Assembly: GCF_023213175.1 (NCBI RefSeq)
Contig: NZ_CP093312.1
Coordinates: 1,302,001 to 1,366,000, forward strand
From: Sulfurovum sp. XGS-02
GTDB lineage: Bacteria > Campylobacterota > Campylobacteria > Campylobacterales > Sulfurovaceae
Direction: 5' to 3'
DNA: 64,000 bases
Shown: one piece after another, positions 1 to 64,000 of the stretch
Position numbering within the stretch: the first letter of the stretch is position 1
How the letters are laid out: each line of letters starts with the position of its first letter
Position numbers and translations under genes: made by a program
Notes under the pieces: generated by a model
Told to the model about the DNA's origin: nothing
What the model saw: the letters and a program-made list of their open reading frames with translations, nothing else
Database searches by the model: none

Positions 1-278
1 TATATTAGTTGTCAAATTAATTATAGTTTGATAACTAAGTAATAAAAAATCACCTAGCTATTGATAATCCAACCGTTGTTAATATCATGTTTAAAATATT
101 GCGAATAATCTTTGCGGATTAACCTGACGGTCTACAGGGGCCTAAATTCAAAATATCTGAGAAATTTTTTTGTAACTCTTCTTTCCATTTGCTCCAAATT
201 ACGGATTTATTTTCAAAAAAATGCGAATCTAAAAGTGCTATATCTATCACATTTTCATTCAAGAATAGCTCATCTTCT

Positions 279-306
279 AGGTCGAAAAAATCGACCTCTT
301 TTTTTT
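279..306 (+). terminator. Strong intrinsic terminator
   Basis: A perfect 7-bp stem (AGGTCGA at 279-285 with TCGACCT at 291-297) with a five-A loop is followed by C and eight T residues. It reads as a rightward terminator and would separate the Fic-like gene from whatever is transcribed from the left. In 1-278 I see no convincing gene start. There is an open minus-strand frame ending at about 119 with no good start codon, possibly a gene remnant. Confidence 0.6.
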
Positions 307-340
307 GCTACCATACGGTATTAACAAAAAAGAGGGAATC

Positions 341-1399
341 ATGAGAAACAACATAATACATAACAGACAATATCATACAACACATGAGGAACTAATCTCT
401 TTGGCTGAAAAACTTTTAATTGACAGTGCTTCACTTCTAGGTTTTCACAATCCTCAAGTAATCCATGAGTTGAAAAAATTTAATACATACGTAAACAGTT
501 ATTATTCAAATGATATTCATTTTGAAGGTGCCCATCCTTCTTTGATGGACAGATATACTAAAGAAAGTTTGTCCACAAATAGTAAAGAGTCACGACTGCA
601 ACTTCGATCATTGAAGTATATAGAACAACAAAAGATATTAGAAAAATATTTTAATGATTGTAGTGTTGTTCGTATTCCTGAAAAACTTCCTTATGAAATT
701 CATAATAAGATTTTTGACAGTTCTAACAATGTAGATACAAATAATACACATTATTTTACATGGCCTAATCATATAACAGTAGTTGAAAAGGTAATAAATT
801 CCTTACAGTTACACTACCTAATCACACAGATACATTACAGATCAGATGAGTATAGAATAGTTGCAAGATTAATTCTTGACGGACTTCTTTCAACTATAAA
901 AGGATATGGGTTATGGAATATTTCAAGAGGTCTTCATATACATTCTACAGAATATGAAAAATATCTTAATATCGAAGATAAAGAGAGTGAAGCAGCCTCA
1001 TGGCATTTAGAAACTTTATCTGTAGAAAACTCAAACCGCTATATTAAATTCATGCTAGAAGTTGCTTTGGAACAGGTCCATTATGTCAAAGAACATATAA
1101 CTACAAACAAGATTTACCAAAATATCCAAAACTATCTTCATCTATCAAGTAAAGGATCTTTTTATAGTGAGTCTTTTTCTAAAGATTCTGAACTGTTATT
1201 TAAAGAACTATTACTTCTTGGAGAGATACGTCGTGGAGATGTTGCTTCGATTATAAACAAAAAATCAAGAACTTCGACATATTTAATCAAAAAGCTTACT
1301 GAAATGGACCTTATCACATCCGATACGCCAAAAAGTCCTATTCGCCTTAAATTTAATATGCATTTTACTTCTCATCTGTTTCCTGAGCTAGTAAGATAG
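341..1399 (+). CDS. Fic-family protein with degenerate Fic motif
   Basis: The 352-residue product aligns by eye with Fic (AMP-transferase) proteins of the N-terminal-inhibitor type. An N-terminal helical part has the YYSN turn around residue 56, the Fic core spans roughly 120-270, and a C-terminal winged helix covers about 285-330. Where active Fic proteins have HPFxDGNGR followed by xARL, this one has HYRSDEYRI then VARL (residues 165-177), with the same spacing. His165 and Asp169 remain, but the phosphate-binding Gly-Asn-Gly-Arg is gone. The inhibitory (S/T)xxxE(G/N) motif is also altered: Ser56 is kept but His-Phe stands where Glu-Gly is expected. The start at 341 is chosen because a GAGGGA ribosome-binding site precedes it; an in-frame ATG at 305 lies inside the terminator region. 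It is the first gene of the island segment seen here. AMPylation seems unlikely; a regulatory or DNA-binding role through the winged helix is an inference. Confidence 0.7.
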   Translation: MRNNIIHNRQYHTTHEELISLAEKLLIDSASLLGFHNPQVIHELKKFNTYVNSYYSNDIHFEGAHPSLMDRYTKESLSTNSKESRLQLRSLKYIEQQKILEKYFNDCSVVRIPEKLPYEIHNKIFDSSNNVDTNNTHYFTWPNHITVVEKVINSLQLHYLITQIHYRSDEYRIVARLILDGLLSTIKGYGLWNISRGLHIHSTEYEKYLNIEDKESEAASWHLETLSVENSNRYIKFMLEVALEQVHYVKEHITTNKIYQNIQNYLHLSSKGSFYSESFSKDSELLFKELLLLGEIRRGDVASIINKKSRTSTYLIKKLTEMDLITSDTPKSPIRLKFNMHFTSHLFPELVR

Positions 1400-1449
1400 G
1401 AAGCAGTAATTGATGGGAACTTTACACTTGAAAGATATTGGGAGGAATT

Positions 1450-1683
1450 ATGATATTTGATGTGATTAATGAAAAACTCGATGAAATATTAAAAATTCAT
1501 CAATCTTTGCCTTCTTGGATACCTTTGAGTAAAAATTTTGCAGAAGAGTGTGGATACACAACTATAGATGGCTTACGCAAATGGTGTTTCAATAATTTAC
1601 CTCCTGAAAAGTTTGAGAAGCGCGGCAAAAACTGGTTTATCCATCTTTCTGTTCTACACCAAATCAAGAGAAAGTCTGTATAA
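1450..1683 (+). CDS. Small excisionase-like DNA-binding protein
   Basis: A 77-residue basic protein with an excisionase/AlpA-like pattern: a leucine-rich N-terminal helix, then a 'WIPLSKNFAEECGYTT' stretch, 'GLRKWC', and a basic wing ending in 'KNWFIHLSVLHQIKR'. This pattern is typical of small winged-helix proteins encoded next to tyrosine integrases, which bend DNA or set the direction of recombination. GGAGG at 1441-1445 sits 4 bases before the ATG at 1450, so I prefer that start to an in-frame one 12 bases upstream. It lies between the Fic-like gene (50 bp away) and the integrase (34 bp away), all in one direction and probably one transcript. The family assignment is by shape only. Confidence 0.6.
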   Translation: MIFDVINEKLDEILKIHQSLPSWIPLSKNFAEECGYTTIDGLRKWCFNNLPPEKFEKRGKNWFIHLSVLHQIKRKSV

Positions 1684-1717
1684 TGTTTATGCCAACAGCT
1701 AACGGAAGGAAACAAAG

Positions 1718-2776
1718 TTGGCAAAAGTCACTATAAATAGCTATGGTTTTATTATATTGGATAGTACTATAGATGGAAAGCGGCATAGGCTTACCACTGG
1801 CAAAAAAGCAGAAAAAAGACTGCTTCAGTGGTATGAAAAGCATATTGAAGATGAATTCTTGAAACTTTACGAGCAAAAGTTCGGTGTAACAAATAGAGAA
1901 TCAACTACATTTAAAGAGTATGGAGAGTATATTTTAGAAATATCTTCAAACAATAGAAACTCATTTTCACAAAAAGAAATTATGCAACAGTTTAGAAAAT
2001 TGTGTGAAATATTCGGAGATTTATATTTGACTGACATTAAAGCAAGTCACATTTTAAAGTGGCAAAATACTTGTGGATTTGCTCCAAAGACAGTACAAAA
2101 CTATAGAGGCACGTTAAACCTTATATTAAAGATGGCTCTTTATGATGAGATTATAACAAAAAACCCTCTTACCGTCGTAAAACCTCCTAAAAAGGTTTAT
2201 AAAGAAACTTTTGTATTTTCGCAAGAAGATATGAAACTCTTAATCAGTAATAGTACTGGACAGTTTAGAAATATGTTAATGTTTAATTTCTTTGCTGGGT
2301 TAAGAGGCAGTGAATTGATTGCACTTAGATGGGATGACATTGATTTTGATGCAAATACAATCAGAATAGATACTCGTATACGTCAAGGTATTGAAGATGT
2401 CACCAAGTCAAAGAGAGTAAGGATAATAGATATGCTCCCACAGGCAAAGGCTGCACTAAAAAAGCAAATGCTGATTACTGGACTCAAAGGTAATTATGTC
2501 TTTCTCTCACAACACGGTAAGGTTTATACCACACCTAATGTACTAAGCGATCGACTGAAAGATCTATGTGTAGAATGTGGTATCAAAGCTGGCACGATGC
2601 ACACTGTAAGGAAATCATGCAATACCCTGCTCAAACAATACGGGTTGCCTCAAGATTGGATACTAGATCAATTAGGACATGTTGAAGATGGTGTAAATCG
2701 TGAATATTATACGGGTAAAATTAAACCTGATATGTCAAAAATTGGCAGAGTTTTGGCAGAGTTAAAGTTTGGTTAG
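1718..2776 (+). CDS. Tyrosine-type site-specific integrase
   Basis: The 352-residue protein has the phage-integrase layout: an N-terminal arm-binding part, a core-binding SAM-like domain (about 65-150), and a C-terminal catalytic domain. The catalytic residues are visible: Arg196 in GLRGSE, a lysine near 230-232, His295-x-x-Arg298, His321 in LGH, and the nucleophile Tyr330 or 331. The box II region reads HTVRKS rather than the common HxLRHT. Translation starts at TTG (1718) behind a good GGAAGGA site 7 bases upstream. The gene ends 30 bp from tRNA-Ser, which identifies the tRNA as the probable attachment site. The frame is intact, so the element may still be able to move. Confidence 0.9.
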   Translation: MAKVTINSYGFIILDSTIDGKRHRLTTGKKAEKRLLQWYEKHIEDEFLKLYEQKFGVTNRESTTFKEYGEYILEISSNNRNSFSQKEIMQQFRKLCEIFGDLYLTDIKASHILKWQNTCGFAPKTVQNYRGTLNLILKMALYDEIITKNPLTVVKPPKKVYKETFVFSQEDMKLLISNSTGQFRNMLMFNFFAGLRGSELIALRWDDIDFDANTIRIDTRIRQGIEDVTKSKRVRIIDMLPQAKAALKKQMLITGLKGNYVFLSQHGKVYTTPNVLSDRLKDLCVECGIKAGTMHTVRKSCNTLLKQYGLPQDWILDQLGHVEDGVNREYYTGKIKPDMSKIGRVLAELKFG

Positions 2777-2806
2777 TATGAAAGTTCGTGTTTTAGGGGA
2801 TTAAAG

Positions 2807-2897
2807 TGGCGGACAGTGAGGGATTCGAACCCTCGGTACCCTTACGAATACGCATCCTTAGCAGGGATGTGGTTTCAGCCAACTCACCCAACTGTCC
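2807..2897 (-). tRNA. tRNA-Ser(GCU)
   Basis: On the minus strand a 91-nt tRNA can be folded: acceptor stem GGACAGT/ACTGTCC with discriminator G and encoded CCA, anticodon arm with loop CTGCTAA giving anticodon GCT, a long variable arm as expected for tRNA-Ser, and a T arm containing GGTTCGAATCC. It decodes AGC/AGU serine codons. Its 3' end faces the integrase gene. Confidence 0.95.
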
Positions 2898-3064
2898 TTG
2901 TGTTTTTGTGGATGAGATTATAATTAGATTGGGTTAAATAGAAGCTTAAAATAATCTCAATTGTTTTTAAATTTATATTTTTTCACTTTGATCAATTGTA
3001 TTTTAGGGAAATCACAAAAAAACTGATTATCATTACATCATATATTTACACAACAAGGTTGCAA

Positions 3065-3187
3065 ATGTTAAAAAAACTTACGCCCCTTATCGTACTGGCA
3101 CTGTTTGCTGCAGGTGCCTATTTTATGATGAAAGGTATGGATAATGCTGTCCATATGACCAAATCAAAAAAAGAGATCAAAAAGTAG
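3065..3187 (+). CDS. Small single-pass membrane protein
   Basis: A 40-residue protein: a short basic N-terminus (MLKKL), one hydrophobic helix of about 17 residues, and a lysine-rich tail. It is probably anchored in the inner membrane with the basic tail in the cytoplasm. The ATG at 3065 is preferred over an in-frame one at 2996 because the extension would lead with an unrelated AT-rich sequence. The 3' end overlaps the convergent pyrF gene by 11 bases. Function unknown. It could also be a chance frame, but the hydrophobic/basic arrangement speaks for a real product. Confidence 0.5.
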
Positions 3188-3869
3188 CGATTACTTTGAG
3201 TATCTCTTCTACTTTACTTTTTGGATCACTGTCTTTGTAGATAGGTCTTCCTACTACCGGGTAGTCTACACCCTCTTGATTTGCAAGATCCAGTGTTGCT
3301 ACACGCTGCTGGTCTCCGGCATCTTCTCCGAAAGGTCTGATACCAGGACAGAGTGTCAAGAACTTCTCAGAAGTTGCATTTTTGATTGCCCTGCTCTCAA
3401 AGGTAGAACATACCACACCGTCTAATCCATTCTCATAACTCATTTTGGCAAACTGCTCCGCTTTTTCATCTATGCTTTTTTCGTAGATACTCTGAAAGTT
3501 TGCTTCATCAAAAGAGGTCAGTGCAGTCACAGCCAGTACCAATGGACGGTTTTCATAAGAAGCCAGTCTCTCCATCACTGTCTTCATCGCGACAGCTCCT
3601 GCTGATGCATGGATGTTGAACATGTTGACACCCAATTTTGCTATCTCTTCTGCTGCATCTGCCATAGTGTTAGGTATATCGTAAAGTTTGAGGTCCAAGA
3701 ATATCTTGAAATCAGGGTTGATCGCTTTGAGTGACTCTATAAAAGGTTTCCCGTCACGGATGTAGGCACGAAATCCTACTTTCATCCAAACATTGTACGA
3801 TTTGAGTGACTCGGCCAGGGCCAAGTTCTCTTCAGCTGACGGCAGATCAAGTGCTACACATAGTTCCAT
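3177..3869 (-). CDS. pyrF: Orotidine 5'-phosphate decarboxylase
   Basis: A 230-residue TIM-barrel enzyme that converts OMP to UMP, the last step of de novo pyrimidine synthesis, in the cytoplasm. The N-terminal substrate Asp is in ALDLP, and the catalytic Lys-Asp cluster is visible in [12 protein letters not shown] (about residues 56-67). The C-terminal phosphate-binding region reads PVVGRPIY with the conserved Gly-Arg-Pro-Ile. The length matches bacterial PyrF. AAGAGG lies upstream of the ATG. It stands alone, transcribed away from the cyclophilin gene. Confidence 0.95.
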
Positions 3870-3951
3870 GGTTTAAACCTCTTATCTTTTTTATTGAATA
3901 TTCTTTGGGTATAATAATAGCCTAATTTAAATATATAAGGACTAAACACAC

Positions 3952-4473
3952 ATGTTTGGAAGAGAAACAAAAAGATACGATGTTGTTCAATCTGTAATGG
4001 ACACATACAACTACGCAAAATTTACCACTTCTAAAGGAGTGATCTGGGCTAAGCTTTTTAAAGATGATGCACCTAACACGGTTGCAAACTTCGCTCACCT
4101 TGCTGAAACAGGATTCTACAATGGTCTAAAATTCCACAGAGTAATCCCTGGGTTTATGGCACAAGGCGGTTGCCCGCACTCTAAAGACAATCCCGCAATG
4201 GCTGGTACAGGCGGTCCAGGCTGGCAGATAGACTGTGAGACTGACACAAGTACACACCCTCACAGAAGAGGTGTTCTCTCTATGGCACACGCAGGCCCGA
4301 ACACAGGTGGAAGCCAGTTCTTCATCACTTTTGTAGCTACACCGCACCTTGACGGCGTTCACACGGTATTTGGTGCGATCGACGAAGATGATACTGAAAG
4401 TTTCATGGTTCTGGATAACATTGAACAAAATGATGACATCATCAGTATTGAAGTAGTTGAGTCAAGAGCGTAA
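3952..4473 (+). CDS. Cyclophilin-type peptidyl-prolyl isomerase
   Basis: A 173-residue protein of the cyclophilin family, which speeds cis-trans isomerisation of X-Pro bonds. Catalytic and substrate-pocket motifs are present: FHRVIPGFMAQGG, GGSQFFITF and LDGVHTVFG. There is no signal peptide, so it is cytoplasmic. The N-terminus has about 20 residues before the domain proper. AAGGA precedes the ATG. It is followed 54 bp later by nadE in the same direction. Confidence 0.93.
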   Translation: MFGRETKRYDVVQSVMDTYNYAKFTTSKGVIWAKLFKDDAPNTVANFAHLAETGFYNGLKFHRVIPGFMAQGGCPHSKDNPAMAGTGGPGWQIDCETDTSTHPHRRGVLSMAHAGPNTGGSQFFITFVATPHLDGVHTVFGAIDEDDTESFMVLDNIEQNDDIISIEVVESRA

Positions 4474-4527
4474 TTAACTGTTTATTGTCCCTGGATCTTT
4501 ATCCGGGGATATTCTAAAAGGAACTGT

Positions 4528-6426
4528 ATGTTTGGATATTATAGAGTTGCATCGGCTGTGAACAAAACCATCGTAGGAAATCCTGCAAAAAATGCCGAAG
4601 AGATCATCAAACTTATCCAAGACGCACATACTAAAGAGGTTAGTGTCGTTGTATTTCCCGAGCTGACGCTTACAGGATACACTGCCAGTGACCTCCTTCT
4701 CAATCAAACACTCATCGCTTCTCAAAATGAGAAACTTTCCCATATACTGCAACATACAAAAGCTATCAATACCATTGCGATCATCGGTATAGCACTACTT
4801 GAAGCAGACAGACTCTATAACTGTGCGGTAGTGATTCAGAACGGGAAGATCTTGGGGATCGTGCCCAAAAGCTATCTCCCGAACAAAAAAGAGTTCTATG
4901 AAAAACGTCAATTTGTATCTGGCCGGGATATCACAAGAACCACCACAGAGTTATGGGAAGAGGAGATACCTTTTGGTGTAGACCTTCTTTTCAGCGACGC
5001 TAAAGAGATGACTTTCGGGGTGGAAATATGTGAAGATCTTTGGGCTGTGACACCTCCAAGCAACCATATGGCAAACAATGGTGCCAACCTCCTCTTTAAT
5101 CTTTCTGCAAGTAATGAGCTCATAGGTAAAGCTGAATACCGTGAAGAGCTGGTACGTACGCAGAGCGGTCGATGTATGGCTGCGTATGTCTACTCCTCTG
5201 CGGGTGTAGGTGAATCTACAACCGATACCGTTTTTGGAGGCCATGCCATCATCTCGGAATATGGTTCTACATTGGCTCAAAATGAGCGTTTCAGCCTGGA
5301 GAGCACTCTGATCACAGCGGATGTGGACCTGGAGCGTTTACGATGGCTCCGACTCAATGAATCCAGCTATTCAGACGGCAGGCGAAAAAAAACACGGACC
5401 ATCAAAGTGGAAACCCTGCCGGAGATCACTGCCCTTGACCGTGACATCAACCCACTGCCATTCGTACCTTCACGTTTTGCAGAGAAAGAGCACCGTTGTG
5501 ACGAGATCGTCCATATTCAGGCCCATGGCCTCATCAAGCGTATGAGTCATGCACATATCACAAAAGCCGTGATAGGTATCTCCGGGGGACTTGACTCTAC
5601 GCTTGCCCTACTCTCTACGCACCGAGCATTTGAGATCATGGGGTGGGACTATTCCAATATTCTTGCAGTGACCATGCCGGGATTCGGGACGACAAGCCGT
5701 ACCAAATCCAATGCGATCAAACTTTGTGAAGCGTTAGGTGTGACGTTAAGAACCATCGATATCACCGATATTTCCCACAAAGAGTTCGAAGCGATAGAAC
5801 ATGACATAGATGAACACTCTGTCACCTATGAGAATGTACAAGCACGTGCAAGAACATCGATACTGATGAACATGGCCAACAAAGAAGGCGGGCTTGTCAT
5901 CGGTACGGGTGACCTTAGTGAAGTGGCTTTAGGTTGGTCTACCTACAATGGGGACCACATGAGTATGTATGCATTAAATGCCGGTATCCCTAAAACACTT
6001 ATACAATATGTTATCGAGTATTTTAAATATGATAAGAGCATAGCCGAAGTGATAGACGATATACTCAATACACCTATAAGCCCTGAACTGCTTCCGCATA
6101 AAGAGGATGAGATCGTGCAGGAGACAGAGAGTATTGTAGGTCCATATGAGCTGCATGATTTTTTTCTTTACCATTTTATCAAGTATGGTGCCAAACCAGC
6201 AAAGATACGATTCCTGGCCGGTTTAGCCTTTGAGGGGAAATATGATGATGAGACCATTACCAAATGGCTCAAACTCTTTTTGAAACGTTTCTTCACCCAG
6301 CAGTTCAAACGTTCATGTATGCCCGACGGTCCCAAAGTCGGTACCATCTCTTTAAGTCCCAGAGCAGATTGGAAGATGGCGAGTGATGCAGATGTTGCAA
6401 TCTGGTTAGAGGAGTTAGACAAATGA
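4528..6426 (+). CDS. nadE: Glutamine-dependent NAD+ synthase
   Basis: A 632-residue two-domain enzyme that amidates deamido-NAD to NAD with glutamine as nitrogen donor. The N-terminal nitrilase-like glutaminase has the triad Glu45 (FPEL), Lys114 (PKSYLP) and Cys168 (EICED). The C-terminal synthetase has the ATP-pyrophosphatase loop SGGLDST at 352-358. This is the long, glutamine-using form; Helicobacter-type relatives often have only the short ammonia-dependent form (family knowledge). It overlaps the following DUF502 gene by 4 bases, suggesting coupled translation. Confidence 0.95.
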   Translation: MFGYYRVASAVNKTIVGNPAKNAEEIIKLIQDAHTKEVSVVVFPELTLTGYTASDLLLNQTLIASQNEKLSHILQHTKAINTIAIIGIALLEADRLYNCAVVIQNGKILGIVPKSYLPNKKEFYEKRQFVSGRDITRTTTELWEEEIPFGVDLLFSDAKEMTFGVEICEDLWAVTPPSNHMANNGANLLFNLSASNELIGKAEYREELVRTQSGRCMAAYVYSSAGVGESTTDTVFGGHAIISEYGSTLAQNERFSLESTLITADVDLERLRWLRLNESSYSDGRRKKTRTIKVETLPEITALDRDINPLPFVPSRFAEKEHRCDEIVHIQAHGLIKRMSHAHITKAVIGISGGLDSTLALLSTHRAFEIMGWDYSNILAVTMPGFGTTSRTKSNAIKLCEALGVTLRTIDITDISHKEFEAIEHDIDEHSVTYENVQARARTSILMNMANKEGGLVIGTGDLSEVALGWSTYNGDHMSMYALNAGIPKTLIQYVIEYFKYDKSIAEVIDDILNTPISPELLPHKEDEIVQETESIVGPYELHDFFLYHFIKYGAKPAKIRFLAGLAFEGKYDDETITKWLKLFLKRFFTQQFKRSCMPDGPKVGTISLSPRADWKMASDADVAIWLEELDK

Positions 6427-7082
6427 AGTCCAACAACACGATAAAACACTTCATTAACACGATGATCCAGGGGCTGTTCTGGCTTTTACCGATCGTTGCA
6501 ACTATTATCATCATTTCATGGCTCTATACCAAGATAGAACTTTTAGTAGGTTCTACGTTCAGATTTATCGGCTTCATACCCGAAAAGTATTTCTTTTTGT
6601 GGGAACTCTTGGCTATCGTTGTCTTCTTCATCACACTTTACATACTTGGACATCTTGCGCGAACAAGACTCGCGAACCTGTTTGAATACCTCTTCTCCAA
6701 AATACCCGGATACACTACGATCAGAGAACTCGTAGGTATTTTCAACTCTTCCAAAAAAGGTAAGAACCAGGTCCTGGTCGTAGCGATCAAAGGTTTTGGA
6801 AATGAAGGGTACAATATAGGTCTGATGTATTCACAAAAAGAGAGTATCATCAAAGACCACTACACCATTACACTCTCTATGTCCCCTATACCCAATGGTG
6901 GATTTATGTTTGAGGTCCATAAAGAAAAGATCTATGTGATAGAGAATGCCACATTTGACAACAACTTGCAATACCTGCTCTCTATGGGTGTAAAAAGTTT
7001 TGCCGAGATCCTAAGGGTTGAGCCCAAAAGTATAGATGAGTTCACCCCGCTTTGCGAGTGGATCAAAAACAATGCATCATAA
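6423..7082 (+). CDS. DUF502 family inner-membrane protein
   Basis: A 219-residue protein with two transmembrane helices near the N-terminus (about 15-35 and 58-78) followed by a soluble domain. The family signature is visible in 'FSKIPGYTTIRELVGIF' and in the mixed beta region afterwards. DUF502 proteins are widespread in bacteria without an established role. Its start codon overlaps the nadE stop, so the two are probably one operon, but the functional link is not obvious. Confidence 0.85.
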   Translation: MKSNNTIKHFINTMIQGLFWLLPIVATIIIISWLYTKIELLVGSTFRFIGFIPEKYFFLWELLAIVVFFITLYILGHLARTRLANLFEYLFSKIPGYTTIRELVGIFNSSKKGKNQVLVVAIKGFGNEGYNIGLMYSQKESIIKDHYTITLSMSPIPNGGFMFEVHKEKIYVIENATFDNNLQYLLSMGVKSFAEILRVEPKSIDEFTPLCEWIKNNAS

Positions 7083-7158
7083 AAATGTATGAATCATCTA
7101 TGAAAAGACTCTTTGCTCCAGGTAAATATATGCGCTATAGATTGCAACCGTATCTTTA

Positions 7159-7190
7159 TTGAAATATCAAACGTCTAAAAATGCTATAAT
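7159..7190 (+). promoter_or_regulatory. Promoter for the coiled-coil protein gene
   Basis: TATAAT at 7185-7190 is a perfect -10 box about 30 bases before the gene at 7220. TTGAAA at 7159-7164 is a possible -35 but spaced 20 bases. Campylobacterota promoters often lack a clear -35, so the -10 carries most of the weight. Confidence 0.5.
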
Positions 7191-7219
7191 AATCTCATAC
7201 ATCAATATAGGAGATCAAA

Positions 7220-7696
7220 ATGGAAAAAGAATTCAAGAAGATCATCGGTGAGAGTAAAACGTCCCTAAAGAAAATGGAAAAATATCTGGAAGCAAAAAGT
7301 GAGGACTTCACAGAAGAGGTCAATGTCTTTTGGCACGACCTTAAAAAACAATTATCACATATCGATGAAAAACTTCAAGAGACTTATGACCACTTTGAAG
7401 ACCAAGCAGAACTCAAAGGGCATTTAGGGCTTATGGAGGCTCGTGACAGAGTTGAAAAAATTCAAGAGACTACACGTGAGTTTACTGATAAAATTGCAAA
7501 TAACGCACAAGAAAAACTGGATATTGCGGCACTGAGAGTGCATCTTGCAAAGATGGAAAGTGAAGATCTTTGGGAAGAGAAGCAAAAAGAGCTCCTACAT
7601 ATCTATGATGATGCTAGAGACGAAGCGCAAAAAGCCGCTGCCAAAGCAGCCAAAGAACTTAATAATATGATTTTAAAATTAACAGAAATTATATAA
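7220..7696 (+). CDS. Helical coiled-coil protein of unknown function
   Basis: A 158-residue, highly charged, almost entirely helical protein with no cysteines and no membrane segment. Heptad-like Leu/Ile spacing runs through about 10-150, and the C-terminal region is alanine-rich (EAQKAAAKAAKE). I do not recognise a named family. Such proteins often act as stress or structural proteins, but nothing here decides that. GGAGAT precedes the ATG, and a perfect TATAAT box lies about 30 bases upstream. It is followed by the structured region before the cold-shock gene. Confidence 0.75.
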   Translation: MEKEFKKIIGESKTSLKKMEKYLEAKSEDFTEEVNVFWHDLKKQLSHIDEKLQETYDHFEDQAELKGHLGLMEARDRVEKIQETTREFTDKIANNAQEKLDIAALRVHLAKMESEDLWEEKQKELLHIYDDARDEAQKAAAKAAKELNNMILKLTEII

Positions 7697-7720
7697 TATG
7701 CTAAAAAGAGTAAGCGAATA

Positions 7721-7756
7721 GATATACAGTAATAACCCTGAAAGCCCCTGTATATC
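7721..7756 (+). terminator. Stem-loop after the coiled-coil gene
   Basis: GATATACAG (7721-7729) pairs perfectly with CTGTATATC (7748-7756) around an 18-nt loop. There is no T-run directly after it. It may be an RNA 3'-end structure for the gene ending at 7696. Confidence 0.3.
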
Positions 7757-7786
7757 GGATAGTATACGTATGTACACAGTAAAATA

Positions 7787-7816
7787 TATTTAAAATAAAT
7801 ATATTTATTTTAAATA
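7787..7816. repeat. 30-bp perfect AT palindrome
   Basis: The 30 bases 7787-7816 equal their own reverse complement, centred between 7801 and 7802, and consist only of A and T. It lies 25 bp before the cold-shock promoter. It could be a cruciform, a terminator-like hairpin or a protein-binding site; the sequence does not decide. Confidence 0.6.
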
Positions 7817-7839
7817 AGCTTATAAGTGAAAAAACAGGC

Positions 7840-7977
7840 TACAATATAGTTGATGAAAGATGAGGTTCGAGTTCATCTTTCGTGTGTTAAGTGTTATTGC
7901 TAGACCCTCGAAAGACTTCTCTCTGATTTGGATTCCACTTAATTATAAGTGTAAATTACTACCCAAAGGTACAAAAA
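7840..7977 (+). promoter_or_regulatory. Promoter and structured 5' UTR of the cold-shock gene
   Basis: A TACAAT -10 box at 7840-7845 puts the transcript start near 7852 and gives a leader of about 125 nt. The leader opens with a perfect 9-bp stem, GAAAGATGA (7855-7863) with TCATCTTTC (7873-7881), around a 9-nt loop. Long structured leaders are known for cspA-type mRNAs, where they control stability and translation at low temperature. That role here is an inference. Confidence 0.5.
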
Positions 7978-8196
7978 ATGGCAGCATTAGTAAACGGAAC
8001 TGTTAAATGGTTCAACGATGAAAAAGGTTACGGATTTATTCAGCAAGAAAATGGTGGAGACGATGTATTCGTACACTTTCGTCAAGTGAACAACGAAGGC
8101 GGTGGCCGTGTAACATTGAACGAAGGTCAAGCGGTAACATTTGAAATCGGTGAAGGTCAAAAAGGCCCTCAAGCTGAGAACGTCACGGCACTTTAA
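7978..8196 (+). CDS. Cold-shock domain protein
   Basis: A 72-residue single cold-shock domain (OB fold) that binds single-stranded RNA/DNA and melts RNA structure. RNP1 (KGYGFIQ) and RNP2 (VFVHF) are intact, and the N-terminal GTVKWFN is canonical. It is a stand-alone gene with its own promoter, a long leader and a downstream hairpin. Whether it is cold-induced or constitutive cannot be read from the sequence. Confidence 0.95.
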
Positions 8197-8205
8197 TAGT
8201 GCTTA

Positions 8206-8222
8206 GCAGGCTTTAAGCCTGC
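8206..8222. terminator. Hairpin terminator between convergent genes
   Basis: GCAGGCTT pairs with AAGCCTGC around a minimal loop, followed on the plus strand by a loosely T-rich AACTTTATTCTCC. It lies between the cold-shock gene and the convergent DUF4139 gene and could serve either. Confidence 0.5.
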
Positions 8223-8235
8223 AACTTTATTCTCC

Positions 8236-9651
8236 TTAATAATTCACTTTCAGATCTTTATCATACGATAATTCGAACAATACTTCTATCTTTTTCATTT
8301 CATAGGGTGCGAAGGTAAGTTTCATCTCTATTTGTCCCTCTTTAAGCACTTTGTAGTCTACATCTTTCTTTGCATTAATACTTAAAAGTTTTGATTTGAT
8401 CTCTTCGGTTTCTGATGTAGGTATACGTTCGATCAGTGTCAGTTTTTTTTCTTTATCTGATTTGTTCGTGATCGTTAGTCTATAGCCATCTTTCTTACGT
8501 ACAGTACCGCCAAATATACCCGTTTCCCGTTCCTTATTGACTATCGGCTTACGTTCTATTTTGATGTCCTCTTCTACCTTTGTATAGAGGTCGTATCTCC
8601 CCTCTTTGTACTCTCCCTGTGCCTTTTCGTTGATCAGTTCATCGGAAGACTTTACTTTCCATTGGTGATCTTCTATTTGATATTTTGGCTCAAATGAACA
8701 GACATGAAATGCTTTGGTATTGGTATAAGGGTAGGCACGGACTTCACAGGAGAGCGGTGCTTTCCACTCCAAGACTTTGACATCCAAAGGTACGCCGGTT
8801 GAAGGCAAGCTCAGTTTTTCTATCTTATACTCTCTGGCATCTTCATAGGAAACTGCCGGTGCAGAGAGCACCTCTCTTCCTTCAACATCCATAAGCATGT
8901 CCATTTGTGCTCTTTTAGCCATAGCTTTTTTTGCTTCCATCAGCAGCTTTGGTTCATACTTCCTGACGATCCATGGATGAAAATGTGTTGGGTACAGATA
9001 TTGTTTGGATGAACGATAATAGAACCTGGCACTCTCTGCTTCGATATCGATACCGCTTCTATTGGTTATGGAGAGAGTTTGTGTGACCTCTACTTCTTTT
9101 TCATCTTTGATATCGGCTTCATAAGCTGTAGAAAAAGAGACATACCCGTAAGGAAGGGTAAGCTCAAGCTCTTGATCGCATCGTTTCACACTCTCTATTG
9201 CTCTTCTGCTTGGTGCCTGTTTGTCAAATGCTCTCTCTTGAATTTCTATCTCTTGACGCAACCCCTTCTCTTCTTCTAAAAGTCTTGCCTGTGCCTCTCC
9301 CAGTTCTTTTGCAGATGCTATCAAGAGATCAGCATCAACAGACGCAGGTTGGGGAAGCGATGTAAGTCGGACTAAAAACTTACTATTTTGCTGCACAGCC
9401 TGCAGCGTCTGCTCTGCATTTTTCAAACCTGTCAAAACTTGACATAACCTATCATCCAAAGGACAACCGGAACTCATAGTAAGTGGAAGTGTGTTTCCCT
9501 CACACTTTGCTTTTACCCCTTTTGAAAAGCCTATGAAATTGTTAGTAGGTTTGAATTTGTAAAAAGTATTGTCCTGATAGACAGCAAGGGAAGAAGCATA
9601 GCTCATGCTTCCGGATAAAAGTAGTATGCTAAGAGAAGTAGTGAATTTCAT
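8236..9651 (-). CDS. Secreted DUF4139 domain protein
   Basis: A 471-residue protein with a Sec signal peptide (hydrophobic to about residue 18, then SYASS), an acidic coiled-coil region (about 70-160) and a C-terminal beta-rich DUF4139 domain, visible in 'YPTHFHPWIVRKY' and the 'RLTITNKSDKEKKLTLIERIP' type of strand pattern. Family members are envelope proteins of unknown role, some annotated as mucoidy inhibitors. A periplasmic or outer-surface location is likely. The cytochrome gene upstream is in the same direction 37 bp away, so they may share a transcript. Confidence 0.8.
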   Translation of the reverse strand: MKFTTSLSILLLSGSMSYASSLAVYQDNTFYKFKPTNNFIGFSKGVKAKCEGNTLPLTMSSGCPLDDRLCQVLTGLKNAEQTLQAVQQNSKFLVRLTSLPQPASVDADLLIASAKELGEAQARLLEEEKGLRQEIEIQERAFDKQAPSRRAIESVKRCDQELELTLPYGYVSFSTAYEADIKDEKEVEVTQTLSITNRSGIDIEAESARFYYRSSKQYLYPTHFHPWIVRKYEPKLLMEAKKAMAKRAQMDMLMDVEGREVLSAPAVSYEDAREYKIEKLSLPSTGVPLDVKVLEWKAPLSCEVRAYPYTNTKAFHVCSFEPKYQIEDHQWKVKSSDELINEKAQGEYKEGRYDLYTKVEEDIKIERKPIVNKERETGIFGGTVRKKDGYRLTITNKSDKEKKLTLIERIPTSETEEIKSKLLSINAKKDVDYKVLKEGQIEMKLTFAPYEMKKIEVLFELSYDKDLKVNY

Positions 9652-9688
9652 CGATCATCCTTTTTAGTATAAGAACGATTATAGCCAA

Positions 9689-10054
9689 TTATTCTGTACT
9701 GTTACTCTCTGTAAATTGTGATAAATAGTCTGCATTTTTCTTTTGCAGATAATCATAGATCGCTTTGACCTCTTCATTGGTCAAATAATAACGGGGCATC
9801 ACTTTATGATAGGTATTGACGGCTTTGATCATATCATCGAGTGAGTCTCTACGTATATCTGAACCTTTTAAAGCCTGTTTTCCATGTATATCTCTATATT
9901 CAACAATAATCTGGCCTTCACCGCTCTCTCCATGACATTGTGAACAGCTTACGCCTCTAGGGTTGGCATAGAGCATTTCACCATACTCATAGTGTGAAAT
10001 AAAATCTTCTTGTCCCCATACCATTAAAGGGAGTAATATCCATAATAGTCTCAT
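9689..10054 (-). CDS. Monohaem cytochrome c
   Basis: A roughly 121-residue periplasmic c-type cytochrome: a signal peptide (MRLLWILLPLMVWG), one haem-binding CSQCH, and a distal Met ligand candidate in KVMPRYYLT followed by the terminal helix EVKAIYDYL. It is a small electron carrier of class I shape. The ATG at 10054 begins a normal signal peptide; an upstream GTG at 10072 would add six residues, and neither has a strong ribosome-binding site. Its redox partner is not evident from the neighbours. Confidence 0.85.
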   Translation of the reverse strand: MRLLWILLPLMVWGQEDFISHYEYGEMLYANPRGVSCSQCHGESGEGQIIVEYRDIHGKQALKGSDIRRDSLDDMIKAVNTYHKVMPRYYLTNEEVKAIYDYLQKKNADYLSQFTESNSTE

Positions 10055-10143
10055 GATACTGTCAACGTTCACTCCAAACAGGGCAAAACTGCGTTGCCTA
10101 AAGTATTTTTGATATAATACAATAAAAAATATAAGGGCGCTCT

Positions 10144-10989
10144 ATGCAACTCATCGATGGTAAATCCTTAGCCAAAAAAGTGCAAACTACTATAGCTACT
10201 GAAGTCGCACAACTCAAACAAGTAAAAAATATCGTTCCCGGACTTGCAGTGATCCTCGTAGGTGATGATCCTGCCAGTCATGCGTATGTTAACATGAAAG
10301 CAAAAGCCTGCGAAAATGTAGGGTTTTACTCTATCACGCACAACATGCCTGATACGATCAGCCAGGATGAGATCATAGCAACCATAGAGATGATGAACAA
10401 CAACCCTCGTATAGATGGTATATTGGTGCAGCTTCCTTTACCTAAACATATAGATACGGACAAGATACTCGAAGTGATAGACCCGAAAAAAGATGTGGAT
10501 GGTTTCCATGCCTATAATGTAGGTCGTCTGGTCACAGGACTTGACAGTTTCGTAGCATGTACACCACTTGGTGTGATGAAAATGTTTGAAGAGTATGAGA
10601 TAGACCTCAGAGGTAAAGATGTATGTGTCGTAGGAGCGAGTAACATCGTCGGTAAACCTATGGCCTCCCTCCTTCTCAATGCAGAAGCGACAGTGACCAT
10701 TACCCATATCTATACCAAGGACCTCAAAGCACATACGAGTCAAGCAGATATCGTGGTCGTGGGTGTAGGTGTTCCGGGGCTTATCAAAGAGGATATGGTA
10801 AAAGAAGGTGCCATCGTGATCGACATCGGTATCAACCGTATAGAGGACGGTTCACTGGTTGGGGATGTGGACTTTAAAAATGTGAGTCCAAAATGTTCTT
10901 ACATTACTCCTGTACCGGGCGGGGTAGGTCCTATGACCATAGCGATGCTTTTAAGCAATACACTTAAATCAGCAAAAGCCAGAGCATAA
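10144..10989 (+). CDS. folD: Bifunctional methylenetetrahydrofolate dehydrogenase/cyclohydrolase
   Basis: A 281-residue cytoplasmic enzyme interconverting 5,10-methylene-, methenyl- and 10-formyl-tetrahydrofolate for purine and formyl-Met synthesis. Motifs: VGDDPASHAYVNMK with the catalytic Lys region, ILVQLPLPKHID, the NAD(P)-binding 'GASNIVGKPMA', and the terminal PGGVGPMT. A TATAAT box at 10113-10118 lies 26 bp before the start. The stop overlaps the lepB start by one base (TAATG), indicating coupling. Confidence 0.95.
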   Translation: MQLIDGKSLAKKVQTTIATEVAQLKQVKNIVPGLAVILVGDDPASHAYVNMKAKACENVGFYSITHNMPDTISQDEIIATIEMMNNNPRIDGILVQLPLPKHIDTDKILEVIDPKKDVDGFHAYNVGRLVTGLDSFVACTPLGVMKMFEEYEIDLRGKDVCVVGASNIVGKPMASLLLNAEATVTITHIYTKDLKAHTSQADIVVVGVGVPGLIKEDMVKEGAIVIDIGINRIEDGSLVGDVDFKNVSPKCSYITPVPGGVGPMTIAMLLSNTLKSAKARA

Positions 10990-11960
10990 TGAAAGGTTTT
11001 ATACAGGCTTCCGGCCGTTTTGCAAGTTCATGGACTGGGACGATCATCATCGTACTGTTTCTCATCTTTTTTGTGGCGCAATCTTTTGTCATTCCATCAG
11101 GCTCGATGAAAAGAACACAGCTGATAGGTGACTTTTTGTTTGCCAAGAAGTTTTCCTATGGGATCCCTACCCCGCACCTGCCATGGGTGGAGATCCCGCT
11201 ATTACCTGATTTTAACGGTAATGGACACCTGATAGAAGGGCCTAGGCCTCAAAGAGAAGATATTGTTATTTTCCGTTATCCAAAAAACCATAAAATACAC
11301 TATGTCAAACGTTGTGTGGCTGTAGGTGGAGATGAAATACTTTATGCCAATGAAAAACTCCTGATTCACTTTCATGAAGGTGATGCCTATATGAAAGCGG
11401 AGTATCCTGCCGATAAGATCGTCTCACTCAGGGGCAAACTTTGGGTAGAAAACCCTTATATGTCTAAATATCCGGGTATACAGTATGCTCCTGAAGGTGT
11501 CAATATCTTTGAGGGACTTTTACAGTACTATGCATACAATAAAGAGATCGACATGGTACCTGTCTATGTGGATGGTCTTGATACGCCTACCTATGAGATC
11601 ACGGGGAAAGGTGTCAATGCCCTCTATACAAAAGTAGATGAGGACCACTTCTATATGATCGGTGATAACCGTGACAACTCTAACGACAGCCGTTTTTGGG
11701 GTGCGGTTCCCTATAAGTTGATCGTAGGAAAGCCTTGGCTGAACTATATGAGTTTGGAACACCGCTCCTATGAGAGTGTACTCAACGGTGATGCATACGG
11801 CAGCGGGAAGGATAATGCAAGACTCAGACGTTTATGCGGTGATATAGCCATCGATTCTCAGGCCTGTGAAGATCTCTGGAACAAGCAACGCTTTACCATC
11901 CGCTGGGGACGAGTAGGAAGACGCATTGAAACGATACAGACAGAACAACCTATAGAGTAA
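10989..11960 (+). CDS. lepB: Signal peptidase I
   Basis: A 323-residue inner-membrane serine protease that removes Sec signal peptides on the periplasmic side. One N-terminal transmembrane helix (about 16-34) is followed by the catalytic Ser39 in PSGSM and Lys108 in HYVKRC. The GDNRDNSNDSRFWG box is conserved. A long insert between the Lys box and GDNRDNS (about 110-220) makes it larger than the smallest homologues, as in many Gram-negative LepB. It is the second gene of folD-lepB-rpiB. Confidence 0.95.
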   Translation: MKGFIQASGRFASSWTGTIIIVLFLIFFVAQSFVIPSGSMKRTQLIGDFLFAKKFSYGIPTPHLPWVEIPLLPDFNGNGHLIEGPRPQREDIVIFRYPKNHKIHYVKRCVAVGGDEILYANEKLLIHFHEGDAYMKAEYPADKIVSLRGKLWVENPYMSKYPGIQYAPEGVNIFEGLLQYYAYNKEIDMVPVYVDGLDTPTYEITGKGVNALYTKVDEDHFYMIGDNRDNSNDSRFWGAVPYKLIVGKPWLNYMSLEHRSYESVLNGDAYGSGKDNARLRRLCGDIAIDSQACEDLWNKQRFTIRWGRVGRRIETIQTEQPIE

Positions 11961-11970
11961 AGGGGAATAC

Positions 11971-12429
11971 GTGAAAAAATTTTACATTGCAACAGACCAT
12001 GCAGGATACGCACTTAAAGCCTACGTGAAAGATTTTGTGAGATCATTGGGGCATGAGATCATTGATCTTGGACCTGACTCTGCAGACAGAGTGGACTACC
12101 CTGATTTTGCAAAAAAATGTGCAGATGCCGTACTTGCTGACAAAGGCAGTTTTGGTATTCTTATCTGTGGTACAGGTATTGGTATCTCTATCGCTGCGAA
12201 CAAAGTACCCGGTATCCGTGCCGCACTCTGCCACGATCACTATACGGCAAAACTTACCAGACAGCACAATGATGCGAACATCCTCTGTTTTGGTGAACGT
12301 GTGGTAGGTAAAGGGGTCATAGAAGATATGATAGAAGCCTTTGCAAATACAGAGTTTGAAGGCGGTAGACATACCGGACGTGTAGCAAAGATAGAAAGTG
12401 TGTGTGCGTTCGGTTCAGACCTAGGTTAA
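11971..12429 (+). CDS. rpiB: Ribose 5-phosphate isomerase B
   Basis: A 152-residue enzyme interconverting ribose 5-phosphate and ribulose 5-phosphate in the pentose phosphate pathway. Recognised from DHAGYALK, the catalytic Cys in ILICGTGIGISIAANK, and the CHDHYTAKLTRQHNDANIL stretch. It starts at GTG (11971), 10 bp after lepB, with AGGGGAA as ribosome-binding site. It is the last clear member of folD-lepB-rpiB. A weak hairpin (AGGGC/GCCCT, 12451-12465) follows. Confidence 0.95.
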   Translation: MKKFYIATDHAGYALKAYVKDFVRSLGHEIIDLGPDSADRVDYPDFAKKCADAVLADKGSFGILICGTGIGISIAANKVPGIRAALCHDHYTAKLTRQHNDANILCFGERVVGKGVIEDMIEAFANTEFEGGRHTGRVAKIESVCAFGSDLG

Positions 12430-12748
12430 TATTTACTGCACAGTATCCAAAGGGCTGACTGCCCTACCCTTATAAATCTCTTTTGTAACGGGTATATAGA
12501 CCTGCGTAGCATCTATAGCGTTACCAGACATTCTTGCATATTTTCAGAATCACATTTTTTACTTATATCCAAACAACATAAGAAATTTTAATCACTGTAT
12601 AGTTATTTCACAAATAATCAGTAAAAAGATCAATAATGGTCATACTTCTTGTATTGGCAGGATATTTTATATATACTATAAATAGTTTGTAAAAGAGATT
12701 GGGATTAGATATGTTCAGAGTGTACTTATACGATTAGGGAAAAGGATC
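12430..12748. other. Intergenic region rpiB to the next gene
   Basis: About 320 bases without a convincing gene. It holds a 5-bp hairpin (12451-12465) that may end the rpiB transcript, then increasingly AT-rich DNA likely to contain the promoter of the gene at 12749. An 18-codon frame at 12636-12692 encodes a hydrophobic peptide but lacks a good ribosome-binding site. Confidence 0.4.
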
Positions 12749-13333
12749 ATGACAATGACAAACAGAATGGACGACGCTGAAATCGATTATATCAAACAAG
12801 AAAAAGACAAGATCTTATATAAGGAACTGGGAGAAAAACTAGAGGAGATGGACAGAGAACATGATGTGGCATTGTGGGCTCTGAAAGAAGCAAATGATGT
12901 GCTGGACTCTATTTGGGAAAGAAGACAAAAACTTAAAAAAGAGTTAAGAAATGTTTCCAGAAGACTCAGAGAGAGAACTATGAGTAGGACCTTGTATATG
13001 ATTGATTTCAGATTAGAAATGGAACTCTACTCTCCAAAGATCATCTTTGAAAATACACATATCATCTCTGCTATATTCAGTGACGGGGCAGTGAAGATAG
13101 AAAGGTCTCTTCAGGCAAGGGTCAAAGATGAACTTACTTGGAATGAAATCTTCTCATATATTGATCCTATGGAGATCTATGTGATTCTTAGAACCATTAT
13201 ACTCAAAAGATTCTATAAAGATACAGCATATACGATAGGTGGGAATATGGATGAAGAGAAGGTAAAGAACATCGAAAAAAAAGCATTTGAAAAAATGAGG
13301 ACGATCTCCTTTATCGAAAATATCTACAAATAA
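12749..13333 (+). CDS. Uncharacterised protein with N-terminal coiled coil
   Basis: A 194-residue soluble protein that I do not recognise. Residues 10-80 are highly charged and helical with heptad spacing (a likely coiled coil). The rest is mixed alpha/beta with a hydrophobic core around 'PMEIYVILRTIIL'. There is no signal peptide, no membrane helix and no cysteine motif. AAAAGGA precedes the ATG. It sits alone between rpiB and apt with wide gaps on both sides (319 and 161 bp), so it is probably its own transcript. Confidence 0.75.
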   Translation: MTMTNRMDDAEIDYIKQEKDKILYKELGEKLEEMDREHDVALWALKEANDVLDSIWERRQKLKKELRNVSRRLRERTMSRTLYMIDFRLEMELYSPKIIFENTHIISAIFSDGAVKIERSLQARVKDELTWNEIFSYIDPMEIYVILRTIILKRFYKDTAYTIGGNMDEEKVKNIEKKAFEKMRTISFIENIYK

Positions 13334-13494
13334 TCTTCACTTTTTCGGAGTAGAAATGTCCATTTTCCTTTAGATACATTGAAATGTTTCTGAAGTTAAA
13401 TGGCTATACTGGACCGAACGCCATTAAAAATACAACCTTCAAGCAACTATGCTACAATTAATCCAACAAAACAGTCTAATCCCAAGGAAACAAC

Positions 13495-14037
13495 ATGACA
13501 CTCACCTCCGAAGATAAAAAAATCATTCTGGACAGCATTAGAGATATCCATGACTTTCCAAAGCCAGGTATCATCTTTAAAGATATTACAACCCTCCTTT
13601 CTGCCCCGGATGCTTTTAACACGCTGATGACACACCTTGCAAACCGTTATGAAAGTTATGACTTGGATTTTATTGCAGGTATAGATGCAAGAGGGTTTAT
13701 CTTTGGCTCCATTTTAGCTGATAGACTGGGTGTCGGTTTTGTGCCTGTTCGAAAAAAAGGAAAACTACCCTATACCACTGTGGCTGAAAAATACAGCCTT
13801 GAGTATGGATTTGACGAAGTAGAGATACATATCGATGCATTTGGTGAGAAAGAAAATCCGAATGTACTCCTCATAGATGATCTTATCGCCACAGGCGGGA
13901 CAGCAAAAGCTGCTGCGAACCTCATAGATAAAGTGGGTGCAAATTGCGTAGAAGCATGTTTCATTATGGAGCTTGCTTTCCTCAATGGACGTCAAGGATT
14001 CGATGCCCCTGTCTATTCTGTTTTGGAGATAGATTAA
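13495..14037 (+). CDS. apt: Adenine phosphoribosyltransferase
   Basis: A 180-residue purine salvage enzyme making AMP from adenine and PRPP. The PRPP-binding loop [13 protein letters not shown] is intact, and [10 protein letters not shown] plus the '[12 protein letters not shown]' flexible loop are typical of Apt. TACAAT at 13453-13458 is a likely -10 box, and AAGGAA precedes the ATG. The length is normal for the family. Confidence 0.95.
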
Positions 14038-14157
14038 CTTTTATAGTGTGTTAGGCCATAAAGGCACTATTCAAAGTCCATTCTGACGATATGACACTTT
14101 TTCTATAACATAATAAACAATGTAGTGTATAATGTAACATATGCTAAAGGTAGTACC

Positions 14158-15258
14158 ATGAGAGTTTATCTGTTTTTTTCACTGTTTCTCCTCCTTTTCT
14201 TCTCTATACATTACCTTTTCTACTCAAGAGTGATCAAGAAATTCCTGGTCTCTGAAAAAGTCAAAAAAACCTTCACCCTCTTTTTAAGCCTCAATTTCAT
14301 TTTCAATATATTCTATGTCGTAGGCCGTTATACGGATCTTATCAACACGCCTTTTTATTATCTCTTCTCTCTCTCCATCGGTATCTCTTTTGTGCTTCTT
14401 TTATATCTTATTGTGCATGAAGTGCTTAACCTCTTTCATAAAACACTCAGAAGTGTCGACATTTCGAAAAGAAACTTCATGAAGAACAGTGGTGATGCTG
14501 CGTTGATCGCACTCTCAACCTCTTATGTCAGTGCCGGTGCCTATGAGGGGATGAAGGAGCCAGTTGTCAATGTAGTGGAGTTTGATCATTTTGATTTTTC
14601 TATCATCCAGATCAGTGATTTTCATATAGGCGGCCTGATCGACAGAGATTTTGTCAAAGCCTCTGTCTCTAAGATCAATGCACTCAAACCGGACATAGTC
14701 TTTATAACCGGCGATCTTGTCGATACTGCGCTGGAAGAGATAAAAGAGAGTATTAGAGAACTTGACAATATCCGTGCCAAACACGGCATCTACTATATTT
14801 TTGGTAATCATGAGTTTTTTCACAATCCCCTGGAGATCATTGAGTTTATCAAAAGCACAAAGCTCACACTGTTGCTCAATGAGAATGTAAAGATAGATGC
14901 ATTACAGCTCAATGTCGTAGGTGTAACAGACCTTATAGGCTATCGTATGAACCTGCTCGAACCGGATATAGATAAAGCCTTTAAAGGGTGCGATGACACC
15001 TATAAGACCATACTCCTGGCCCACCAACCCAAATATATAGAAGAGCTTGGAAACTATAAACCTGACCTCATACTCAGCGGACATACACATGGTGGACAAA
15101 TTTGGCCTTTCGGGCATTTGGTAAGATTGCAGCAGCCCTATGTCAAAGGACTGCACCGACTTCCCAATGGCAGCCATCTCTATGTCAATAGCGGTATCGG
15201 ATTTTGGGGACCGCCCATGAGACTGGATTCACAAGCTGAGATCGCTTACATTGTTTGA
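14158..15258 (+). CDS. Membrane-anchored metallophosphoesterase (YkuE-like)
   Basis: A 366-residue protein: three or four N-terminal transmembrane helices (to about residue 100), then a calcineurin-like phosphoesterase domain. All metal-ligand blocks are present: SDFHIGG, TGDLVD, GNHEF, LAHQP and SGHTHGGQ. Relatives hydrolyse phosphodiesters or lipid pyrophosphates; the substrate here cannot be told. A 'KRNFMKNSGDAA' stretch before the domain resembles a twin-arginine-like linker. The ATG at 14158 is preferred to one at 14125 because a TATAAT box at 14128-14133 would lie inside the longer version. Confidence 0.85.
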   Translation: MRVYLFFSLFLLLFFSIHYLFYSRVIKKFLVSEKVKKTFTLFLSLNFIFNIFYVVGRYTDLINTPFYYLFSLSIGISFVLLLYLIVHEVLNLFHKTLRSVDISKRNFMKNSGDAALIALSTSYVSAGAYEGMKEPVVNVVEFDHFDFSIIQISDFHIGGLIDRDFVKASVSKINALKPDIVFITGDLVDTALEEIKESIRELDNIRAKHGIYYIFGNHEFFHNPLEIIEFIKSTKLTLLLNENVKIDALQLNVVGVTDLIGYRMNLLEPDIDKAFKGCDDTYKTILLAHQPKYIEELGNYKPDLILSGHTHGGQIWPFGHLVRLQQPYVKGLHRLPNGSHLYVNSGIGFWGPPMRLDSQAEIAYIV

Positions 15259-15344
15259 TCTGACTCGCCTCATCCGCTCACCATAAGGCAATTTATAACC
15301 TCCCATACGATATAATCTACCCAATTACTATACAAGAGAAACAG

Positions 15345-16592
15345 ATGAACTTACATAAAGAAATATATATCCCTAAACCTAGCCCGCATGATCCCGATGA
15401 GCAGGGGCATTTTGGCAGCATTGAAAATGGACAGGTAGGTTTTGGCGGACGTTTTGTCCCTGAAACACTGATGCCGGCACTTGAACAACTTAGACTTGAC
15501 TATGAAGCAGTACGTTTTGATAAAGACTTTTGGGCTGAAGTGGACCACTACTACAAACACTACGTAGGTCGCCCCTCTTCTCTTTACTTTGCTGAGAACC
15601 TCTCTAAAGAGCTTGATGCAAAGATCTACCTTAAGCGTGAAGACCTTAACCACACAGGTGCACACAAGATCAACCATACTGTTGCACAAGCGATACTTGC
15701 AAAGAGACTGGGTAAGAAAAAAGTGATCGCAGAGACCGGTGCAGGTCAGCATGGTGTAGCAACGGCTACAGTTGCAGCACTCTTTGGGCTAGAGTGTGAA
15801 ATATTTATGGGTGCCAAAGATGCAGCACGCCAGGAACTTAATGTCTTCCGTATGAAACTGCTTGGTGCCAAAGTCAATGCCGTTGAATCTGGGAGTAAAA
15901 CACTTAAAGATGCAATGAATGATGCCATCAGACACTGGGTAACGAATGCACGTGACACCTACTACATCATCGGTACCGTTGCAGGGCCTCACCCATACCC
16001 TATGATGGTACGTGACATTCAGTCTATCATCGGATGGGAAGCGAAGCAACAGCTCAATGCAGTCGAGGGGTGTCTTCCGGACAAAGTGATCGCCTGTATC
16101 GGCGGAGGGTCGAACGCCCTTGGTATCTTTAACCACTTCTTGGAAGATGAAAGCGTAGAGTGCATCGGTATAGAAGCCGGTGGATTTGGACTTGATTCTA
16201 AACATGGATGTTCTCTTGCAAAAGGAAGTCCGGGTGTACTTCACGGTCAACTGAGCTACATCCTTCAAGATGAAGATGGCCAGGTACAAGAAGCACACTC
16301 TATCTCAGCAGGACTTGACTACCCTGGTATAGGGCCGGAGCATTCCTTTTTAAAAGATGAAGGTATCGCGACATATGACTATATCACCGATGATGAAGCG
16401 TTAGATGCATTTGTATGGCTTTCTCAGGCTGAGGGGATCATCCCTGCCTTTGAAAGTTCACATGCCATCGCCTACCTCAAAAAGATGAAACCTGAAGAGG
16501 TCAAAGGTAAAACGATCCTGGTCAATCTCTCCGGACGCGGCGATAAAGATATGATACAGGCAAAAGATATACTAAAAGACCAATTTGCGTAA
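15345..16592 (+). CDS. trpB: Tryptophan synthase beta chain
   Basis: A 415-residue PLP enzyme joining indole and serine to tryptophan. The PLP lysine is Lys108 in GAHKIN. Other marks are [26 protein letters not shown] for the cofactor phosphate, and the C-terminal NLSGRGDKD. It is the classical TrpB1 type, with an N-terminal extension of about 30 residues. No trpA or other trp gene is adjacent, so its alpha partner is elsewhere. TATAAT at 15311-15316 supports its own promoter. Confidence 0.93.
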
Positions 16593-16602
16593 ACCTAACT
16601 TG

Positions 16603-17547
16603 CTATACATTGGTCATATATTTATTGCTGACCACCACAGATAAAGGTATCTGTACAAGATAGGCAAACATAATAGGCAGAAGCATGGAAACTCCAAAGG
16701 TACTTGCCGAAAAGGTAGAGAGTACCAAAGCCAAAGTGATATACCTTGTGATACTCTGCCAGAATGCCGCTCTCTCTTGCGGTGATTCCAGATTATAGAT
16801 CATTTTTGAAGCACTGAATACCAGTAGATAGAAAACAACGACCGCGATCAGCGCAATAAAAAAGAGTTCAGGTTCAAAATCATAAATATCGATCAAGAGT
16901 TGAGAACTCTGCAAACCGAACAGATAAAATAAAATGATAAAGATACTCGTACGGCTGATCTGTTTGCTGTAGGTTTCGATCAGTGTAAGCAGAGGTTTGA
17001 TGAAAAGGACCACCCTGCTTGCGATAAATGGTATCACGATCAAAAGGGTGATCACCGGTTCTACAAATCTACTGATAGTGATCTTTTCATCATACGTCAC
17101 CTCAAAGTACCCCGCACTGTAAGTAGCAAAGAGATGTAACATCAATAATGAGAGCGAAACAAAAACAAGATTGATAAAGAGAAGTAAGAAGCCCAGTGAG
17201 GTATCGGCATTGGATCTTTTGATCCAGTGCATCACCATTCCCCCTCCACTTAAAACTGCAAGTAAGAAGAGTCCTGCAGTAATACCAAAGTCATTGGTCA
17301 TAAAACCGATGATCAGTGCAAAGATCGGCAAAAGCAGATAGTTGACTATAAACCCTTTAAAGAGGACTGACCTATACTCCCATACCAGCATCGTATCGCT
17401 TAACTTGAATTTAAAAAGCGATGGCATGATAAGTGTAAGTCCTGCAAAGAGGCAGATGTTTTTATCAAAGATGAACCCATCTGTAGTATACCCATACATA
17501 AATCCCAACAGCGCTCCCATGATAACAATAATGATCAACTGCATCAT
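16603..17547 (-). CDS. BASS/ACR3-type transporter-like membrane protein
   Basis: A 314-residue polytopic inner-membrane protein with nine or ten predicted helices. The 'LLAVLSGGGMVMHWIKRSNAD' segment resembles the crossover helix region of bile acid:sodium symporter and arsenite (ACR3) families. The substrate is unknown; I see no Cys equivalent to the ACR3 thiolate, which argues against arsenite. It is encoded alone, convergent with trpB (10 bp apart) and divergent from pepA. Confidence 0.65.
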   Translation of the reverse strand: MMQLIIIVIMGALLGFMYGYTTDGFIFDKNICLFAGLTLIMPSLFKFKLSDTMLVWEYRSVLFKGFIVNYLLLPIFALIIGFMTNDFGITAGLFLLAVLSGGGMVMHWIKRSNADTSLGFLLLFINLVFVSLSLLMLHLFATYSAGYFEVTYDEKITISRFVEPVITLLIVIPFIASRVVLFIKPLLTLIETYSKQISRTSIFIILFYLFGLQSSQLLIDIYDFEPELFFIALIAVVVFYLLVFSASKMIYNLESPQERAAFWQSITRYITLALVLSTFSASTFGVSMLLPIMFAYLVQIPLSVVVSNKYMTNV

Positions 17548-17689
17548 CTCTCCTTACGATCTTTTTACATAGTATACTACAAAAAGTATCTTTAGCCTTT
17601 TTAGAATAAGAAGTGCACTTCATTCACATAGGCGTATTTACCAATATTTTGATATACTCCATAGAATAAAAACAAACCAAAGGTTATCC

Positions 17690-19153
17690 ATGAATTTCGA
17701 ATTAACACAACTTCCAGTCGCAGAAACCCAAGGTGATATAGAGGTCATCATTGTCATCGATAAAAACAGAGATCATCAGTTCGTCCAAGATAAAAAACTC
17801 TTAAAAAAAGCAGGGTTTGAAGGCGGACAGGATGAAACGTGTATCCTTGTAAGTAAAGACAGGCTCTATGTGGGTGCCGACTCGACACTGAGTAAGGATA
17901 TCAGAACTGCTGCAGCCAATGCCATTAAAGCACTCAATGGTAAAGAGTACAGATCTATCAAAGTCGCAACCTACCTTAATGGAGAGAAATGTACAAACTC
18001 TCTTCGTGCTATGGTGGAAGGCTTTGTCTTAGGTGCATACACGTTTGAGAATTATAAGACAAAAAAAAGCAAGAAAAAGATCAAACATATCTCTATCTCA
18101 CTTGAAGAGTATCATGGATATACGGTAGATATAGAAAAAGCTTCTACTGTCATACATAAAGCACAGATCGTCGCTGATGCCACTAACTTCACACGTAACA
18201 TCGTCAACACAACACCTGATGACTGTTATCCGGATGTCATGGCAGAGATCGCAGAGACGATGGCTGATGAAACCGGTCTGAAATGTAAAGTACTGAAGCC
18301 CAAAGAGCTGAGAAAAGAGAAGATGGAAACACTTCTTGCCGTGGCACGTGCAAGCCGCCATAGACCAAGGGTGATTCACCTTGCACATAAACCAAAAGAT
18401 GCAAAACATGTAGTGACGCTTGTAGGTAAGGGTCTTACCTATGACAGTGGTGGACTCAGCCTCAAACCTGCAGACTTCATGGTAACAATGAAGTCTGACA
18501 AGAGCGGTGGTTCTGCAGTCATCGGTATCATGAAAGCCGTAGCAGAGATGAACTTACCTGTAGAAGTGCATGGTTTTGTAGGTGCAGTAGAGAACATGAT
18601 CGGCGGGGATGCGTATAAACCGGATGATGTACTTGTAGCGAAAAATGGAAAAACCATCGAGGTACGCAACACAGATGCTGAAGGGCGTCTGGTCCTTGCA
18701 GATACACTCTGTTACGCGCAGCAGGAGGTCAAAGCAGACTATCTCTTTGATCTTGCAACACTCACAGGTGCCTGTGTAGTAGGTGTAGGAAACTATACAT
18801 CAGGTATTATGGGGAACTCTGATGAAGTCAAATCACGTGTCGTAGATGCTGCAAAACGTTCAGGGGAACTAGCCACTGCCTTGGATTTTAACCCATACCT
18901 CAAAAAGACCATCAAATCTGAGATAGCAGATGTATGCAACATCTCCAATACACGTTACGGAGGAGCGATCACAGCGGGTCAATTCCTCTCTGAGTTCATC
19001 GATGAAGAGCACAAAGAAAAATGGGCGCACATAGATATTGCAGGTCCTGCATTTGTAGAACATGCATGGGGAGAGAACCCTTTTGGCGCTTCTGGTGCCG
19101 GAGTGAGAATGATGGTCAAGTTTATAGAAAAACTCTCTGAAGAAGAGAAATAA
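17690..19153 (+). CDS. pepA: Leucyl aminopeptidase (M17)
   Basis: A 487-residue cytosolic dizinc aminopeptidase. The catalytic domain shows the metal-binding blocks VGKGLTYDSGG and the family signature NTDAEGRLVLAD. The N-terminal domain (to about 170) is the variable regulatory part. The length is normal. TATACT at 17653-17658 is a likely -10 box. It is followed by a strong two-way terminator. Confidence 0.95.
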   Translation: MNFELTQLPVAETQGDIEVIIVIDKNRDHQFVQDKKLLKKAGFEGGQDETCILVSKDRLYVGADSTLSKDIRTAAANAIKALNGKEYRSIKVATYLNGEKCTNSLRAMVEGFVLGAYTFENYKTKKSKKKIKHISISLEEYHGYTVDIEKASTVIHKAQIVADATNFTRNIVNTTPDDCYPDVMAEIAETMADETGLKCKVLKPKELRKEKMETLLAVARASRHRPRVIHLAHKPKDAKHVVTLVGKGLTYDSGGLSLKPADFMVTMKSDKSGGSAVIGIMKAVAEMNLPVEVHGFVGAVENMIGGDAYKPDDVLVAKNGKTIEVRNTDAEGRLVLADTLCYAQQEVKADYLFDLATLTGACVVGVGNYTSGIMGNSDEVKSRVVDAAKRSGELATALDFNPYLKKTIKSEIADVCNISNTRYGGAITAGQFLSEFIDEEHKEKWAHIDIAGPAFVEHAWGENPFGASGAGVRMMVKFIEKLSEEEK

Positions 19154-19161
19154 ACAGCATC

Positions 19162-19194
19162 CTCAAAATAAGAGTAAGTTTACTCTTTTTTGAG
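19162..19194. terminator. Bidirectional terminator pepA / antiporter
   Basis: CTCAAAA-T-AAGAGTA pairs with TACTCTT-TTTTGAG, a 14-bp stem with one bulge and a 4-base loop. T-runs occur on both strands. It overlaps the stop of the convergent antiporter gene. Confidence 0.75.
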
Positions 19195-20811
19195 TTGAAG
19201 ATGGCATGCCAATGCCTCTGCTGCCAGCATATCAGCAATAGTATCTCTGCTGTTGATGATATGTTTGATCCCTAGTGCTGCAATCACCTCTGCTTCTGTG
19301 GTGTTGTTTACATTCACGATACTATTGACATTCGAGTTAAAAGAGACAATATTTTCACAGATCAATTGCCTCTGTATCTCATTCTCTATGGTCACGATGA
19401 TCGCTGTAGCGTGATTCACATTAAAATGCGACAAGACCATTTTCTGTGCAGCATTTGCAAAATAGATCGCCTCTTCTCCTTTGGCCAATACACTATCTAC
19501 GACCTTCACATCATGTTCAAGGATGACATAGAGCAAATTTCTCTCTTTAAATATCTTGACCAGTTTCTGTCCTATCGATCCGTACCCACACACAATGATA
19601 TGATCTTTGTATGTACCGCCTATAAGTGCCCGATCACGTAGAACGACGGGTTCTTTATGAAATATGTCAGCCACTTTGCTGATGTTTTTCAATACAAAAG
19701 GGGTCAGTATCATCGAAAGCACGACCGTAATGATCATGATCTGGTTCAACTCGTCAGTAATCAGGTCATAAGAACGTGCAAGGGCAAAAACCGCTAAAGA
19801 AAATTCACCTACCTGAAAGAGAGCCAGTGAAGTCTTAAGCGCCGTTCTTTTTTGCACAAAGAACTGCAAAATACCAAAGATCAGCAGACTTTTGATCAGT
19901 ATGATCCCTATAAGCAGCCCCAGGATGATATAACCATAATGGATCAGCGATTGCCAGTCTATCATCATCCCTATCGTCACGAAAAAAACACCTAAAAGTA
20001 TGTCCCTAAAAGGGATAAGGTCTGTTTCGACTCGATAGCGGTATTTTGTCTCTGCAATCATCATTCCACCGATAAATGCCCCCAGAGAGTAGGTAAACCC
20101 GAATACATGTGCCAGAAAAGAGGCTCCCATCACTACAAGCAGTACAGCAACAAGAAATATCTCTTCTGAGCCTGTGGACATGACCCATCCAAAAAAGTAT
20201 TCAAGAAAATATTTCCCGATGACAAACAGGATCAAAAAAACGAATATGGCACTTGCCGATGTCTCCAAAAGAAGAATTGAGACCGACTCTGTATCCGATG
20301 TAAAGAAGGAAACCATCAAAAGTATAGGGATAACCGCAAGATCCTGAAAGAGTAAAATACCCAGTGTATTACGCCCGTAAGCAGAATGAATCTGGTTGTT
20401 GTCATTCAGTATTTTCAGGACGATTGCTGTGGAGGAGAGTGCCAGTGCAGAACCTATGACAATGGCACTCCTTATATCCAATCCGAACACGGAAAGACTT
20501 ATGAATGTGAAGAGAAGTCCTGAAAGCACCACTTGCAGCGTTCCGTAAATGAACACCTCTTTTTTCATCCTCTTAAGATGATTGACTGAAAATTCCAGAC
20601 CTATGGTGAACATGAGAAAAACGATACCGAACTCTGCCAAATGAGATAACATCTCCTTGGAGTCTTCTGCAAAATGGAAAATAGATGAGATCGCAAAACC
20701 AGTTACGACATAACCGATCACTGTGGGGATATCAAATTTTTTTAAAAAGACATTGAGTATGGTTGAAATACTAATCGTAATAATTAAAATCAGTAAAGCA
20801 TTTTCCATCAC
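19180..20811 (-). CDS. CPA2 cation:proton antiporter with RCK domain (KefB-like)
   Basis: A 543-residue inner-membrane protein: 12-13 helices of the Na+/H+ exchanger fold (to about residue 385), then a TrkA-N/RCK nucleotide-binding domain with CGYGSIGQ and an acidic residue at the end of the next strand (ILEHD). This layout fits K+/H+ antiporters or glutathione-gated efflux systems of the KefB/KefC group. Gating by NAD(H) or thiols is family knowledge, not seen. There is no KefF/KefG-type ancillary gene beside it. It ends in the shared terminator with pepA. Confidence 0.88.
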   Translation of the reverse strand: MMENALLILIITISISTILNVFLKKFDIPTVIGYVVTGFAISSIFHFAEDSKEMLSHLAEFGIVFLMFTIGLEFSVNHLKRMKKEVFIYGTLQVVLSGLLFTFISLSVFGLDIRSAIVIGSALALSSTAIVLKILNDNNQIHSAYGRNTLGILLFQDLAVIPILLMVSFFTSDTESVSILLLETSASAIFVFLILFVIGKYFLEYFFGWVMSTGSEEIFLVAVLLVVMGASFLAHVFGFTYSLGAFIGGMMIAETKYRYRVETDLIPFRDILLGVFFVTIGMMIDWQSLIHYGYIILGLLIGIILIKSLLIFGILQFFVQKRTALKTSLALFQVGEFSLAVFALARSYDLITDELNQIMIITVVLSMILTPFVLKNISKVADIFHKEPVVLRDRALIGGTYKDHIIVCGYGSIGQKLVKIFKERNLLYVILEHDVKVVDSVLAKGEEAIYFANAAQKMVLSHFNVNHATAIIVTIENEIQRQLICENIVSFNSNVNSIVNVNNTTEAEVIAALGIKHIINSRDTIADMLAAEALACHLQLKKE

Positions 20812-20996
20812 CCTATCCCGTTTTTTCTTTTTTACAGTAAAGTTTTATATTTATATCATAACTAAAGTTATATCTGACACAAAGCATTTTTCTTTATATT
20901 ATAGTCAATAAGAATACATCTGATATTAACTAACCCCCTCTTCACCAATATTTCGCTAAAATCGCGGTATTAATATTATTATACTTAAGGAATACC

Positions 20997-22100
20997 ATGG
21001 GACTAGGCATCGGACTTGTTGGACTACCAAATGTAGGAAAATCTACGACTTTTAACGCACTCACAAAAGCACAAAATGCAGAAAGTGCAAACTATCCGTT
21101 TTGTACTATTGAACCGAATAAAGCAGTGGTACCTGTACCAGACAAAAGACTGGATGAACTTGCGAAGATCGTTAATCCTGAAAGAATACAACACTCCACG
21201 CTTGATTTCGTTGATATCGCCGGGCTTGTTGCCGGTGCAAGTAAAGGTGAAGGACTGGGAAATAAATTTTTAGGTAACATCCGTGAAACAGAAGTGATCC
21301 TGCATATCGTAAGATGTTTCCATGATGAAAATATCGTTCACACAGAAGGTTCTATCGATCCTATCAGAGATGTTGAGATCATTGAGCAGGAGCTTCTCTT
21401 TTCAGATATAGATGCGGTACTCAAACGTATAGAGATGCTTAAGAAGAAAGCAAGAGGAAACGACAAGGATGCCAAAGAGCAGCTTGAAGTAGCTGAAGCG
21501 CTCTTGGCGCATATAGAAGATGGACATCCAGTATCTACTTTTGCAGACAAAGAGAGTGATGGCTTTTTGGCTATGAATAAAGACCTGCGTCTTCTTACAT
21601 CAAAACCGATCATCTATGGTGCGAACGTGGATGAAGATGGTCTCAGTGAAGACAATGAATATGTGACAAAACTCAAAGCCTATGCTGCGGAACGTAACTC
21701 TGAAGTGATCAAATTGTGTGCCAAAGTAGAAGAAGATATGGTAGACTTTGATGATGAAGAGAGAGAGGAGATGCTTGCTGATCTCGGTGTAACAGAATCC
21801 GGTCTGGATCAGATCATACACAAAGGTTTTGATACACTTGGACTGATGAGCTACTTTACCGCAGGGGTGAAAGAGGTGCGTGCATGGACCATTCGTAAAG
21901 GTACAACGGCGCCTAAAGCCGCAGCGGTCATTCATAATGACTTTGAAAAAGGCTTCATTCGTGCAGAGGTCATAAGCTACGAAGACTTTATCGCTTGTGG
22001 TGGAGAAGCCGGTGCCAAAGAGGCTGGTAAAAGTAGACTTGAAGGTAAAGAGTACATCGTACAGGATGGCGATGTCATGCACTTTAGATTTAACGTGTAA
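20997..22100 (+). CDS. ychF: Ribosome-binding ATPase YchF
   Basis: A 367-residue Obg-family P-loop protein. Walker A is GLPNVGKSTT, the switch region has DIAGLV, and the base-specificity motif is NVDE instead of the GTPase NKxD, which explains the ATP preference of YchF. The C-terminal TGS domain holds 'GDVMHFRFNV'. It associates with ribosomes and the oxidative stress response. It heads a run of four closely spaced genes; the first two downstream are 9 bp away and overlapping. Confidence 0.95.
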   Translation: MGLGIGLVGLPNVGKSTTFNALTKAQNAESANYPFCTIEPNKAVVPVPDKRLDELAKIVNPERIQHSTLDFVDIAGLVAGASKGEGLGNKFLGNIRETEVILHIVRCFHDENIVHTEGSIDPIRDVEIIEQELLFSDIDAVLKRIEMLKKKARGNDKDAKEQLEVAEALLAHIEDGHPVSTFADKESDGFLAMNKDLRLLTSKPIIYGANVDEDGLSEDNEYVTKLKAYAAERNSEVIKLCAKVEEDMVDFDDEEREEMLADLGVTESGLDQIIHKGFDTLGLMSYFTAGVKEVRAWTIRKGTTAPKAAAVIHNDFEKGFIRAEVISYEDFIACGGEAGAKEAGKSRLEGKEYIVQDGDVMHFRFNV

Positions 22101-22109
22101 CAAAGGACT

Positions 22110-22574
22110 ATGATGAGAAAGTTACTTTTGATTGGGTTGATCGGATTTACTTTGCTTGGATGTAATAGCAAAAAAGGCACATTTCTTGAAACGGTAGAGA
22201 GTGAAAATGATCATGCTACTTCGGTAGCCAAACTGGAAAAACTCATCATAGATCAGGGCCTTACCCATTTTAATACCATAGACCATAGGGCCAATGCCAG
22301 AAATGTCAATATGAATTTGAAACCTGAAACGGTTGTGGTCTTTGGCAATCCGAAGATGGGAACAGTACTGATGAACTGTAATCCTTCCATGGGCCTGGAC
22401 CTGCCTCTTCGCATACTTGTCACAACAAACTATGAGGGCGATACAAGCTTTATCTATACCAATCCGGAATACTGGTCACTCAAACACAATATTAAAGACA
22501 AGAACTGTTTAAATATATTGACAAAAGCAAAAATAGCATTGGCCAGCCTTGCCCAGGAAGCAGGTAAAAAATAA
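22110..22574 (+). CDS. DUF302 domain lipoprotein
   Basis: A 154-residue protein with a lipoprotein signal peptide (MRKLLLIGLIGFTLLGC; lipobox Cys about residue 18) followed by a DUF302 domain recognisable from 'FNTIDHRANA', 'VVVFGNPKMGTVLM' and 'PLRILVTTNYEGDTSFIYTNP'. DUF302 is a small alpha/beta domain of unknown role. It is likely membrane-anchored in the periplasm. It lies 9 bp after ychF and overlaps the next gene by one base. Confidence 0.85.
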   Translation: MMRKLLLIGLIGFTLLGCNSKKGTFLETVESENDHATSVAKLEKLIIDQGLTHFNTIDHRANARNVNMNLKPETVVVFGNPKMGTVLMNCNPSMGLDLPLRILVTTNYEGDTSFIYTNPEYWSLKHNIKDKNCLNILTKAKIALASLAQEAGKK

Positions 22575-23053
22575 TGCACCTTAGTACCAATGAAATACTC
22601 TACCGTATACAGCAGGCACTGAATCTTACAACAGAAGAGATGTTGGAAGCCTACAAGCTTGAAGCGTTTCCTATGGAGGCTTCCCATTTGGAGTCTCTTC
22701 TCAAACGTCGTCTAGATAAAGATTTCATACCTGCCACCTATGAAGAGTTGGGTGTGTTTTTAGATGGACTGGTGACACTCAAAAGAGGTCCATCTCCAAA
22801 AAAACAAAATGATGATGAAGCAGTAGAACTGACCAACAACCTTATACTCAAAAAGCTTCGTATCGCCCTGGAGCTTAAAGAAGCCGAGACAGAGATCATC
22901 TTTGGTCTGGCGGATGTTGAGCTCAGCAAACAGCAGCTTTCTTCCCTCTTCCGTAAAGAGGGTCATAAGAACTTCAAAGTGTGTTCCGATGAACTGCTTA
23001 TGGCTTTTCTGGAAGGGTTGGATGAATTTTACTATACGGGAGAGATGGAGTAG
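22574..23053 (+). CDS. DUF1456 (YehS-like) protein
   Basis: A 159-residue cytoplasmic protein built of two copies of the DUF1456 helical repeat (about residues 3-70 and 85-153). Each copy has a '(N/K)xIL.(R/K)(I/L)(Q/R).AL.L' start and a 'SxLxRR/RKEG' turn. YehS family proteins have no established function. The start overlaps the preceding stop (TAATG), and the next gene follows at 15 bp, so it is part of the ychF run. Confidence 0.85.
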   Translation: MHLSTNEILYRIQQALNLTTEEMLEAYKLEAFPMEASHLESLLKRRLDKDFIPATYEELGVFLDGLVTLKRGPSPKKQNDDEAVELTNNLILKKLRIALELKEAETEIIFGLADVELSKQQLSSLFRKEGHKNFKVCSDELLMAFLEGLDEFYYTGEME

Positions 23054-23068
23054 ATCCGGCTCTACCGT

Positions 23069-23452
23069 ATGATGCACTTCAAACAATCCCTTCAAACCAT
23101 CAAAAATGAACTGGTGAAAAAAGAAGAGATACTCATACACCTCCAAAAAAACCACCCTCACCTGGCTCATCTCTCAAAAAAGCAGATATTAAACTACTTT
23201 AATGTTCAGAGCTTAGATGCACTGGGTGGGCATATCAAAGAAATCAAAGAGTCTCAAGAGCGCCAAGATACCCTCACAGTACAAAAAAATGAAGTATGCT
23301 CCTGCAGAGATGGTCATGGTCGGATCAAAGACCTCTATGACTCCGAAGTATCTGCCAAAGCACAGATAGGAAAACTATCCCAGGGAAAACGATTACAGCT
23401 TAGTATCTATCAATGTCCCTACGGCTCCGGATGGCATTTAACCAAAGGGTAA
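23069..23452 (+). CDS. Uncharacterised small protein
   Basis: A 127-residue protein that I do not recognise. The N-terminal 60 residues are helical and basic. The C-terminal part has three cysteines (CSC around residue 77 and one in 'LSIYQCPYGSGWHLTK'), which gives the look of a small zinc or nucleic-acid binding module, but the spacing fits no ribbon I can name. The ATG has only a weak ribosome-binding site. It is the last of the ychF run and almost abuts the convergent xth gene. Confidence 0.65.
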   Translation: MMHFKQSLQTIKNELVKKEEILIHLQKNHPHLAHLSKKQILNYFNVQSLDALGGHIKEIKESQERQDTLTVQKNEVCSCRDGHGRIKDLYDSEVSAKAQIGKLSQGKRLQLSIYQCPYGSGWHLTKG

Positions 23453-23453
23453 G

Positions 23454-24233
23454 CTAAACCTTCAAAACCAACTTCACTGGACAGTGGTCACTTCCCATGA
23501 TATGATCCATGATATCCGCATCGATGATCCTCTCTTTGAGATCATCTGAAACGAAGAAATAGTCTATTCTCCATCCTACATTTTTCCCTCTTGCTCCCGC
23601 TCTGTAGCTCCACCAGCTGTAACGGTCTTTTTCATCCCCTTTGACATGTCTAAAGGTATCTATATAGCCATGGCTGAGGAGTTTATCTATCCATTCACGC
23701 TCCATCGGCAAGAATCCAGACATCTTTTCATTGGCTTTGGGACGTGCCAGATCAAACTCTTTATGCGCTGTGTTGACATCACCGCATATAACTATGGACT
23801 TCCCTTCATCTCTTAAGGTATTGATATGATCCAAGAAACGGTCATAGAATGCCATTTTATACTCCAGACGCTCATCATCACGTTGTCCATTGGGAAAATA
23901 GACATTAAAATATGCGATATCACCAAAGTGGTATTCATTAATGCGTCCCTCATCCAAGATATCCACATGTGCACAGCACGATGCTTCACCCTTGATATCT
24001 GTATAGAGTGCTACACCGGACTGTCCTTTGTTCGATGAGGAGTTGATACTTTGAAATTTGTATTCTCTCTCAAAGATACTCTCAGGGATCTGGTCTGCTT
24101 CTGCTTTGATCTCTTGAAGCCCTAAAAAATCAACATTCTCTTCATCGATCCACTTGAGTGCCTGCTTCTTCTCTACCGCTCTGATACCATTGACGTTCCA
24201 TGATATAAAGGTGAGTGTTTTACGCTCTGACAT
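23454..24233 (-). CDS. xth: Exodeoxyribonuclease III / AP endonuclease
   Basis: A 259-residue base-excision repair nuclease of the exonuclease III family. Motifs: ISWNVNGIRA, the catalytic Glu in LGLQEIKAE, VICGDVNTAH, WWSYR, and the terminal MGSDHCPV with the catalytic Asp-His. The start at 24233 has AGGAG upstream; a longer in-frame extension to 24374 would add an unrelated hydrophobic leader. It is transcribed convergent to the ychF run. Confidence 0.93.
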   Translation of the reverse strand: MSERKTLTFISWNVNGIRAVEKKQALKWIDEENVDFLGLQEIKAEADQIPESIFEREYKFQSINSSSNKGQSGVALYTDIKGEASCCAHVDILDEGRINEYHFGDIAYFNVYFPNGQRDDERLEYKMAFYDRFLDHINTLRDEGKSIVICGDVNTAHKEFDLARPKANEKMSGFLPMEREWIDKLLSHGYIDTFRHVKGDEKDRYSWWSYRAGARGKNVGWRIDYFFVSDDLKERIIDADIMDHIMGSDHCPVKLVLKV

Positions 24234-24329
24234 TTTTTCTCCTGCTGCATATTTTCGTATAGTCATATGATTTTTTTCATTATTTTGATAGAATGATACC
24301 AAAAGAGACTTCAAAGAAAAAGGGCGGCA

Positions 24330-24896
24330 ATGGCACAAGAAGACAAAGAACGCTGGGATGAAAAATGGCAACACAATCCAATGTCCGATGAGCCCATCAA
24401 ACTCGTCAGTGACTATGCTTCACTGGCTCCTGGACTACAGGCACTTGATATAGCCTGTGGCATGGGAAGACACAGCAGATACCTGGTTTCCCAGGGATTC
24501 CAAGTCGATGCACTAGACATCTCTTCTGTTGCGATAGCACAGCTTCAGAATATTCCGCACATCCATGCAGAAGAGGTCGACTTTGATACCTATACCCTCC
24601 CCAAAGAGAAATATGACCTTATTGTCTGTACCTATTTTTTAGAACGCAGACTCTTCCCTCAGATGATAGAGGCACTGAAACCCGATGGTATCATCCTGAT
24701 GGAAACTTTTTTACATCATCCAGACAATGAGCGTACCACCTCCAATCCTGCTTTTCTCCTGAAGGAAGGTGAACTTGAAGCCACTTTTGCCGGTCAGTGC
24801 GAATTGCTACAACTGCCTGAATTTTGGGATGAGGACTATCGGGGCTACAAAACAATGAAAACGTCTATGGTCGCTAAAAAGAAAAAAGCGGTTTGA
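24330..24896 (+). CDS. SAM-dependent methyltransferase (TehB-like)
   Basis: A 188-residue class I methyltransferase. Motif I is ALDIACGMGRHSRYL, the acidic loop is VDALDISS, and motif IV region reads YDLIVCTYF. The size and 'RWDEKW' start resemble the TehB/thiol methyltransferase group. The substrate is unknown. It is encoded alone and ends at a convergent terminator. Confidence 0.82.
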   Translation: MAQEDKERWDEKWQHNPMSDEPIKLVSDYASLAPGLQALDIACGMGRHSRYLVSQGFQVDALDISSVAIAQLQNIPHIHAEEVDFDTYTLPKEKYDLIVCTYFLERRLFPQMIEALKPDGIILMETFLHHPDNERTTSNPAFLLKEGELEATFAGQCELLQLPEFWDEDYRGYKTMKTSMVAKKKKAV

Positions 24897-24923
24897 GAGA
24901 AGATTTCTAGCTGCATCCTACCT

Positions 24924-24953
24924 GAGATCATGACCGTTAAGGCTTATGATCTC
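24924..24953. terminator. Convergent hairpin terminator
   Basis: GAGATCAT (24924-24931) pairs perfectly with ATGATCTC (24946-24953) with a 14-nt loop, between the methyltransferase and the convergent DUF445 gene. No strong T-run follows on the plus strand. Confidence 0.45.
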
Positions 24954-25658
24954 TTAGATCAAGGTTGACGATACCACGCCTATAAGGCCACCGAAAACAC
25001 CTCCCCACACTACAAGCCATCCCAAATGTTCCTTGATCAGATCCTTTACCAGTTCTTTTACCATTTTAGGTGTCAGCTCATCCAGTCTTCTTGTGATCAG
25101 TGCTTCCACTGATGCGATCATATCTTCACTCAAAGTTGAGCTTTGTATATGATGGTCAAGCTGTGCTTTAAAAGCAGAAGAAGAGACGATGGCACTTACA
25201 GCACTCTTGAGCTTACGCGAAAAAGGATCACGCAAACCTTCTAATGCTTCTTCACCCCCGAACATTGCAAGAGCCCCACCGAATTTCGACTCCATCACCG
25301 TTTTAGAGAGTGCATCAAAAGCGGGAGAAAAGTCTGCACCTTCGACCAAAGGGATCAGATCTATCTTCTCTTCTTCTTTTGTAAAAAAATCTCCCAGCTG
25401 CTCTTTGCTAAAGAACTGTTTCATCATCATCTCACGGATAGCGGTCTTGAAAGCCGTAAAGTTTTTTTCTATCACTCCTGATCCGTAAAGCAGTGGTACC
25501 TTTTCAAATAACATATGGATGGCAAGCTGGTTTGTAACAGCTCCGGAGAGTGCAAAAAGCCCGGCAAACGACAGCATCTCTTGATAACCAGAAGGCACCA
25601 GGAAAGAGACCCCTATAAGAAGTAAAGAAAATAGATCGGTGATGAGCGTTTTTGACAT
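24954..25658 (-). CDS. DUF445 family membrane protein
   Basis: A 234-residue protein with two hydrophobic N-terminal segments, the DUF445 mark 'TNQLAIHMLFEKVPLLYG', a long helical middle part, and a C-terminal transmembrane helix (WLVVWGGVFGGLIGVVSS). DUF445 proteins are inner-membrane proteins of unknown role. The start at 25658 has AAAGAGGA upstream, which favours it over an ATG 18 bases earlier. Confidence 0.8.
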   Translation of the reverse strand: MSKTLITDLFSLLLIGVSFLVPSGYQEMLSFAGLFALSGAVTNQLAIHMLFEKVPLLYGSGVIEKNFTAFKTAIREMMMKQFFSKEQLGDFFTKEEEKIDLIPLVEGADFSPAFDALSKTVMESKFGGALAMFGGEEALEGLRDPFSRKLKSAVSAIVSSSAFKAQLDHHIQSSTLSEDMIASVEALITRRLDELTPKMVKELVKDLIKEHLGWLVVWGGVFGGLIGVVSSTLI

Positions 25659-25787
25659 CGGAGTTCCTCTTTGCATTTTTTGTGAACTATAGCAAAATCT
25701 GGATTATATTACGCTATCTACTCAATATCCCAATATTAAAAAGAGGGTATAATCGATTCTAAAATGAATTCATCGATAAAGATTCCC

Positions 25788-26936
25788 ATGTCCAAAACCA
25801 TAAACAAAAAAATACAGATCTCACTACTGCTGATCGCAACGATGGGTGTGATGTCCGGCATTACTGTCGTCTCTTCTCTTCCCCTCATCAGTCAAACATT
25901 CAGTTCCCTACCCCATATCGAATTTCTTTCAAAGCTGATGTTGACCATCCCCTCCATCATCATTGCGCTTTTTGCCCCGATAGCCGGGATCATTGTAGAT
26001 AAATTTGGCAGGTTAAAGCCGCTTTATACGGGGATCACCCTCTTTATACTCGGCGGAAGCTCGGGATTTTACCTGGACAATTTCTATGCCATTCTTGTAG
26101 GCCGGGCGGTATTGGGCATCGCTGTTGCACTGCTCATGACCAGCTCTACTGCACTCATCGGAGATTATCTTGATGAAATGGCACGGCATAAATTTATGTC
26201 TATCCAAGGGATGGCCGTGGCTCTTGGAGGGATCGTATTTATCACAGCCGGCGGTCTGCTTGCACAGCTTCACTGGTCCTATCCTTTTGCTATCTATATC
26301 TTACCTCTCTTCTTCCTTCCTCTACTGCTTACCTCTCTCTATGAGCCCCAGAAGCATAAGCATGTCGAAAGTGATATGGAGATCGAAAGCAGTCTCTGGC
26401 CTGTCTACTTCACCGCTTTTTTTGCAATGGTACTATTTTATATGCTGCCTACCCAATTGCCTTATCTTATTATTGAGACTTTGCACGGCAAACCAAGTAC
26501 GATAGGATTGGTCATTGCTACAGCGATGATCTTCAATGCACTCACCTCCAGGCAGTATGCCAAACTCAAAGGCAGGTTCTCCTATGTGCATATCTATATC
26601 ATCACGTTTATCTTTTTTGGGATAGGTCTCTTCATTATCTCCCAAGCCCACTCCATTGCACAGCTTTTTTACAGCACAGCATTCATTGGTATAGGATTTG
26701 GCCTGATCCTTGTCAATACCAATTCATGGTTTCTTTCGAAAGTACCGGCCCATAAAAGAGGGAAAGCTTCAGGCGTACTTGCATCCAGTTTCTTTCTGGG
26801 ACAGTTCTCTTCCCCGCTGATCTTGCAGCCTATTGTACACCTATACGGGATTCAAAAACTTTTTTTGATCGTATCGGGTATTGCGTTAACGACAGCATTG
26901 ATACTGTTTGTAAAAGGTAGGATATCTAAAGCATAA
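25788..26936 (+). CDS. MFS transporter
   Basis: A 382-residue protein with 12 predicted transmembrane helices and the major facilitator loop 2-3 motif (GIIVDKFGRLKPL). The layout is that of a drug/metabolite:H+ antiporter, but the substrate is not readable. The TATAAT box at 25748-25753 would start transcription near 25760, leaving almost no leader for the ATG at 25764; the ATG at 25788 is therefore preferred. It stands alone. Confidence 0.85.
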   Translation: MSKTINKKIQISLLLIATMGVMSGITVVSSLPLISQTFSSLPHIEFLSKLMLTIPSIIIALFAPIAGIIVDKFGRLKPLYTGITLFILGGSSGFYLDNFYAILVGRAVLGIAVALLMTSSTALIGDYLDEMARHKFMSIQGMAVALGGIVFITAGGLLAQLHWSYPFAIYILPLFFLPLLLTSLYEPQKHKHVESDMEIESSLWPVYFTAFFAMVLFYMLPTQLPYLIIETLHGKPSTIGLVIATAMIFNALTSRQYAKLKGRFSYVHIYIITFIFFGIGLFIISQAHSIAQLFYSTAFIGIGFGLILVNTNSWFLSKVPAHKRGKASGVLASSFFLGQFSSPLILQPIVHLYGIQKLFLIVSGIALTTALILFVKGRISKA

Positions 26937-26959
26937 AAGTATGGATTAAACAGAAATAT

Positions 26960-27580
26960 TTAACGCAGCAGTAAGGTATGCAGTTCATCGACACTGCGTA
27001 CAGCATCTGTATGGTCTGTAAACCCCCAGTCGACCATAATATAGTCTATCTCTGCCCTTTTGCTTGCCAATTCGTCACGCGGACCGTCACCGATAAAAAG
27101 TGCACTATGGCTGCTATGCCCTAATTCATCCAGTATTTTATGAAGCATATCCGGGTGTGGTTTTCCTTGTGGTACATCATCATAACAGGCGATAGCATCA
27201 AAATGTTCATAGACCTCAAGATGTGTCAGTGATTCTATTGTTGAACCTCTGTAAGCATTGGTCGCTACTGCCAGATCATGCCCTTTACCCTTCAGGGTAT
27301 CGAGCAGTTTTTTGATCCCATCATAGAGTACCAATTCACGTTGATGATTTTTCGTATAGTACTCTGAAAACCATTTTTCATGGTCTCTGTCAAATGCTTT
27401 TGCATGGTAAAAGGTTTGTGCAGGATTGATCGTATGGTCATTCACCAATCTTAATATATACTCTCGTTCCATAGGTTCAAAACCCAGGTTTTTACGTACA
27501 TAATTGATAGCATTGGCTATGGTCAATGAAGAGTTGACCAAAGTACCATCCATATCAAAAATGATCAGTTTTTTTTCCAC
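26960..27580 (-). CDS. HAD-family phosphatase (phosphoglycolate phosphatase-like)
   Basis: A 206-residue haloacid dehalogenase-type hydrolase with motif I FDMDGTLVNS, motif II in 'VATNAY', and motif III/IV 'GKPHPDML' and 'FIGDGPRDELASKRA'. The small helical cap resembles phosphoglycolate/PPi phosphatases (subclass IA). It starts at GTG whose G is shared with the stop of the preceding sensor-like gene (TAGTG), so the two are translationally coupled. Confidence 0.85.
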   Translation of the reverse strand: MEKKLIIFDMDGTLVNSSLTIANAINYVRKNLGFEPMEREYILRLVNDHTINPAQTFYHAKAFDRDHEKWFSEYYTKNHQRELVLYDGIKKLLDTLKGKGHDLAVATNAYRGSTIESLTHLEVYEHFDAIACYDDVPQGKPHPDMLHKILDELGHSSHSALFIGDGPRDELASKRAEIDYIMVDWGFTDHTDAVRSVDELHTLLLR

Positions 27581-28503
27581 TAGTTCATCTTCTCCGTATC
27601 TTTAAGTCTTGCCTGGATGAACTTCACGTAAATAGAAAGACTCACTAATAGTAATGCCACACCTGAGATAAGATAGACAGCATACTCAAGCTGAGCAGGA
27701 TCTGTGAGCGCGAACTTAAAGACAAGCATCAGTGCTTCAATGGACAGCGCAATGATGATGGAGCCCAAAAAGCGTATCATGGTCTGGTGCCCTTCGCCTG
27801 TAGCCCCTTTTTTCTCCTTACCCAAGACCTCTTCCTCAAATATCGCTTTGACCAGATCGAAAATGGCCAGTGAGAGGGTAAGAAGGATCGTTGCTTTAAA
27901 CATCTCATTGATATCAATGGCAGAGAAATCAATGCCAAAATGTAAGAATGCCGTTACACCTTTGACAAAGAGTAACAGTGAAACACCTGCCAGTGCCAAA
28001 GAGAATGCGGTATAGGCAACTTTACTTAATTTTCCAGAAACTGAGTCGATAGAACTTGGATGTACCATACGTAGGATATTTGCCAGAGAGATATCTACAC
28101 AAATAATACTGATCAAATTATCTTTTTCATCTACAATAGGAAATGATGCCGTGACAACCATCGTATTACTTATGTTGGATGGGTATGGTTCCGTGAGGGT
28201 ACAACGGTGTTCTCTTTGTGTTTTATAATAGTAAGCCCTGTCACTTCTATCCTCACCTTTACCGATACCTCTCAGTTTTTTATCCTTGGAGATATTTTCA
28301 GTGATCTGTATACCTTTGCCATCAAGCGCATAGATCGCCTCTGCATTAGGGATACTTTCATGAAGCGGTTCCAGCTTTGAAAGTACCGTAGAAATATCAC
28401 CGTTTATAATCGTTTGAGAAATATGTCTTCCTATGATATAGCAAAGGTAGGCTCTTGCTTTCGCACGGACCTGTGCATACTCTTCTATCTCTTTAATTTG
28501 CAT
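27580..28503 (-). CDS. PDC-sensor-like membrane protein without output domain
   Basis: A 307-residue protein: a soluble N-terminal part (about 1-155) with the PDC/Cache-type pattern 'YALDGKGIQITENIS', 'RSDRAYYYK' and 'VTASFPIVDEKDNLISIICVDIS', followed by four transmembrane helices (about 165-300). There is no kinase, GGDEF or methyl-accepting domain. The sensor part lacks a signal anchor before it, so it may face the cytoplasm, unlike usual Cache domains. It is coupled to the HAD phosphatase gene. Confidence 0.65.
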   Translation of the reverse strand: MQIKEIEEYAQVRAKARAYLCYIIGRHISQTIINGDISTVLSKLEPLHESIPNAEAIYALDGKGIQITENISKDKKLRGIGKGEDRSDRAYYYKTQREHRCTLTEPYPSNISNTMVVTASFPIVDEKDNLISIICVDISLANILRMVHPSSIDSVSGKLSKVAYTAFSLALAGVSLLLFVKGVTAFLHFGIDFSAIDINEMFKATILLTLSLAIFDLVKAIFEEEVLGKEKKGATGEGHQTMIRFLGSIIIALSIEALMLVFKFALTDPAQLEYAVYLISGVALLLVSLSIYVKFIQARLKDTEKMN

Positions 28504-28529
28504 ACTTTCTCCCCTTTATTTGTAAACTT

Positions 28530-29345
28530 CTATATTACTTTACCCAAAATATCAGTAAATTTTACTTTTTGATTGATAGCGACTTCCGGGAATATACTCC
28601 CTTTCTCTGAAAAGGTCAAGATCGTTGATCCCATCTCGAACCAGCCATAGAACTCTCCCCTCTCGACCCAAAAATCCTCATACTCATAATGTACCGGTTC
28701 TCTAATCTCTGAGTTCGTTCTCACTTTTTCCTCAAAAGTGACAACCATTTGACCTACATTGAGTGCAGCTACAAGTACCAGTACCTGTGTCCTTCCCTTC
28801 TCATCTTCACACTCTATGACCACTCTCTCATTTTCAATAAAGAGGTCCACTTTATTGCGAAGCAAGGGAAAGTTCACCGGGTAGTGTTTACCTGGAATAT
28901 GTGTCAATGATTTGACTTTCAGACGCATCGGCATATGGTAACGGTGGTAATCTTTGGGAGAAAGATAAAAGTTGATAAACTCTCCTCCTTCTACCTTTCC
29001 CACTGCATCCTGATGGTATACACCAAAAAGATCTTCTATACTGTAACTCATCCCTTTGATCTGGTAGGCTTTACCTTCTTTGATCGTTCCTGCATCCGTT
29101 ATGAGTGCATCCACTCCCGATATCAGGGCATCCTTCTCTTCAGGCAAGGCTCTGGGTGTTTCAAAAGCTCTTGTAAAGAGTTTATTCAGTGTAGGATATT
29201 CAGTAGGTGCTTTAAACTCACTCATATCAAGCCCCATCAGTTTTACATACCCTTTGTTGATAAAATGTTGTATGGGTGATGGGAATTCTTTAGAAGCAAA
29301 TTTTCCAAATGCACTGGAGATGATCGAGGTCAAGTGTTTAGCCAT
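28530..29345 (-). CDS. psd: Phosphatidylserine decarboxylase proenzyme
   Basis: A 271-residue membrane-associated enzyme making phosphatidylethanolamine. It aligns end to end with the Helicobacter-type Psd I can recall: 'FPSPIQHFINKGYVK', 'DALITDAGTI', 'FYLSPKDYHRYHMP', and the self-cleavage site MGST, where the serine becomes the pyruvoyl group. The start at 29345 matches that homologue and has AGGA upstream; a frame reaching 29468 is open but has no equivalent in relatives. Confidence 0.92.
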   Translation of the reverse strand: MAKHLTSIISSAFGKFASKEFPSPIQHFINKGYVKLMGLDMSEFKAPTEYPTLNKLFTRAFETPRALPEEKDALISGVDALITDAGTIKEGKAYQIKGMSYSIEDLFGVYHQDAVGKVEGGEFINFYLSPKDYHRYHMPMRLKVKSLTHIPGKHYPVNFPLLRNKVDLFIENERVVIECEDEKGRTQVLVLVAALNVGQMVVTFEEKVRTNSEIREPVHYEYEDFWVERGEFYGWFEMGSTILTFSEKGSIFPEVAINQKVKFTDILGKVI

Positions 29346-29485
29346 TGTGTGTCCTGTAATCGAACTGTTTGTCACCCTGGACAAACGGTTCATAATATAT
29401 GCAGTATTATACCATTTGTCATTTAGGGTTGGGGTTGTTAGATAAAATACGATACTATCTATCTTCATAACTCAAGGATAAAAGC

Positions 29486-30226
29486 ATGGCAAAATACGTA
29501 CTTTTCGATACAGAAACCACGGGTAATCAAGAGCAAGACCGCATCATACAGGTAGGTGCGATGATCGTACACAGTAAAGATGAGATCGAAGTGTTTGATG
29601 AACTCTGTATGGCTCCTGTACCCATCAGCATCGAAGCGATGGAGGTACACAACATCACACCGGAGATCATAGCAGACAAGGGCCTTTATGATGAAACCGG
29701 TTTTGCACTAAAGCTGCAGCAGCTCAATCAACAAGAGAATTATCTTATCGCACATAATATTTCTTTTGATCTGGGCATGCTGGAAAAAGAGGGATTTGAA
29801 AATCACTATACACTGATAGACACACTGCGTTGTGCCAAACACCTGCTTCCTGACAGCCCTAATCACAGACTCCAGTACCTTCGATACGCACTCGAACTCT
29901 ATCAGATCGAAGAAGCTGAAGCACAAAAACTTAATATCACTATCAAAGCACATGATGCTATAGGTGATGTGCTTGTGATGAAATTGCTGCTTTCCAAACT
30001 GGTACGTTTGACGCAAGAGAAATTTGCAGGTATAAATCCTATGCAAAAACTGGCTGAACTCACCCAAACCCCGGTCATGATGAAAACCTTCAAATTTGGG
30101 AAATACAAAGACAGAGAGATCGCTGAAGTCGTGCATGAGGACAGAGGTTACATTACCTGGATGAGAGCGAACCTTGATCTGGATGAGGATATGACATTTA
30201 CTTTGGACTATTATTTGGCTTCATAG
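29486..30226 (+). CDS. DEDD 3'-5' exonuclease with C-terminal DUF3820-type domain
   Basis: A 246-residue protein: an RNase T/DNA polymerase III epsilon-type exonuclease (residues 3-175) with FDTETTGN (Exo I), AHNISFDLGML (Exo II) and HDAIGDV (Exo III, DEDDh type). It is followed by a short C-terminal module 'MKTFKFGKYKDREIAEV...YITWM', as in DUF3820. Such proteins trim single-stranded DNA or RNA ends; the substrate is unknown. AAGGATAA lies before the ATG. It is divergent from psd. Confidence 0.85.
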   Translation: MAKYVLFDTETTGNQEQDRIIQVGAMIVHSKDEIEVFDELCMAPVPISIEAMEVHNITPEIIADKGLYDETGFALKLQQLNQQENYLIAHNISFDLGMLEKEGFENHYTLIDTLRCAKHLLPDSPNHRLQYLRYALELYQIEEAEAQKLNITIKAHDAIGDVLVMKLLLSKLVRLTQEKFAGINPMQKLAELTQTPVMMKTFKFGKYKDREIAEVVHEDRGYITWMRANLDLDEDMTFTLDYYLAS

Positions 30227-30260
30227 GTACACCCAAGTGTCAGAATGTTATCTTCAACAC

Positions 30261-31964
30261 TTACACTCTCATAAACCTATCTAATACTTTCACGTTATTT
30301 CTGCCGCTCTCTTTCACATAATAGAGCGCTTTATCTGCTCTTTTGACAATCGATACTATGCTTCTTTCAATATGGTTATACTGACTGATACCAAAACTGG
30401 CAGTAATGAAGAACTTCTCATCCTTCTCTATGAATCTTTTATTTGCTACCCTTTTTCTAATACGTTCTGCAAGGAATAAGGCCTGTTTCTCATTGGTTTC
30501 GGGCAATAGGACCAAAAACTCATCCCCACCCATTCTAAAAGCATAATCATACTCCCGGATCACACCCTTGACAATACTTGCAACACATTTCAATACATTG
30601 TCTCCTGCATCATGTCCATAGGTATCGTTGATCTCCTTAAAATGGTCGATATCGAACATAATTATAGATAGACATCTATTGTGCCGTATCAGTCTCTGGA
30701 ACTCTTTGTGAGAGATCTCATAGTATGCTCTACGGTTATAGAGTCCTGTTAAGATATCTGTTTTTGCCTCTTTTTCTGCTATGAGCTTTTTTTCCTGTGT
30801 CATTTTCATACGATCTGCCAGTGCCATCGATAACAGAACCACATCGATATACAGACCAAAGTCAATTGCTTTATAGGTCAGATAGGTATACGGGATATAC
30901 GACATGATGGTCAAGGCAGTAATAGAAGCACCGATCAGACCACTGGCAGTACCAAGAAGAAAAAACCGGGCTGAACGGTTCCCTGTGACTAAACTATACA
31001 GTGCAATACCAAATAGATAGATACTGACCAACAGTAAGGATATGATAGCAAGCATCACATGATAATGATAGCCGCTCGTCACAGCGGTAAGTACTGCAAC
31101 AACGACAATACCAACGATCAGGTATCTTGTAGTGATGTAAAGGGTATGATGGTATTTGACAAAGTTCAAAAATGATCTGGCAAAAAACAGTGCAGTCACA
31201 GTATAAAAATAGATCGAGGTAGACTGTCCCCAGTTTTGCACGGCAGGTGAATTGGGGAAGAGGTACATGAACGTATAGCCGTTATAAAAAGCATTCATCG
31301 CAAAAAAAGCGCCTAAGAAGAGTACATAATAAGCATAGTAACGGGCTTTCGTACCAAAATAGAGAAAAAGATTATAAAAGAGCATGGCTACAATACCACC
31401 ATACACCAGACCGATATACATCGAAGCATCTATCTCTTCGGCTAAAAAGGCTGCTTTATCCATGAGAGATAAAGCGACAATGAAAGGATCCCTTGTTTTC
31501 ACTTGAAGATAAACGGTAGAGATACCAGGTTCAAACGTATGTTCGAAGTTGATAAGATAGTGATCGAGCGCTCTTTTTGCATAGGGGTAAGTGTTCCCGC
31601 CCTGATAGGTCTTTATCTCTCCTTCTGAAGAGATAACGGTGAAGTTCACTGAGTCAAGCCATGCCGGTTCAAAGATGATCACTCTGGATAAAGGTACGTT
31701 TTCTTTATTGTTCACTTTAAACTGATACCAAAATGCTGAATTTGTAAAAGGATGGCTTGCTACAGGTTTATTGAGTGGTATAAAATCTTCAGAAGAGAGA
31801 TGGCGTATCTCGGATAATGTCATCTTTGCAGTCGTATCCTCATACTCCAGCAGCGATTCGCCGATTTCATAGTGTGAGTCTGAAAGGTCAAGTACCTTTA
31901 ACTGGCCATCTCCATAGAGAAGGGCAAGAGAAGCAAAAAGTACTAAAAATATTATTTTTTGCAT
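30261..31964 (-). CDS. Diguanylate cyclase with 7TMR-DISM sensor
   Basis: A 567-residue inner-membrane protein: a signal peptide, a periplasmic 7TMR-DISMED2 domain (about 25-175), seven transmembrane helices (about 180-385), and a cytoplasmic GGDEF domain (about 405-560). The active site GGDEF is intact, and the product-inhibition I-site RxxD (REYD) lies exactly five residues before it, so an active, feedback-inhibited cyclase is expected. The periplasmic domain is thought to bind carbohydrate-like ligands in this family. No phosphodiesterase gene is adjacent. Confidence 0.92.
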   Translation of the reverse strand: MQKIIFLVLFASLALLYGDGQLKVLDLSDSHYEIGESLLEYEDTTAKMTLSEIRHLSSEDFIPLNKPVASHPFTNSAFWYQFKVNNKENVPLSRVIIFEPAWLDSVNFTVISSEGEIKTYQGGNTYPYAKRALDHYLINFEHTFEPGISTVYLQVKTRDPFIVALSLMDKAAFLAEEIDASMYIGLVYGGIVAMLFYNLFLYFGTKARYYAYYVLFLGAFFAMNAFYNGYTFMYLFPNSPAVQNWGQSTSIYFYTVTALFFARSFLNFVKYHHTLYITTRYLIVGIVVVAVLTAVTSGYHYHVMLAIISLLLVSIYLFGIALYSLVTGNRSARFFLLGTASGLIGASITALTIMSYIPYTYLTYKAIDFGLYIDVVLLSMALADRMKMTQEKKLIAEKEAKTDILTGLYNRRAYYEISHKEFQRLIRHNRCLSIIMFDIDHFKEINDTYGHDAGDNVLKCVASIVKGVIREYDYAFRMGGDEFLVLLPETNEKQALFLAERIRKRVANKRFIEKDEKFFITASFGISQYNHIERSIVSIVKRADKALYYVKESGRNNVKVLDRFMRV

Positions 31965-32081
31965 CTTTTATCCTTGATATTGATAAGATACAGTTTTTAT
32001 TTAATAATTTTAACTCATAATTTGAGGATATATAATAACATAAATTTGTTAACAAGTTTTGTTTTCATACGATGATAGGAT

Positions 32082-33281
32082 TTATAATACCTTCCTGATG
32101 AATGCTACTTTAAGGTAATCACCCTCTTTAAATTTTTCCATAACCCTGAAATCTTTGGGTAGAGAGAAGGTATGTTCTATCTTATACTTTCCGCCCAGTT
32201 CTTTAAATGCTTTGTCTATAAAATCTTTGAATTTGGCCATGTTCAAATTCGCATAATTCGTCGATGCAACTATCACACCACCCTTCTGTGTGATCTGAAT
32301 TGCCTCTTTGAGAAGTTTTACATAATCTTTAGCTACAGAGAAGGTATGCTTCTTCGATCTGGCGAAACTAGGCGGATCGAGTACCACCACATCAAAGAGT
32401 ATCTCTTTTCTCACTGCGTATTTAAAGTAGTTAAAGACATCTTCAACAATGATATCATGTCCTTTGGGATCAATGTCGTTAATGCGAAACTGCTCCTCTG
32501 TTCTGCTTCGGCTTCTTTTGGCAAGGTCCACACTGGTCGTCTTCGCAGCACCACCCAGCGCAGCAAACACGGAAAATGCTCCTGTATAAGAGAAGGTATT
32601 GAGTACACGCTTCCCTTGGGCGTAGTTGTCACGAAGCGTTTTTCTTACCTCTCTCTGGTCTAAAAAAACACCCACCATAGGACCATCATCCAAATAGATA
32701 GCGAAATTTGCACCGTTTTCCTTTACGATCAGTGGAAATTCACCTCTGCTGCCACAGACAAAATCCTCCTCATCATCAAGGTATTGGCCTTTGGTATCAA
32801 ATCTCTTTTTCTGATAGATACCTTTATACGCTACTTGAGACTTCAGGGCTGCCAAGACAGCATCTTTGAATGCATAAATCCCCAGACTGTACCAGGTCAC
32901 CAGATAGAAGCCGTCAAAATAATCTATCGTTAAACCACCTACCCCATCGCCTTCACCGTTAAACACCCTGAAAGCTGTAGTCTCTTCATCATTGTAGAGA
33001 TCGCTTCGGTATTGCGCAGCCGCTTTTATCTTGGTACTGAAGTACGCAACATCGATCTTTTCCTCTTTTTGATAAGAGAGTACCCAGCCATGCCCTTTGT
33101 TTTGAATACCGTAATACCCTTTAGCGATAAACTTTTTTCTATCATCAAGCAGGTTAACGATCGTTCCCTCTTCTTTTACTTTGCTCCAATCAACAAAAAA
33201 CTCTTTTGAGATCAAGGGGTATCCGTTCTTGTAGTTTTTGATATACTTTGGTTTAATGGTCAGGTCAATTGTATGATTCAT
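32082..33281 (-). CDS. RlmI-like 23S rRNA cytosine-C5 methyltransferase
   Basis: A 399-residue protein of the RlmI/COG1092 family: an N-terminal PUA-like RNA-binding domain (about 1-75), a linker domain, and a Rossmann methyltransferase with VLNTFSYTGAFSVFAA (motif I) and VVLDPPSFARSK (motif IV). It probably methylates an rRNA cytosine, though the exact site is not readable. The second ATG (33281) is chosen since AAAAGG sits six bases upstream of it. It lies 57 bp downstream of glnS on the same strand. Confidence 0.87.
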   Translation of the reverse strand: MNHTIDLTIKPKYIKNYKNGYPLISKEFFVDWSKVKEEGTIVNLLDDRKKFIAKGYYGIQNKGHGWVLSYQKEEKIDVAYFSTKIKAAAQYRSDLYNDEETTAFRVFNGEGDGVGGLTIDYFDGFYLVTWYSLGIYAFKDAVLAALKSQVAYKGIYQKKRFDTKGQYLDDEEDFVCGSRGEFPLIVKENGANFAIYLDDGPMVGVFLDQREVRKTLRDNYAQGKRVLNTFSYTGAFSVFAALGGAAKTTSVDLAKRSRSRTEEQFRINDIDPKGHDIIVEDVFNYFKYAVRKEILFDVVVLDPPSFARSKKHTFSVAKDYVKLLKEAIQITQKGGVIVASTNYANLNMAKFKDFIDKAFKELGGKYKIEHTFSLPKDFRVMEKFKEGDYLKVAFIRKVL

Positions 33282-33294
33282 ATGCATCCTTTTC

Positions 33295-33317
33295 CACCTC
33301 TTCAGAGGTGTAACGAG
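33295..33317. repeat. Short hairpin element with GTGTAACGAG tail
   Basis: CACCTC-TTCA-GAGGTG forms a perfect 6-bp hairpin followed by TAACGAG. The 12-mer AGGTGTAACGAG recurs in the other orientation at about 53123-53134, again with a CACCT/AGGTG hairpin. It may be a dispersed small repeat or an RNA processing site between glnS and the RlmI-like gene. Confidence 0.35.
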
Positions 33318-33338
33318 GGTAACTGGCTCTTAAATTTA

Positions 33339-35600
33339 TTACTTTAACTTCTCAGCTACCAGTTCATTGACCACTTGCGGGTTTGCTTTCCCCCCTGTGG
33401 CTTTGAGTACTTGTCCTACAAAAAAGCCCAATAATTTTGTATTTCCTGCTTTAAACTTTTCAACGTTATCTGGGTTTTTTGCAATGATCTCATCAATAAT
33501 TGGTGCAATTTGTGATGGGTCACTGATCTGTACAAGTCCTTTCGCTTCAACGATCTTTACAGGATCTTCTCCGCTCTTGGTCATCTCTTCAAATACCTGT
33601 TTGGCAATTTTACTTGAAATCGTGCCATCATCAACCATCTTCACAAGTTCAGCTATTTGTTTTGCATCAAACTTCAGTTCCTCTGCCTGCTTCTCTTTAA
33701 ACTCTCTGGCTACTTCATTGGCCACAATATTTGCGATCGTTACAGGGCTGTTATTTACAGAGAGAGCCTCTTCATAAAAAGAAGAGAGTTGCGCATCTCT
33801 AGCTAAAATATCAGCAACCATACTATTGAGTTTAAGCTCACCCGTGTACTTGTCAAACAGTACCTGTTCAGCTTCGCTCATAGGCTCTACTTCACCATCA
33901 ATCTGTACTTTTTTCTCTTCAGATCTGCGCTCAGTTTTAGGTGCCTTTTCAGCTGCTTTTGTCTTTTTGCTCCAAGAGTCTTTCAGACCGACTATTTTAT
34001 TGAACACAGGTGTTTCATTCGTGTAGTCTACAGGGTCTGCATAGAAATACCCCTGTCTTTCAAACTGGAATCTCTCATCAGGTCTCTCTGTGATCACAGA
34101 CGGCTCGATCAGCGCATCTTTGACCACTTTTAAAGAGTCTGGATTGATATCTTCCAACCCTTCAGGGGCTTCATCTTTAAAGAGTCTGTCATAGAGTCTC
34201 AGTTCAACTTTTTTAGCCTCATTTGCATCTACCCACTGGATTGCACTTTTGACCTTGATCCCGCTGGTATCAGCACCACTTTTAGAGTTCGGATGATACT
34301 CCGCTTTTATCTCTATGATATTGCCGTCACTATCTTTGATCACTTCTTTACAGGTGATGATATAGGCATGTCTAAGTCTCACAGGCTGTTCTGGTGTAAG
34401 ACGGTAGTACCCTTTTGGAGGGTTCTCCATAAAGTCATCACGCTCAATATAGATCTCGCTTGAGAAAGGTATCATTCTTGAACCCTCTTTAGGGACATCA
34501 TGCGGGTAGTACGGTGCATCAAGTGCTTCTGACCCCTCGTAATTTTCAATGGTGACTTTGAGCGGGTCAAGTACACACATCACACGCGGTACTTTTGTAT
34601 TGAGATCATCCCTTATACAAAACTCAAGTTGTGAAACATCCACCGTTGAGTTTGCTTTTGCGATACCGATCTGATCACAGAAGTTTATAATAGACTCTGG
34701 CGTATAGCCTCTTCTTCTGTATCCGGCGATCGTAGGCATTCTAGGGTCATCCCAGCCGCTCACCCTTCCTTCATTCACTAATTCCAAAAGCTTTCTCTTA
34801 CTCATAACCGTGTAGTTGACAGCAAGTCTTGCGAACTCATGCTGATACGGTCTTGGCGGTTTTAGCCCCAGCGTATCTAGTACCCAATCATAGATATCAC
34901 GGTTGTTTTCAAACTCCAGTGTACAGATCGAATGGGTAATGCCCTCAATATAATCAGAGAGGCAGTGACCAAAGTCATACATCGGGTAGACATGCCACTT
35001 GTCCCCTGCTCTGTAATGGTGTGCATGTCTGATACGGTATAAAAGAGGATCCCTCATTTTCATATTGGCCGCACCCATATCGATCTTGGCTCTAAGGACA
35101 TGTTCACCGTCTTTGAATTCACCGTTTTTCATTCTCTCAAAAAGGTCCAGGTTCTCTTCAACACTGCGCTCGGCGTATTTACTACGTTTTCCAGGCTCTG
35201 TCACCGTTCCGCGGTATTCACGGATCTCCTCTTCACTCAAGCTGTCAACGTAGGCTTTGCCCATTTTGATGAGTTCAACAGCATAATTGTAAAGTTCAGG
35301 GAAATAATCAGACGTATAACGTACACTGTTATCCCACTCAAATCCAAGCCACTGCACAGCATCTTTGAGTGCTTCAACATATTTCGTGTCTTCTGTGGTT
35401 GGGTTGGTATCATCCATTCTGAGGTTGCAGCGACCATGATAATCACGGGCAATACCAAAATTTATGGCGATAGATTTGGCATGTCCGATATGCGGGAAAC
35501 CGTTAGGCTCCGGAGGAAATCTTGTATGAACCTCTTGATACTTGCCTGATGCCAAGTCCTCTTCAACAATAGTACGTAAAAAATCTTTGTGCTCACTCAT
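33339..35600 (-). CDS. glnS: Glutaminyl-tRNA synthetase fused to a YqeY domain
   Basis: A 753-residue enzyme charging tRNA-Gln. The class I catalytic part has HIGH (residues 37-40, in PEPNGFPHIGHAKS) and the KMSKS-equivalent VMSKRKL. The anticodon-binding barrel extends to about 545. After an Ala/Lys/Glu-rich linker (about 560-590) there is a 160-residue C-terminal helical YqeY/GatB-tail domain ('VNNSPVTIANIVANEVA', 'LGFFVGQVLKATGGKANPQ'). That tail normally ends GatB and helps bind tRNA; the same fusion is known in Deinococcus GlnRS. The enzyme gives direct Gln-tRNA formation, unlike Helicobacter, which uses GatCAB. Confidence 0.93.
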   Translation of the reverse strand: MSEHKDFLRTIVEEDLASGKYQEVHTRFPPEPNGFPHIGHAKSIAINFGIARDYHGRCNLRMDDTNPTTEDTKYVEALKDAVQWLGFEWDNSVRYTSDYFPELYNYAVELIKMGKAYVDSLSEEEIREYRGTVTEPGKRSKYAERSVEENLDLFERMKNGEFKDGEHVLRAKIDMGAANMKMRDPLLYRIRHAHHYRAGDKWHVYPMYDFGHCLSDYIEGITHSICTLEFENNRDIYDWVLDTLGLKPPRPYQHEFARLAVNYTVMSKRKLLELVNEGRVSGWDDPRMPTIAGYRRRGYTPESIINFCDQIGIAKANSTVDVSQLEFCIRDDLNTKVPRVMCVLDPLKVTIENYEGSEALDAPYYPHDVPKEGSRMIPFSSEIYIERDDFMENPPKGYYRLTPEQPVRLRHAYIITCKEVIKDSDGNIIEIKAEYHPNSKSGADTSGIKVKSAIQWVDANEAKKVELRLYDRLFKDEAPEGLEDINPDSLKVVKDALIEPSVITERPDERFQFERQGYFYADPVDYTNETPVFNKIVGLKDSWSKKTKAAEKAPKTERRSEEKKVQIDGEVEPMSEAEQVLFDKYTGELKLNSMVADILARDAQLSSFYEEALSVNNSPVTIANIVANEVAREFKEKQAEELKFDAKQIAELVKMVDDGTISSKIAKQVFEEMTKSGEDPVKIVEAKGLVQISDPSQIAPIIDEIIAKNPDNVEKFKAGNTKLLGFFVGQVLKATGGKANPQVVNELVAEKLK

Positions 35601-35773
35601 TCTTATTAAACCTTTTGATTTGAAAGCTGTATTTTATCCAATTAGAGCTTATCACATCTTAGACAAGGCGTATCGCCTTTATGGAAATGGCAGGTTGCGT
35701 AACGAGAAGTTCTATAAACTAAAAAGCTTAGTTAAACCTACGGCGCTTTAAAATATTTATAAATTAAACCCAC

Positions 35774-35779
35774 TATAAT
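35774..35779 (+). promoter_or_regulatory. Promoter -10 box of gltX
   Basis: TATAAT 37 bp before the gltX start, in the 215-bp gap between divergent glnS and gltX. The gap also holds two small hairpins (AAGGCG/CGCCTT at 35665-35679 and AACTAA/TTAGTT near 35717-35733) and a TAACGAG motif near 35700. Confidence 0.5.
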
Positions 35780-35815
35780 TACACTCTTATACACACAACT
35801 TTTGGAGTAGGATAG

Positions 35816-37123
35816 ATGCTTAGATTTGCCCCATCACCGACCGGTGATCTACATGTAGGAGACCTTCGTGTTGCCATATTCAATTACATGGTAGCCAAAC
35901 AAAAAGATGCCAACTTCATTGTACGTATAGAAGATATGGACAAAGAGCGAAACATCACCGGCAAAGATACGGAGATCATGGACATCCTGGAGAAGTTCGC
36001 GCTTCCTCACGACAGCGTCTCTCATCAGAGTGAAAACCTCCATATACACCAAACACTGGCGATCAGGCTCCTTGAAGAGAAAAAAGCATTCGTCTGTACC
36101 TGTACACCTGAGCAACTTGATGCTGACAGAAAAGAAGCAGAAGAGAACAAGGTCACTTACCGCTACAATGGACGCTGTACATCTATGGGTGCGGAAGAGC
36201 TTCACAAGCTCAAAGAAGAGAAGACGCCTTTTGTACTGCGTATCAAGGCACCGGAAGCACCGATAGTCACCCATGACCTTTTCAAGGGAGAGTTTGAAAC
36301 AGCACCTGATGAAGTAGATTCTTTTGTCATTTTAAACAGTGATGGCACACCAACGTATGACTTTGCCTCTGCCTGTGATGATATGATCTCAGGGATCACT
36401 CTTATCATACGCAGTGAGGAGCACCTCTCAGACACGCCTAGACAAACACATATCAAAACGCTCCTTGGCTATGAACAGGAGACCAAGTATGCGCACCTTC
36501 CTATTATCCTGAATACCGAGGGTAAAAAGATGAGCAGAGATGATGATGCCGGCTCGGTCAAATGGCTCTTTGAACAGGGCTTCATCCCCGATGCGATCGC
36601 CAACTACCTGATACTGCTTGGCAACCAAACACCAAAAGAGATCTTCATCATGCCTGAGGCATTGGAGTGGTTCGATCTAAGCACGCTTTCCAAGTCACCT
36701 GTAAAGTTTGACATAGACAGACTCCGTTCTATCAACAGAGAACACCTTAGACGCATGGATGACAAACGTCTCTCTACACTCTTTGGTTTTGCAGATGCAG
36801 ACATCGGGAAACTGGCCAAGCTCTATCTTGAAGAGGCATCTACGATCAACGAACTTGAATCGAAGATCAACCCTATCTTTACACCGAAAGATTTTGAAGG
36901 TAAATGGAGTGCACAAATGCACACAATGGAAGACATCATTCAAAATGCCCCTATGATCAATGACTTTAACGAATTCAAAGCACACATTCTGAAAGAGAGC
37001 GGACTGGAAGGGGAAAGTTTCTTTACACCGCTGAGACTCATCCTCACGGGTGCTGAACACGGACCTGAACTTTCCGAGATCTATCCGCTTATTAAACCAT
37101 ATTTACTGGAGGTAGCATCATGA
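35816..37123 (+). CDS. gltX: Glutamyl-tRNA synthetase
   Basis: A 435-residue class I synthetase for tRNA-Glu. The HIGH-equivalent is HVGD in APSPTGDLHVGDLR, and the KMSKS loop is KKMSRDDD, both variant forms. The sequence 'RFAPSPTGD.H.G.LRVAIFNY' and the compact length match the Helicobacter GltX1 type. It is shorter than the E. coli enzyme because of a reduced anticodon-binding part. It is divergent from glnS and overlaps the yggT-type gene by four bases. Confidence 0.92.
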   Translation: MLRFAPSPTGDLHVGDLRVAIFNYMVAKQKDANFIVRIEDMDKERNITGKDTEIMDILEKFALPHDSVSHQSENLHIHQTLAIRLLEEKKAFVCTCTPEQLDADRKEAEENKVTYRYNGRCTSMGAEELHKLKEEKTPFVLRIKAPEAPIVTHDLFKGEFETAPDEVDSFVILNSDGTPTYDFASACDDMISGITLIIRSEEHLSDTPRQTHIKTLLGYEQETKYAHLPIILNTEGKKMSRDDDAGSVKWLFEQGFIPDAIANYLILLGNQTPKEIFIMPEALEWFDLSTLSKSPVKFDIDRLRSINREHLRRMDDKRLSTLFGFADADIGKLAKLYLEEASTINELESKINPIFTPKDFEGKWSAQMHTMEDIIQNAPMINDFNEFKAHILKESGLEGESFFTPLRLILTGAEHGPELSEIYPLIKPYLLEVAS

Positions 37124-37395
37124 ATGCTCTTATATACGCCATTGTACAGACGATCCACACTGTACTGAACCTTTATATCTGGATAGTGATCATCGCTGCA
37201 CTACTGAGTTTTGTACGACCTGACCCTTACAATCCTATCGTACAGGTACTCTACCGTTTAACTGAACCTGTCCTAAGCTTCATTAGACGTAAAATGCCGT
37301 TTGTCGTATTTTCAGGTATTGACCTCTCACCGTTGGTTGTGATCTTAGGTCTGCAACTGATCGATAATTTTATGATGCGTGCTGTACTCGGATAA
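37120..37395 (+). CDS. YggT family membrane protein
   Basis: A 91-residue inner-membrane protein with two helices (about 5-30 and 65-88) around a conserved loop 'SFVRPDPYNPIVQVLYRLTEP', the YggT hallmark. YggT proteins are linked with cell shape and osmotic behaviour in other bacteria. It is translationally coupled to gltX (ATGA overlap) and followed three bases later by the lytic transglycosylase. Confidence 0.9.
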   Translation: MNALIYAIVQTIHTVLNLYIWIVIIAALLSFVRPDPYNPIVQVLYRLTEPVLSFIRRKMPFVVFSGIDLSPLVVILGLQLIDNFMMRAVLG

Positions 37396-37398
37396 TAG

Positions 37399-38676
37399 AT
37401 GCGTGTGAAGTCTTTTTTTCTTTCATTGCTACTTGTACTCTTCTCGGGTACATCTACACTGCATGCGAAAAAGTTCACCTACGAACAAATACACCGGATG
37501 CCAAAGAGTATAGAAAAAGATTACTATATCTGGCGTTTTCTTTCACAAACCACGACTACAGCTACAGAAGCCAAAAAGATCATCTATGAAGCAAGCAGGC
37601 TCAATGCAAAGCTTCGAAAAGCCTATAAATACAGAACAGGATCAACGGTCGAACTCCCAAAGATAAGAGCTACAAAAGAAGCAAACAAAAACTGGAAAAG
37701 AAGAAGCGATGCCCACAAAAGTTTCAAACATGGGCTTGCACTGATGCAGCAGAAAAAACCTAAACAGGCTGCAGATTATTTTGAGGATGCCCGTAAAAAC
37801 TATCTGCAGCGCTATGATATAGACAAGTCTCTTTTCTGGCTCTATTTGAGCACAAAAGAAGATGCATACCTCAAACTTTTGCGTGAAAGCTGTAATATCA
37901 ATATCTATACTTTAATGGCAGCAGACACCATCAACGGAAGATACCCCAAAACGATCACCGAATCCCTTCGGAAAAGCAGTACCTGGGGGTTTGATATCGA
38001 AGATCCGATCGATTGGGCCAAAGTCAAACAGAAGATGAATTCAGGTGTGGATCTGGATGAACTGGCAGATGAACATAAATCTCAAGAAACGATAGGGATC
38101 TATACCTACCTCAAAGCCAAAGCCTGTAACTATACGGAGTCTTACTTCCCCATGCCTTACCGTAAAGCTATGAAACACATGACACCGGAACGACAAGCAC
38201 TTATCTATGCGATTGCAAGACAAGAGAGCCGCTTTGTACCCGCTTCTGTCTCACGTTCTTTTGCGTTGGGAATGATGCAGTTCATGCCGTTTCTCATCGA
38301 ACATGTTTCCAAAGAGAAAGGTGAGCAGATCGATTATGATGACATATTTGATCCCTACAAGGCCATTGAGTATGCAGATTTCCACCTTGACTATCTTACC
38401 AAGTACCTTTTCCATCCGCTTTTTATCGCCTATGCGTACAATGGGGGTATAGGTTTTACCAGAAGGCATATTACCAACAAACATAACTTCAGAAGAGGTC
38501 CTTATGAACCCTATATGAGCATGGAGAAAATGGAGAATGAGGAAGCTAAAGAGTATGGGAAAAAAGTATTGGCAAATTATGTCATCTATCTGAATAAACT
38601 GGGTGTAACTACACGTATCTTTCCACTCTTACAAGTACTTGCCTCACCTTCTGAAACCGATACATTCAGAAAGTAA
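37399..38676 (+). CDS. Soluble lytic transglycosylase
   Basis: A 425-residue periplasmic murein hydrolase: a signal peptide (to about residue 24), a helical repeat region, and a C-terminal SLT domain with the catalytic Glu in IARQESRF, GMMQFMP, and AYNGG. It cleaves peptidoglycan to 1,6-anhydromuropeptides. Shorter than E. coli Slt70, as is usual in Campylobacterota. It follows yggT after three bases, so gltX-yggT-slt is one operon. Confidence 0.9.
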   Translation: MRVKSFFLSLLLVLFSGTSTLHAKKFTYEQIHRMPKSIEKDYYIWRFLSQTTTTATEAKKIIYEASRLNAKLRKAYKYRTGSTVELPKIRATKEANKNWKRRSDAHKSFKHGLALMQQKKPKQAADYFEDARKNYLQRYDIDKSLFWLYLSTKEDAYLKLLRESCNINIYTLMAADTINGRYPKTITESLRKSSTWGFDIEDPIDWAKVKQKMNSGVDLDELADEHKSQETIGIYTYLKAKACNYTESYFPMPYRKAMKHMTPERQALIYAIARQESRFVPASVSRSFALGMMQFMPFLIEHVSKEKGEQIDYDDIFDPYKAIEYADFHLDYLTKYLFHPLFIAYAYNGGIGFTRRHITNKHNFRRGPYEPYMSMEKMENEEAKEYGKKVLANYVIYLNKLGVTTRIFPLLQVLASPSETDTFRK

Positions 38677-38688
38677 TCCGAAAGATAC

Positions 38689-39201
38689 TTACGATTTGTC
38701 CAATACATATTTCGCCACTTTGGCGAAGTGTAACTCACCTTTACCGTACAGTGTACTTTCAAAGAGAAGTGTGATCTTTTTACTTGACTCATGAGGGAAA
38801 GTAACGAGATAATAATTGCTCCACGGGGTCACAAAAGACAATGCCTTTAACCGTTCATCCTCCGGGCTCAGTGCTTTGACCGATTTTGCTATTTTCCCGT
38901 TCAGTGTCAAGGTATTACCATCAGAATTTAACGCACCTGCCGTTTGACCTTCACTGTACAACCCCACAATAAAAACTTCATCTCGGGTATCATGGTTTTC
39001 AAAGTTCGGAGTATAGAGATAGGTTGCGGTTAACATGACCTTGGTCACATTATCCTGATAGAGTTGTGTCTTTTCTGTTTTCTGTAATTGTTTATGATAG
39101 GTTACTTTTTCACTGTAGCCTTGGATCAGTTCTGTCTCTTGTTTGGACGTGCAGCCAAGAAGAAGAGCTATGGCTATGAACGATAAAGATGACCTAACCA
39201 T
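38689..39201 (-). CDS. Putative lipoprotein
   Basis: A 170-residue protein with a lipoprotein signal (lipobox ALLLGC) and a soluble domain that looks all-beta with short strands ('VMLTATYLYTPNF', 'EVFIVGLYSE', 'LTLNGKIAKSVKALS'). I do not recognise a family. It is probably anchored to the inner or outer membrane. The ATG at 39201 has AAGGAG upstream; a GTG two codons earlier is an alternative. It is convergent with the transglycosylase and divergent from mobB. Confidence 0.75.
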   Translation of the reverse strand: MVRSSLSFIAIALLLGCTSKQETELIQGYSEKVTYHKQLQKTEKTQLYQDNVTKVMLTATYLYTPNFENHDTRDEVFIVGLYSEGQTAGALNSDGNTLTLNGKIAKSVKALSPEDERLKALSFVTPWSNYYLVTFPHESSKKITLLFESTLYGKGELHFAKVAKYVLDKS

Positions 39202-39255
39202 ATACACTCCTTGTAATTCGTACGAATTTTAACATACATTCAATAAAGATTGATG

Positions 39256-39261
39256 TATAAT
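39256..39261 (+). promoter_or_regulatory. Promoter -10 box of mobB
   Basis: TATAAT 31 bases before the GTG start at 39293. Its position rules out the longer in-frame start at 39260 for mobB. Confidence 0.5.
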
Positions 39262-39292
39262 GCCTTTAATCATTATTCAAGGAAATCATGCT

Positions 39293-39790
39293 GTGAGTAA
39301 AAGAGTTGCTGTTGCATTTACCGGTCCGTCAAACAGTGGGAAAACCACTCTCGTAGAAAAAATTGCAAAAATATTGATCAAAGAACGCAAAGTTGCCATC
39401 ATAAAAAATGACCCTAAAGACAAAGCACAGTTCGATGTAGAAGGAAAAGACAGCCATAAATTCTCACAAACAGGTGCAGAGGTCGTTGTTACCTCACCTA
39501 CAAGAACCACATACTTCTCACAGAGAGAAAAAACACTTGACGATATCGTAGCCATGATCAATGACTTTGATATACTGCTTGTTGAAGGGCTTAAAACACT
39601 TCCCCTGCCGCGTATTGCCGTTTTCAGGAACAAGATCGACGAAAGTTATTTTTCCTGCAGTGAAGCCATTGCGATCGATGACACGATCGATATCACAACC
39701 TATACAATACCGGAGAGTATCGATATACTGGACCTGAATAACACTGCTCAGATCATAGAGTGGATCCATGCCCATGCAAAACAACTATAA
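39293..39790 (+). CDS. mobB: Molybdopterin-guanine dinucleotide biosynthesis protein MobB
   Basis: A 165-residue P-loop GTP-binding protein that supports attachment of GMP to molybdenum cofactor. Walker A is TGPSNSGKTTL, and 'KNDPKDKAQFDVEGKDSHKF' and 'LLVEGLK' are typical of MobB. It starts at GTG 39293, with AAGGAA ten bases upstream and a -10 box just before. No mobA or other moa/moe gene is adjacent. fbp follows after 18 bp in the same direction. Confidence 0.88.
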   Translation: MSKRVAVAFTGPSNSGKTTLVEKIAKILIKERKVAIIKNDPKDKAQFDVEGKDSHKFSQTGAEVVVTSPTRTTYFSQREKTLDDIVAMINDFDILLVEGLKTLPLPRIAVFRNKIDESYFSCSEAIAIDDTIDITTYTIPESIDILDLNNTAQIIEWIHAHAKQL

Positions 39791-39808
39791 AGTAAAAGAG
39801 GATAAGAG

Positions 39809-40660
39809 ATGTTAACCATATTTGAAACCATTGAAAAAATTGCGATCAAAATAGACCACGCCATTCAAACAGAAGACCTGGGGTACAGTAACACGGAAAA
39901 CACATCAGGAGAAGACCAGCTTAAATTGGATGTAAAAAGCGACTATATCGTAGAAGAGGCTTTTAAAGATGTTTCTATTGTAAAAGCTTTGGTCAGTGAA
40001 GAAAAAGAAGGTGTATTGGCATTGCATGATGAGGGAAAATACACGATCTGTTATGACCCTTTAGATGGTTCAAGTCTTGCAGATGTCAATCTCTCTGTCG
40101 GGTCTATCTTCGGTATCTATGAAGGAGAATTGAAGGCTGAAAACCTTGTAGCCTCTGCCTATGTTGTCTATGGCCCTCGTATTGAACTTGTCACGGCAAC
40201 AAGAAATGCGAAACCTAAACACTACAGAGCACAGGAGGGTCTTTTTAACTTTATCTCTGAGATCACACTTGATGAAAAAGGAAAACTCAATGCGCCTGGC
40301 GGGACACAACAGAACTGGAGCAAAGCGCACAAAACATTTGTAGATGGTCTATTTTCTGAGGGGTACCGTCTCAGATATTCTGGCGGTATGGTACCGGACC
40401 TTCACCAGATACTTTTAAAAGGTGGAGGGATCTTCTCATACCCTGGGACAACAGATAAACCACACGGTAAACTGAGACAACTCTTTGAAGTGATCCCTTT
40501 TGCTTTCATGTATGAACAGGCAGGTGGACAAGCCATCAATGAGGAAGGCATGAGACTGATGAAACTTGTTCCAGCTCATCCGCATGACACAAGCCCTTGT
40601 TTCTTCGGTTCCAATTATGAAATAAACAAACTCAAAGATGCTTACGGGATGAAAGCGTAA
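39809..40660 (+). CDS. fbp: Fructose-1,6-bisphosphatase class 1
   Basis: A 283-residue gluconeogenic phosphatase. The metal and substrate block [19 protein letters not shown] is classical, and '[23 protein letters not shown]' forms the sugar-phosphate site. The N-terminal AMP-binding part is short, as in Campylobacterota. It is the second gene of mobB-fbp-Cys-rich gene; the last codon overlaps the next start (TAATG). Confidence 0.93.
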
Positions 40661-40857
40661 TGTCCGACCAAGTACTTGATGAGTGGCAGATAGCCCTGAA
40701 ACAGAAAAAATCTGAGCTGGAAGCCTGCCAGTCAGAGCATCAGGTAAAAAGCTGTATGGGTTGTGAAAAACTGCTTGATTGTGTAGTGCGTGACAGCTAC
40801 GTACAAGCTGTCTATGACAGCATGAGCAAGGGTGCCGGCGGAGGATTTGAATTCTAA
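40660..40857 (+). CDS. Small Cys-rich protein
   Basis: A 65-residue acidic protein with four cysteines, three of them in SCMGCEKLLDC (CxxC-x5-C). That suggests a zinc or Fe-S site. The C-terminus is glycine-rich (SKGAGGGFEF). I do not know a named family. Its start overlaps the fbp stop, so it is co-translated with fbp. The 3' end overlaps the convergent GIY-YIG gene by four bases. Confidence 0.75.
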   Translation: MSDQVLDEWQIALKQKKSELEACQSEHQVKSCMGCEKLLDCVVRDSYVQAVYDSMSKGAGGGFEF

Positions 40858-41102
40858 GCAGAAGCTATCAGCTTCAACTTTTCTGCCCTGCTCATCTTTT
40901 TTTTGATCTCATACTCACGTTTTGATGCGGAACTTCTATCTCTATACTCTTCACTATAGACCAAGGTGACCGGTCTTCTTACACGCGTGTATTTTGCACC
41001 TTTATCAGAACCGTTATGCTCATCAATTCTGCGTTCCAGTTCTTTGGCAATACCCGTATAAAGTGTCTCATCTGCACACTTTACGATATAGACATAATAC
41101 AT
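40854..41102 (-). CDS. GIY-YIG nuclease-like protein (UPF0213/YhbQ type)
   Basis: An 82-residue single GIY-YIG domain: YVYIVKC and LYTGIAKELERRIDEHN give the signature (Y-x-Y and T-G-I), followed by 'RDRSSASKREYEIKK' with the expected Arg and Glu. It belongs to the short YhbQ/UPF0213 group, implicated in DNA repair or structure-specific cleavage. The next gene downstream of nothing; the unknown gene on its 5' side lies 9 bp away on the same strand. Confidence 0.85.
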   Translation of the reverse strand: MYYVYIVKCADETLYTGIAKELERRIDEHNGSDKGAKYTRVRRPVTLVYSEEYRDRSSASKREYEIKKKMSRAEKLKLIASA

Positions 41103-41111
41103 CGCTTCTTG

Positions 41112-41627
41112 CTACTTCTCATCTTCAAGCGAATACCCTTTAAAGTAGACACGATGAATGTCATAGGAGACAAAAAATTTATCTGAATATATTTCAGTTT
41201 TAATGAGTACATCTTTCTTTTTCACTTCATACTCACTGACAGATTTATAATAAAGCGTCACAATACTTGGTCTGTTTGTGATCTTATCACAATCTTCGAT
41301 CTCGATATAGTATTCCCGTTCCATATTTGTAAATTTATAGAACGCCTTATTTCCGATCGTATAACGCTTTTTATTATGAAGACGTTTCTTTTTGATCTCT
41401 TCACGTTTTTGCGCGCTTAACCTTTTTTCATTGAGTTTGGCTAATATCTTCTTTTTTTCTTCTTCTGTAAATGATCTTTTTTTACCTTGGAGTTCTTCTT
41501 CTGCTCTTTGATGGATCAGTCTCTCTTCATTCAACCTGGCCATAATAATCTGTTTTTCTTCGGCAGTGTAAGTCGTTTTCTTTGAGTAACTCTCTATATC
41601 AGATATTTCATCTGGATGGTTATCCAT
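41112..41627 (-). CDS. Uncharacterised protein with a tandem helical repeat
   Basis: A 171-residue basic protein. The N-terminal half carries two copies of a roughly 32-residue helical motif: 'TYTAEEKQIIMARLNEERL' and 'SFTEEEKKKILAKLNEKRL', separated by lysine/glutamate linkers. The C-terminal half is beta-rich with many Tyr/Lys and one Cys. I recognise no family. The start at 41627 has AAAGGA upstream; a longer frame to 41675 adds 16 unrelated residues. It is co-directional with the GIY-YIG gene (9 bp). Confidence 0.7.
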   Translation of the reverse strand: MDNHPDEISDIESYSKKTTYTAEEKQIIMARLNEERLIHQRAEEELQGKKRSFTEEEKKKILAKLNEKRLSAQKREEIKKKRLHNKKRYTIGNKAFYKFTNMEREYYIEIEDCDKITNRPSIVTLYYKSVSEYEVKKKDVLIKTEIYSDKFFVSYDIHRVYFKGYSLEDEK

Positions 41628-41734
41628 GTTTGTCCTTTTAGATTTTCCCCCATTCCATTTCCCTATTCTGTACATTATTATACATCATAAATATATAATT
41701 TTCAAATCTCACCCATAATACAGCACTTTTTGGC

Positions 41735-41740
41735 TAGAAT
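41735..41740 (+). promoter_or_regulatory. Promoter -10 box of metG
   Basis: TAGAAT about 50 bases before the metG start. It is close to the TATAAT consensus and preceded by a T-rich stretch. Confidence 0.4.
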
Positions 41741-41790
41741 ATTTACCAAAATTTACTCTACAAACTCATTTGTTTAAGGAACTACATACT

Positions 41791-43749
41791 ATGTCATGTC
41801 ACAAAAAATCTTATATAACCACTCCGATCTACTACGTTAACGACATTGCCCACATCGGTCATGCGTATACAACTATTATTGCAGATACACTTGCACGTTA
41901 CTCCCGTATGTCAGGATTGGATACTTTCTTTCTTACCGGTACAGATGAACACGGTCAGAAAATAGAAGAAGCTGCAAAATCAAGGGGAAAATCAACCCAG
42001 GCCTATGCAGATGAGATCTCAGCCACCTTTAAAAACCTTTGGGATGATTTTGAGATCTCTTACGATAAATTTATCAGAACCACAGACGAAGATCACATGA
42101 AAGGTGTTCAAAAAGCCTTTTCGATCATGCATGAAAACGGTGATATCTACAAAGATACCTATAAGGGTCACTACTGTATCTCCTGTGAAACCTTCTTCCC
42201 TGCCATCCAACTGGTGGATGATGAATTTTGTCCGGAATGCGGCAAAAGCACTACCATAGTAGAAGAGGAAAGCTACTTTTTCAAACTCTCAAAATATCAG
42301 GACAAACTGCTTCAGTATTATGAAGATCACCCGAATTTCATTTTACCAAAGAGCAAAAGAAATGAAGTGATCCGTTTTGTTGAGGGTGGACTTCAGGACC
42401 TTTCCATTACACGTACAAGTTTCGACTGGGGTGTGAAACTGCCAGAAGAGATGGATGATCCTAAGCATGTGATGTATGTATGGCTTGATGCACTTATGAA
42501 CTATGTCACGGCACTTGGATATGGTACAGATGAGGCAAACATGGACTACTGGCCGGCACGTGTTCAACTTATCGGTAAGGATATTTTACGTTTCCATGCG
42601 ATCTACTGGCCGGCATTCCTTATGAGTCTCGACCTGCCTCTTCCTACACATATCGCTGCCCATGGATGGTGGACAAGAGATGGTGAGAAGATGAGTAAAT
42701 CTAAAGGGAACGTGGTGAACCCTAGAGAAGTGGCAGATGCCTATGGACTCGATAATTTCCGTTACTTTATGTTGAGAGAAGTACCGTTCGGCGGTGACGG
42801 TGATTTCAGCCAAAAAGCACTCATAGACCGTATCAACTCAGACCTTGGTAATGACCTTGGAAACCTGCTTAACCGTCTCATAGGTATGAGCGGTAAATAC
42901 TTTAACGGTACCGTTGACTCTGCAAATGTCTCAAAATACTATCAGTCGGAACTGGATGAAGTACATGCTGCTTTAGACAGCTTGGAACCACTGCTTTTTG
43001 ATATGCAGATACACAGATACCTCGAAGAGCTTTGGAGACCGCTCACTGTAGCGAACAAAGCCATCGATATGTACCAGCCATGGACATTAATGAAAGAAGG
43101 CAAAGAGGAAGAAGCGATGGCCCTTAACGGACTTATCGCTGCGATACTTGCAAAAGTATCTATCATGCTTTCTCCTGTCATGCCTGCTGTATGTACGAAA
43201 ATCTCCAATGCACTGCACTTCACCATAGACAATGACTCATGGAACAGCATGGTGAAAGAGAAAAAACTTCTTGAAACGTTCACACTCGAAAAAATAGACC
43301 CGCTTTTCCCTCGTATAGATGAGCCTTTACTCGAACAAGCAGAACCTGTTGATGTGAAAGAGAAAGAGCAAGCGCCGAAAAAAGAAGCTACCAAAGAAGA
43401 GACAAAAAAAGAAGAGGGTGTCGCACTGATAGGGATAGACCAGTTCCTCCAAACCTCTCTTAAAGTAGGAACTGTTGTAGAAGCGGAAGAGGTACCGAAA
43501 AGTAAAAAACTTCTTTTACTGCAAGTCGATGTAGGTGAAGAGGTACCTAGACAGGTCGTTGCCGGTATCAAAGAGTGGTATAGTGCTGAAGATATGTTAA
43601 ACACTCAAGTCTGTGTTGTGGCAAACCTTAAACCGGCTAAACTGATGGGTCTCAAAAGTGAAGGGATGCTTCTTGCAGCCAAAGATGAGAACGGACTGTG
43701 TATGATTCGTCCGGAAAAGCCAAAAACAGCTGGAACACCTATAGGTTAA
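41791..43749 (+). CDS. metG: Methionyl-tRNA synthetase
   Basis: A 652-residue class I synthetase. HIGH is in VNDIAHIGHAYTT, the zinc knuckle is CISCETFF...CPEC, and KMSKS is exact (KMSKSKGNVVNP). After a charged linker rich in Lys/Glu (about 530-550) there is a C-terminal Trbp111/EMAP tRNA-binding domain ('LKVGTVVEAEEVPKSKKLL', 'VVAGIKEWY'). AAGGA lies before the ATG at 41791; an upstream in-frame ATG at 41770 is closer to the promoter and lacks a site. The next gene starts two bases after its stop. Confidence 0.95.
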   Translation: MSCHKKSYITTPIYYVNDIAHIGHAYTTIIADTLARYSRMSGLDTFFLTGTDEHGQKIEEAAKSRGKSTQAYADEISATFKNLWDDFEISYDKFIRTTDEDHMKGVQKAFSIMHENGDIYKDTYKGHYCISCETFFPAIQLVDDEFCPECGKSTTIVEEESYFFKLSKYQDKLLQYYEDHPNFILPKSKRNEVIRFVEGGLQDLSITRTSFDWGVKLPEEMDDPKHVMYVWLDALMNYVTALGYGTDEANMDYWPARVQLIGKDILRFHAIYWPAFLMSLDLPLPTHIAAHGWWTRDGEKMSKSKGNVVNPREVADAYGLDNFRYFMLREVPFGGDGDFSQKALIDRINSDLGNDLGNLLNRLIGMSGKYFNGTVDSANVSKYYQSELDEVHAALDSLEPLLFDMQIHRYLEELWRPLTVANKAIDMYQPWTLMKEGKEEEAMALNGLIAAILAKVSIMLSPVMPAVCTKISNALHFTIDNDSWNSMVKEKKLLETFTLEKIDPLFPRIDEPLLEQAEPVDVKEKEQAPKKEATKEETKKEEGVALIGIDQFLQTSLKVGTVVEAEEVPKSKKLLLLQVDVGEEVPRQVVAGIKEWYSAEDMLNTQVCVVANLKPAKLMGLKSEGMLLAAKDENGLCMIRPEKPKTAGTPIG

Positions 43750-43751
43750 GT

Positions 43752-44732
43752 ATGAAAATTGAAGATATTGTAAACCTCACAGAGGGAACACTCACGAACA
43801 TTCCTAAGGTTCAAGCGATAGAAGCTGCAACCGTGTACTACTCAAAAGTGGAACATGGTGATCTCTTCTTCTCTTCAAATCAGGAAGAGATAGATCAAGC
43901 CATCGCCAATGGTGCCTATGCCATCGTTTACGCCGATGAGAGTATCGTAAAAAAAGATGATGAGATCGCCTGGATCAAAGTTTCGGACCTGCAGCTTGCA
44001 GCGATGAAGCTCATCCGTTACGTTGTTATTAAAAAAGAAGCAAAATTCTATCTACTTTCAGCACATGAACTGACATTCCTGAAGATGATACTTGTGCACA
44101 AAACGAACATTACCTTTATCTCAGATGACTGGCGAAAAGCATTTGAACAGATACTCAATTCGGAATGTTCACTTTTTGTCGGAACGGATAAAGAGCTGAT
44201 GGAGTTGATCAAACCTGACGTACCCAGACTCAAGAAAGAGGTAGACGGTTATGCCGTCTTTGATACACTCTTTAGAACGACATTCAAAGTAGGCGGATTT
44301 GTCTATCAGGAAAAAGAACTGATCCCCTTCCATTTAGAGTACCTGCTGCGTGTGATCGACTTTTGTGAAACACATGAACTGCCTTACTCCATAGAACGCC
44401 TGAAGTATACGAAGCACTTTACACCGGTATTCATAGACGGTAAACTCAAAAGTACACAGGCAAGCAAGAGCGATAAGGTAGCCATCTTTACCGACAACCT
44501 TTCAGACATCACCAAGGCAAGAGAGTATGTCATGAGAAGTAACATGTGGGTCAAGAGTGTTGTCATGACACCGCCTAAGACCAAAGTACCGGGCATTGAC
44601 CACCCGCATTGGTTTGCGACGAAAGAGGAGTTGCAGGAACTGCTTAAAAATATCCACTATAACTATGCATTCATCTACAATGCAGATAAAAGTATGTTAC
44701 ATACGATCCAGGAAGAGTACTCACTCTTCTAA
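43752..44732 (+). CDS. Protein with a Mur-ligase-like N-terminal domain
   Basis: A 326-residue cytoplasmic protein. The first 90 residues resemble the UDP-binding N-terminal domain of MurE/MurF ligases ('IEDIVNLTEGTL', 'VYYSKVEHGDLFFSS', 'AIANGAYAIVYAD'). The later part lacks the Mur P-loop (GTxGKT) and the central ATP-binding domain, so it is not a complete ligase. The remaining sequence is mixed alpha/beta without motifs I know. It is directly downstream of metG (2 bp) and ends at a strong terminator, so the two form an operon. A role in envelope precursor binding is only an inference. Confidence 0.65.
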   Translation: MKIEDIVNLTEGTLTNIPKVQAIEAATVYYSKVEHGDLFFSSNQEEIDQAIANGAYAIVYADESIVKKDDEIAWIKVSDLQLAAMKLIRYVVIKKEAKFYLLSAHELTFLKMILVHKTNITFISDDWRKAFEQILNSECSLFVGTDKELMELIKPDVPRLKKEVDGYAVFDTLFRTTFKVGGFVYQEKELIPFHLEYLLRVIDFCETHELPYSIERLKYTKHFTPVFIDGKLKSTQASKSDKVAIFTDNLSDITKAREYVMRSNMWVKSVVMTPPKTKVPGIDHPHWFATKEELQELLKNIHYNYAFIYNADKSMLHTIQEEYSLF

Positions 44733-44738
44733 TACTTT

Positions 44739-44767
44739 TTTACACTTACAGTGACTGTAAGTGTAAA
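44739..44767. terminator. Strong bidirectional terminator
   Basis: A perfect 13-bp stem: TTTACACTTACAG (44739-44751) with CTGTAAGTGTAAA (44755-44767) and a TGA loop, with T-rich flanks on both sides. It separates the metG operon from the convergent methyltransferase and overlaps that gene's last codons. Confidence 0.75.
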
Positions 44768-45405
44768 GCTTTTCTCATCAACACCATATTTTTCCCATTA
44801 TCAGCGATACATTCAACACCATATTTTTTGCAAAGTACTCTGAATGTCTGTGCCGTAAAGAAGACGATATGTGTCGGATCCTGATGATAATACCATGTTT
44901 TGAAAGCCTCTATATCATTGGGATGGAACTGTGTCTGAAGTGCCAGATAACCGCCCTCTTCTAGGCGTTCCAGCAGACTCTCAAAGACTTCTCTTGGCTG
45001 GTGCAGGTGTTCAAACACTTCTGTAGAGACTATCAGATCGTATTTTTTCTTCTCTTTTAATCTGTCAGGATGATAGATAGGGTCATAGTAGTCACAAGCT
45101 ATGCCCTCTTTTGTAAGCATGGACGCAAGCAGAGAGCTTCTACCGCAACCAAAATCAAGCGCTGTTTTCGGTTTATTTGTCACTAAAGGGAGTATAAAAT
45201 CCAGGAAGCGTTGAAAATAGGCCTGGTATCCTGCATCGTTTTCATCATTTTCATGAAGGTTGTATCGCTCTTCTTGTGTCCCAAGATCCTGGTAACATTC
45301 CGGTGATTTAAAAATGTACTGACAAGCCTCGCAATAGTAATAAGTGATGTCCGTTTTTTCATGGTGAAATGGTGCTGTTGGTTTGTCGCAAATATGGCAG
45401 TTCAA
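44746..45405 (-). CDS. Class I methyltransferase with N-terminal zinc ribbon
   Basis: A 219-residue protein: an N-terminal CxxC...CxxC ribbon (CHIC and CEAC, residues 3-27), then a methyltransferase of the Methyltransf_23 type. Motif I is ALDFGCGRSSLLA, and 'YDLIVSTEVFEHLHQP' and 'LALQTQFHP' follow. Such proteins are commonly tied to sugar or small-molecule methylation; the target is not readable. It is monocistronic. Confidence 0.82.
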   Translation of the reverse strand: MNCHICDKPTAPFHHEKTDITYYYCEACQYIFKSPECYQDLGTQEERYNLHENDENDAGYQAYFQRFLDFILPLVTNKPKTALDFGCGRSSLLASMLTKEGIACDYYDPIYHPDRLKEKKKYDLIVSTEVFEHLHQPREVFESLLERLEEGGYLALQTQFHPNDIEAFKTWYYHQDPTHIVFFTAQTFRVLCKKYGVECIADNGKNMVLMRKALHLQSL

Positions 45406-45560
45406 TCTACATCCTTTAATGAGTGTTATGTTACTATTTAATCTATTAATGCAAACCCAAATTATCTAGTAGAATTGTGAAAATAGCGTTTATGCTTGTC
45501 TCTATGATAGTTGCTAGTTTATGATTTTAATCTATAATATGGGTTTAAGGACAAAAGAGA

Positions 45561-46658
45561 ATGAGAAGAAGAGACTTTATTGCCGGTACAGCCATCGGGG
45601 CTACTGCTTTGGCACTAAACGGATGCCATAGGGCTGAAGAGAAAACAGAAGGCAGTTCTGCCAATATCAACCGGGGTAAAAAAGTAACGCTCAAGCTCGC
45701 CACTTCCTGGCCTGCACACTTTCCCATTATGGGAACAGGCGTGGATGCATTTGCTAAGCGCTGTGCCCAACTGAGCGGAGGCACACTCGAGATCAAAGTC
45801 TACGCCAAGAACATTCTCGTCCCTGCTCTTCAAGTCTTTGACTCTACCTCCGCAGCACAGATAGATGCGTTTCACTCCGGTGTCTACTACTGGAAAGGTA
45901 AGAATCCTGCATTCTCTATCTTCGGTGGCATGCCTCTGGGGCTCACAAGTGAAGAGATGGTCACATGGATGAAATTTGGCGGAGGGTATGAACTCTGGCG
46001 TGAAATGTACGGTAAATTCAACCTCTATCCGCTCATAGGAGGAACAACAGGACCTCAAATGGGCGGCTGGTTCAAAAAAGAGATCAACTCTCTTGCCGAT
46101 CTTAAAGGCCTCAAGATGCGTATCCCAGGACTGGGTGGAGAGGTGATGAAGAAACTGGGAGTGAACCCTGTACTGCTGCCTGCCGGGGATATCTATACAT
46201 CACTCGAACGCGGCACGATAGATGCTACAGAATGGGTAGGACCTGCACTGGACAGTATGATGGGTTTTGCAAAAGCAGCGCCCTACTACTATACAGGCTG
46301 GCATGAACCAGGTTCCATACTCGAGATCACGTTCAACAAAGCAAGATGGGAAAAGCTCAGTGCCGAACATCAGGCTATTATTACGGCAGCCAGTGAAGAG
46401 ATGTCAGCGAACATGCTTCATGAATTTAGATACCAAAATGCAAAAGCACTGCAAGAACTTCCAGACAATGTAGAGATAAGAACATTCCCTAAAGATATGA
46501 TGGATGCAGCCAAAACTGCACTGGGTGAAGTGTTGGCTGCCCAAAGTGCCCAAAGTGAAGATTTTAAACGTGTATTAAAAAGTTATCAGGATTTTGTCAA
46601 ACTCAATAAGCCTTGGGATGATATCAGTACCAGGAACTTCCTCAATATCAGAGGGTAA
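45561..46658 (+). CDS. TRAP transporter substrate-binding protein (DctP family), Tat lipoprotein-like
   Basis: A 365-residue binding protein. The N-terminus MRRRDFIAGTAIGATALALNGC is a twin-arginine signal that ends in a lipobox Cys, so it may be a Tat-exported lipoprotein. The mature part has the DctP hallmarks 'LKLATSWPAHFP', 'GLKMRIPGLGGEVMKKLG', 'TIDATEWVGP' and 'LEITFNKARWEKLS'. The Arg in MRIPG would bind a carboxylate ligand. No dctQ or dctM membrane genes are nearby, so it is an orphan. TATAAT at 45533-45538 is its likely -10 box. Confidence 0.88.
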   Translation: MRRRDFIAGTAIGATALALNGCHRAEEKTEGSSANINRGKKVTLKLATSWPAHFPIMGTGVDAFAKRCAQLSGGTLEIKVYAKNILVPALQVFDSTSAAQIDAFHSGVYYWKGKNPAFSIFGGMPLGLTSEEMVTWMKFGGGYELWREMYGKFNLYPLIGGTTGPQMGGWFKKEINSLADLKGLKMRIPGLGGEVMKKLGVNPVLLPAGDIYTSLERGTIDATEWVGPALDSMMGFAKAAPYYYTGWHEPGSILEITFNKARWEKLSAEHQAIITAASEEMSANMLHEFRYQNAKALQELPDNVEIRTFPKDMMDAAKTALGEVLAAQSAQSEDFKRVLKSYQDFVKLNKPWDDISTRNFLNIRG

Positions 46659-46672
46659 TCGCCCTCTCTATA

Positions 46673-47599
46673 CTAATACTTCTTATTGGTATATACCAGA
46701 AGATCTTTTTCACTCAGGTCCGCTATCAGTCCGGTAAGATTCCTTAATGAAAAAAGTTGCAGCTTTTCACCTTTTTCCTTTTTGAGTTCAGACGAGAATT
46801 TGTTTTTAGAGAAGAGAACAAACCTATCGACATCAAGCTCAGCTTGTGCACATTTTTCTTTGAGCTTTGTAAGTTCACTTTTGTTGGCTTTAGACTTGGC
46901 GTACTTTGTTGCACCTGCGATCATTTCACCGGACTTTCTTTTGATCAATATATCGATCTCAACATTCTTGTCCCAATACCCTCCGATACCTACAATAGGG
47001 TCACCAGTAAAAGCATCCTTGAAACTCTTTTTGAGCATTTCAAATACCAATTGATCATAGATAAGATTTGAAAACTCTGATCTTATACCTGACCAGTGCG
47101 CTTTCATCTCAGAGTAGTCACCCTCTTTGATACCTTTATAGTAAGGAGAGATACAGGCAAACCAGAAACGCATAAATGGCTGCATAAAGAGGAGTTTATC
47201 AGAATTACCCTCTTCTTCTTTTAATGGTTTTTCAACAGACCTGTCAAACGCCAAAAGCCCTTTTTTGATCAGCCAGTCTATAGCCTCTTCACCCTCTTCT
47301 CTCTTTACATTCGCTTTTTTAAATGCAGAGAACTCTCTTCGGTCACCAGAAGCTATGGCTGATAAAAGTTTGTGATAGACAGGCTTGCTCTTTGTCGTAT
47401 GTGCAATGTCTCCATGAATGTATCTGTAGTTACGAAGCACTTTTTCCTCTATCAATTCATCGATAGATCTGGAAAAGTCAACACGCCATCCCATACCGCC
47501 AAATACTGCAAAGTACTCTACTGCCTGTTCAAAGTCAGTCGCATGGTTTTGGTAACAAAAAGAGCGGAAGTGCTGCAGTAGTGTCGGATTTTTCGCCAT
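46673..47599 (-). CDS. DUF234 domain protein without ATPase part
   Basis: A 308-residue protein: an N-terminal winged-helix-like part (about 1-120) and a C-terminal DUF234 PD-(D/E)xK-like domain. The nuclease-type core is seen in 'IGGYWDKNVEIDILIKRKSGEMIAGATKYAKSKAN' (Glu/Asp then a Lys where Cys/Glu-x-Lys is usual). In archaea and many bacteria this domain closes a STAND/AAA-like ATPase; here no Walker A or B is present and no ATPase gene is adjacent. It is convergent with the TRAP gene. The function is unknown. Confidence 0.75.
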   Translation of the reverse strand: MAKNPTLLQHFRSFCYQNHATDFEQAVEYFAVFGGMGWRVDFSRSIDELIEEKVLRNYRYIHGDIAHTTKSKPVYHKLLSAIASGDRREFSAFKKANVKREEGEEAIDWLIKKGLLAFDRSVEKPLKEEEGNSDKLLFMQPFMRFWFACISPYYKGIKEGDYSEMKAHWSGIRSEFSNLIYDQLVFEMLKKSFKDAFTGDPIVGIGGYWDKNVEIDILIKRKSGEMIAGATKYAKSKANKSELTKLKEKCAQAELDVDRFVLFSKNKFSSELKKEKGEKLQLFSLRNLTGLIADLSEKDLLVYTNKKY

Positions 47600-47751
47600 C
47601 AGGAAGCCTTTATTTTAATGCACAGATTATACCCAAGATGCTGTTATAACCCTGCCATATTCCATCATCTTTTATGTGGTTTACCTCTTCTGCACTCATT
47701 TATTTTTAATTTTATAAGTGACTTCAAAGCTTTACTAGCTAATATGGGCTT

Positions 47752-49182
47752 ATGAAATTAAATGAATTACACGTAACCAACCCCTACTTAGATCTACCAA
47801 ATGAGTGCTATGACAGAGTCGCACCCACACCCCTTGCAGACCCCTACCTCATACATGCCAACACCGATGTGGCAAAGGTACTCGATATTGATGAAGATGA
47901 ACTTCAGACCGAGGCATTTGTGAAGTTTCTCAATGGTGAGTATCTATTAGAGGGTTCAGAACCTTTTGCCATGTGTTATGCAGGGCATCAGTTTGGGTAT
48001 TTTGTACCTAGGCTGGGGGATGGAAGAGCCATAAACATCGGCACAATAGACAAGTATCATCTTCAGCTTAAAGGTGCGGGGACCACTGAGTATTCCCGTA
48101 ACGGTGACGGGCGGGCGGTACTGCGTTCAAGTATCAGAGAGTATCTTATGAGTGAAGCAATGGACGGTCTGAGTATACCCACCACACTCTGTTTGGGACT
48201 GATAGGTTCAGAACATGATGTAAGACGCGAAAAGATAGAAAAAGGTGCTATTGTCTGCCGTGTGAGTTCTTCATGGGTGCGTTTTGGTACATTTGAATAT
48301 TATGCCCATCAAGGAAAGTTCAAAGAGCTTGCTGCATTGGCTGATTATGTCATCAAAGAGAATTTCCCACATCACAGAGGTAAAGAAAACCGCTATACCC
48401 TGCTCTTTAATGATGTGATGATCATCACGGCCAGACTCATAGCACAATGGATGTCAGTCGGCTTTAACCACGGTGTCATGAACACAGACAATATGTCCAT
48501 AGCAGGACTGACGATAGACTATGGACCGTATGCATTTTTGGATGATTTTAGGCATGAACATGTATGCAACCATACAGATGTAGAGGGACGCTACAGTTTT
48601 GCCAACCAGCCCGAAATAGCTAAATGGAATCTTAAATCGCTTGTGATGGCCCTTAGTCCATTGACCGATACGGAGAAGATGGAAAAGAACCTGGCTATGT
48701 TTGACAAGATCTATATACGCTATTTTCACTACTATATGTGTAAAAAACTTGGATTTGAAGGCACGATAGAAGGCGACCCGGAACTCATAGACGATATGCT
48801 GGATATGCTCGAACAGTTACATGTGGACTATACGCTCTTTTTTAGGACACTCAGTCACTATGAGGGAGACAGAGAAGCTCTTCTCTCTACAGGGCTATAC
48901 CATGAGCCTATGAATGCATGGCTGGACAGATATGATGCACGTATTAAAACCATAGACACCACAGAGAGAAAAGAGCAGATGCTCTCTGCCAATCCGAAAT
49001 ATGTCCTCAAGAACTATATGCTTCAGGAAGCTATAGATGCTGCAGAGAAAGGTAACTTCTCTGTAGTAGATGATCTCTTTAAGATCGCCCAAAACCCATT
49101 TGACGAACATCCAGCGTTTGAACGATGGGCAGGTGCCACACCGCAAGAGTTTAAGAATCAAAAGCTCAGCTGCTCTTCTTAA
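47752..49182 (+). CDS. selO: Protein adenylyltransferase SelO (YdiU)
   Basis: A 476-residue pseudokinase-fold enzyme that transfers AMP to proteins. Seen: 'AMCYAGHQFGYFVPRLGDGRAI', the nucleotide-site Lys in LQLKGAGTTEYSR, RSSIREYL, and the metal-binding 'GVMNTDNM' and 'DYGPYAFLDDF'. The protein ends in SCSS: the antepenultimate Cys occupies the place of selenocysteine in eukaryotic SelO, thought to matter for redox control. TAATAT precedes the gene near the start. It is monocistronic or followed by the small gene at 49256. Confidence 0.92.
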   Translation: MKLNELHVTNPYLDLPNECYDRVAPTPLADPYLIHANTDVAKVLDIDEDELQTEAFVKFLNGEYLLEGSEPFAMCYAGHQFGYFVPRLGDGRAINIGTIDKYHLQLKGAGTTEYSRNGDGRAVLRSSIREYLMSEAMDGLSIPTTLCLGLIGSEHDVRREKIEKGAIVCRVSSSWVRFGTFEYYAHQGKFKELAALADYVIKENFPHHRGKENRYTLLFNDVMIITARLIAQWMSVGFNHGVMNTDNMSIAGLTIDYGPYAFLDDFRHEHVCNHTDVEGRYSFANQPEIAKWNLKSLVMALSPLTDTEKMEKNLAMFDKIYIRYFHYYMCKKLGFEGTIEGDPELIDDMLDMLEQLHVDYTLFFRTLSHYEGDREALLSTGLYHEPMNAWLDRYDARIKTIDTTERKEQMLSANPKYVLKNYMLQEAIDAAEKGNFSVVDDLFKIAQNPFDEHPAFERWAGATPQEFKNQKLSCSS

Positions 49183-49255
49183 CGAGGAAAACCTGCAGAT
49201 AGTCAAAGCGTAGTGATGCTATACTAAAAAAAGTACACTATACAAAGGAGACAGC

Positions 49256-49399
49256 ATGAATCAGGACGAATTATTAGACCTATATCTTGAAAAGTTACGT
49301 GTATTATGCAAAGAAAAACTTGAAGAGCGTGAGATCAGTGTCATAGAAGCATTGAAAGAGTCAATACTCTATATTGAAGGGGAGATGCAGGAGTACTAA
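49256..49399 (+). CDS. Small acidic helical protein
   Basis: A 47-residue acidic protein starting MNQDELLDLYLEKL and ending EMQEY, with one Cys and a fully helical amphipathic look. The ATG at 49256 has a strong AAAGGAG site 6 bases upstream and a TATACT box at 49220-49225, so it is a well-formed stand-alone gene despite its size. The function is unknown. Its 3' end almost meets the convergent membrane-protein gene (24 bp). Confidence 0.6.
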   Translation: MNQDELLDLYLEKLRVLCKEKLEEREISVIEALKESILYIEGEMQEY

Positions 49400-49422
49400 A
49401 GTACCCTCCTCCTTGTTCAAGG

Positions 49423-49725
49423 TCAACCAAACATCCCTCTTGTTGTCAATAATGTAGCAAGTCCTACCATCATAAAAACACCAAAGAATTTCATATAGTG
49501 CCGGTTGTTGATCATCGTAGAGATGATGGTTCCAGCGACCAAAGAAACCGCCAAAAATCCATAAAGTACAAACATCAGCATGATCACATGTTGCGGCCAT
49601 TGCAGCGGCTTTTCATCAGGGAGTACGAATGTCTGCAGTCCGATAGTGACTATCCATATATAGAGCATTACAGAGAAAAAAGCCGTCCAAAATAAAAACT
49701 GTATCTTACCGCTTCGTATGAGCAT
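49423..49725 (-). CDS. Small three-helix membrane protein
   Basis: A 100-residue protein with three transmembrane helices (about 10-30, 45-68 and 75-95) and no conserved acidic residues inside them. No family recognised. AAGGG before the ATG at 49725 makes that start better than one at 49746. It is convergent with the 47-residue gene and divergent from the peptide locus at 49.8 kb. Confidence 0.65.
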   Translation of the reverse strand: MLIRSGKIQFLFWTAFFSVMLYIWIVTIGLQTFVLPDEKPLQWPQHVIMLMFVLYGFLAVSLVAGTIISTMINNRHYMKFFGVFMMVGLATLLTTRGMFG

Positions 49726-49821
49726 CTTTTCCCTTGTTTCGTACATATGTCAATTTGTCATATTTTTAATCATGTTGAAAAAATTGAGATAATATTTATA
49801 TGCAGTCTGATTATGTTGTGT

Positions 49822-49875
49822 CAAACAACAGAGGCAACTGCTGTTTGAACCTCGTAGTCAAATCCTGACTACGAG
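49822..49875 (+). promoter_or_regulatory. Structured leader of the small hydrophobic peptide gene
   Basis: Two hairpins lie in the leader. The first pairs CAAACAACAG (49822-49831) with CTGCTGTTTG (49838-49847), one mismatch. The second pairs CTCGTAGTC (49851-49859) with GACTACGAG (49867-49875), a perfect 9-bp stem with a 7-nt loop. The right arm of the second stem contains the first bases (GAG) of the GAGAGGTGG ribosome-binding region of the peptide at 49890, so folding would hinder translation. A TAATAT-like -10 lies at about 49791-49796. Confidence 0.5.
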
Positions 49876-49889
49876 AGGTGGTGAATGAT

Positions 49890-49955
49890 ATGGATATTAT
49901 CATTCTAATTTTGACAATTGTTCTAGCTATCCTTAGATACCTAAATAGTTGCTAA
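49890..49955 (+). CDS. 21-residue hydrophobic peptide, candidate type I toxin-like
   Basis: The peptide reads MDIIILILTIVLAILRYLNSC: one transmembrane helix with a single Arg and a polar tail. A purine-rich GAGAGGTGGTG site lies 6-16 bases upstream. It sits in a compact transcription unit with a TATAAT-like box, two leader hairpins and a terminator hairpin (49962-49981). This arrangement and peptide composition resemble membrane toxins of type I systems such as TisB, ZorO or DinQ. Toxicity and an antisense RNA are not shown by the sequence. A minus-strand TAATAT (49894-49899) would start an antisense RNA over the ribosome-binding site, which is speculation. A chance frame cannot be excluded. 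Confidence 0.5.
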   Translation: MDIIILILTIVLAILRYLNSC

Positions 49956-49961
49956 CCATCC

Positions 49962-49981
49962 GAGGGAGCTTAGGCTCTCTC
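49962..49981 (+). terminator. Terminator of the hydrophobic peptide unit
   Basis: GAGGGAGC pairs with GCTCTCTC (8 bp, one G-U) around a TTAG loop, 6 bases after the peptide stop codon. It is followed by TTCAAACATTATTTT, a moderate T-rich tail. Confidence 0.5.
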
Positions 49982-50100
49982 TTCAAACATTATTTTAGCA
50001 GAAAATATTTTGCATGTAAATAGTCACTATCATCATACATTCCTGAAGTAAAAAGTGTTACACTAATAGTGATAGACTTTTATTACAAGGTTTCTAGCGC

Positions 50101-50958
50101 ATGGCGAGCTATTATCTACTACTCATACAGTTTCTTTTTGCACTTATCTCACTCTTTTTGGTTTGGCAAAGTGTGGGTTACTTCCGCCGTATGTGGAGGT
50201 ACAAGAAAATCAAAGCTATGCCTTTTCCAAGATCCTATATGACCATACTACAAAACACACACCAGTACAAGACACTTGCACCTAAACAGAAAGAAAAACT
50301 TCACGTTATGATACTTTTTTTCATAGATCAAAAAGAGTTCTTAGGTGCCAGAATGAACATCAATGATGAGATAAAAGTCATCATCGCATTTTATGCTTGT
50401 CTCATGCGACTTGGATTTGAACTGGGTGAGAAAGACCATGTCAGTACCATCATAGTCTATCCCGAGCACTTCATCGTCGATGACTCAGATACGATTGATG
50501 GCATACACCACACCCGCACATCTGTCCTAGAAGGGCAATCAGCCAATGGCACTGTAGTCATCTCATGGCAGGATATAGCGCAAAATATAGCTAAGCCGGG
50601 GAAAGAGAATGTCATCATCCATGAGTTTGCCCATGAGTTGGATTTTGAAGATGGTCTTGCAGACGGAACACCTCTTTTGGAAACTTCAAACTATCAAAAG
50701 TGGTCTGAAGTTTTCTCTAAAGCTTTTACTACATTAAAAAAACTTGAGGAGAGGCAAAAACATTCAAAAGGACTGAGACTTTTAGGTGACTATGCGCTCA
50801 CAAATGAAGCTGAGTTTTTTGCAGTGTGTAGTGAGCGATTTTTTCAGACACCTAAAGCGTTCAAAAAGCATTTTCCTGATGTCTATGAAGAACTTAAACG
50901 CTTTTATAGACTTGATGCAGAAAAGTTATTCTCATCACATCCCGATCATAATGAATGA
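50101..50958 (+). CDS. MtfA-like zinc peptidase
   Basis: A 285-residue protein of the MtfA/M90 peptidase family. An N-terminal transmembrane helix (about 5-25) is followed by a soluble gluzincin-like domain with the zinc motif HEFAH and the downstream 'LTNEAEFFAVCSERFF' segment supplying the further Glu ligand. MtfA in E. coli binds the repressor Mlc and cleaves peptides; the membrane helix here suggests anchoring. It lies after the small-peptide locus and is transcribed on its own. Confidence 0.88.
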   Translation: MASYYLLLIQFLFALISLFLVWQSVGYFRRMWRYKKIKAMPFPRSYMTILQNTHQYKTLAPKQKEKLHVMILFFIDQKEFLGARMNINDEIKVIIAFYACLMRLGFELGEKDHVSTIIVYPEHFIVDDSDTIDGIHHTRTSVLEGQSANGTVVISWQDIAQNIAKPGKENVIIHEFAHELDFEDGLADGTPLLETSNYQKWSEVFSKAFTTLKKLEERQKHSKGLRLLGDYALTNEAEFFAVCSERFFQTPKAFKKHFPDVYEELKRFYRLDAEKLFSSHPDHNE

Positions 50959-51003
50959 TGTTGTTCACGTAATTTACATGACACCTATTTATTATTTAAA
51001 CCA

Positions 51004-51432
51004 TTAAAGATGCTTTTCAACCCATTTTATGATCTGTTTACTACTGCGTGCGCCGGTAAATCTATCTATCTCTTTTCCATCTTTAAACACAAGTACTGCC
51101 GGGATATTTACTATAATGATTGTTGGGTTTTGTGTTTGAGCGTTGTCATTGTTTATCTTTAAAAACTGTGCTTGTAATGGCATAGCCATAGCTGCAGCTT
51201 CAAAATGAGGTGCCATAGTCAAGCATGGACCACACCAAGGTGCCCAGAAGTCAACTATAATAGGTAGATCAGAAGCATGAACAAAGTAGTCCAATATAGC
51301 TAAATTTGCATTCAGTGGCTTACTTTCTAACAGTGAACCTCCACACTCTTTACAATGTTCAGTAGTGTATGTCTCCTTCTTTTTTACACTGCTTACTTTA
51401 AGACAATGGGGACAAACTACATTAATATGCAT
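51004..51432 (-). CDS. trxC: Thioredoxin 2 (TrxC type)
   Basis: A 142-residue cytoplasmic thioredoxin. The N-terminal zinc ribbon has two CxxC pairs (CPHC and CKEC) typical of TrxC. The thioredoxin domain has WCGPC and the cis-proline in NIPAVLVF. The linker and fold match the TrxC group, which is linked with oxidative stress. The start at 51432 follows GGAG. It is convergent with the MtfA gene. Confidence 0.9.
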   Translation of the reverse strand: MHINVVCPHCLKVSSVKKKETYTTEHCKECGGSLLESKPLNANLAILDYFVHASDLPIIVDFWAPWCGPCLTMAPHFEAAAMAMPLQAQFLKINNDNAQTQNPTIIIVNIPAVLVFKDGKEIDRFTGARSSKQIIKWVEKHL

Positions 51433-51716
51433 ATCGCGACACTCCAATTTTATTTAGTAAGTATTATATCTGGTATAGATCAGAGTTTATACCCTCTCTC
51501 ATTTGTCCTATTATGACCAAAATGTCTGAACCTAACAAAAAATGTTTTATTCTTAAAATTATAAGGAACATATATGACTGCATCAAAACAAGTCTATATA
51601 ACTATAGAAATGATCAACGACCTTACAAAATTGGTAAATTACTCGTTCATGACGGTATCCAATCAATACTATTAATGATCAACGGGTATAATAAACAAAA
51701 AGAAAGGGTTGTAATT

Positions 51717-51821
51717 ATGACTACTTTATTCATGATTATTTCAACTATTGTGATTATCTATGTCGCTGTAATGGTAGTGAGTATAATGAAACAAGGAAAG
51801 AAAAAAAAGGATGATGGTTAA
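51717..51821 (+). CDS. 34-residue membrane peptide
   Basis: A small protein with a hydrophobic helix (about residues 4-24, IISTIVIIYVAVMVVSI) and a strongly basic tail (KQGKKKKDDG). AAAGGG lies 10 bases before the ATG at 51717; a longer frame starting at 51513 is probably not used, since its first 68 residues look random. Function unknown. It could be a subunit accessory peptide or a toxin-like peptide; the sequence does not decide. Confidence 0.5.
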   Translation: MTTLFMIISTIVIIYVAVMVVSIMKQGKKKKDDG

Positions 51822-51888
51822 GAGAGTATAAGAGAATCAAACACTAGCTTATAGCGACTACTATCCAGTAGACACTTTTCGGCTTAGC

Positions 51889-51904
51889 TATCATTATCAC
51901 CTGA
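51889..51904 (+). repeat. 16-base direct repeat, copy 1
   Basis: TATCATTATCACCTGA, identical to 52155-52170 (251 bases on). Both copies lie in the gene-free flank of the rsmE-like gene. Confidence 0.7.
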
Positions 51905-52095
51905 CCACTATAGCTGTTTGAGAGGTTGGGAGCAGTTTAAACTTTCCTCAATTTCTTCAACACCATAACCATTGCCAAAGTGTCAAGCTTTCAGTACGCT
52001 AAAAGTACATTTCTCGTTTTCTCTTTTCCAATAAGCAACACTAAAACTTAGTGAAATATGCAACAAAATTTAGGAGAAAAAGAGATAATAGAAAA

Positions 52096-52124
52096 CCTTA
52101 TAAGTTTATATATTTTATAAAGTT
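52096..52124 (+). repeat. 29-base AT repeat, copy 1
   Basis: It matches 53287-53315 in the same orientation at about 25 of 29 positions, with the 15-base core TTATATATTTTATAA identical. The two copies bracket the rsmE-like gene and its gaps, 1.19 kb apart. Each is itself nearly palindromic. Confidence 0.6.
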
Positions 52125-52154
52125 TTGAAAAGAAGACAATTTAGGGGTCAATTT

Positions 52155-52170
52155 TATCATTATCACCTGA
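52155..52170 (+). repeat. 16-base direct repeat, copy 2
   Basis: TATCATTATCACCTGA, 25 bases from the stop codon of the rsmE-like gene, preceded by AGGGGTCAATTT. Confidence 0.7.
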
Positions 52171-52194
52171 ACGGTATAATTTATGCTATTACTG

Positions 52195-52944
52195 TCATAC
52201 CTTTAACCAATCACCAAGTAACACATTAACCACAGTTTCTGTTCTTAATATCCTTTGTCCTAAACTAACTGATGTACAACCTTTTTGGCAAAGTAAATCA
52301 ACTTCATATTCTATCCAACCGCCTTCAGCCCCGATACATAGTACCTTTGGCATATAATCTTTATTACTAGTCTTATGCTTTGTAACATCGAGATATGATT
52401 TCCAAGATTGTGAAGCATAAGGATGAGCAATTACTGCATTAGCTTGCTCTTTATAGCCCTTTTTATCTAGTAATAAAGTAGGAAATTCATCTTCAACAAA
52501 TGGCTTAAAACGTTTTTTAAACTCAATAACTGGCGGCACTGTATCTATGGCTTGTTGTAACCCTTCAAAAACAAACTCATCTATACGGTTTAGTAAAGGG
52601 CTTTGCCAATAACTTTTTTGAGTACGGTAACTATTTACAATAATAAGTTTATTAACACCAAGAGATGTCATATCCATAATCAATCTACGAAGCACTTTTG
52701 GACGCGGCAAAGCAAGAATAACTGTTAAATCAAGTTTAGCTGGTGGTTTTTTATCCAGTGTAACATCAGCAAGAAGTACTTCATCGTTATTGATTTGAGC
52801 AATAGTAGCTTTACCTATGTTACCACCAATCTCAGCAATAGTTAAACTATCCCCTACCCTAGATTTCAGTACCTCTTTAATATGAGTAACTTGCTTTGGA
52901 TCACTAATGATTTTGGCATTTTTAGGTAATAAAATACAGTTCAA
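52195..52944 (-). CDS. RsmE-like 16S rRNA m3U1498 methyltransferase, TTG start
   Basis: A 249-residue SPOUT-fold protein. The RsmE family marks are present: IGAEGGWIE and SLGQRILRTETVV, plus 'LALPRPKVLRRLIMDMTSLGV'. This last stretch is, by my recollection, more like a gammaproteobacterial RsmE variant than the usual campylobacterotal one. RsmE methylates U1498 of 16S rRNA in the 30S subunit. It starts at TTG directly after a stop codon, with no ribosome-binding site, so expression may be weak. It is boxed by repeats (GGGGTCA-type motifs 6-45 bases from each end) and lies in AT-rich DNA, which suggests acquisition. It may be a second copy or the only copy; the window cannot tell. Confidence 0.8.
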   Translation of the reverse strand: MNCILLPKNAKIISDPKQVTHIKEVLKSRVGDSLTIAEIGGNIGKATIAQINNDEVLLADVTLDKKPPAKLDLTVILALPRPKVLRRLIMDMTSLGVNKLIIVNSYRTQKSYWQSPLLNRIDEFVFEGLQQAIDTVPPVIEFKKRFKPFVEDEFPTLLLDKKGYKEQANAVIAHPYASQSWKSYLDVTKHKTSNKDYMPKVLCIGAEGGWIEYEVDLLCQKGCTSVSLGQRILRTETVVNVLLGDWLKV

Positions 52945-53122
52945 ATTATGAAAATAGGGGCCAGTTTATAACGATAACTCATTGCCTATTCCTCTTAATA
53001 ACCCCACAAATAGTCAGGTTGTGATATATCTAATACTTTAACAATCATATGCTGAGAATAGCCTTCTTTATCGGCTTTAAGTATCTATTTATTACGTATT
53101 TTCATGTTTTTGTATGGGTTCT

Positions 53123-53148
53123 CTCGTTACACCTTTTTAAGGTGTAAT
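53123..53148. repeat. Hairpin element sharing AGGTGTAACGAG with 33.3 kb
   Basis: CTCGTTACACCTT and AAGGTGTAAT form a 9-bp hairpin. In reverse orientation the 12-mer AGGTGTAACGAG equals 33306-33317, which also sits at the end of a CACCT/AGGTG hairpin. Confidence 0.4.
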
Positions 53149-53231
53149 ACCTACTTCTGTTAGATGCTTATCTTATTTTGTCTCTACCTAGCGGTGTAAA
53201 TGGTTTTTCGATGGATTAAACTGCCCTATGC

Positions 53232-53345
53232 ATTACGCCTCGAAGAGACGAAACGAGAAAAACATGTTTTCTAGGGTTAGGGGAATCTTTATAAAGTTAT
53301 ATATTTTATAAGGTTAGTCGCTGTAGCGACATTTTCGAGGCATAA
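53232..53345. repeat. Inverted repeat ATTACGCCTCGAA / TTCGAGGCATAAT
   Basis: 13-base arms (12 of 13 matching) at 53232-53244 and 53333-53345 enclose the second 29-base AT repeat and a 14-base perfect palindrome (53317-53330). This is the footprint expected of a small non-coding mobile element or its remnant. Confidence 0.4.
53287..53315 (+). repeat. 29-base AT repeat, copy 2
   Basis: Direct-orientation partner of 52096-52124, on the other side of the rsmE-like gene. It is followed after one base by the GTCGCT/AGCGAC palindrome. Confidence 0.6.
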
Positions 53346-53555
53346 TTTTGTCTACTTCAATAGAAAATCTTATAGCATGTTCTATATAGGAGATTTCATA
53401 ATGAAAACATAAACTCGAATGAATTTAAAAACCGGTAGTTTATTTCCCTGAATTTAATTGTCTTTATTAGAACTCACAGTTCCACCACTCTCTCAAAGAT
53501 CTCCACTGTTCATTGATGGTATGGAACGCTTCCATAATCTCAAATGAGAATATTT

Positions 53556-54875
53556 TTATTCATCCTCACTATCAATCTCTTCAGGCAATTCCAAAGCATC
53601 AATATGTCCTAAGGCTCCAGCCCCGGCAATCCCCTGCAGTGAACCATACATCTCTGTAGTATTCTGCAGAACACCATCTATCAGTTTCTGACGGCGTTTC
53701 CAGCTTGCCATGAGAGAGCGGCGCTCTTTGTCCAGCTCTTGCTGCATAGATATAAAACCGTCTACGATGGCTTTAAGCTGCATACTGAACTCATTACCCG
53801 TAAGGTAGTTGTAGAGGAGTGTCATCTTGTCACTTTTGTTCTCCTCTTTTTGTACACTCAAATGTACACGGATAAGACTCTCACGCAGAAGGGATACTGA
53901 ACCTTTAAATTCATCAAGACTGCAGACCCAGATCCCGTCAACAAAGCCCATCCTATCCATTCCGTTAGGATAGACAGATGTGACAAGAACGCCCAGGTCT
54001 GCATTGACCTTGAGCATATCCTGCTTGAGCTTAGTGACCCAGCCATCACTCCATGCTTTGGTATTTTTACTCTCATAACAGATGATCCCACAGTTTTGTA
54101 ATTCTCTGGTGTGTATGGTCTGTATACAGTCTGCACCAAAAGCACCTTTTTTGATCTCCTCTACCGTATCGAAAGGAAATTGAGTGGAGAGCCACGACTC
54201 TATAAGAAGTTCCAATGCCTCACCTTGTATCTGCATGGAACCCTGCTCGGATTTTCTTTTGGCATCTTCTATACTCTTTGCCATCTGTGCTATCTTCTCA
54301 TCTTTTGCTTTTAACTCAAGTTCATTTGCCTCTTTAGCCTCTTTAAGCGCCAACTCTTTCATTTCCATGGCCTGTTTAGCCAACTTCTCTTTTTCCAGCT
54401 TTAACTCTTCACTTAGAGCCTTTTGGGCTTCGACCTTTGCCGCCGATGCGATCTCATCTTTCTCACGTTTTAGTTTTTCTATCATGGCTTTTGAAGCATT
54501 AAGTTCTTGGACTTGCTTAGACTTCTCTTCAAGCTCTTTTTGCAGTAGTGCTACAGACTCACGCTGCTCCTCTACCAATTCTCGCTTCAGTTCATCCATA
54601 AGCTTTGTACGTTCAAGTTTGAGCTGTTCTTTGGTCGCTTTATGCAATTCTTCATCGAACTTCTCTTTCTCTTCTTTAAGTGCATCTTCTTTGACTTTGA
54701 GCATATCAAGGTGAGCTTTGTACTCTTTACGTTTGGCCTCTATTTCATTTTGGAGTTTTTTCTGATCTGCTAAATGCTGTTGCTTGAACTTCTCTTCTAT
54801 CTGATGGTAAAATATCTCATCGATATCTATTTGGGTCCCGCAGTTGGGACACTTTATACTGTTTTGGGTGGACAT
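53556..54875 (-). CDS. DUF2130 coiled-coil protein
   Basis: A 439-residue cytoplasmic protein: an N-terminal zinc-ribbon-like CPNC (residues 9-12), a long coiled coil (about 25-215, very rich in Glu/Lys), then the DUF2130 domain with a restriction-endonuclease-like core ('GEALELLIESWL', 'GADCIQTI', 'GIICYESKNTKAWSDGW'), where Asp, Glu and Lys occupy nuclease-type positions. The family is often found near restriction or defence genes, but here the neighbours are housekeeping. It ends in an acidic tail EEIDSEDE. Function unknown. Confidence 0.85.
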   Translation of the reverse strand: MSTQNSIKCPNCGTQIDIDEIFYHQIEEKFKQQHLADQKKLQNEIEAKRKEYKAHLDMLKVKEDALKEEKEKFDEELHKATKEQLKLERTKLMDELKRELVEEQRESVALLQKELEEKSKQVQELNASKAMIEKLKREKDEIASAAKVEAQKALSEELKLEKEKLAKQAMEMKELALKEAKEANELELKAKDEKIAQMAKSIEDAKRKSEQGSMQIQGEALELLIESWLSTQFPFDTVEEIKKGAFGADCIQTIHTRELQNCGIICYESKNTKAWSDGWVTKLKQDMLKVNADLGVLVTSVYPNGMDRMGFVDGIWVCSLDEFKGSVSLLRESLIRVHLSVQKEENKSDKMTLLYNYLTGNEFSMQLKAIVDGFISMQQELDKERRSLMASWKRRQKLIDGVLQNTTEMYGSLQGIAGAGALGHIDALELPEEIDSEDE

Positions 54876-54975
54876 GACACTTCCTAAATTCTAATTCCTA
54901 TAATCATATCAGAAAAGTCTCTAGAGTCGTCTAAATATGTCAAATTGACATGCTTTGTTATGTCTGTATCAAAGA

Positions 54976-55731
54976 TTACAAAAAGGCAAGAAGGGAAGCG
55001 GTGACCGCAACATTGAGAGACTCAACATCACGCTGCATAGGTATGGCTATGTTTTTATCACAAAGCGCTTCTACACTTTTGCTGACACCTTCGCTCTCGT
55101 TGCCAAGTACAAAGATGGTCTTACTGCTGTAGCTCTGCTCTTTATAAGAGTTGGTAGCGTGTGATGAGAGTGTATAGAGCGTTGCACCTTCATTTTGGAA
55201 AGACTTGAGTGTCTTTGCAAGATCGGATGTTTTAATGATAGGCATTTTAAAAAGTGTACCCACGCTGGCTTTGATCACCAGTGGAGATATCTGTGCCGCA
55301 CCCTTGGTCGGCAGCAGGATGGCATCCACATTACCCGCTGCACAGGAACGGATGATCATCCCCAGGTTCTGAGGATTCGTTACACCATCAAGAGCGATGA
55401 TACGATAGTCTTTGTGAGCATCGAGAAAACTCTCTTCATCACCGAAATGTTCAAGCACGATATCTAGGGCTACACCCTGGTCCTGCTTGGCATTTTTAGA
55501 GATACGTGAGAGTGCCTGTTTATCGTGATAAGCGACTTCGATACCTCGTTTTTGAGCGATACGTTTCATCTGTTCAAGGACAGCAGCATCTTTGTTGGAT
55601 TTGGAGAAATGGAGTTTGTGAATAGTGACGGCTTCATCTTCAAGTGCTTCCATCACGGCATTACGCCCGTAGATGGTCAGCACTTTGTCAAAAAAAGACT
55701 TCTTAGCCAAATATTCTGGAGAATCTTTCAA
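54976..55731 (-). CDS. TrmH/RlmB-family rRNA 2'-O-methyltransferase
   Basis: A 251-residue SPOUT methyltransferase. An N-terminal substrate-binding domain (about 15-85, 'IYGRNAVMEAL') is followed by the trefoil-knot domain with 'ALDGVTNPQNLGMIIRSC' (motif 1), 'FVLGNESEGVS' (motif 2) and 'IPMQRDVESLNVAVTASLLAF' (motif 3). RlmB methylates G2251 of 23S rRNA; the short N-domain agrees. It directly precedes nothing downstream and abuts fabI (0 bp), which is upstream on the same strand. Confidence 0.88.
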   Translation of the reverse strand: MKDSPEYLAKKSFFDKVLTIYGRNAVMEALEDEAVTIHKLHFSKSNKDAAVLEQMKRIAQKRGIEVAYHDKQALSRISKNAKQDQGVALDIVLEHFGDEESFLDAHKDYRIIALDGVTNPQNLGMIIRSCAAGNVDAILLPTKGAAQISPLVIKASVGTLFKMPIIKTSDLAKTLKSFQNEGATLYTLSSHATNSYKEQSYSSKTIFVLGNESEGVSKSVEALCDKNIAIPMQRDVESLNVAVTASLLAFL

Positions 55732-56556
55732 TTAAGCGTTTCCGTCCCAAGCGATCTTAGGCTTTCCGTTCGGATCAAACTCAACTGCAGGCATACCCAT
55801 GATGTTAAATCCGGCATCCACATAATGGATCTCACCCGTTACACCAGAACTGAGGTCCGAAAGCAGGTACATACCTGAGTTTCCTACCTGACTGATCGTC
55901 ACGTTTTGTTTGAGCGGTGAGTGATGCTGATTCCACTTGAGCATGAATGAAAAGTCACCAATTCCTGCTGCTGCAAGGGTCTTGATAGGGCCAGCTGAGA
56001 TAGCATTGACACGGATACCGTCTTTACCAAGATCTTCTGCAAGATATTTTGTAGTCATCTCCAACGCAGCTTTAGCCACACCCATAAGGTTGTAGTTAGG
56101 AATGTACTTCACACCACCGTAGTAACTAAGCGTCAATACTGAAGAGCTATCAGAAAGGATCGGTTTTAACTCACGTACGATCTCGATGAGTGAATAGACA
56201 GAGATATCCATAGCCACATCAAATGCCTCTTTAGAGATGTCATAAAAACGACCGCTCAACCCCTCTTTGGGTGCAAAGGCAATAGAGTGTACGATGAAGT
56301 CGATCTTTCCCATATCTTTTTCAAGAGACTCTTTCAGAGCTTTGATCTCTTCCGGCTTGCTTACGTCGCAAGGATAAAGTCTTGCTCCACACCCTAGATC
56401 TTCTGCAATAGGGGCTAGTTTCTGTTCAAATCTTTCATTCAAGAATGTAATGGCCATCTCCGCACCCTGCTCCTGACAAGCTTTAGCGATACCGTATGCG
56501 ATAGACTTCTTGTTGGCGATACCTAAAATAACACCTTTTTTACCCTTCATTATCAT
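55732..56556 (-). CDS. fabI: Enoyl-[acyl-carrier-protein] reductase (NADH)
   Basis: A 274-residue short-chain dehydrogenase that completes each cycle of fatty acid elongation and is the target of triclosan in related bacteria. FabI features: 'VILGIANKKSIAYGIAKA' cofactor loop, 'HSIAFAPKEGLSGRF', the catalytic pair Tyr-x6-Lys in YNLMGVAK, and 'AISAGPIKTLAA'. The neighbouring stop and the next start abut with the RNA methyltransferase, so they may be one operon. GGAG lies before the start. Confidence 0.93.
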   Translation of the reverse strand: MIMKGKKGVILGIANKKSIAYGIAKACQEQGAEMAITFLNERFEQKLAPIAEDLGCGARLYPCDVSKPEEIKALKESLEKDMGKIDFIVHSIAFAPKEGLSGRFYDISKEAFDVAMDISVYSLIEIVRELKPILSDSSSVLTLSYYGGVKYIPNYNLMGVAKAALEMTTKYLAEDLGKDGIRVNAISAGPIKTLAAAGIGDFSFMLKWNQHHSPLKQNVTISQVGNSGMYLLSDLSSGVTGEIHYVDAGFNIMGMPAVEFDPNGKPKIAWDGNA

Positions 56557-56643
56557 ATATATGCTCCATAGAAATTAATTCGGTAATTTTAACGCAATAA
56601 TGGTAAAATTTAAAACTATATTTATCATAAATCAAGGCAATAG

Positions 56644-57135
56644 ATGAAAAAAATACTCATTATTAGTACTGGTGGTACATTTAACAAGATTTATGACCCG
56701 ATCAAGGGAGAATTCATCATAGATGTAGAGTCAGAAGCCTTGAAGAAGATCGCAAAAAAATGGCTGTGTGAATTTAACATCATGAACCTCATAGGCAAAG
56801 ACAGTCTGGATATGAACAATCATGACAGACTAGAACTTCTGGCGACCATCAATCAATCCGAGTATCATCACATCATTATCGTACATGGCACAGATACCAT
56901 GGATGTGACAGCGGAATATCTTGCAGATGCAGATATCGAAAAATGTATTGTCCTCACAGGCGCTATGGTGCCCTACAGTGTGGACCCGGTAGAAGCCACT
57001 GCCAATCTCTGTTCAGCCTATGGATATATCAATACTTTAAACAAAGATGGTGTGTTTATCGCTATGAACGGCGTCATGGGAAACTATGAACGTATAAAGA
57101 AAGATCGGTTCAAAGGAAAATTTACAACACTTTAA
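56644..57135 (+). CDS. Short asparaginase-domain protein
   Basis: A 163-residue protein matching only the N-terminal half of bacterial L-asparaginases: the nucleophile motif STGGTFNKIYD and the second motif IVHGTDTMDVTAEYL are present, along with 'VLTGAMVPYSVDPVEATANL'. The C-terminal half (normally another 150 residues) is absent, and the gene ends cleanly. Both active-site threonines are therefore present, but the usual dimer-completing part is not. Either a short independent family or a trimmed gene. It stands alone. Confidence 0.75.
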   Translation: MKKILIISTGGTFNKIYDPIKGEFIIDVESEALKKIAKKWLCEFNIMNLIGKDSLDMNNHDRLELLATINQSEYHHIIIVHGTDTMDVTAEYLADADIEKCIVLTGAMVPYSVDPVEATANLCSAYGYINTLNKDGVFIAMNGVMGNYERIKKDRFKGKFTTL

Positions 57136-57205
57136 CGATAGCTACCGTTTAACCTTTGTTAAATTTAAACTGCTATGCTAAATAAAAGTCTCAGGTTAAG
57201 ATGTG

Positions 57206-58330
57206 ATGGAAAAAGATTTTAATGGTGTATCACTACTACGCAGCATACGTATTTTACTTTTGATCCTGATCACGTTGTTTGCACTTCTTCTATTACAGCC
57301 AAGCATTGAAAATATATGGGCATCCATGCATACAGAACCAAGATCTGTAACTGCAAGAGGCACACTTTCAGCTGCAGAAAAAACCAATATCGAAATTTTT
57401 CAAAAAAGCAGTCCCTCAGTCGTTTACATCACAACACTTGAAGATACGCTCAATCTTTGGACACGTGACATAACCCGTATCCCTCGAGGTACAGGGTCAG
57501 GTTTTATATGGGACAGACAAGGACACATCATTACCAATTATCATGTACTGCAAGGTGCTTCTGCTGTGAGAATACGGCTCAGTGACCAGCGTACTTTTAA
57601 TGCTACACTCATCGGAGCAAGTCCGGAACATGATCTGGCGGTTTTACGTATACCTATGATAACCAATATGCCAAAACCCCTCTCTATCGGTACAAGCCAT
57701 GACTTACAGGTCGGACAGATGACCTATGCTATAGGAAATCCATTCGGGCTGGATCATACACTCACAACAGGTGTGGTCTCTGCCCTTAATCGTAGTCTAC
57801 GCAATAATTATGGTTCGTCTATTGAGGAACTTATTCAAACAGATGCAGCCATTAATCCTGGAAATTCAGGTGGGCCTCTGCTTGACAGTGCCGGTAGACT
57901 CATCGGGATCAATACAGCGCTCTTCAGCCCTTCAGGTACCTATGCGGGTATTGGTTTTGCTGTACCTGTGGATACGGTCAATCGTATCGTACCACGGATC
58001 ATTAAAGAGGGTCACTACCAAAGACCAAAACTGGGTATCACTATCAATGAAAAGCTCAATAAAGAGATCACCAAAGAGCTGGGTATTTCCGGTGTTGCCA
58101 TCATAGAAGTTCAGCCAAACTCAGCTGCCCAAAATGCAGGTCTTAGCGGGGTCACCATACAAAACAGTGCACGCGTTTCGGGAGATATTATCGTCGGAAT
58201 AGACGAACATAAGATAGAGACAATCCAAATGCTTCTCTCCACGCTGGAGAAATATGATATCGGTGATAGGGTCAAAGTAAAACTTTTCAGAAAGGGGCAG
58301 GTAAGAGAAGTCCCTCTTACCTTGGAGTAG
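57206..58330 (+). CDS. Deg-type periplasmic serine protease with one PDZ domain
   Basis: A 374-residue membrane-anchored protease of the DegS/HtrA group: an N-terminal transmembrane helix (about 15-33), a trypsin-like domain with the triad His (ITNYHVLQ), Asp (EHDLAVLRI) and Ser (NPGNSGGPLLD), and one C-terminal PDZ (about 280-370). One PDZ and a membrane anchor resemble DegS, but no RseA/RseP genes are near. A GTG one codon upstream (57203) is an alternative start. Confidence 0.88.
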   Translation: MEKDFNGVSLLRSIRILLLILITLFALLLLQPSIENIWASMHTEPRSVTARGTLSAAEKTNIEIFQKSSPSVVYITTLEDTLNLWTRDITRIPRGTGSGFIWDRQGHIITNYHVLQGASAVRIRLSDQRTFNATLIGASPEHDLAVLRIPMITNMPKPLSIGTSHDLQVGQMTYAIGNPFGLDHTLTTGVVSALNRSLRNNYGSSIEELIQTDAAINPGNSGGPLLDSAGRLIGINTALFSPSGTYAGIGFAVPVDTVNRIVPRIIKEGHYQRPKLGITINEKLNKEITKELGISGVAIIEVQPNSAAQNAGLSGVTIQNSARVSGDIIVGIDEHKIETIQMLLSTLEKYDIGDRVKVKLFRKGQVREVPLTLE

Positions 58331-58337
58331 GTATTTT

Positions 58338-59384
58338 TTAACGATGATTATCAACAGTCGGAGGGATGATCTCTCCACTGGCTTGCATACTGAGGGCTTC
58401 AGGGTGTTTTTTGTAGTGCTGTCGTACGGCATACGCTAAAGCTTTTTTGGTGTTTTCTTCTACCGGTGTGGGCATTGCATCAGGTAAGGCTTTGAGTAAT
58501 GCCTGGACCAAGAGGTCTTGAGGCTGAGGCATTTTCTCTACCCAGGAAGCCAGGAGATCTCTGTTCACATGAGAAGGGATGGAACCCATGATACCTACAT
58601 CATTCTGATCATGTACCAGTAGACCTGATGTGGTTCCCCTGTCCAGTGTAAGTACCTGGAAAAGATAGAGTGTATGATACGCCAGTTGTTCTTCTTTCTC
58701 TTCGGCTGAAAAGGTAGGATACGCCATGAGTTTTTTTGACACAATGTCGATATAGGTGTCTATCACGCTTTCACCTACTTTCAGGACAAAGGTTTTGTCT
58801 TCTTCAAAGTCTCCGCTATTGTACCCTTCAAGATAATAATGGCTCACACCGCGATGTCTTCCCAGTACAGGAATATAAAAATATCTGTCACCCTGTGCAG
58901 CCCCCTCTGTGTAAAGTTCCCCTGTAACATTCTTAAGCATTTCAGAAAAACGTTTTTTGTCAGCATCAGATTCACCTATAAGGGAAGGGTTGAGATCAGC
59001 CATCACACGCCAATATCCGCTTCCATCTTTCATCTGTGTCCAGGAGATATGCATATGCATAGAGGGTGCATGAGGATTATCGGGGTGTATGATCGTAGAG
59101 ATCGCAGTGGCGGAACCTAACTTTTTACTCCCGTCATCATCATAATGTACCTGGGAGATATTGACAGAACCTCTGTCATATACGATGGTATCTCTGGCTT
59201 CATACCGTATACCGCCACCATGTTCACCCCCGTCACGTTCCCATGAAACAGCTTCACATGCCCTGCCCTTTCCAAACTGTAAAGCCAGAGCATTGAGCTT
59301 TGAAACAAAATAAGCCTGCAATCCATCTACAAGAGTATATGCTTCTTTAGCTTGAAGTGATTTTGCAGGGATTATCATGGTCAT
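58338..59384 (-). CDS. hemF: Oxygen-dependent coproporphyrinogen III oxidase-like protein
   Basis: A 348-residue protein that by motif fits HemF: 'YDRGSVNISQVHYDDD', 'ATAISTIIHPDNPHAPSMHMHISW' with the conserved His cluster, and 'YWRVMADLNPSL'. HemF converts coproporphyrinogen III to protoporphyrinogen IX using O2. The sequence is divergent from the E. coli type, and the C-terminal region has a 'HDQNDVGIMGSIPSHVNRDLL' stretch I cannot compare closely. It is convergent with the Deg protease. Confidence 0.75.
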   Translation of the reverse strand: MTMIIPAKSLQAKEAYTLVDGLQAYFVSKLNALALQFGKGRACEAVSWERDGGEHGGGIRYEARDTIVYDRGSVNISQVHYDDDGSKKLGSATAISTIIHPDNPHAPSMHMHISWTQMKDGSGYWRVMADLNPSLIGESDADKKRFSEMLKNVTGELYTEGAAQGDRYFYIPVLGRHRGVSHYYLEGYNSGDFEEDKTFVLKVGESVIDTYIDIVSKKLMAYPTFSAEEKEEQLAYHTLYLFQVLTLDRGTTSGLLVHDQNDVGIMGSIPSHVNRDLLASWVEKMPQPQDLLVQALLKALPDAMPTPVEENTKKALAYAVRQHYKKHPEALSMQASGEIIPPTVDNHR

Positions 59385-59472
59385 TACCTTTATTTTTTAT
59401 GGCATTATATCATAGTAATTTTTAGTTCATTTCGTTACAATACCCACATAACAATTTACAAGAAAGGGCAGA

Positions 59473-59877
59473 ATGAAACGACATTTTTTATTAGCGGCAT
59501 TGATTGCATTTGGATTCTCCGGCTGTACAAGTTCTATAGGCCACCTCATAGAGCCAAAGAAACCGACTGAAACAAACCAACCGACCCAACACATTCAAAC
59601 ACCACAGACACAGTATGGTTATGAAGAGCCCACTCCTGAAAAAAAAGTGGCGTATGAAAACACCATGAGAAAAGTAGCCTCTGGAATTCAGGATGATCCT
59701 AATTATCAGAGACTGACACTCAATACACCTGAAAAAAAAGAGTGGTTTAAGAAGTTGACCTACAGACTGTGGGACAGACAGATCACGCGACATCAATTTA
59801 TCGAAGAGGGTCTTAAAAGATATCCCGACCACGGATATGAACTCAATTTTATTGTCAGAGGGTTTACCTTTAACTAA
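59473..59877 (+). CDS. Putative lipoprotein
   Basis: A 134-residue protein with a lipoprotein signal (lipobox FSGC, Cys about 18), a Pro/Thr/Gln-rich linker (about 27-58) and a helical C-terminal part with many charged residues. No family recognised. Likely attached to the outer or inner membrane facing the periplasm. It overlaps nothing; it is convergent with queC at 7 bp. Confidence 0.7.
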   Translation: MKRHFLLAALIAFGFSGCTSSIGHLIEPKKPTETNQPTQHIQTPQTQYGYEEPTPEKKVAYENTMRKVASGIQDDPNYQRLTLNTPEKKEWFKKLTYRLWDRQITRHQFIEEGLKRYPDHGYELNFIVRGFTFN

Positions 59878-59884
59878 ACCTCTG

Positions 59885-60550
59885 CTACGCATAAAGAATC
59901 GGGTCTACACTGCCCGCTTCTTCAAATCCTTTTAATCTCAACCGACAGCTGTCACATACACCGCAAGCCTTCTCTTCGGATTTATAACAACTCCATGTAT
60001 CTTGCAGAGGAACATTGAGCTCCAGTGCCTTTTGGACGATCTGACTTTTTTTCAAAGCCACCAATGGCATTTTTATCTCCAGGTCTGTTTCATCTTTTGT
60101 CCCGAGATTGATCGCTTTTTGCATTTGCTCGATATAACTCTCCCGACAGTCAGGGTACCCTGAACTATCTTCTTCCACCACACCGATAAAGAGTGCCTGC
60201 ACACCATGTTTCTCTGCGACTGCAGCAGCAATGGAGAGAAAAATACCATTTCGGAAAGGCACATAGGTCACAGGTACACCCTCTTCTAAGCCTCCCGTCG
60301 GAACATCGATACTCTGATCTGTCAAGGCAGATGCACCGATCTGCTCAAAAAAAGGCAGGTCGATCTCATAGGTTTCGGATGCATCGACGGCCGATGCGAT
60401 CTTCCGGAAACATTCAAGTTCTTTCTCTTCAGTACGTTGCCCATAGTTAAAATGCAAAGCGATGATCTCATACCCTTCATTTTGTGCTATTTTAGCACTC
60501 AAAGCACTGTCCATTCCTCCGGAAATAATACATACTGCTTTTTTATTCAT
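59885..60550 (-). CDS. queC: 7-cyano-7-deazaguanine synthase
   Basis: A 221-residue enzyme of queuosine/archaeosine precursor synthesis, converting carboxy-deazaguanine to preQ0 with ATP and ammonia. The ATP pyrophosphatase loop is IISGGMDSAL. The C-terminal zinc site is CYKSEEKACGVCDSC (C-x8-C-x2-C-x2-C). The rest, such as 'FNYGQRTEEKELEC', is typical. It is a single gene, divergent from ybeY. Confidence 0.95.
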   Translation of the reverse strand: MNKKAVCIISGGMDSALSAKIAQNEGYEIIALHFNYGQRTEEKELECFRKIASAVDASETYEIDLPFFEQIGASALTDQSIDVPTGGLEEGVPVTYVPFRNGIFLSIAAAVAEKHGVQALFIGVVEEDSSGYPDCRESYIEQMQKAINLGTKDETDLEIKMPLVALKKSQIVQKALELNVPLQDTWSCYKSEEKACGVCDSCRLRLKGFEEAGSVDPILYA

Positions 60551-60612
60551 TAAATCAGACCTTCATAGCGTTATTTACTGCCATTTTACCAAGATTTGGG
60601 TAAACTTTCTGC

Positions 60613-61053
60613 ATGATAGACTTAGATAATCAAACACCACTGGCAGTTGATCTGGATGCATTGGAGAAGATAGCAGAGGCACTTTCTACCAAAGAGGTTG
60701 AGCTGATCATCACCGATGATCAGACCATGCAGGAACTCAATGCTGAACATAGAGGCAAGAACAAGGTAACAGATGTACTCTCGTTCCCTATGGAAGCACC
60801 TTTCACAGAGCAGTCTATCTTCGGTATGCCCTTAGGCTCTATCATTATTGCAGAGTCATTCGTAAAAGAGAAGGCAGCAGAATTTGGACACAGTACGCAA
60901 GATGAACTCTCACTTTTGTTCATTCACGGTATGCTTCATCTTCTGGGCTTTGACCATGAGACTGATGAGGGTGAAATGAGAATGAGAGAGAAAGAGCTCA
61001 TAAAGGAATTTGATCTTCCTAACAGTCTAATCGTAAGAACAGAGGAGTATTGA
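60613..61053 (+). CDS. ybeY: rRNA maturation endonuclease YbeY
   Basis: A 146-residue single-domain metalloendonuclease acting in 16S rRNA 3' maturation and quality control. The zinc motif is HGMLHLLGFDH (HGxLHLxGxDH). 'MQELNAEHRGKNKVTDVLSFP' is the family's other conserved block. It directly precedes the antiporter gene (1 bp), in the same direction. Confidence 0.93.
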   Translation: MIDLDNQTPLAVDLDALEKIAEALSTKEVELIITDDQTMQELNAEHRGKNKVTDVLSFPMEAPFTEQSIFGMPLGSIIIAESFVKEKAAEFGHSTQDELSLLFIHGMLHLLGFDHETDEGEMRMREKELIKEFDLPNSLIVRTEEY

Positions 61054-61054
61054 T

Positions 61055-61987
61055 TTGAGTTTTGTTATTTTTGTTATTGCTATGGGTGTATTGATATGGG
61101 GAGCCGACCTGCTGATCGAACAGAGTGAACGTATCGCTTTAAAGTTCAATATACCAGAGTTCATTATCGGTGCAACGCTCATAGCACTCGGTACTTCCCT
61201 ACCAGAAATGGCAGCAAGTATCGCTGCGAGTGTAAGTAATAAGCCTGATATAGCCATAGCCAATGTGATAGGAAGCAATGTTCTCAATATCACCCTTGTA
61301 TTGGCAACCGTTTTTCTTATCGCTACAAAGATCAACCCAAGCAGAGACTTCTTTGCCAAAGACAGTACCTGGGCCCTGGTACCGGTACTGGTCTTTATAT
61401 TGATGATACTCGATGGCGTGATCAGCAGGTTCGATGCGTCACTGTTGTTACTTTTAATGGGTGCATACCTTGTCTTTCTGCTTCAAGATGCCAAAAATAT
61501 CCCTGAAGAGGATCTTGAGGATCTAGATATTGGTACATTCTCATGGATGAAGACTATACCTATACTTTTAGGCGGATTAGTTCTCGTCATTATCGGTGCA
61601 CATTTTACCGTAGAGAGTGCTTCTGATATCGCTAAAAGCTTTGGTATCTCAGAGTGGATCATAGGTATTATTATGGTTTCACTGGGCACATCATTACCCG
61701 AACTGGTTGTAAGTATCTCCGCAGCGGTCAAAGGGAAAGTGGATATGGCCATAGGAAATATCATCGGTTCAAATATGGCAAACACTTCTGTGGTCCTTGG
61801 TGCAGCAGCCTTTGCAAAACCTATGAGCATCAATGCACCTGCCTATATCTTTGATATCGCTACCATGATCGTTGCAACGCTGATTCTTGTATTTATTACA
61901 GCAAACAAGCTCTACAACAAATCAGCAGGTATCAGCCTCATCATTATTTTAGGACTCTTTTTGAATAATACTTTACAGAACATGTAA
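61055..61987 (+). CDS. Calcium/sodium antiporter (YrbG/CaxA type)
   Basis: A 310-residue inner-membrane protein with ten predicted helices and the two inverted alpha-repeats of the Ca/cation antiporter family: 'GATLIALGTSLPEMAASIAASVSN...AIANVIGSNVLN' and 'GIIMVSLGTSLPELVVSISAAVKG...AIGNIIGSNMANT'. It exchanges Ca2+ or Na+ across the inner membrane. It starts at TTG, one base after ybeY, with AGAGGAG upstream. In E. coli the yrbG gene is next to kds genes, but no such context is seen here. Confidence 0.88.
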   Translation: MSFVIFVIAMGVLIWGADLLIEQSERIALKFNIPEFIIGATLIALGTSLPEMAASIAASVSNKPDIAIANVIGSNVLNITLVLATVFLIATKINPSRDFFAKDSTWALVPVLVFILMILDGVISRFDASLLLLLMGAYLVFLLQDAKNIPEEDLEDLDIGTFSWMKTIPILLGGLVLVIIGAHFTVESASDIAKSFGISEWIIGIIMVSLGTSLPELVVSISAAVKGKVDMAIGNIIGSNMANTSVVLGAAAFAKPMSINAPAYIFDIATMIVATLILVFITANKLYNKSAGISLIIILGLFLNNTLQNM

Positions 61988-61991
61988 AGTA

Positions 61992-63818
61992 CTATTTTGA
62001 ACTGTTCGTATCTGCATCTCTTGTAGCTACTCCTGCTGCAGAGAAGTAACCTTCCCTGTAAAGCCATTTATAGATATCTGCGGTGATAGGGCCTGCCGTA
62101 CTACCGCCATGGCCTCCATGTTCCACCAATACTGTAACAATGTATTTAGGGTCTTCATACGGAGCATAGGTCGTGATCCAGGCATGGGAACGATGAAAAT
62201 ATTCCAGCTCCTCCTCTTTTAAACGTTTTTGTGTCGATTGAGGGATAGAGGTGACTTGTGAAGTACCTGTCTTACCGGCAACAACGATAGGGAGTTTGCT
62301 CATGGTTCTATAGGCCGTTCCACGTCGTACATTACATACATCATACATCCCTTTTCTGATCTCGTTCAAATAGTAGGTGTTAAACTTCAAAGGCTTCAAT
62401 TCAGGCTCGATCCTCTTGCCATCCACTTCCTTTGCAATAAACGGCTTTACAAGTGATCCTGTAGCGATCAAGCCTGTATAACGTGCCACCTGCAAAGGTG
62501 TTACCAAGTCATACCCCTGTCCTATGGATGAGATCACTGTCTCACCCATATACCAAGGCTGTTTATAGCGTTTCATCTTCCATGCCTTGTCCGGCATGAC
62601 TCCAGAATATTCACGCGGTAGATCTACACCTGTTTTTACCCCCAGCCCAAAAGTACGAATATACTTGGCCATCGCATCGATCCCTACTTTTAAGCTTTTA
62701 TTGTAAAAATAGACATCACAACTCTCTCGTATCGCTTTTCTTAGATCGACCTTGCCATGTCCCCATCGTGACCAGCACCTGAACTTATGCTTACTGGTAC
62801 CCAGTGTAATATGTCCACCACAATATTCTTCTGCACCAAGAGAATTAGGCAATGCTTTGGAAAAAGCCAAGGCCATACCCATTTTGATCGTTGAACCAGG
62901 AGGATAGGTTCCATGAATAAATTTGTTCGTAAAAGGATAGTTGACATCCTCCTGCAGTGCTTTCCACTCTTTAGAGCTGATACCGCCTACAAAAAGATTA
63001 GGGTCATATGAAGGGTAGCTGACCGCTGCCAAGACCTCACCGTTGGTACGCATAACCACTGCAACACCCGTATCCTCACCAAAACGCTCATAGATCATTT
63101 TTTGGAGCTCTATGTCTATATTCAGCTGTATATTCTTGTTGTCTTTCGGGAGTTCCTTCTCGAGTACCTCTATGGCTTTGTTGGTTGCCGTTACTTTACT
63201 GATCTCATAGCCCAGTTCACCTTCGAGCACTTTATTATAATAGCGTTCCAGGCCACTTTTTCCTATCTTTCCGACTTCATTGGCTACGGGGTCTTTTTCA
63301 TTTTCTTTTTGATTGGACCTTCCCGTGTAGCCAACTATATGTGCGGCATACTTTCCATAAGGATAGTAACGTTTCGTTTCTGCTTCTATTTTAATATTCT
63401 CTATGAGACTCAGCTTTGGATAAGCACCCATCATATCTGCATAGTGTATAAAATCAACAACCTTGATATACTTATGGTTGTAAGGTGAATTGTGTTTTTT
63501 ATAGACTTTCAACATCACTGTTTTATTGAGGTCAGGAAACGTTTCAAGCAGTTGTGCGATGACATTTTCGAGCTGATGGTTCTTCACTTTCAAGTGTGGG
63601 GCAATAGAGAGTGAAAATCCGATCTGGTTCATCGCCAGCAGATTTCCGCGGACATCTGTTATCTCGCCTCTAACGGGTTTGATAAATTGTTTTCTCTCTA
63701 TATTCTCTTTTGCCAACCCCTCGTAGTAGAAATTGGATTTGATACTGACATGATAGAGTCGTGTGATCATCACACCCCAGAAGATAAGGAAAACTAAAAC
63801 AATAAACTTATATCTCAT
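61992..63818 (-). CDS. mrdA: Penicillin-binding protein 2 (transpeptidase)
   Basis: A 608-residue rod-elongation transpeptidase. An N-terminal membrane helix (about 3-20), the PBP dimer domain, and the transpeptidase domain with S-x-x-K in GSTIKMG, S-x-N-type ESCDVYFY (SCD) and K-T-G in GKTGTSQV. The AWITTYAPYEDPKYIV and 'EHGGHGGSTAGPIT' ends are typical of PBP2. It is required for cell elongation and is the target of mecillinam-class drugs. Its start overlaps the mreD-like stop (ATGA), so the two are one operon. Confidence 0.93.
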   Translation of the reverse strand: MRYKFIVLVFLIFWGVMITRLYHVSIKSNFYYEGLAKENIERKQFIKPVRGEITDVRGNLLAMNQIGFSLSIAPHLKVKNHQLENVIAQLLETFPDLNKTVMLKVYKKHNSPYNHKYIKVVDFIHYADMMGAYPKLSLIENIKIEAETKRYYPYGKYAAHIVGYTGRSNQKENEKDPVANEVGKIGKSGLERYYNKVLEGELGYEISKVTATNKAIEVLEKELPKDNKNIQLNIDIELQKMIYERFGEDTGVAVVMRTNGEVLAAVSYPSYDPNLFVGGISSKEWKALQEDVNYPFTNKFIHGTYPPGSTIKMGMALAFSKALPNSLGAEEYCGGHITLGTSKHKFRCWSRWGHGKVDLRKAIRESCDVYFYNKSLKVGIDAMAKYIRTFGLGVKTGVDLPREYSGVMPDKAWKMKRYKQPWYMGETVISSIGQGYDLVTPLQVARYTGLIATGSLVKPFIAKEVDGKRIEPELKPLKFNTYYLNEIRKGMYDVCNVRRGTAYRTMSKLPIVVAGKTGTSQVTSIPQSTQKRLKEEELEYFHRSHAWITTYAPYEDPKYIVTVLVEHGGHGGSTAGPITADIYKWLYREGYFSAAGVATRDADTNSSK

Positions 63819-64000
63819 AGGATTACCACCACTAACATATCAACGATAAGGGTATAGAGAAGGATCTCATCGAGGATAATACTCTGGGTCTGAAAGATAA
63901 AATCATAGGTGAATAGGCATCCCAGATACATAAGATCTAACAAAAGTACACTTAGAAGTGCTCTACATATGATACATCTTCTGAAATGCTTTAAAGAGGG
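63815..64000 (-). CDS. C-terminal end of a membrane protein, likely MreD
   Basis: 61 codons of a minus-strand gene cut by the window edge. The visible part is strongly hydrophobic with three helices ('LLSVLLLDLMYLGCLF', 'QSIILDEILLYT', 'LIVDMLVVVIL') and basic residues (HFRR) before the first. A short hydrophobic C-terminus directly upstream of mrdA with an overlapping start/stop fits MreD, but the fragment is too short to be sure. Confidence 0.45.
   Translation of the reverse strand, partial: PSLKHFRRCIICRALLSVLLLDLMYLGCLFTYDFIFQTQSIILDEILLYTLIVDMLVVVIL

What the first reader, a model, noticed from the sequence alone, without database searches (positions are those of the whole stretch)
341..1399. 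Fic-fold protein that has lost both the Fic motif and the inhibitory motif, in a tRNA-Ser island
The protein keeps Fic architecture (YYSN helix, core, 'VARL' after the active-site loop, 'GLWNISRGL', C-terminal winged helix), but the HPFxDGNGR loop is HYRSDEYRI with identical length. The (S/T)xxxEG inhibitory motif has His-Phe in place of Glu-Gly. Loss of the phosphate-binding loop together with loss of the intramolecular brake suggests the frame has been kept for a purpose other than AMPylation, for example DNA binding or sequestering a target. It is the leading gene of the visible island cargo.
Basis: partly seen in the sequence, partly recalled or inferred. Interest (0 to 1): 0.6.

Follow-up and report, generated by a model that had tools for sequence, protein, structure and literature searches.

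The report
Fic-derived protein without catalytic site
A defence island in a Sulfurovum genome carries a descendant of the AMP-transferring Fic enzymes that has lost its catalytic centre but was kept by selection, above all in its DNA-binding end, so it looks like an enzyme turned gene regulator.

Summary
The 352-aa protein descends from an active Fic-winged-helix family of Campylobacterota (40-48% identity over most matched segments). All 32 full-length homologues from whole-genome searches keep HPFxDGNGR. It is not simply a decayed gene: a neutral window branch is rejected (2dlnL 34.3); zero stops in 352 codons caps neutral drift near 0.13 substitutions per codon; the winged helix is most constrained (omega 0.024); catalytic-pocket invariants were lost selectively. 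AlphaFold2 gives a Fic fold plus winged helix closest to CccR (7XUX, Z 24.1), an autorepressing Fic-HTH protein. Active homologues carry paired tandem repeats at their promoters whose sequence tracks the recognition helix; a degenerate, inverted version lies upstream of the window gene and its tandem is the only exact match in the genome. Best reading: a catalytically dead Fic kept as a DNA-binding regulator. Only one well-formed case is known (a second relative is frameshifted); binding and target are unshown. The gene is the last cargo of a 26-kb Druantia/restriction island, not its leading gene.

The parts
341..1399 (+). Fic-derived protein, 352 aa (P0001), without Fic motif, flap or inhibitory Glu
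506..529 (+). Former inhibitory motif, residues 56-63 SNDIHFEG (homologues SN[K/Q/R]IESEG)
713..757 (+). Residues 125-139: site of the net 42-residue deletion that removed the flap
   Evidence: no beta-hairpin in the model, present in the active homologue's model
833..859 (+). Former Fic motif, residues 165-173 HYRSDEYRI
1166..1396 (+). C-terminal winged-helix domain, residues 276-352, the most conserved part
   Evidence: 49-61% identity against 24-42% elsewhere; omega 0.024; winged-helix matches
99..119 (-). Tandem operator-like site ATCCGCAA-AGATT-ATTCGCAA, reversed relative to the gene; period 13 instead of the family's 12; only exact match to ATYYGCAAN5ATYYGCAA in the 2.19-Mb genome
199..206 (-). 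Second unit ATCCGTAA, 87 nt from the unit at 112-119; family operator pairs are mostly 77-90 nt apart
279..306 (+). Intrinsic terminator between the DruE operon and the gene
1441..1683 (+). 80-aa HTH/excisionase-like protein of the integration module
   Evidence: found next to a related integrase in other Sulfurovum elements
1718..2776 (+). Tyrosine integrase
2807..2897 (-). tRNA-Ser(GCT), integration target; its 3' end lies in a 30-nt repeat (2792-2821) with an exact copy at genome 1278771, i.e. 23.2 kb left of window base 1

Best explanation
A catalytically dead Fic-winged-helix protein kept as a DNA-binding regulator. Active members of the family appear to be autoregulated AMP-transferases: each carries paired tandem operators at its own promoter that its winged helix probably binds (inferred from sequence covariation and from the characterised relative CccR). 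In this lineage the catalytic loop, the flap and the inhibitory Glu were lost while much of the scaffold and the winged helix stayed under selection. Most likely it dimerises and binds ATCYGCAA-like repeats, repressing its own region and possibly fic promoters of incoming elements. Shown: descent, loss of the site, long-term selection on the frame, operator architecture in homologues, one genome-unique degenerate site upstream. Inferred: DNA binding, repression, its target.
For: Homologues intact and the window gene placed among active Sulfurovum genes, with modest support. Neutral window branch rejected, 2dlnL 34.3. wHTH omega 0.024, p 8e-9 against neutral. 2 of 14 pocket/flap/inhibitory invariants kept against 45 of 70 elsewhere, Fisher p 8e-4; 2 of 9 and p 0.027 without the deleted ones; NSYYSN 6/6, GYGLWNxSRGL 10/10 and the last eight conserved columns of the winged helix 8/8 kept. 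No stop in 352 codons. Best fold match CccR 7XUX, Z 24.1, 324 residues at 3.8 A; CccR represses its own promoter and its Fic-less C-terminal fragment binds DNA (PMC9755527; 7XUX identified as CccR). Operators in homologues: period-12 score 41.4 against 21.6 in shuffles; unit sequence tracks the recognition helix. Window helix RTSTYLIKKL is nearest the RTATTLIKxL group, which uses ATCYGCAA; a reversed ATCCGCAA tandem lies upstream.
Against: No binding data. The upstream site is inverted, degenerate, has a 13-nt instead of 12-nt period, and was noticed before the pattern was fixed. No family-type (12-nt) operator exists elsewhere in the genome, so no regulon is visible. Only one well-formed instance; the other motif-less relative is frameshifted. 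N-terminal omega (0.37) is not distinguishable from neutral. Long-branch codon estimates are saturated. The AlphaFold2 fold leans on an alignment of active homologues.
Confidence: 0.5

Rival explanations
1. Decaying gene: the Fic enzyme was inactivated and the remaining frame is drifting, not yet interrupted.
For: Long branch (1.52 against at most 0.60 substitutions per site in the FastTree); N-terminal omega 0.37 not different from neutral; deletion; low GC (30.5%); fragments of decayed fic genes are seen in other genomes of the genus (L011, L012); the relative in G089 is frameshifted.
Against: Whole-branch neutrality rejected; no stop in 352 codons where neutral drift of the fitted length predicts about 34; losses concentrate in the pocket while winged helix and GYGLWNISRGL are kept. 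At most a short recent phase of decay fits.
Confidence: 0.27
2. Dominant-negative or antidote-like partner: the dead protein pairs with active Fic proteins of competing elements, or holds their target, and so blocks AMPylation.
For: N-terminal dimer region and scaffold residues partly kept; Fic-HTH proteins dimerise; the island is a defence island.
Against: No other Fic in the genome; the flap that holds the target is deleted; the N-terminus is the least constrained part.
Confidence: 0.12
3. A changed chemistry: His165 and Asp169 still serve a different transfer reaction.
For: The His and Asp of the motif remain.
Against: The GNGR phosphate-binding loop and flap are gone; the motif-less relative in G089 lacks His and Asp too.
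Confidence: 0.04

Closest known systems
Active Fic-winged-helix proteins of Sulfurovum and other Campylobacterota (e.g. L123, L172; 'Fic family protein')
   Same: Descent, 40-48% identity over most matched segments, domain order, winged helix, YYSN and GYGLWNISRGL signatures
   Different: They have HPFxDGNGR, flap, inhibitory Glu and paired operators directly upstream; the window gene has none of the first three and only an inverted, degenerate operator
CccR of Yersinia pseudotuberculosis (7XUX; PMC9755527)
   Same: Same fold, Fic plus C-terminal HTH; works as autorepressor; Fic-less C-terminal part binds DNA
   Different: CccR is an active AMP-transferase effector and binds inverted repeats (AGATAATCAT-N26-ATGATAATCT); the window protein has no active site and the family's sites are direct repeats
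CbFic2 of Coxiella burnetii (8CIL; PMC10628234) and SoFic (3EQX)
   Same: Class II Fic with C-terminal winged helix; CbFic2 binds DNA and is regulated by it
   Different: CbFic2 has an intact Fic motif (PMC10628234) and SoFic is an active adenylyltransferase; CbFic2 was tested on random DNA, no operator known

Membership tests
Fic enzymes (PF02661) | HPFx[D/E]GN[G/K]R catalytic motif | tested here: not met
   HYRSDEYRI; no PF02661 match at E<=1, no Fic match anywhere in the genome, while the active homologues tested score above the cut-off
Fic enzymes (PF02661) | Fic/Fido fold | tested here: met
   AlphaFold2 pLDDT 82.9, pTM 0.84; leading structural matches are Fic structures, with the caveat that the alignment held active homologues
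Fic enzymes (PF02661) | Descent from Fic proteins | tested here: met
   E 1.5e-55 to genus homologues with Fic motif
Class II Fic (N-terminal inhibitory helix) | (S/T)xxxE(G/N) with the inhibitory Glu | tested here: not met
   SNDIH: Glu replaced by His
Class II Fic (N-terminal inhibitory helix) | Flap beta-hairpin for target peptide | tested here: not met
   segment deleted, no hairpin in model
Fic-HTH autorepressors (CccR type) | C-terminal winged helix | tested here: met
   residues 276-352 match winged-helix regulators
Fic-HTH autorepressors (CccR type) | Operator at own promoter | tested here: inconclusive
   Inverted, degenerate tandem 222-242 nt upstream of the ATG
Fic-HTH autorepressors (CccR type) | Specific DNA binding and repression | not testable with these tools
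   needs EMSA/reporter

The most novel reading that the evidence does not exclude
A Fic enzyme turned into a dedicated transcriptional repressor, originally divergent from an active fic gene and now an immunity-type repressor against fic-carrying elements, within a family that uses a phased pair of tandem operators whose code coevolves with the recognition helix.
Probability: 0.15. Interest if true: 0.75.

Novelty: new variant of a known kind. Interest (0 to 1): 0.48.

Why it matters
No dead-Fic transcription regulator turned up in the open-access literature searched here (six searches, not exhaustive). The case separates the two functions of Fic-HTH proteins by natural loss. The paired-operator architecture in active homologues predicts where these poorly understood proteins bind, and makes the long-suggested idea that HTH domains fused to Fic control fic expression (PMC2686095) directly testable.

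Tried and rejected
Single-sequence scan of genome contigs and an alignment-based scan of viral contigs gave no relatives. A fic gene as part of the HTH-integrase module: rejected, the other examined copies of the module have other genes upstream (relaxase-like, inovirus-type replication gene, methyltransferase-linked gene and others, named by eye). Association with Druantia: cannot be judged, this DruE is the only one in 175 genomes of the family. The upstream DNA has no close relative elsewhere (only short weak matches). Grouping with the motif-less relative in G089: bootstrap 70 and both branches long, so attraction cannot be excluded. A regulon of family-type operators in the genome: none at zero mismatches, three at one mismatch against one in the control.

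Full report
Observation. The gene at 341-1399 is an intact ORF of 352 codons. Library searches do not recognise it, but whole-genome searches find homologues in the same genus, family and order; record titles of the scan identify relatives as Sulfurovum, Sulfurimonas, Sulfuricurvum, Arcobacter and others, so the window genome is most likely a Sulfurovum (inference). In the first set all 32 full-length homologues keep every invariant residue of HPFxDGNGR and the inhibitory Glu. In the second, overlapping set of 80 loci, all have HPFxDGNGR except L180 (cut by the contig end before the motif) and L185, which reads HPFYDGSGR in a split frame. The window copy alone among intact frames lacks the motif. 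It also lost a net 42 residues that include the flap.

Is it decay? Four results speak against plain decay. First, on a 17-taxon codon alignment (343 codons) a model with neutral evolution on the window branch is worse by 2dlnL 34.3 (p 5e-9) than one with free omega (0.11). Second, per region, omega on the window branch is 0.37 in the N-terminal part (not distinguishable from neutral), 0.24 in the core, 0.04 in the middle and 0.024 in the winged helix; synonymous change is saturated, so the figures are rough, but the winged helix also stands out in amino acid identity, 49-61% against 24-42% elsewhere. Third, 6.6% of neutral substitutions would create a stop; no stop in 352 codons limits a neutral phase to roughly 0.13 substitutions per codon, enough to change about a tenth of the residues, not the more than half that differ. 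Fourth, conserved positions were not lost at random: 2 of 14 invariants of motif, flap and inhibitory Glu are kept against 45 of 70 elsewhere. The last test was framed after seeing the motif; the flap positions were lost in one deletion, and without them p is 0.027. Together they say the frame was maintained for a long time after, or while, catalysis was lost.

Fold. AlphaFold2 with 46 sequences gives pLDDT 82.9 and pTM 0.84; the active homologue gives 92.8 and 0.91. The window model matches Fic structures, best CccR 7XUX (Z 24.1, 324 residues, 3.8 A; Foldseek), and the C-terminal end matches winged-helix regulators. The flap hairpin seen in the active model is absent. The alignment consists of active homologues, so the fold is not an independent result.

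Operators. Upstream of active genes lie two tandem direct repeats, each with a 12-nt period, most pairs 77-90 nt apart, the proximal one usually just before an extended -10. Over 41 upstream regions the mean score at period 12 is 41.4 against 21.6 in shuffles and 19.6-27.8 at the other periods from 9 to 16; some individual regions do not exceed their own shuffles. The unit differs by clade (ATCYGCAA, CTCGCCA, TCTCGTAA, ATCGGCA, GAGGTAAA and others) and its distance correlates with that of the recognition helix after correcting for the rest of the protein (partial Mantel r 0.23, 0 of 2000 permutations; phylogeny makes this test too optimistic). This fits autoregulation as shown for CccR, although CccR uses inverted repeats. 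The window gene has no such site in the usual place. Its upstream region has, on the minus strand, ATCCGCAA-N5-ATTCGCAA at 99-119, the only exact match of that pattern in the genome, and ATCCGTAA at 199-206, 87 nt from the unit at 112-119. I noticed the site before fixing the pattern, and it has a 13-nt period, so it is a lead rather than a proof. A terminator at 279-306 separates it from the gene.

Context. The left flank holds a DNA methyltransferase, a restriction enzyme, a MutY-like protein, a helicase and Druantia-like DruF, DruL and DruE; the right side an excisionase-like protein, integrase and tRNA-Ser. The tRNA 3' end is repeated exactly (30 nt) 23 kb to the left and again (26 nt) 35 kb to the left, so the element is about 26 kb and possibly stacked on another. 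The HTH-integrase module occurs in several other elements of the genus without a fic gene upstream. The genome has no other Fic.

Conclusion. It is a Fic descendant that fails the membership test for Fic enzymes and most likely works as a DNA-binding regulator; binding, target and partner remain unshown.

Noticed in passing
L123-L175, 336 nt upstream of the fic genes: Paired tandem direct repeats (period 12, most pairs 77-90 nt apart) at promoters of active Fic-winged-helix genes; unit sequence tracks the recognition helix. Similar CGGCAA repeats are visible upstream of Pseudomonas homologues.
   Followed up: partly
L024:5441-15984 (genome 1291441-1301984): Druantia-like operon (helicase, DruF-, DruL-, DruE4-like) next to a type II R-M set; DruE is unique among 175 genomes of the family.
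   Followed up: partly
window 1441-2776 and L114-L121: Conserved excisionase-like plus integrase module shared by inovirus-like, mobilisable and defence elements of the genus.
   Followed up: partly
genome 1278771 and 1267075 (window -23229 and -34925): Two left copies (30 and 26 nt) of the tRNA-Ser 3' end: possible tandem islands.
   Followed up: no
L060:7178-8217 (G089): Second motif-less Fic relative, frameshifted in a GA run between N- and C-terminal halves, winged helix well kept; possible pseudogene, slippage site or sequencing error.
   Followed up: partly
window 310-321: Imperfect palindrome TACC-ATAC-GGTA between the terminator and the RBS of the fic-like gene.
   Followed up: no

Follow-up and report, generated by a model that had tools for sequence, protein, structure and literature searches.

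A repeat-bounded rsmE cassette in Sulfurovum as a probable unit of a dispersed, integron-like cassette system

Integrons are held to be the main machine with which bacteria capture gene cassettes. They comprise cassette arrays with a distinct end beside a tyrosine recombinase gene, occur also as orphan arrays, and exchange cassettes between arrays. In the pdif modules of Acinetobacter, sites of about 28 bp, each composed of two arms and a short centre, bracket genes and are served by XerC/XerD. A further comparison is offered by XerH/difH and XerT/TnPZ of Helicobacter, which share with the sites described here their phylum, the Campylobacterota, and, by our reading, the use of a single recombinase. 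XerH has 354-362 aa (PMC5357621), and the difH consensus, TGAAAAC…TTTTCAAA (PMC2731167), differs from the Sulfurovum sites.

The new analysis concerns a stretch of 64,000 nucleotides (the window; G000:C1:1302001-1366000) on a 2.19-Mb Sulfurovum-type chromosome, in which a gene cassette lies between two similar sites, termed L and R (Table 1; G numbers denote genomes, L numbers loci). Much of the original prediction, made from the sequence alone, describes this islet correctly. Specifically, RsmE is indeed its lone gene, the cassette is AT-rich (33.1% G+C versus 40.9% for the window), and the AT direct repeat is real, pairing 52093-52124 with 53284-53315 at 84% over 32 nt. Two further predicted repeats are also present. 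The first, of 24 nt and 88% identical (51889-51912 / 52155-52178), has one copy in the left flank and the other inside the cassette, and no tie between it and the sites was found. The second is an inverted repeat at 53232/53333 (TACGCCTCGAA / TTCGAGGCATA, one mismatch), which is readable in the sequence and missing from the default repeat list; its right arm lies within the R spacer, and its left arm was not seen in the G091 or G092 ortholog sequences. The GGGGTCA-type motifs that had been noted at the ends of the gene are present there, but occur within 300 bp in only 3 of the 25 other rsmE loci examined and are thus not a feature of the rsmE gene. A GGGGTCA repeat family was dropped altogether, with exact GGGGTCAGGTGA in 6 of 344 loci and one copy at up to two mismatches in the window against a mean of 2.9 expected. 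Elsewhere in the window, a 352-aa tyrosine integrase (1718-2776, plus strand) stands beside a tRNA-Ser gene (2807-2897, minus strand), indicating a likely island integrated at the tRNA.

Table 1. Features of the rsmE cassette locus (window positions) and copies of a recurrent short cassette (locus positions)
Feature	Position	Strand	Remarks
Thioredoxin-like gene, left neighbour	51004..51447	-	relative also near rsmE in L087, L012
L site, left cassette boundary	52092..52126	+	35-bp dyad AAAACCTTATAAGTTTATATATTTTATAAAGTTTT; 28-bp core 52097-52124; homology to Sulfurovum sp. AR (G091, L296) ends here
Cassette body	52127..53287		33% G+C; 53104-53287 unmatched in the Sulfurovum sp. AR copy
Cassette gene, second RsmE-type 16S rRNA m3U methyltransferase	52195..52944	-	249 aa, TTG start
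R1, core of right end	53284..53318	+	28-bp core 53288-53315
12-bp palindrome TCGCTGTAGCGA	53318..53329		conserved between R1 and R2 (R-end alignment)
R2, right end of element	53363..53407	+	second half-site pair, wider spacing; R-end alignment
DUF2130 gene, right neighbour	53556..54875	-	adjoins R in G000, G091, G092
~407-bp cassette copies	L198:6173-6607, L201:4999-5434, L206:12034-12468, L200:4429-4861, L340:5495-5927		

The repeat recurs throughout the genome and elsewhere in the genus. At up to three mismatches, its 28-bp AT core has 17 copies in the window genome against none for a reversed control (forward and reverse strands), which is far from chance, and a consensus search across the genus recovered 19 copies from the window genome and was positive for 32 of 78 genomes, with a control count of zero in all 78. 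Where the sites cluster, they show one fixed polarity, namely L, gene(s), L, gene(s), …, R. L is a 35-bp dyad (AAAACCTTATAAA-9 nt-TTTATAAGGTTTT). R is a conserved array end of about 115 bp, in which a dyad similar to L (R1) comes first and is followed by about 85-92 bp more (TTATTCGCTATAGCGACG…TTCAATAGAAAACCTTATAAAATGTTCTATATAGGAGGTTTTATAATG); some clusters, such as those at 609-610 kb and 1133 kb of the window genome, are without it. Scanning of 27 loci yielded 90 sites, of which 65 are L, 5 precede a cassette and have an R-type left half, and 20 are R ends, with one R site (L155, which has a deletion) entered by hand; the R alignment has 21 rows, including a false one (L157_9915) and L204 twice. 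Six genomes (G000, G003, G024, G056, G091 and G093) hold between 6 and 23 sites each. A similarity search of plasmid DNA with the islet matched once, to an R element on a 395-kb Sulfurovum mangrovi plasmid, where an Imm27 gene and a second ORF lie between an L and an R site; the same search of phage DNA returned no match. None of the titles in the open-licence literature searched describes these sites.

Comparison with a relative, Sulfurovum sp. AR (G091), defines the boundaries of the cassette. The left flank, including the thioredoxin gene, is shared over window 50976-52126 at 90% identity, and the right flank matches from window 53289 at 87%. Between the sites, rsmE is replaced by an unrelated 311-aa Sel1-repeat gene and no interior match is found, which bears out the predicted small cassette bounded by repeats. 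In G092, the same R adjoins the DUF2130 gene and borders a third content, the comparison covering the right side only, as the contig starts there. The rsmE cassette, in turn, is found in Sulfurovum sp. AR on another contig, in a different array and between the same bounding sites, with 95.7% identity over window 52092-53103. The two copies differ in their last 134-184 bp, so that either the move was not clean or one copy changed later.

The same pattern extends to other loci. At the YraN locus, both outer flanks are common to G000, G003 and G024, and the interiors are without match. Cassettes with a SoxY-like gene (90.7% over 896 bp) and a MOSC gene (93.8% over 849 bp) occur at different loci, as does a gene-less cassette of 407 bp. 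Chromosomal rearrangement at L sites was considered and dropped, because a shared lipoprotein-gene cassette explains the pattern. A search for empty sites found that G043 retains a decayed R2-like stretch at the YraN locus, which is therefore not a clean empty site there, and that G003 has no site at the window locus and other genes in its place. In G056, a metE-like gene (L301:692-2965) stands at the YraN locus without sites, where others have R arrays, and is perhaps a cassette stripped of its ends.

These comparisons also bear on a reading in which every L...R stretch would be a non-autonomous transposon, asymmetric at its ends, and the arrays would be nested insertions. The outer edge of R is sharp and conserved, the ends are indeed asymmetric, and arrays sit at many places, all as such an element would have it. 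However, at orthologous loci both outer ends stay and the contents change, R remains beside DUF2130 in three genomes, and cassettes are separated by L sites rather than by R, which makes the transposon reading highly improbable.

Most cassettes measure 0.4-3 kb, and arrays hold up to six of them. A set of 61 cassettes of 250-6000 bp, which leaves out an 8-kb cassette of the window genome and others, has a mean G+C of 31.2%, lower than the 38.3% of the loci in which they lie and the 40.9% of the window. The longest gene runs with the array in 26 of these and against it in 30, a mixed orientation that is unlike integrons; the remaining five have no ORF of 70 aa. When 30 selected cargo proteins were compared with Pfam, 18 passed the cut-off, one fell below it and 11 had no match; the cargo includes MetE, MscL, MntP, a Na+/H+ exchanger, glyoxalase, MOSC, rhodanese, SoxYZ, a GDSL lipase and an OLD-like ATPase. 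A promoter-like leader, GATATAC, is found after 15 of 70 cassette starts, where 0.26 would be expected, and after none of the 20 R ends. Three genomes share the cassette of about 407 bp, in which no ORF reaches 70 aa; four copies are established by alignment and a fifth is assigned by its start and size (Table 1). Its cargo may be a small RNA or a promoter.

The half-sites give an indication of where exchange occurs. All four pairings are found among the 90 sites (lc 65, rc 5, lR 2, rR 18), and the left half of the 20 R ends is R-type in 18 and L-type in 2. R1 of the window is such a hybrid, with an L-type left half (AAAGTTATATAT) and an R-type right half (TTTATAAGGTTAGTCGC). In the metE cassette, compared between G091 and G092, the cassette's own left half is kept including ACATA and (C)GTT is taken from the neighbour, which would place the exchange point inside TTTTATAA, as judged from this one informative pair. 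A longer junction form, in which an R-type left half begins 42 bp before L, was found at 0-3 mismatches at nine of the sites listed.

A candidate for the enzyme is found directly beside R. In both G091 and G092, R runs into the 5' end of a tyrosine recombinase gene of about 188 aa. Within R2 are a GGAG resembling a Shine-Dalgarno sequence and an ATG, which in G092 is the first codon of the integrase frame of about 188 aa; in the window R2, the frame reads ATG AAA ACA TAA, three codons and then a stop. In G091, the R2 codon is ATT and the frame continues through R2, so that the start is unsure there. The protein matches PF00589 with 57.2 bits (cut-off 27.1) over residues 18-188 of a 196-aa frame, which leaves no room for an N-terminal core-binding domain, and contains GARLNE, HSFR, GHSS and NYV, which we take to be the predicted catalytic R, HxxR, H/W and Y of a tyrosine recombinase. 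Among the 78 genus genomes, intact copies are found in three (one in G091, two in G092 and one, at 44% identity, in G043), versus 32 with sites, and stretches matching the first 23-36 residues, largely R2 itself, occur in G003, G089 and G092. The window genome has neither the integrase nor a relative of it, and with so few holders among the site-bearing genomes the link between enzyme and site is drawn from their adjacency. In L198, L206 and L340, the integrase lies between two facing site sets with cassettes on both sides.

Relatives of the integrase (E <=1e-12) occur in 17 of 398 genomes and 9 of 87 genera in a sample of the order. A dyad of the TTATAA type was seen upstream of 7 of 16 integrase loci scanned and not shown in the other 9, and upstream of none of ten XerC/XerD loci, one of which had a dyad with two mismatches that was not of the site type. 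In G427, the arms are AAAACACTATAA/TTATAGTGTTTT, and the motif recurs adjoining the start codon. Shuffled sequence equalled the dyad in 0-18% of trials at the seven loci with one, so the strength of this observation lies in the shared motif and its position. By eye, a dyad can also be made out at the second G092 copy, for which the scan had picked an unrelated dyad as its best, and G043 has a degenerate one. In other genera, 12 stretches of 7.7-20 kb showed no array near the integrase, the arm used for searching being a guess for several of them. Integrase searches returned six plasmid records, four of them from Arcobacteraceae (best 42.7%), none among phages, and a single 43-residue match at 36% among viral contigs.

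An attI-like R beside an integrase in G091 and G092, together with tandem cassettes, corresponds to the layout of integrons, and the arrays share with integrons their small, mostly one- or two-gene cassettes, orphan arrays without a recombinase, and cassettes exchanged between arrays. They might therefore be ordinary integron remnants, that is, CALINs (attC clusters without an integrase) moved by a true IntI. Apart from the general look of small-cassette arrays with one special end, Table 1 of PMC10295459 lists two CALINs for Sulfurovum sp. NBC37-1 (G024), which has these arrays. These CALINs may be the same arrays recovered via the attC model, in which case, as far as that table goes, the observation is partly in print under another name. 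At least 17 Sulfurovum genomes have recombinases of mostly 323-354 aa in which the PF00589 match spans about 600 bp; this span fits an IntI-type insertion and, by our own inference, possibly marks true IntI. L sites occur in 7 of the 17 genomes listed, including G049 (12) and G012 (5); IntI-like recombinases are also found in G009 and G021 among the genomes listed. On the other hand, no IntI-like hit is found in the six genomes with 6-23 sites each. GTTRRRY occurs in the right-arm zone of one of the 90 sites and in none of the other 89, which are 35-bp dyads in many scattered arrays per genome. The metE pair would map the exchange within TTTTATAA, left of C in AACGTT, as opposed to the integron G^TT. 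The R-linked integrase, at about 188 aa and without an N-terminal domain, scores 28.1 bits on the integron-integrase model TIGR02249, far below the cut-off of 265. As such, we consider integron remnants unlikely.

The sites also recall the dif and pdif modules of Acinetobacter, in which genes are bracketed by sites of about 28 bp with two arms and a short centre, and housekeeping XerC/XerD could in principle move the cassettes. The core is AT-rich and 11-6-11-like, and XerC- and XerD-like proteins are the only PF00589 families (>38% identity) common to the six site-bearing genomes compared; accordingly, the other PF00589 proteins were not linked to the sites when the eight in the window genome were considered as the enzyme. 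Large recombinases near one window-genome array are likewise not common to the six. Just upstream of one array (G000:C1:2109364-2114835) stand three consecutive tyrosine recombinases of 369, 857 and 553 aa, presumably Tn554-like in arrangement. Against the dif reading, the NBC37-1 chromosomal dif, as given in Table 2 of PMC2731167, differs from L or R by 19-22 of 28 positions unshifted and by 9 of 24 at the best shift; XerC/XerD-size recombinases are also found in site-free genomes, such as G016 and G014; and, in contrast to dif/pdif modules, the sites keep one fixed orientation and have a special R end, whose R2 is tied to a dedicated recombinase gene other than XerC/XerD. We therefore judge movement by XerC/XerD to be improbable.

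The available data are compatible with a model that we consider likely, in which the islet is one unit of a dispersed cassette system run by the recombinase of about 188 aa, and the rsmE of the window is an orphan cassette. The repeat-bounded cassette system itself is real and recurrent, with an integron-like architecture, an enzyme and site that are distinct as far as tested, and a predicted activity. Comparison shows that L dyads of 28-35 bp bound the cassettes and that arrays typically end in one R, composed of R1, the palindrome and an accessory R2. In the model, the recombinase would probably bind the CTTATAA half-sites of L, R1 and R2 and free a cassette through exchange, within the central TTTTATAA, between two L sites or between L and R. 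The excised cassette would then be reinserted at an L or R site, either in its original array or in a different one. As R2 overlies the recombinase's own start codon, binding there could result in self-repression. With the recombinase gene gone from the window genome, the rsmE cassette would be an orphan, mobile only with the enzyme provided in trans, and rsmE would have become trapped between one L and one R site, perhaps in its ancestral position. Several observations count against this model: intact integrases are confined to three of the 78 genus genomes, the R2 codon of G091 is ATT, no array was seen near the integrase in the stretches from other genera, the TTATAA dyad was not shown at 9 of 16 integrase loci, the two rsmE cassette copies differ at one end, IntI-like recombinases occur in some site-bearing genomes, and R is dispersed over seven loci of the window genome, for which the model offers no explanation. 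Whether the system constitutes an independent second kind of integron in the Campylobacterota, in which a minimal recombinase and an attI-like R capture, store and swap cassettes through dif-like double-stranded sites, in many small arrays per chromosome and on a large plasmid, and in which resident genes such as rsmE can become cassettes in place, we regard as evenly balanced.

The history of rsmE itself can be followed further. With 103.8 bits on PF04452 (cut-off 23.9) and 263.2 bits on NCBIfam NF008700 (cut-off 252), the encoded protein is, as predicted, a full-length member of the RsmE family of 16S rRNA m3U1498 methyltransferases, with rRNA as its predicted target; a second copy was indeed found, as the native rsmE lies at G000:C1:214273. 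The gene does start at TTG, though not directly after a stop codon, the nearest in-frame stop being the eighth codon upstream, and this start is ordinary for its clade (TTG in 11 of 19 Campylobacterota copies, ATG in 8). In a tree of 49 rows, the window RsmE and 18 related copies, nearly all from Sulfurovaceae, form one clade (98/98), which is sister to Psychrobacter (89/87; 47-56% identity) with Acinetobacter and Halomonas next, in agreement with the suggested gammaproteobacterial type. The clade stands apart from native campylobacterotal RsmE (about 20-24% identity, alignments of at least 72 residues); since several native rows (at least L088, L092, L099, L101, L103, L105 and L107) are truncated or misread, only the split between native and second copy is used here.

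The original description of the gene as acquired has to be amended. A recent acquisition is unsupported, since copies at 18 other loci belong to a single clade with the window gene, which makes the transfer an old one. Of the two outcomes that the original prediction named as contrary to it, one is observed: at its tips, the tree places the protein with Campylobacterota, but the locus differs between relatives. Cassette sites occur at one of the 19 related rsmE loci, that of Sulfurovum sp. AR, some loci having short flanks. Proteins encoded close to the window gene (thioredoxin, one of 308 aa and one of 107 aa) have relatives in the vicinity of rsmE in 8 of 27 rows, corresponding to 7 distinct loci, a count in which some of the relatives may be paralogs and the flanks of several rows are short. 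Most simply, these data are read as an old rsmE transfer between a Moraxellaceae-like lineage and the Sulfurovaceae, followed by capture as a cassette at or near the ancestral place. On this reading, rsmE may have become a cassette where it already stood, without being carried there; alternatively, it may have been reinserted by chance at its ancestral place, among ten or so arrays. The window RsmE probably functions as a second methyltransferase and traces back to an old Moraxellaceae-like source. In one Sulfurovum MAG (L081:3488-5482), rsmE is in two pieces about 1.3 kb apart, perhaps by an insertion in the gene.

If the proposed system is true, several consequences follow. A recombinase of 188 aa with short sites could be a handy cloning tool, and the locus offers a test of how cassettes are born, as rsmE may have been bracketed where it stood ancestrally. 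The same array logic with another enzyme and other sites would mean that the integron design arose more than once, and its cassettes would account for some of the turnover of genes between Sulfurovum species.
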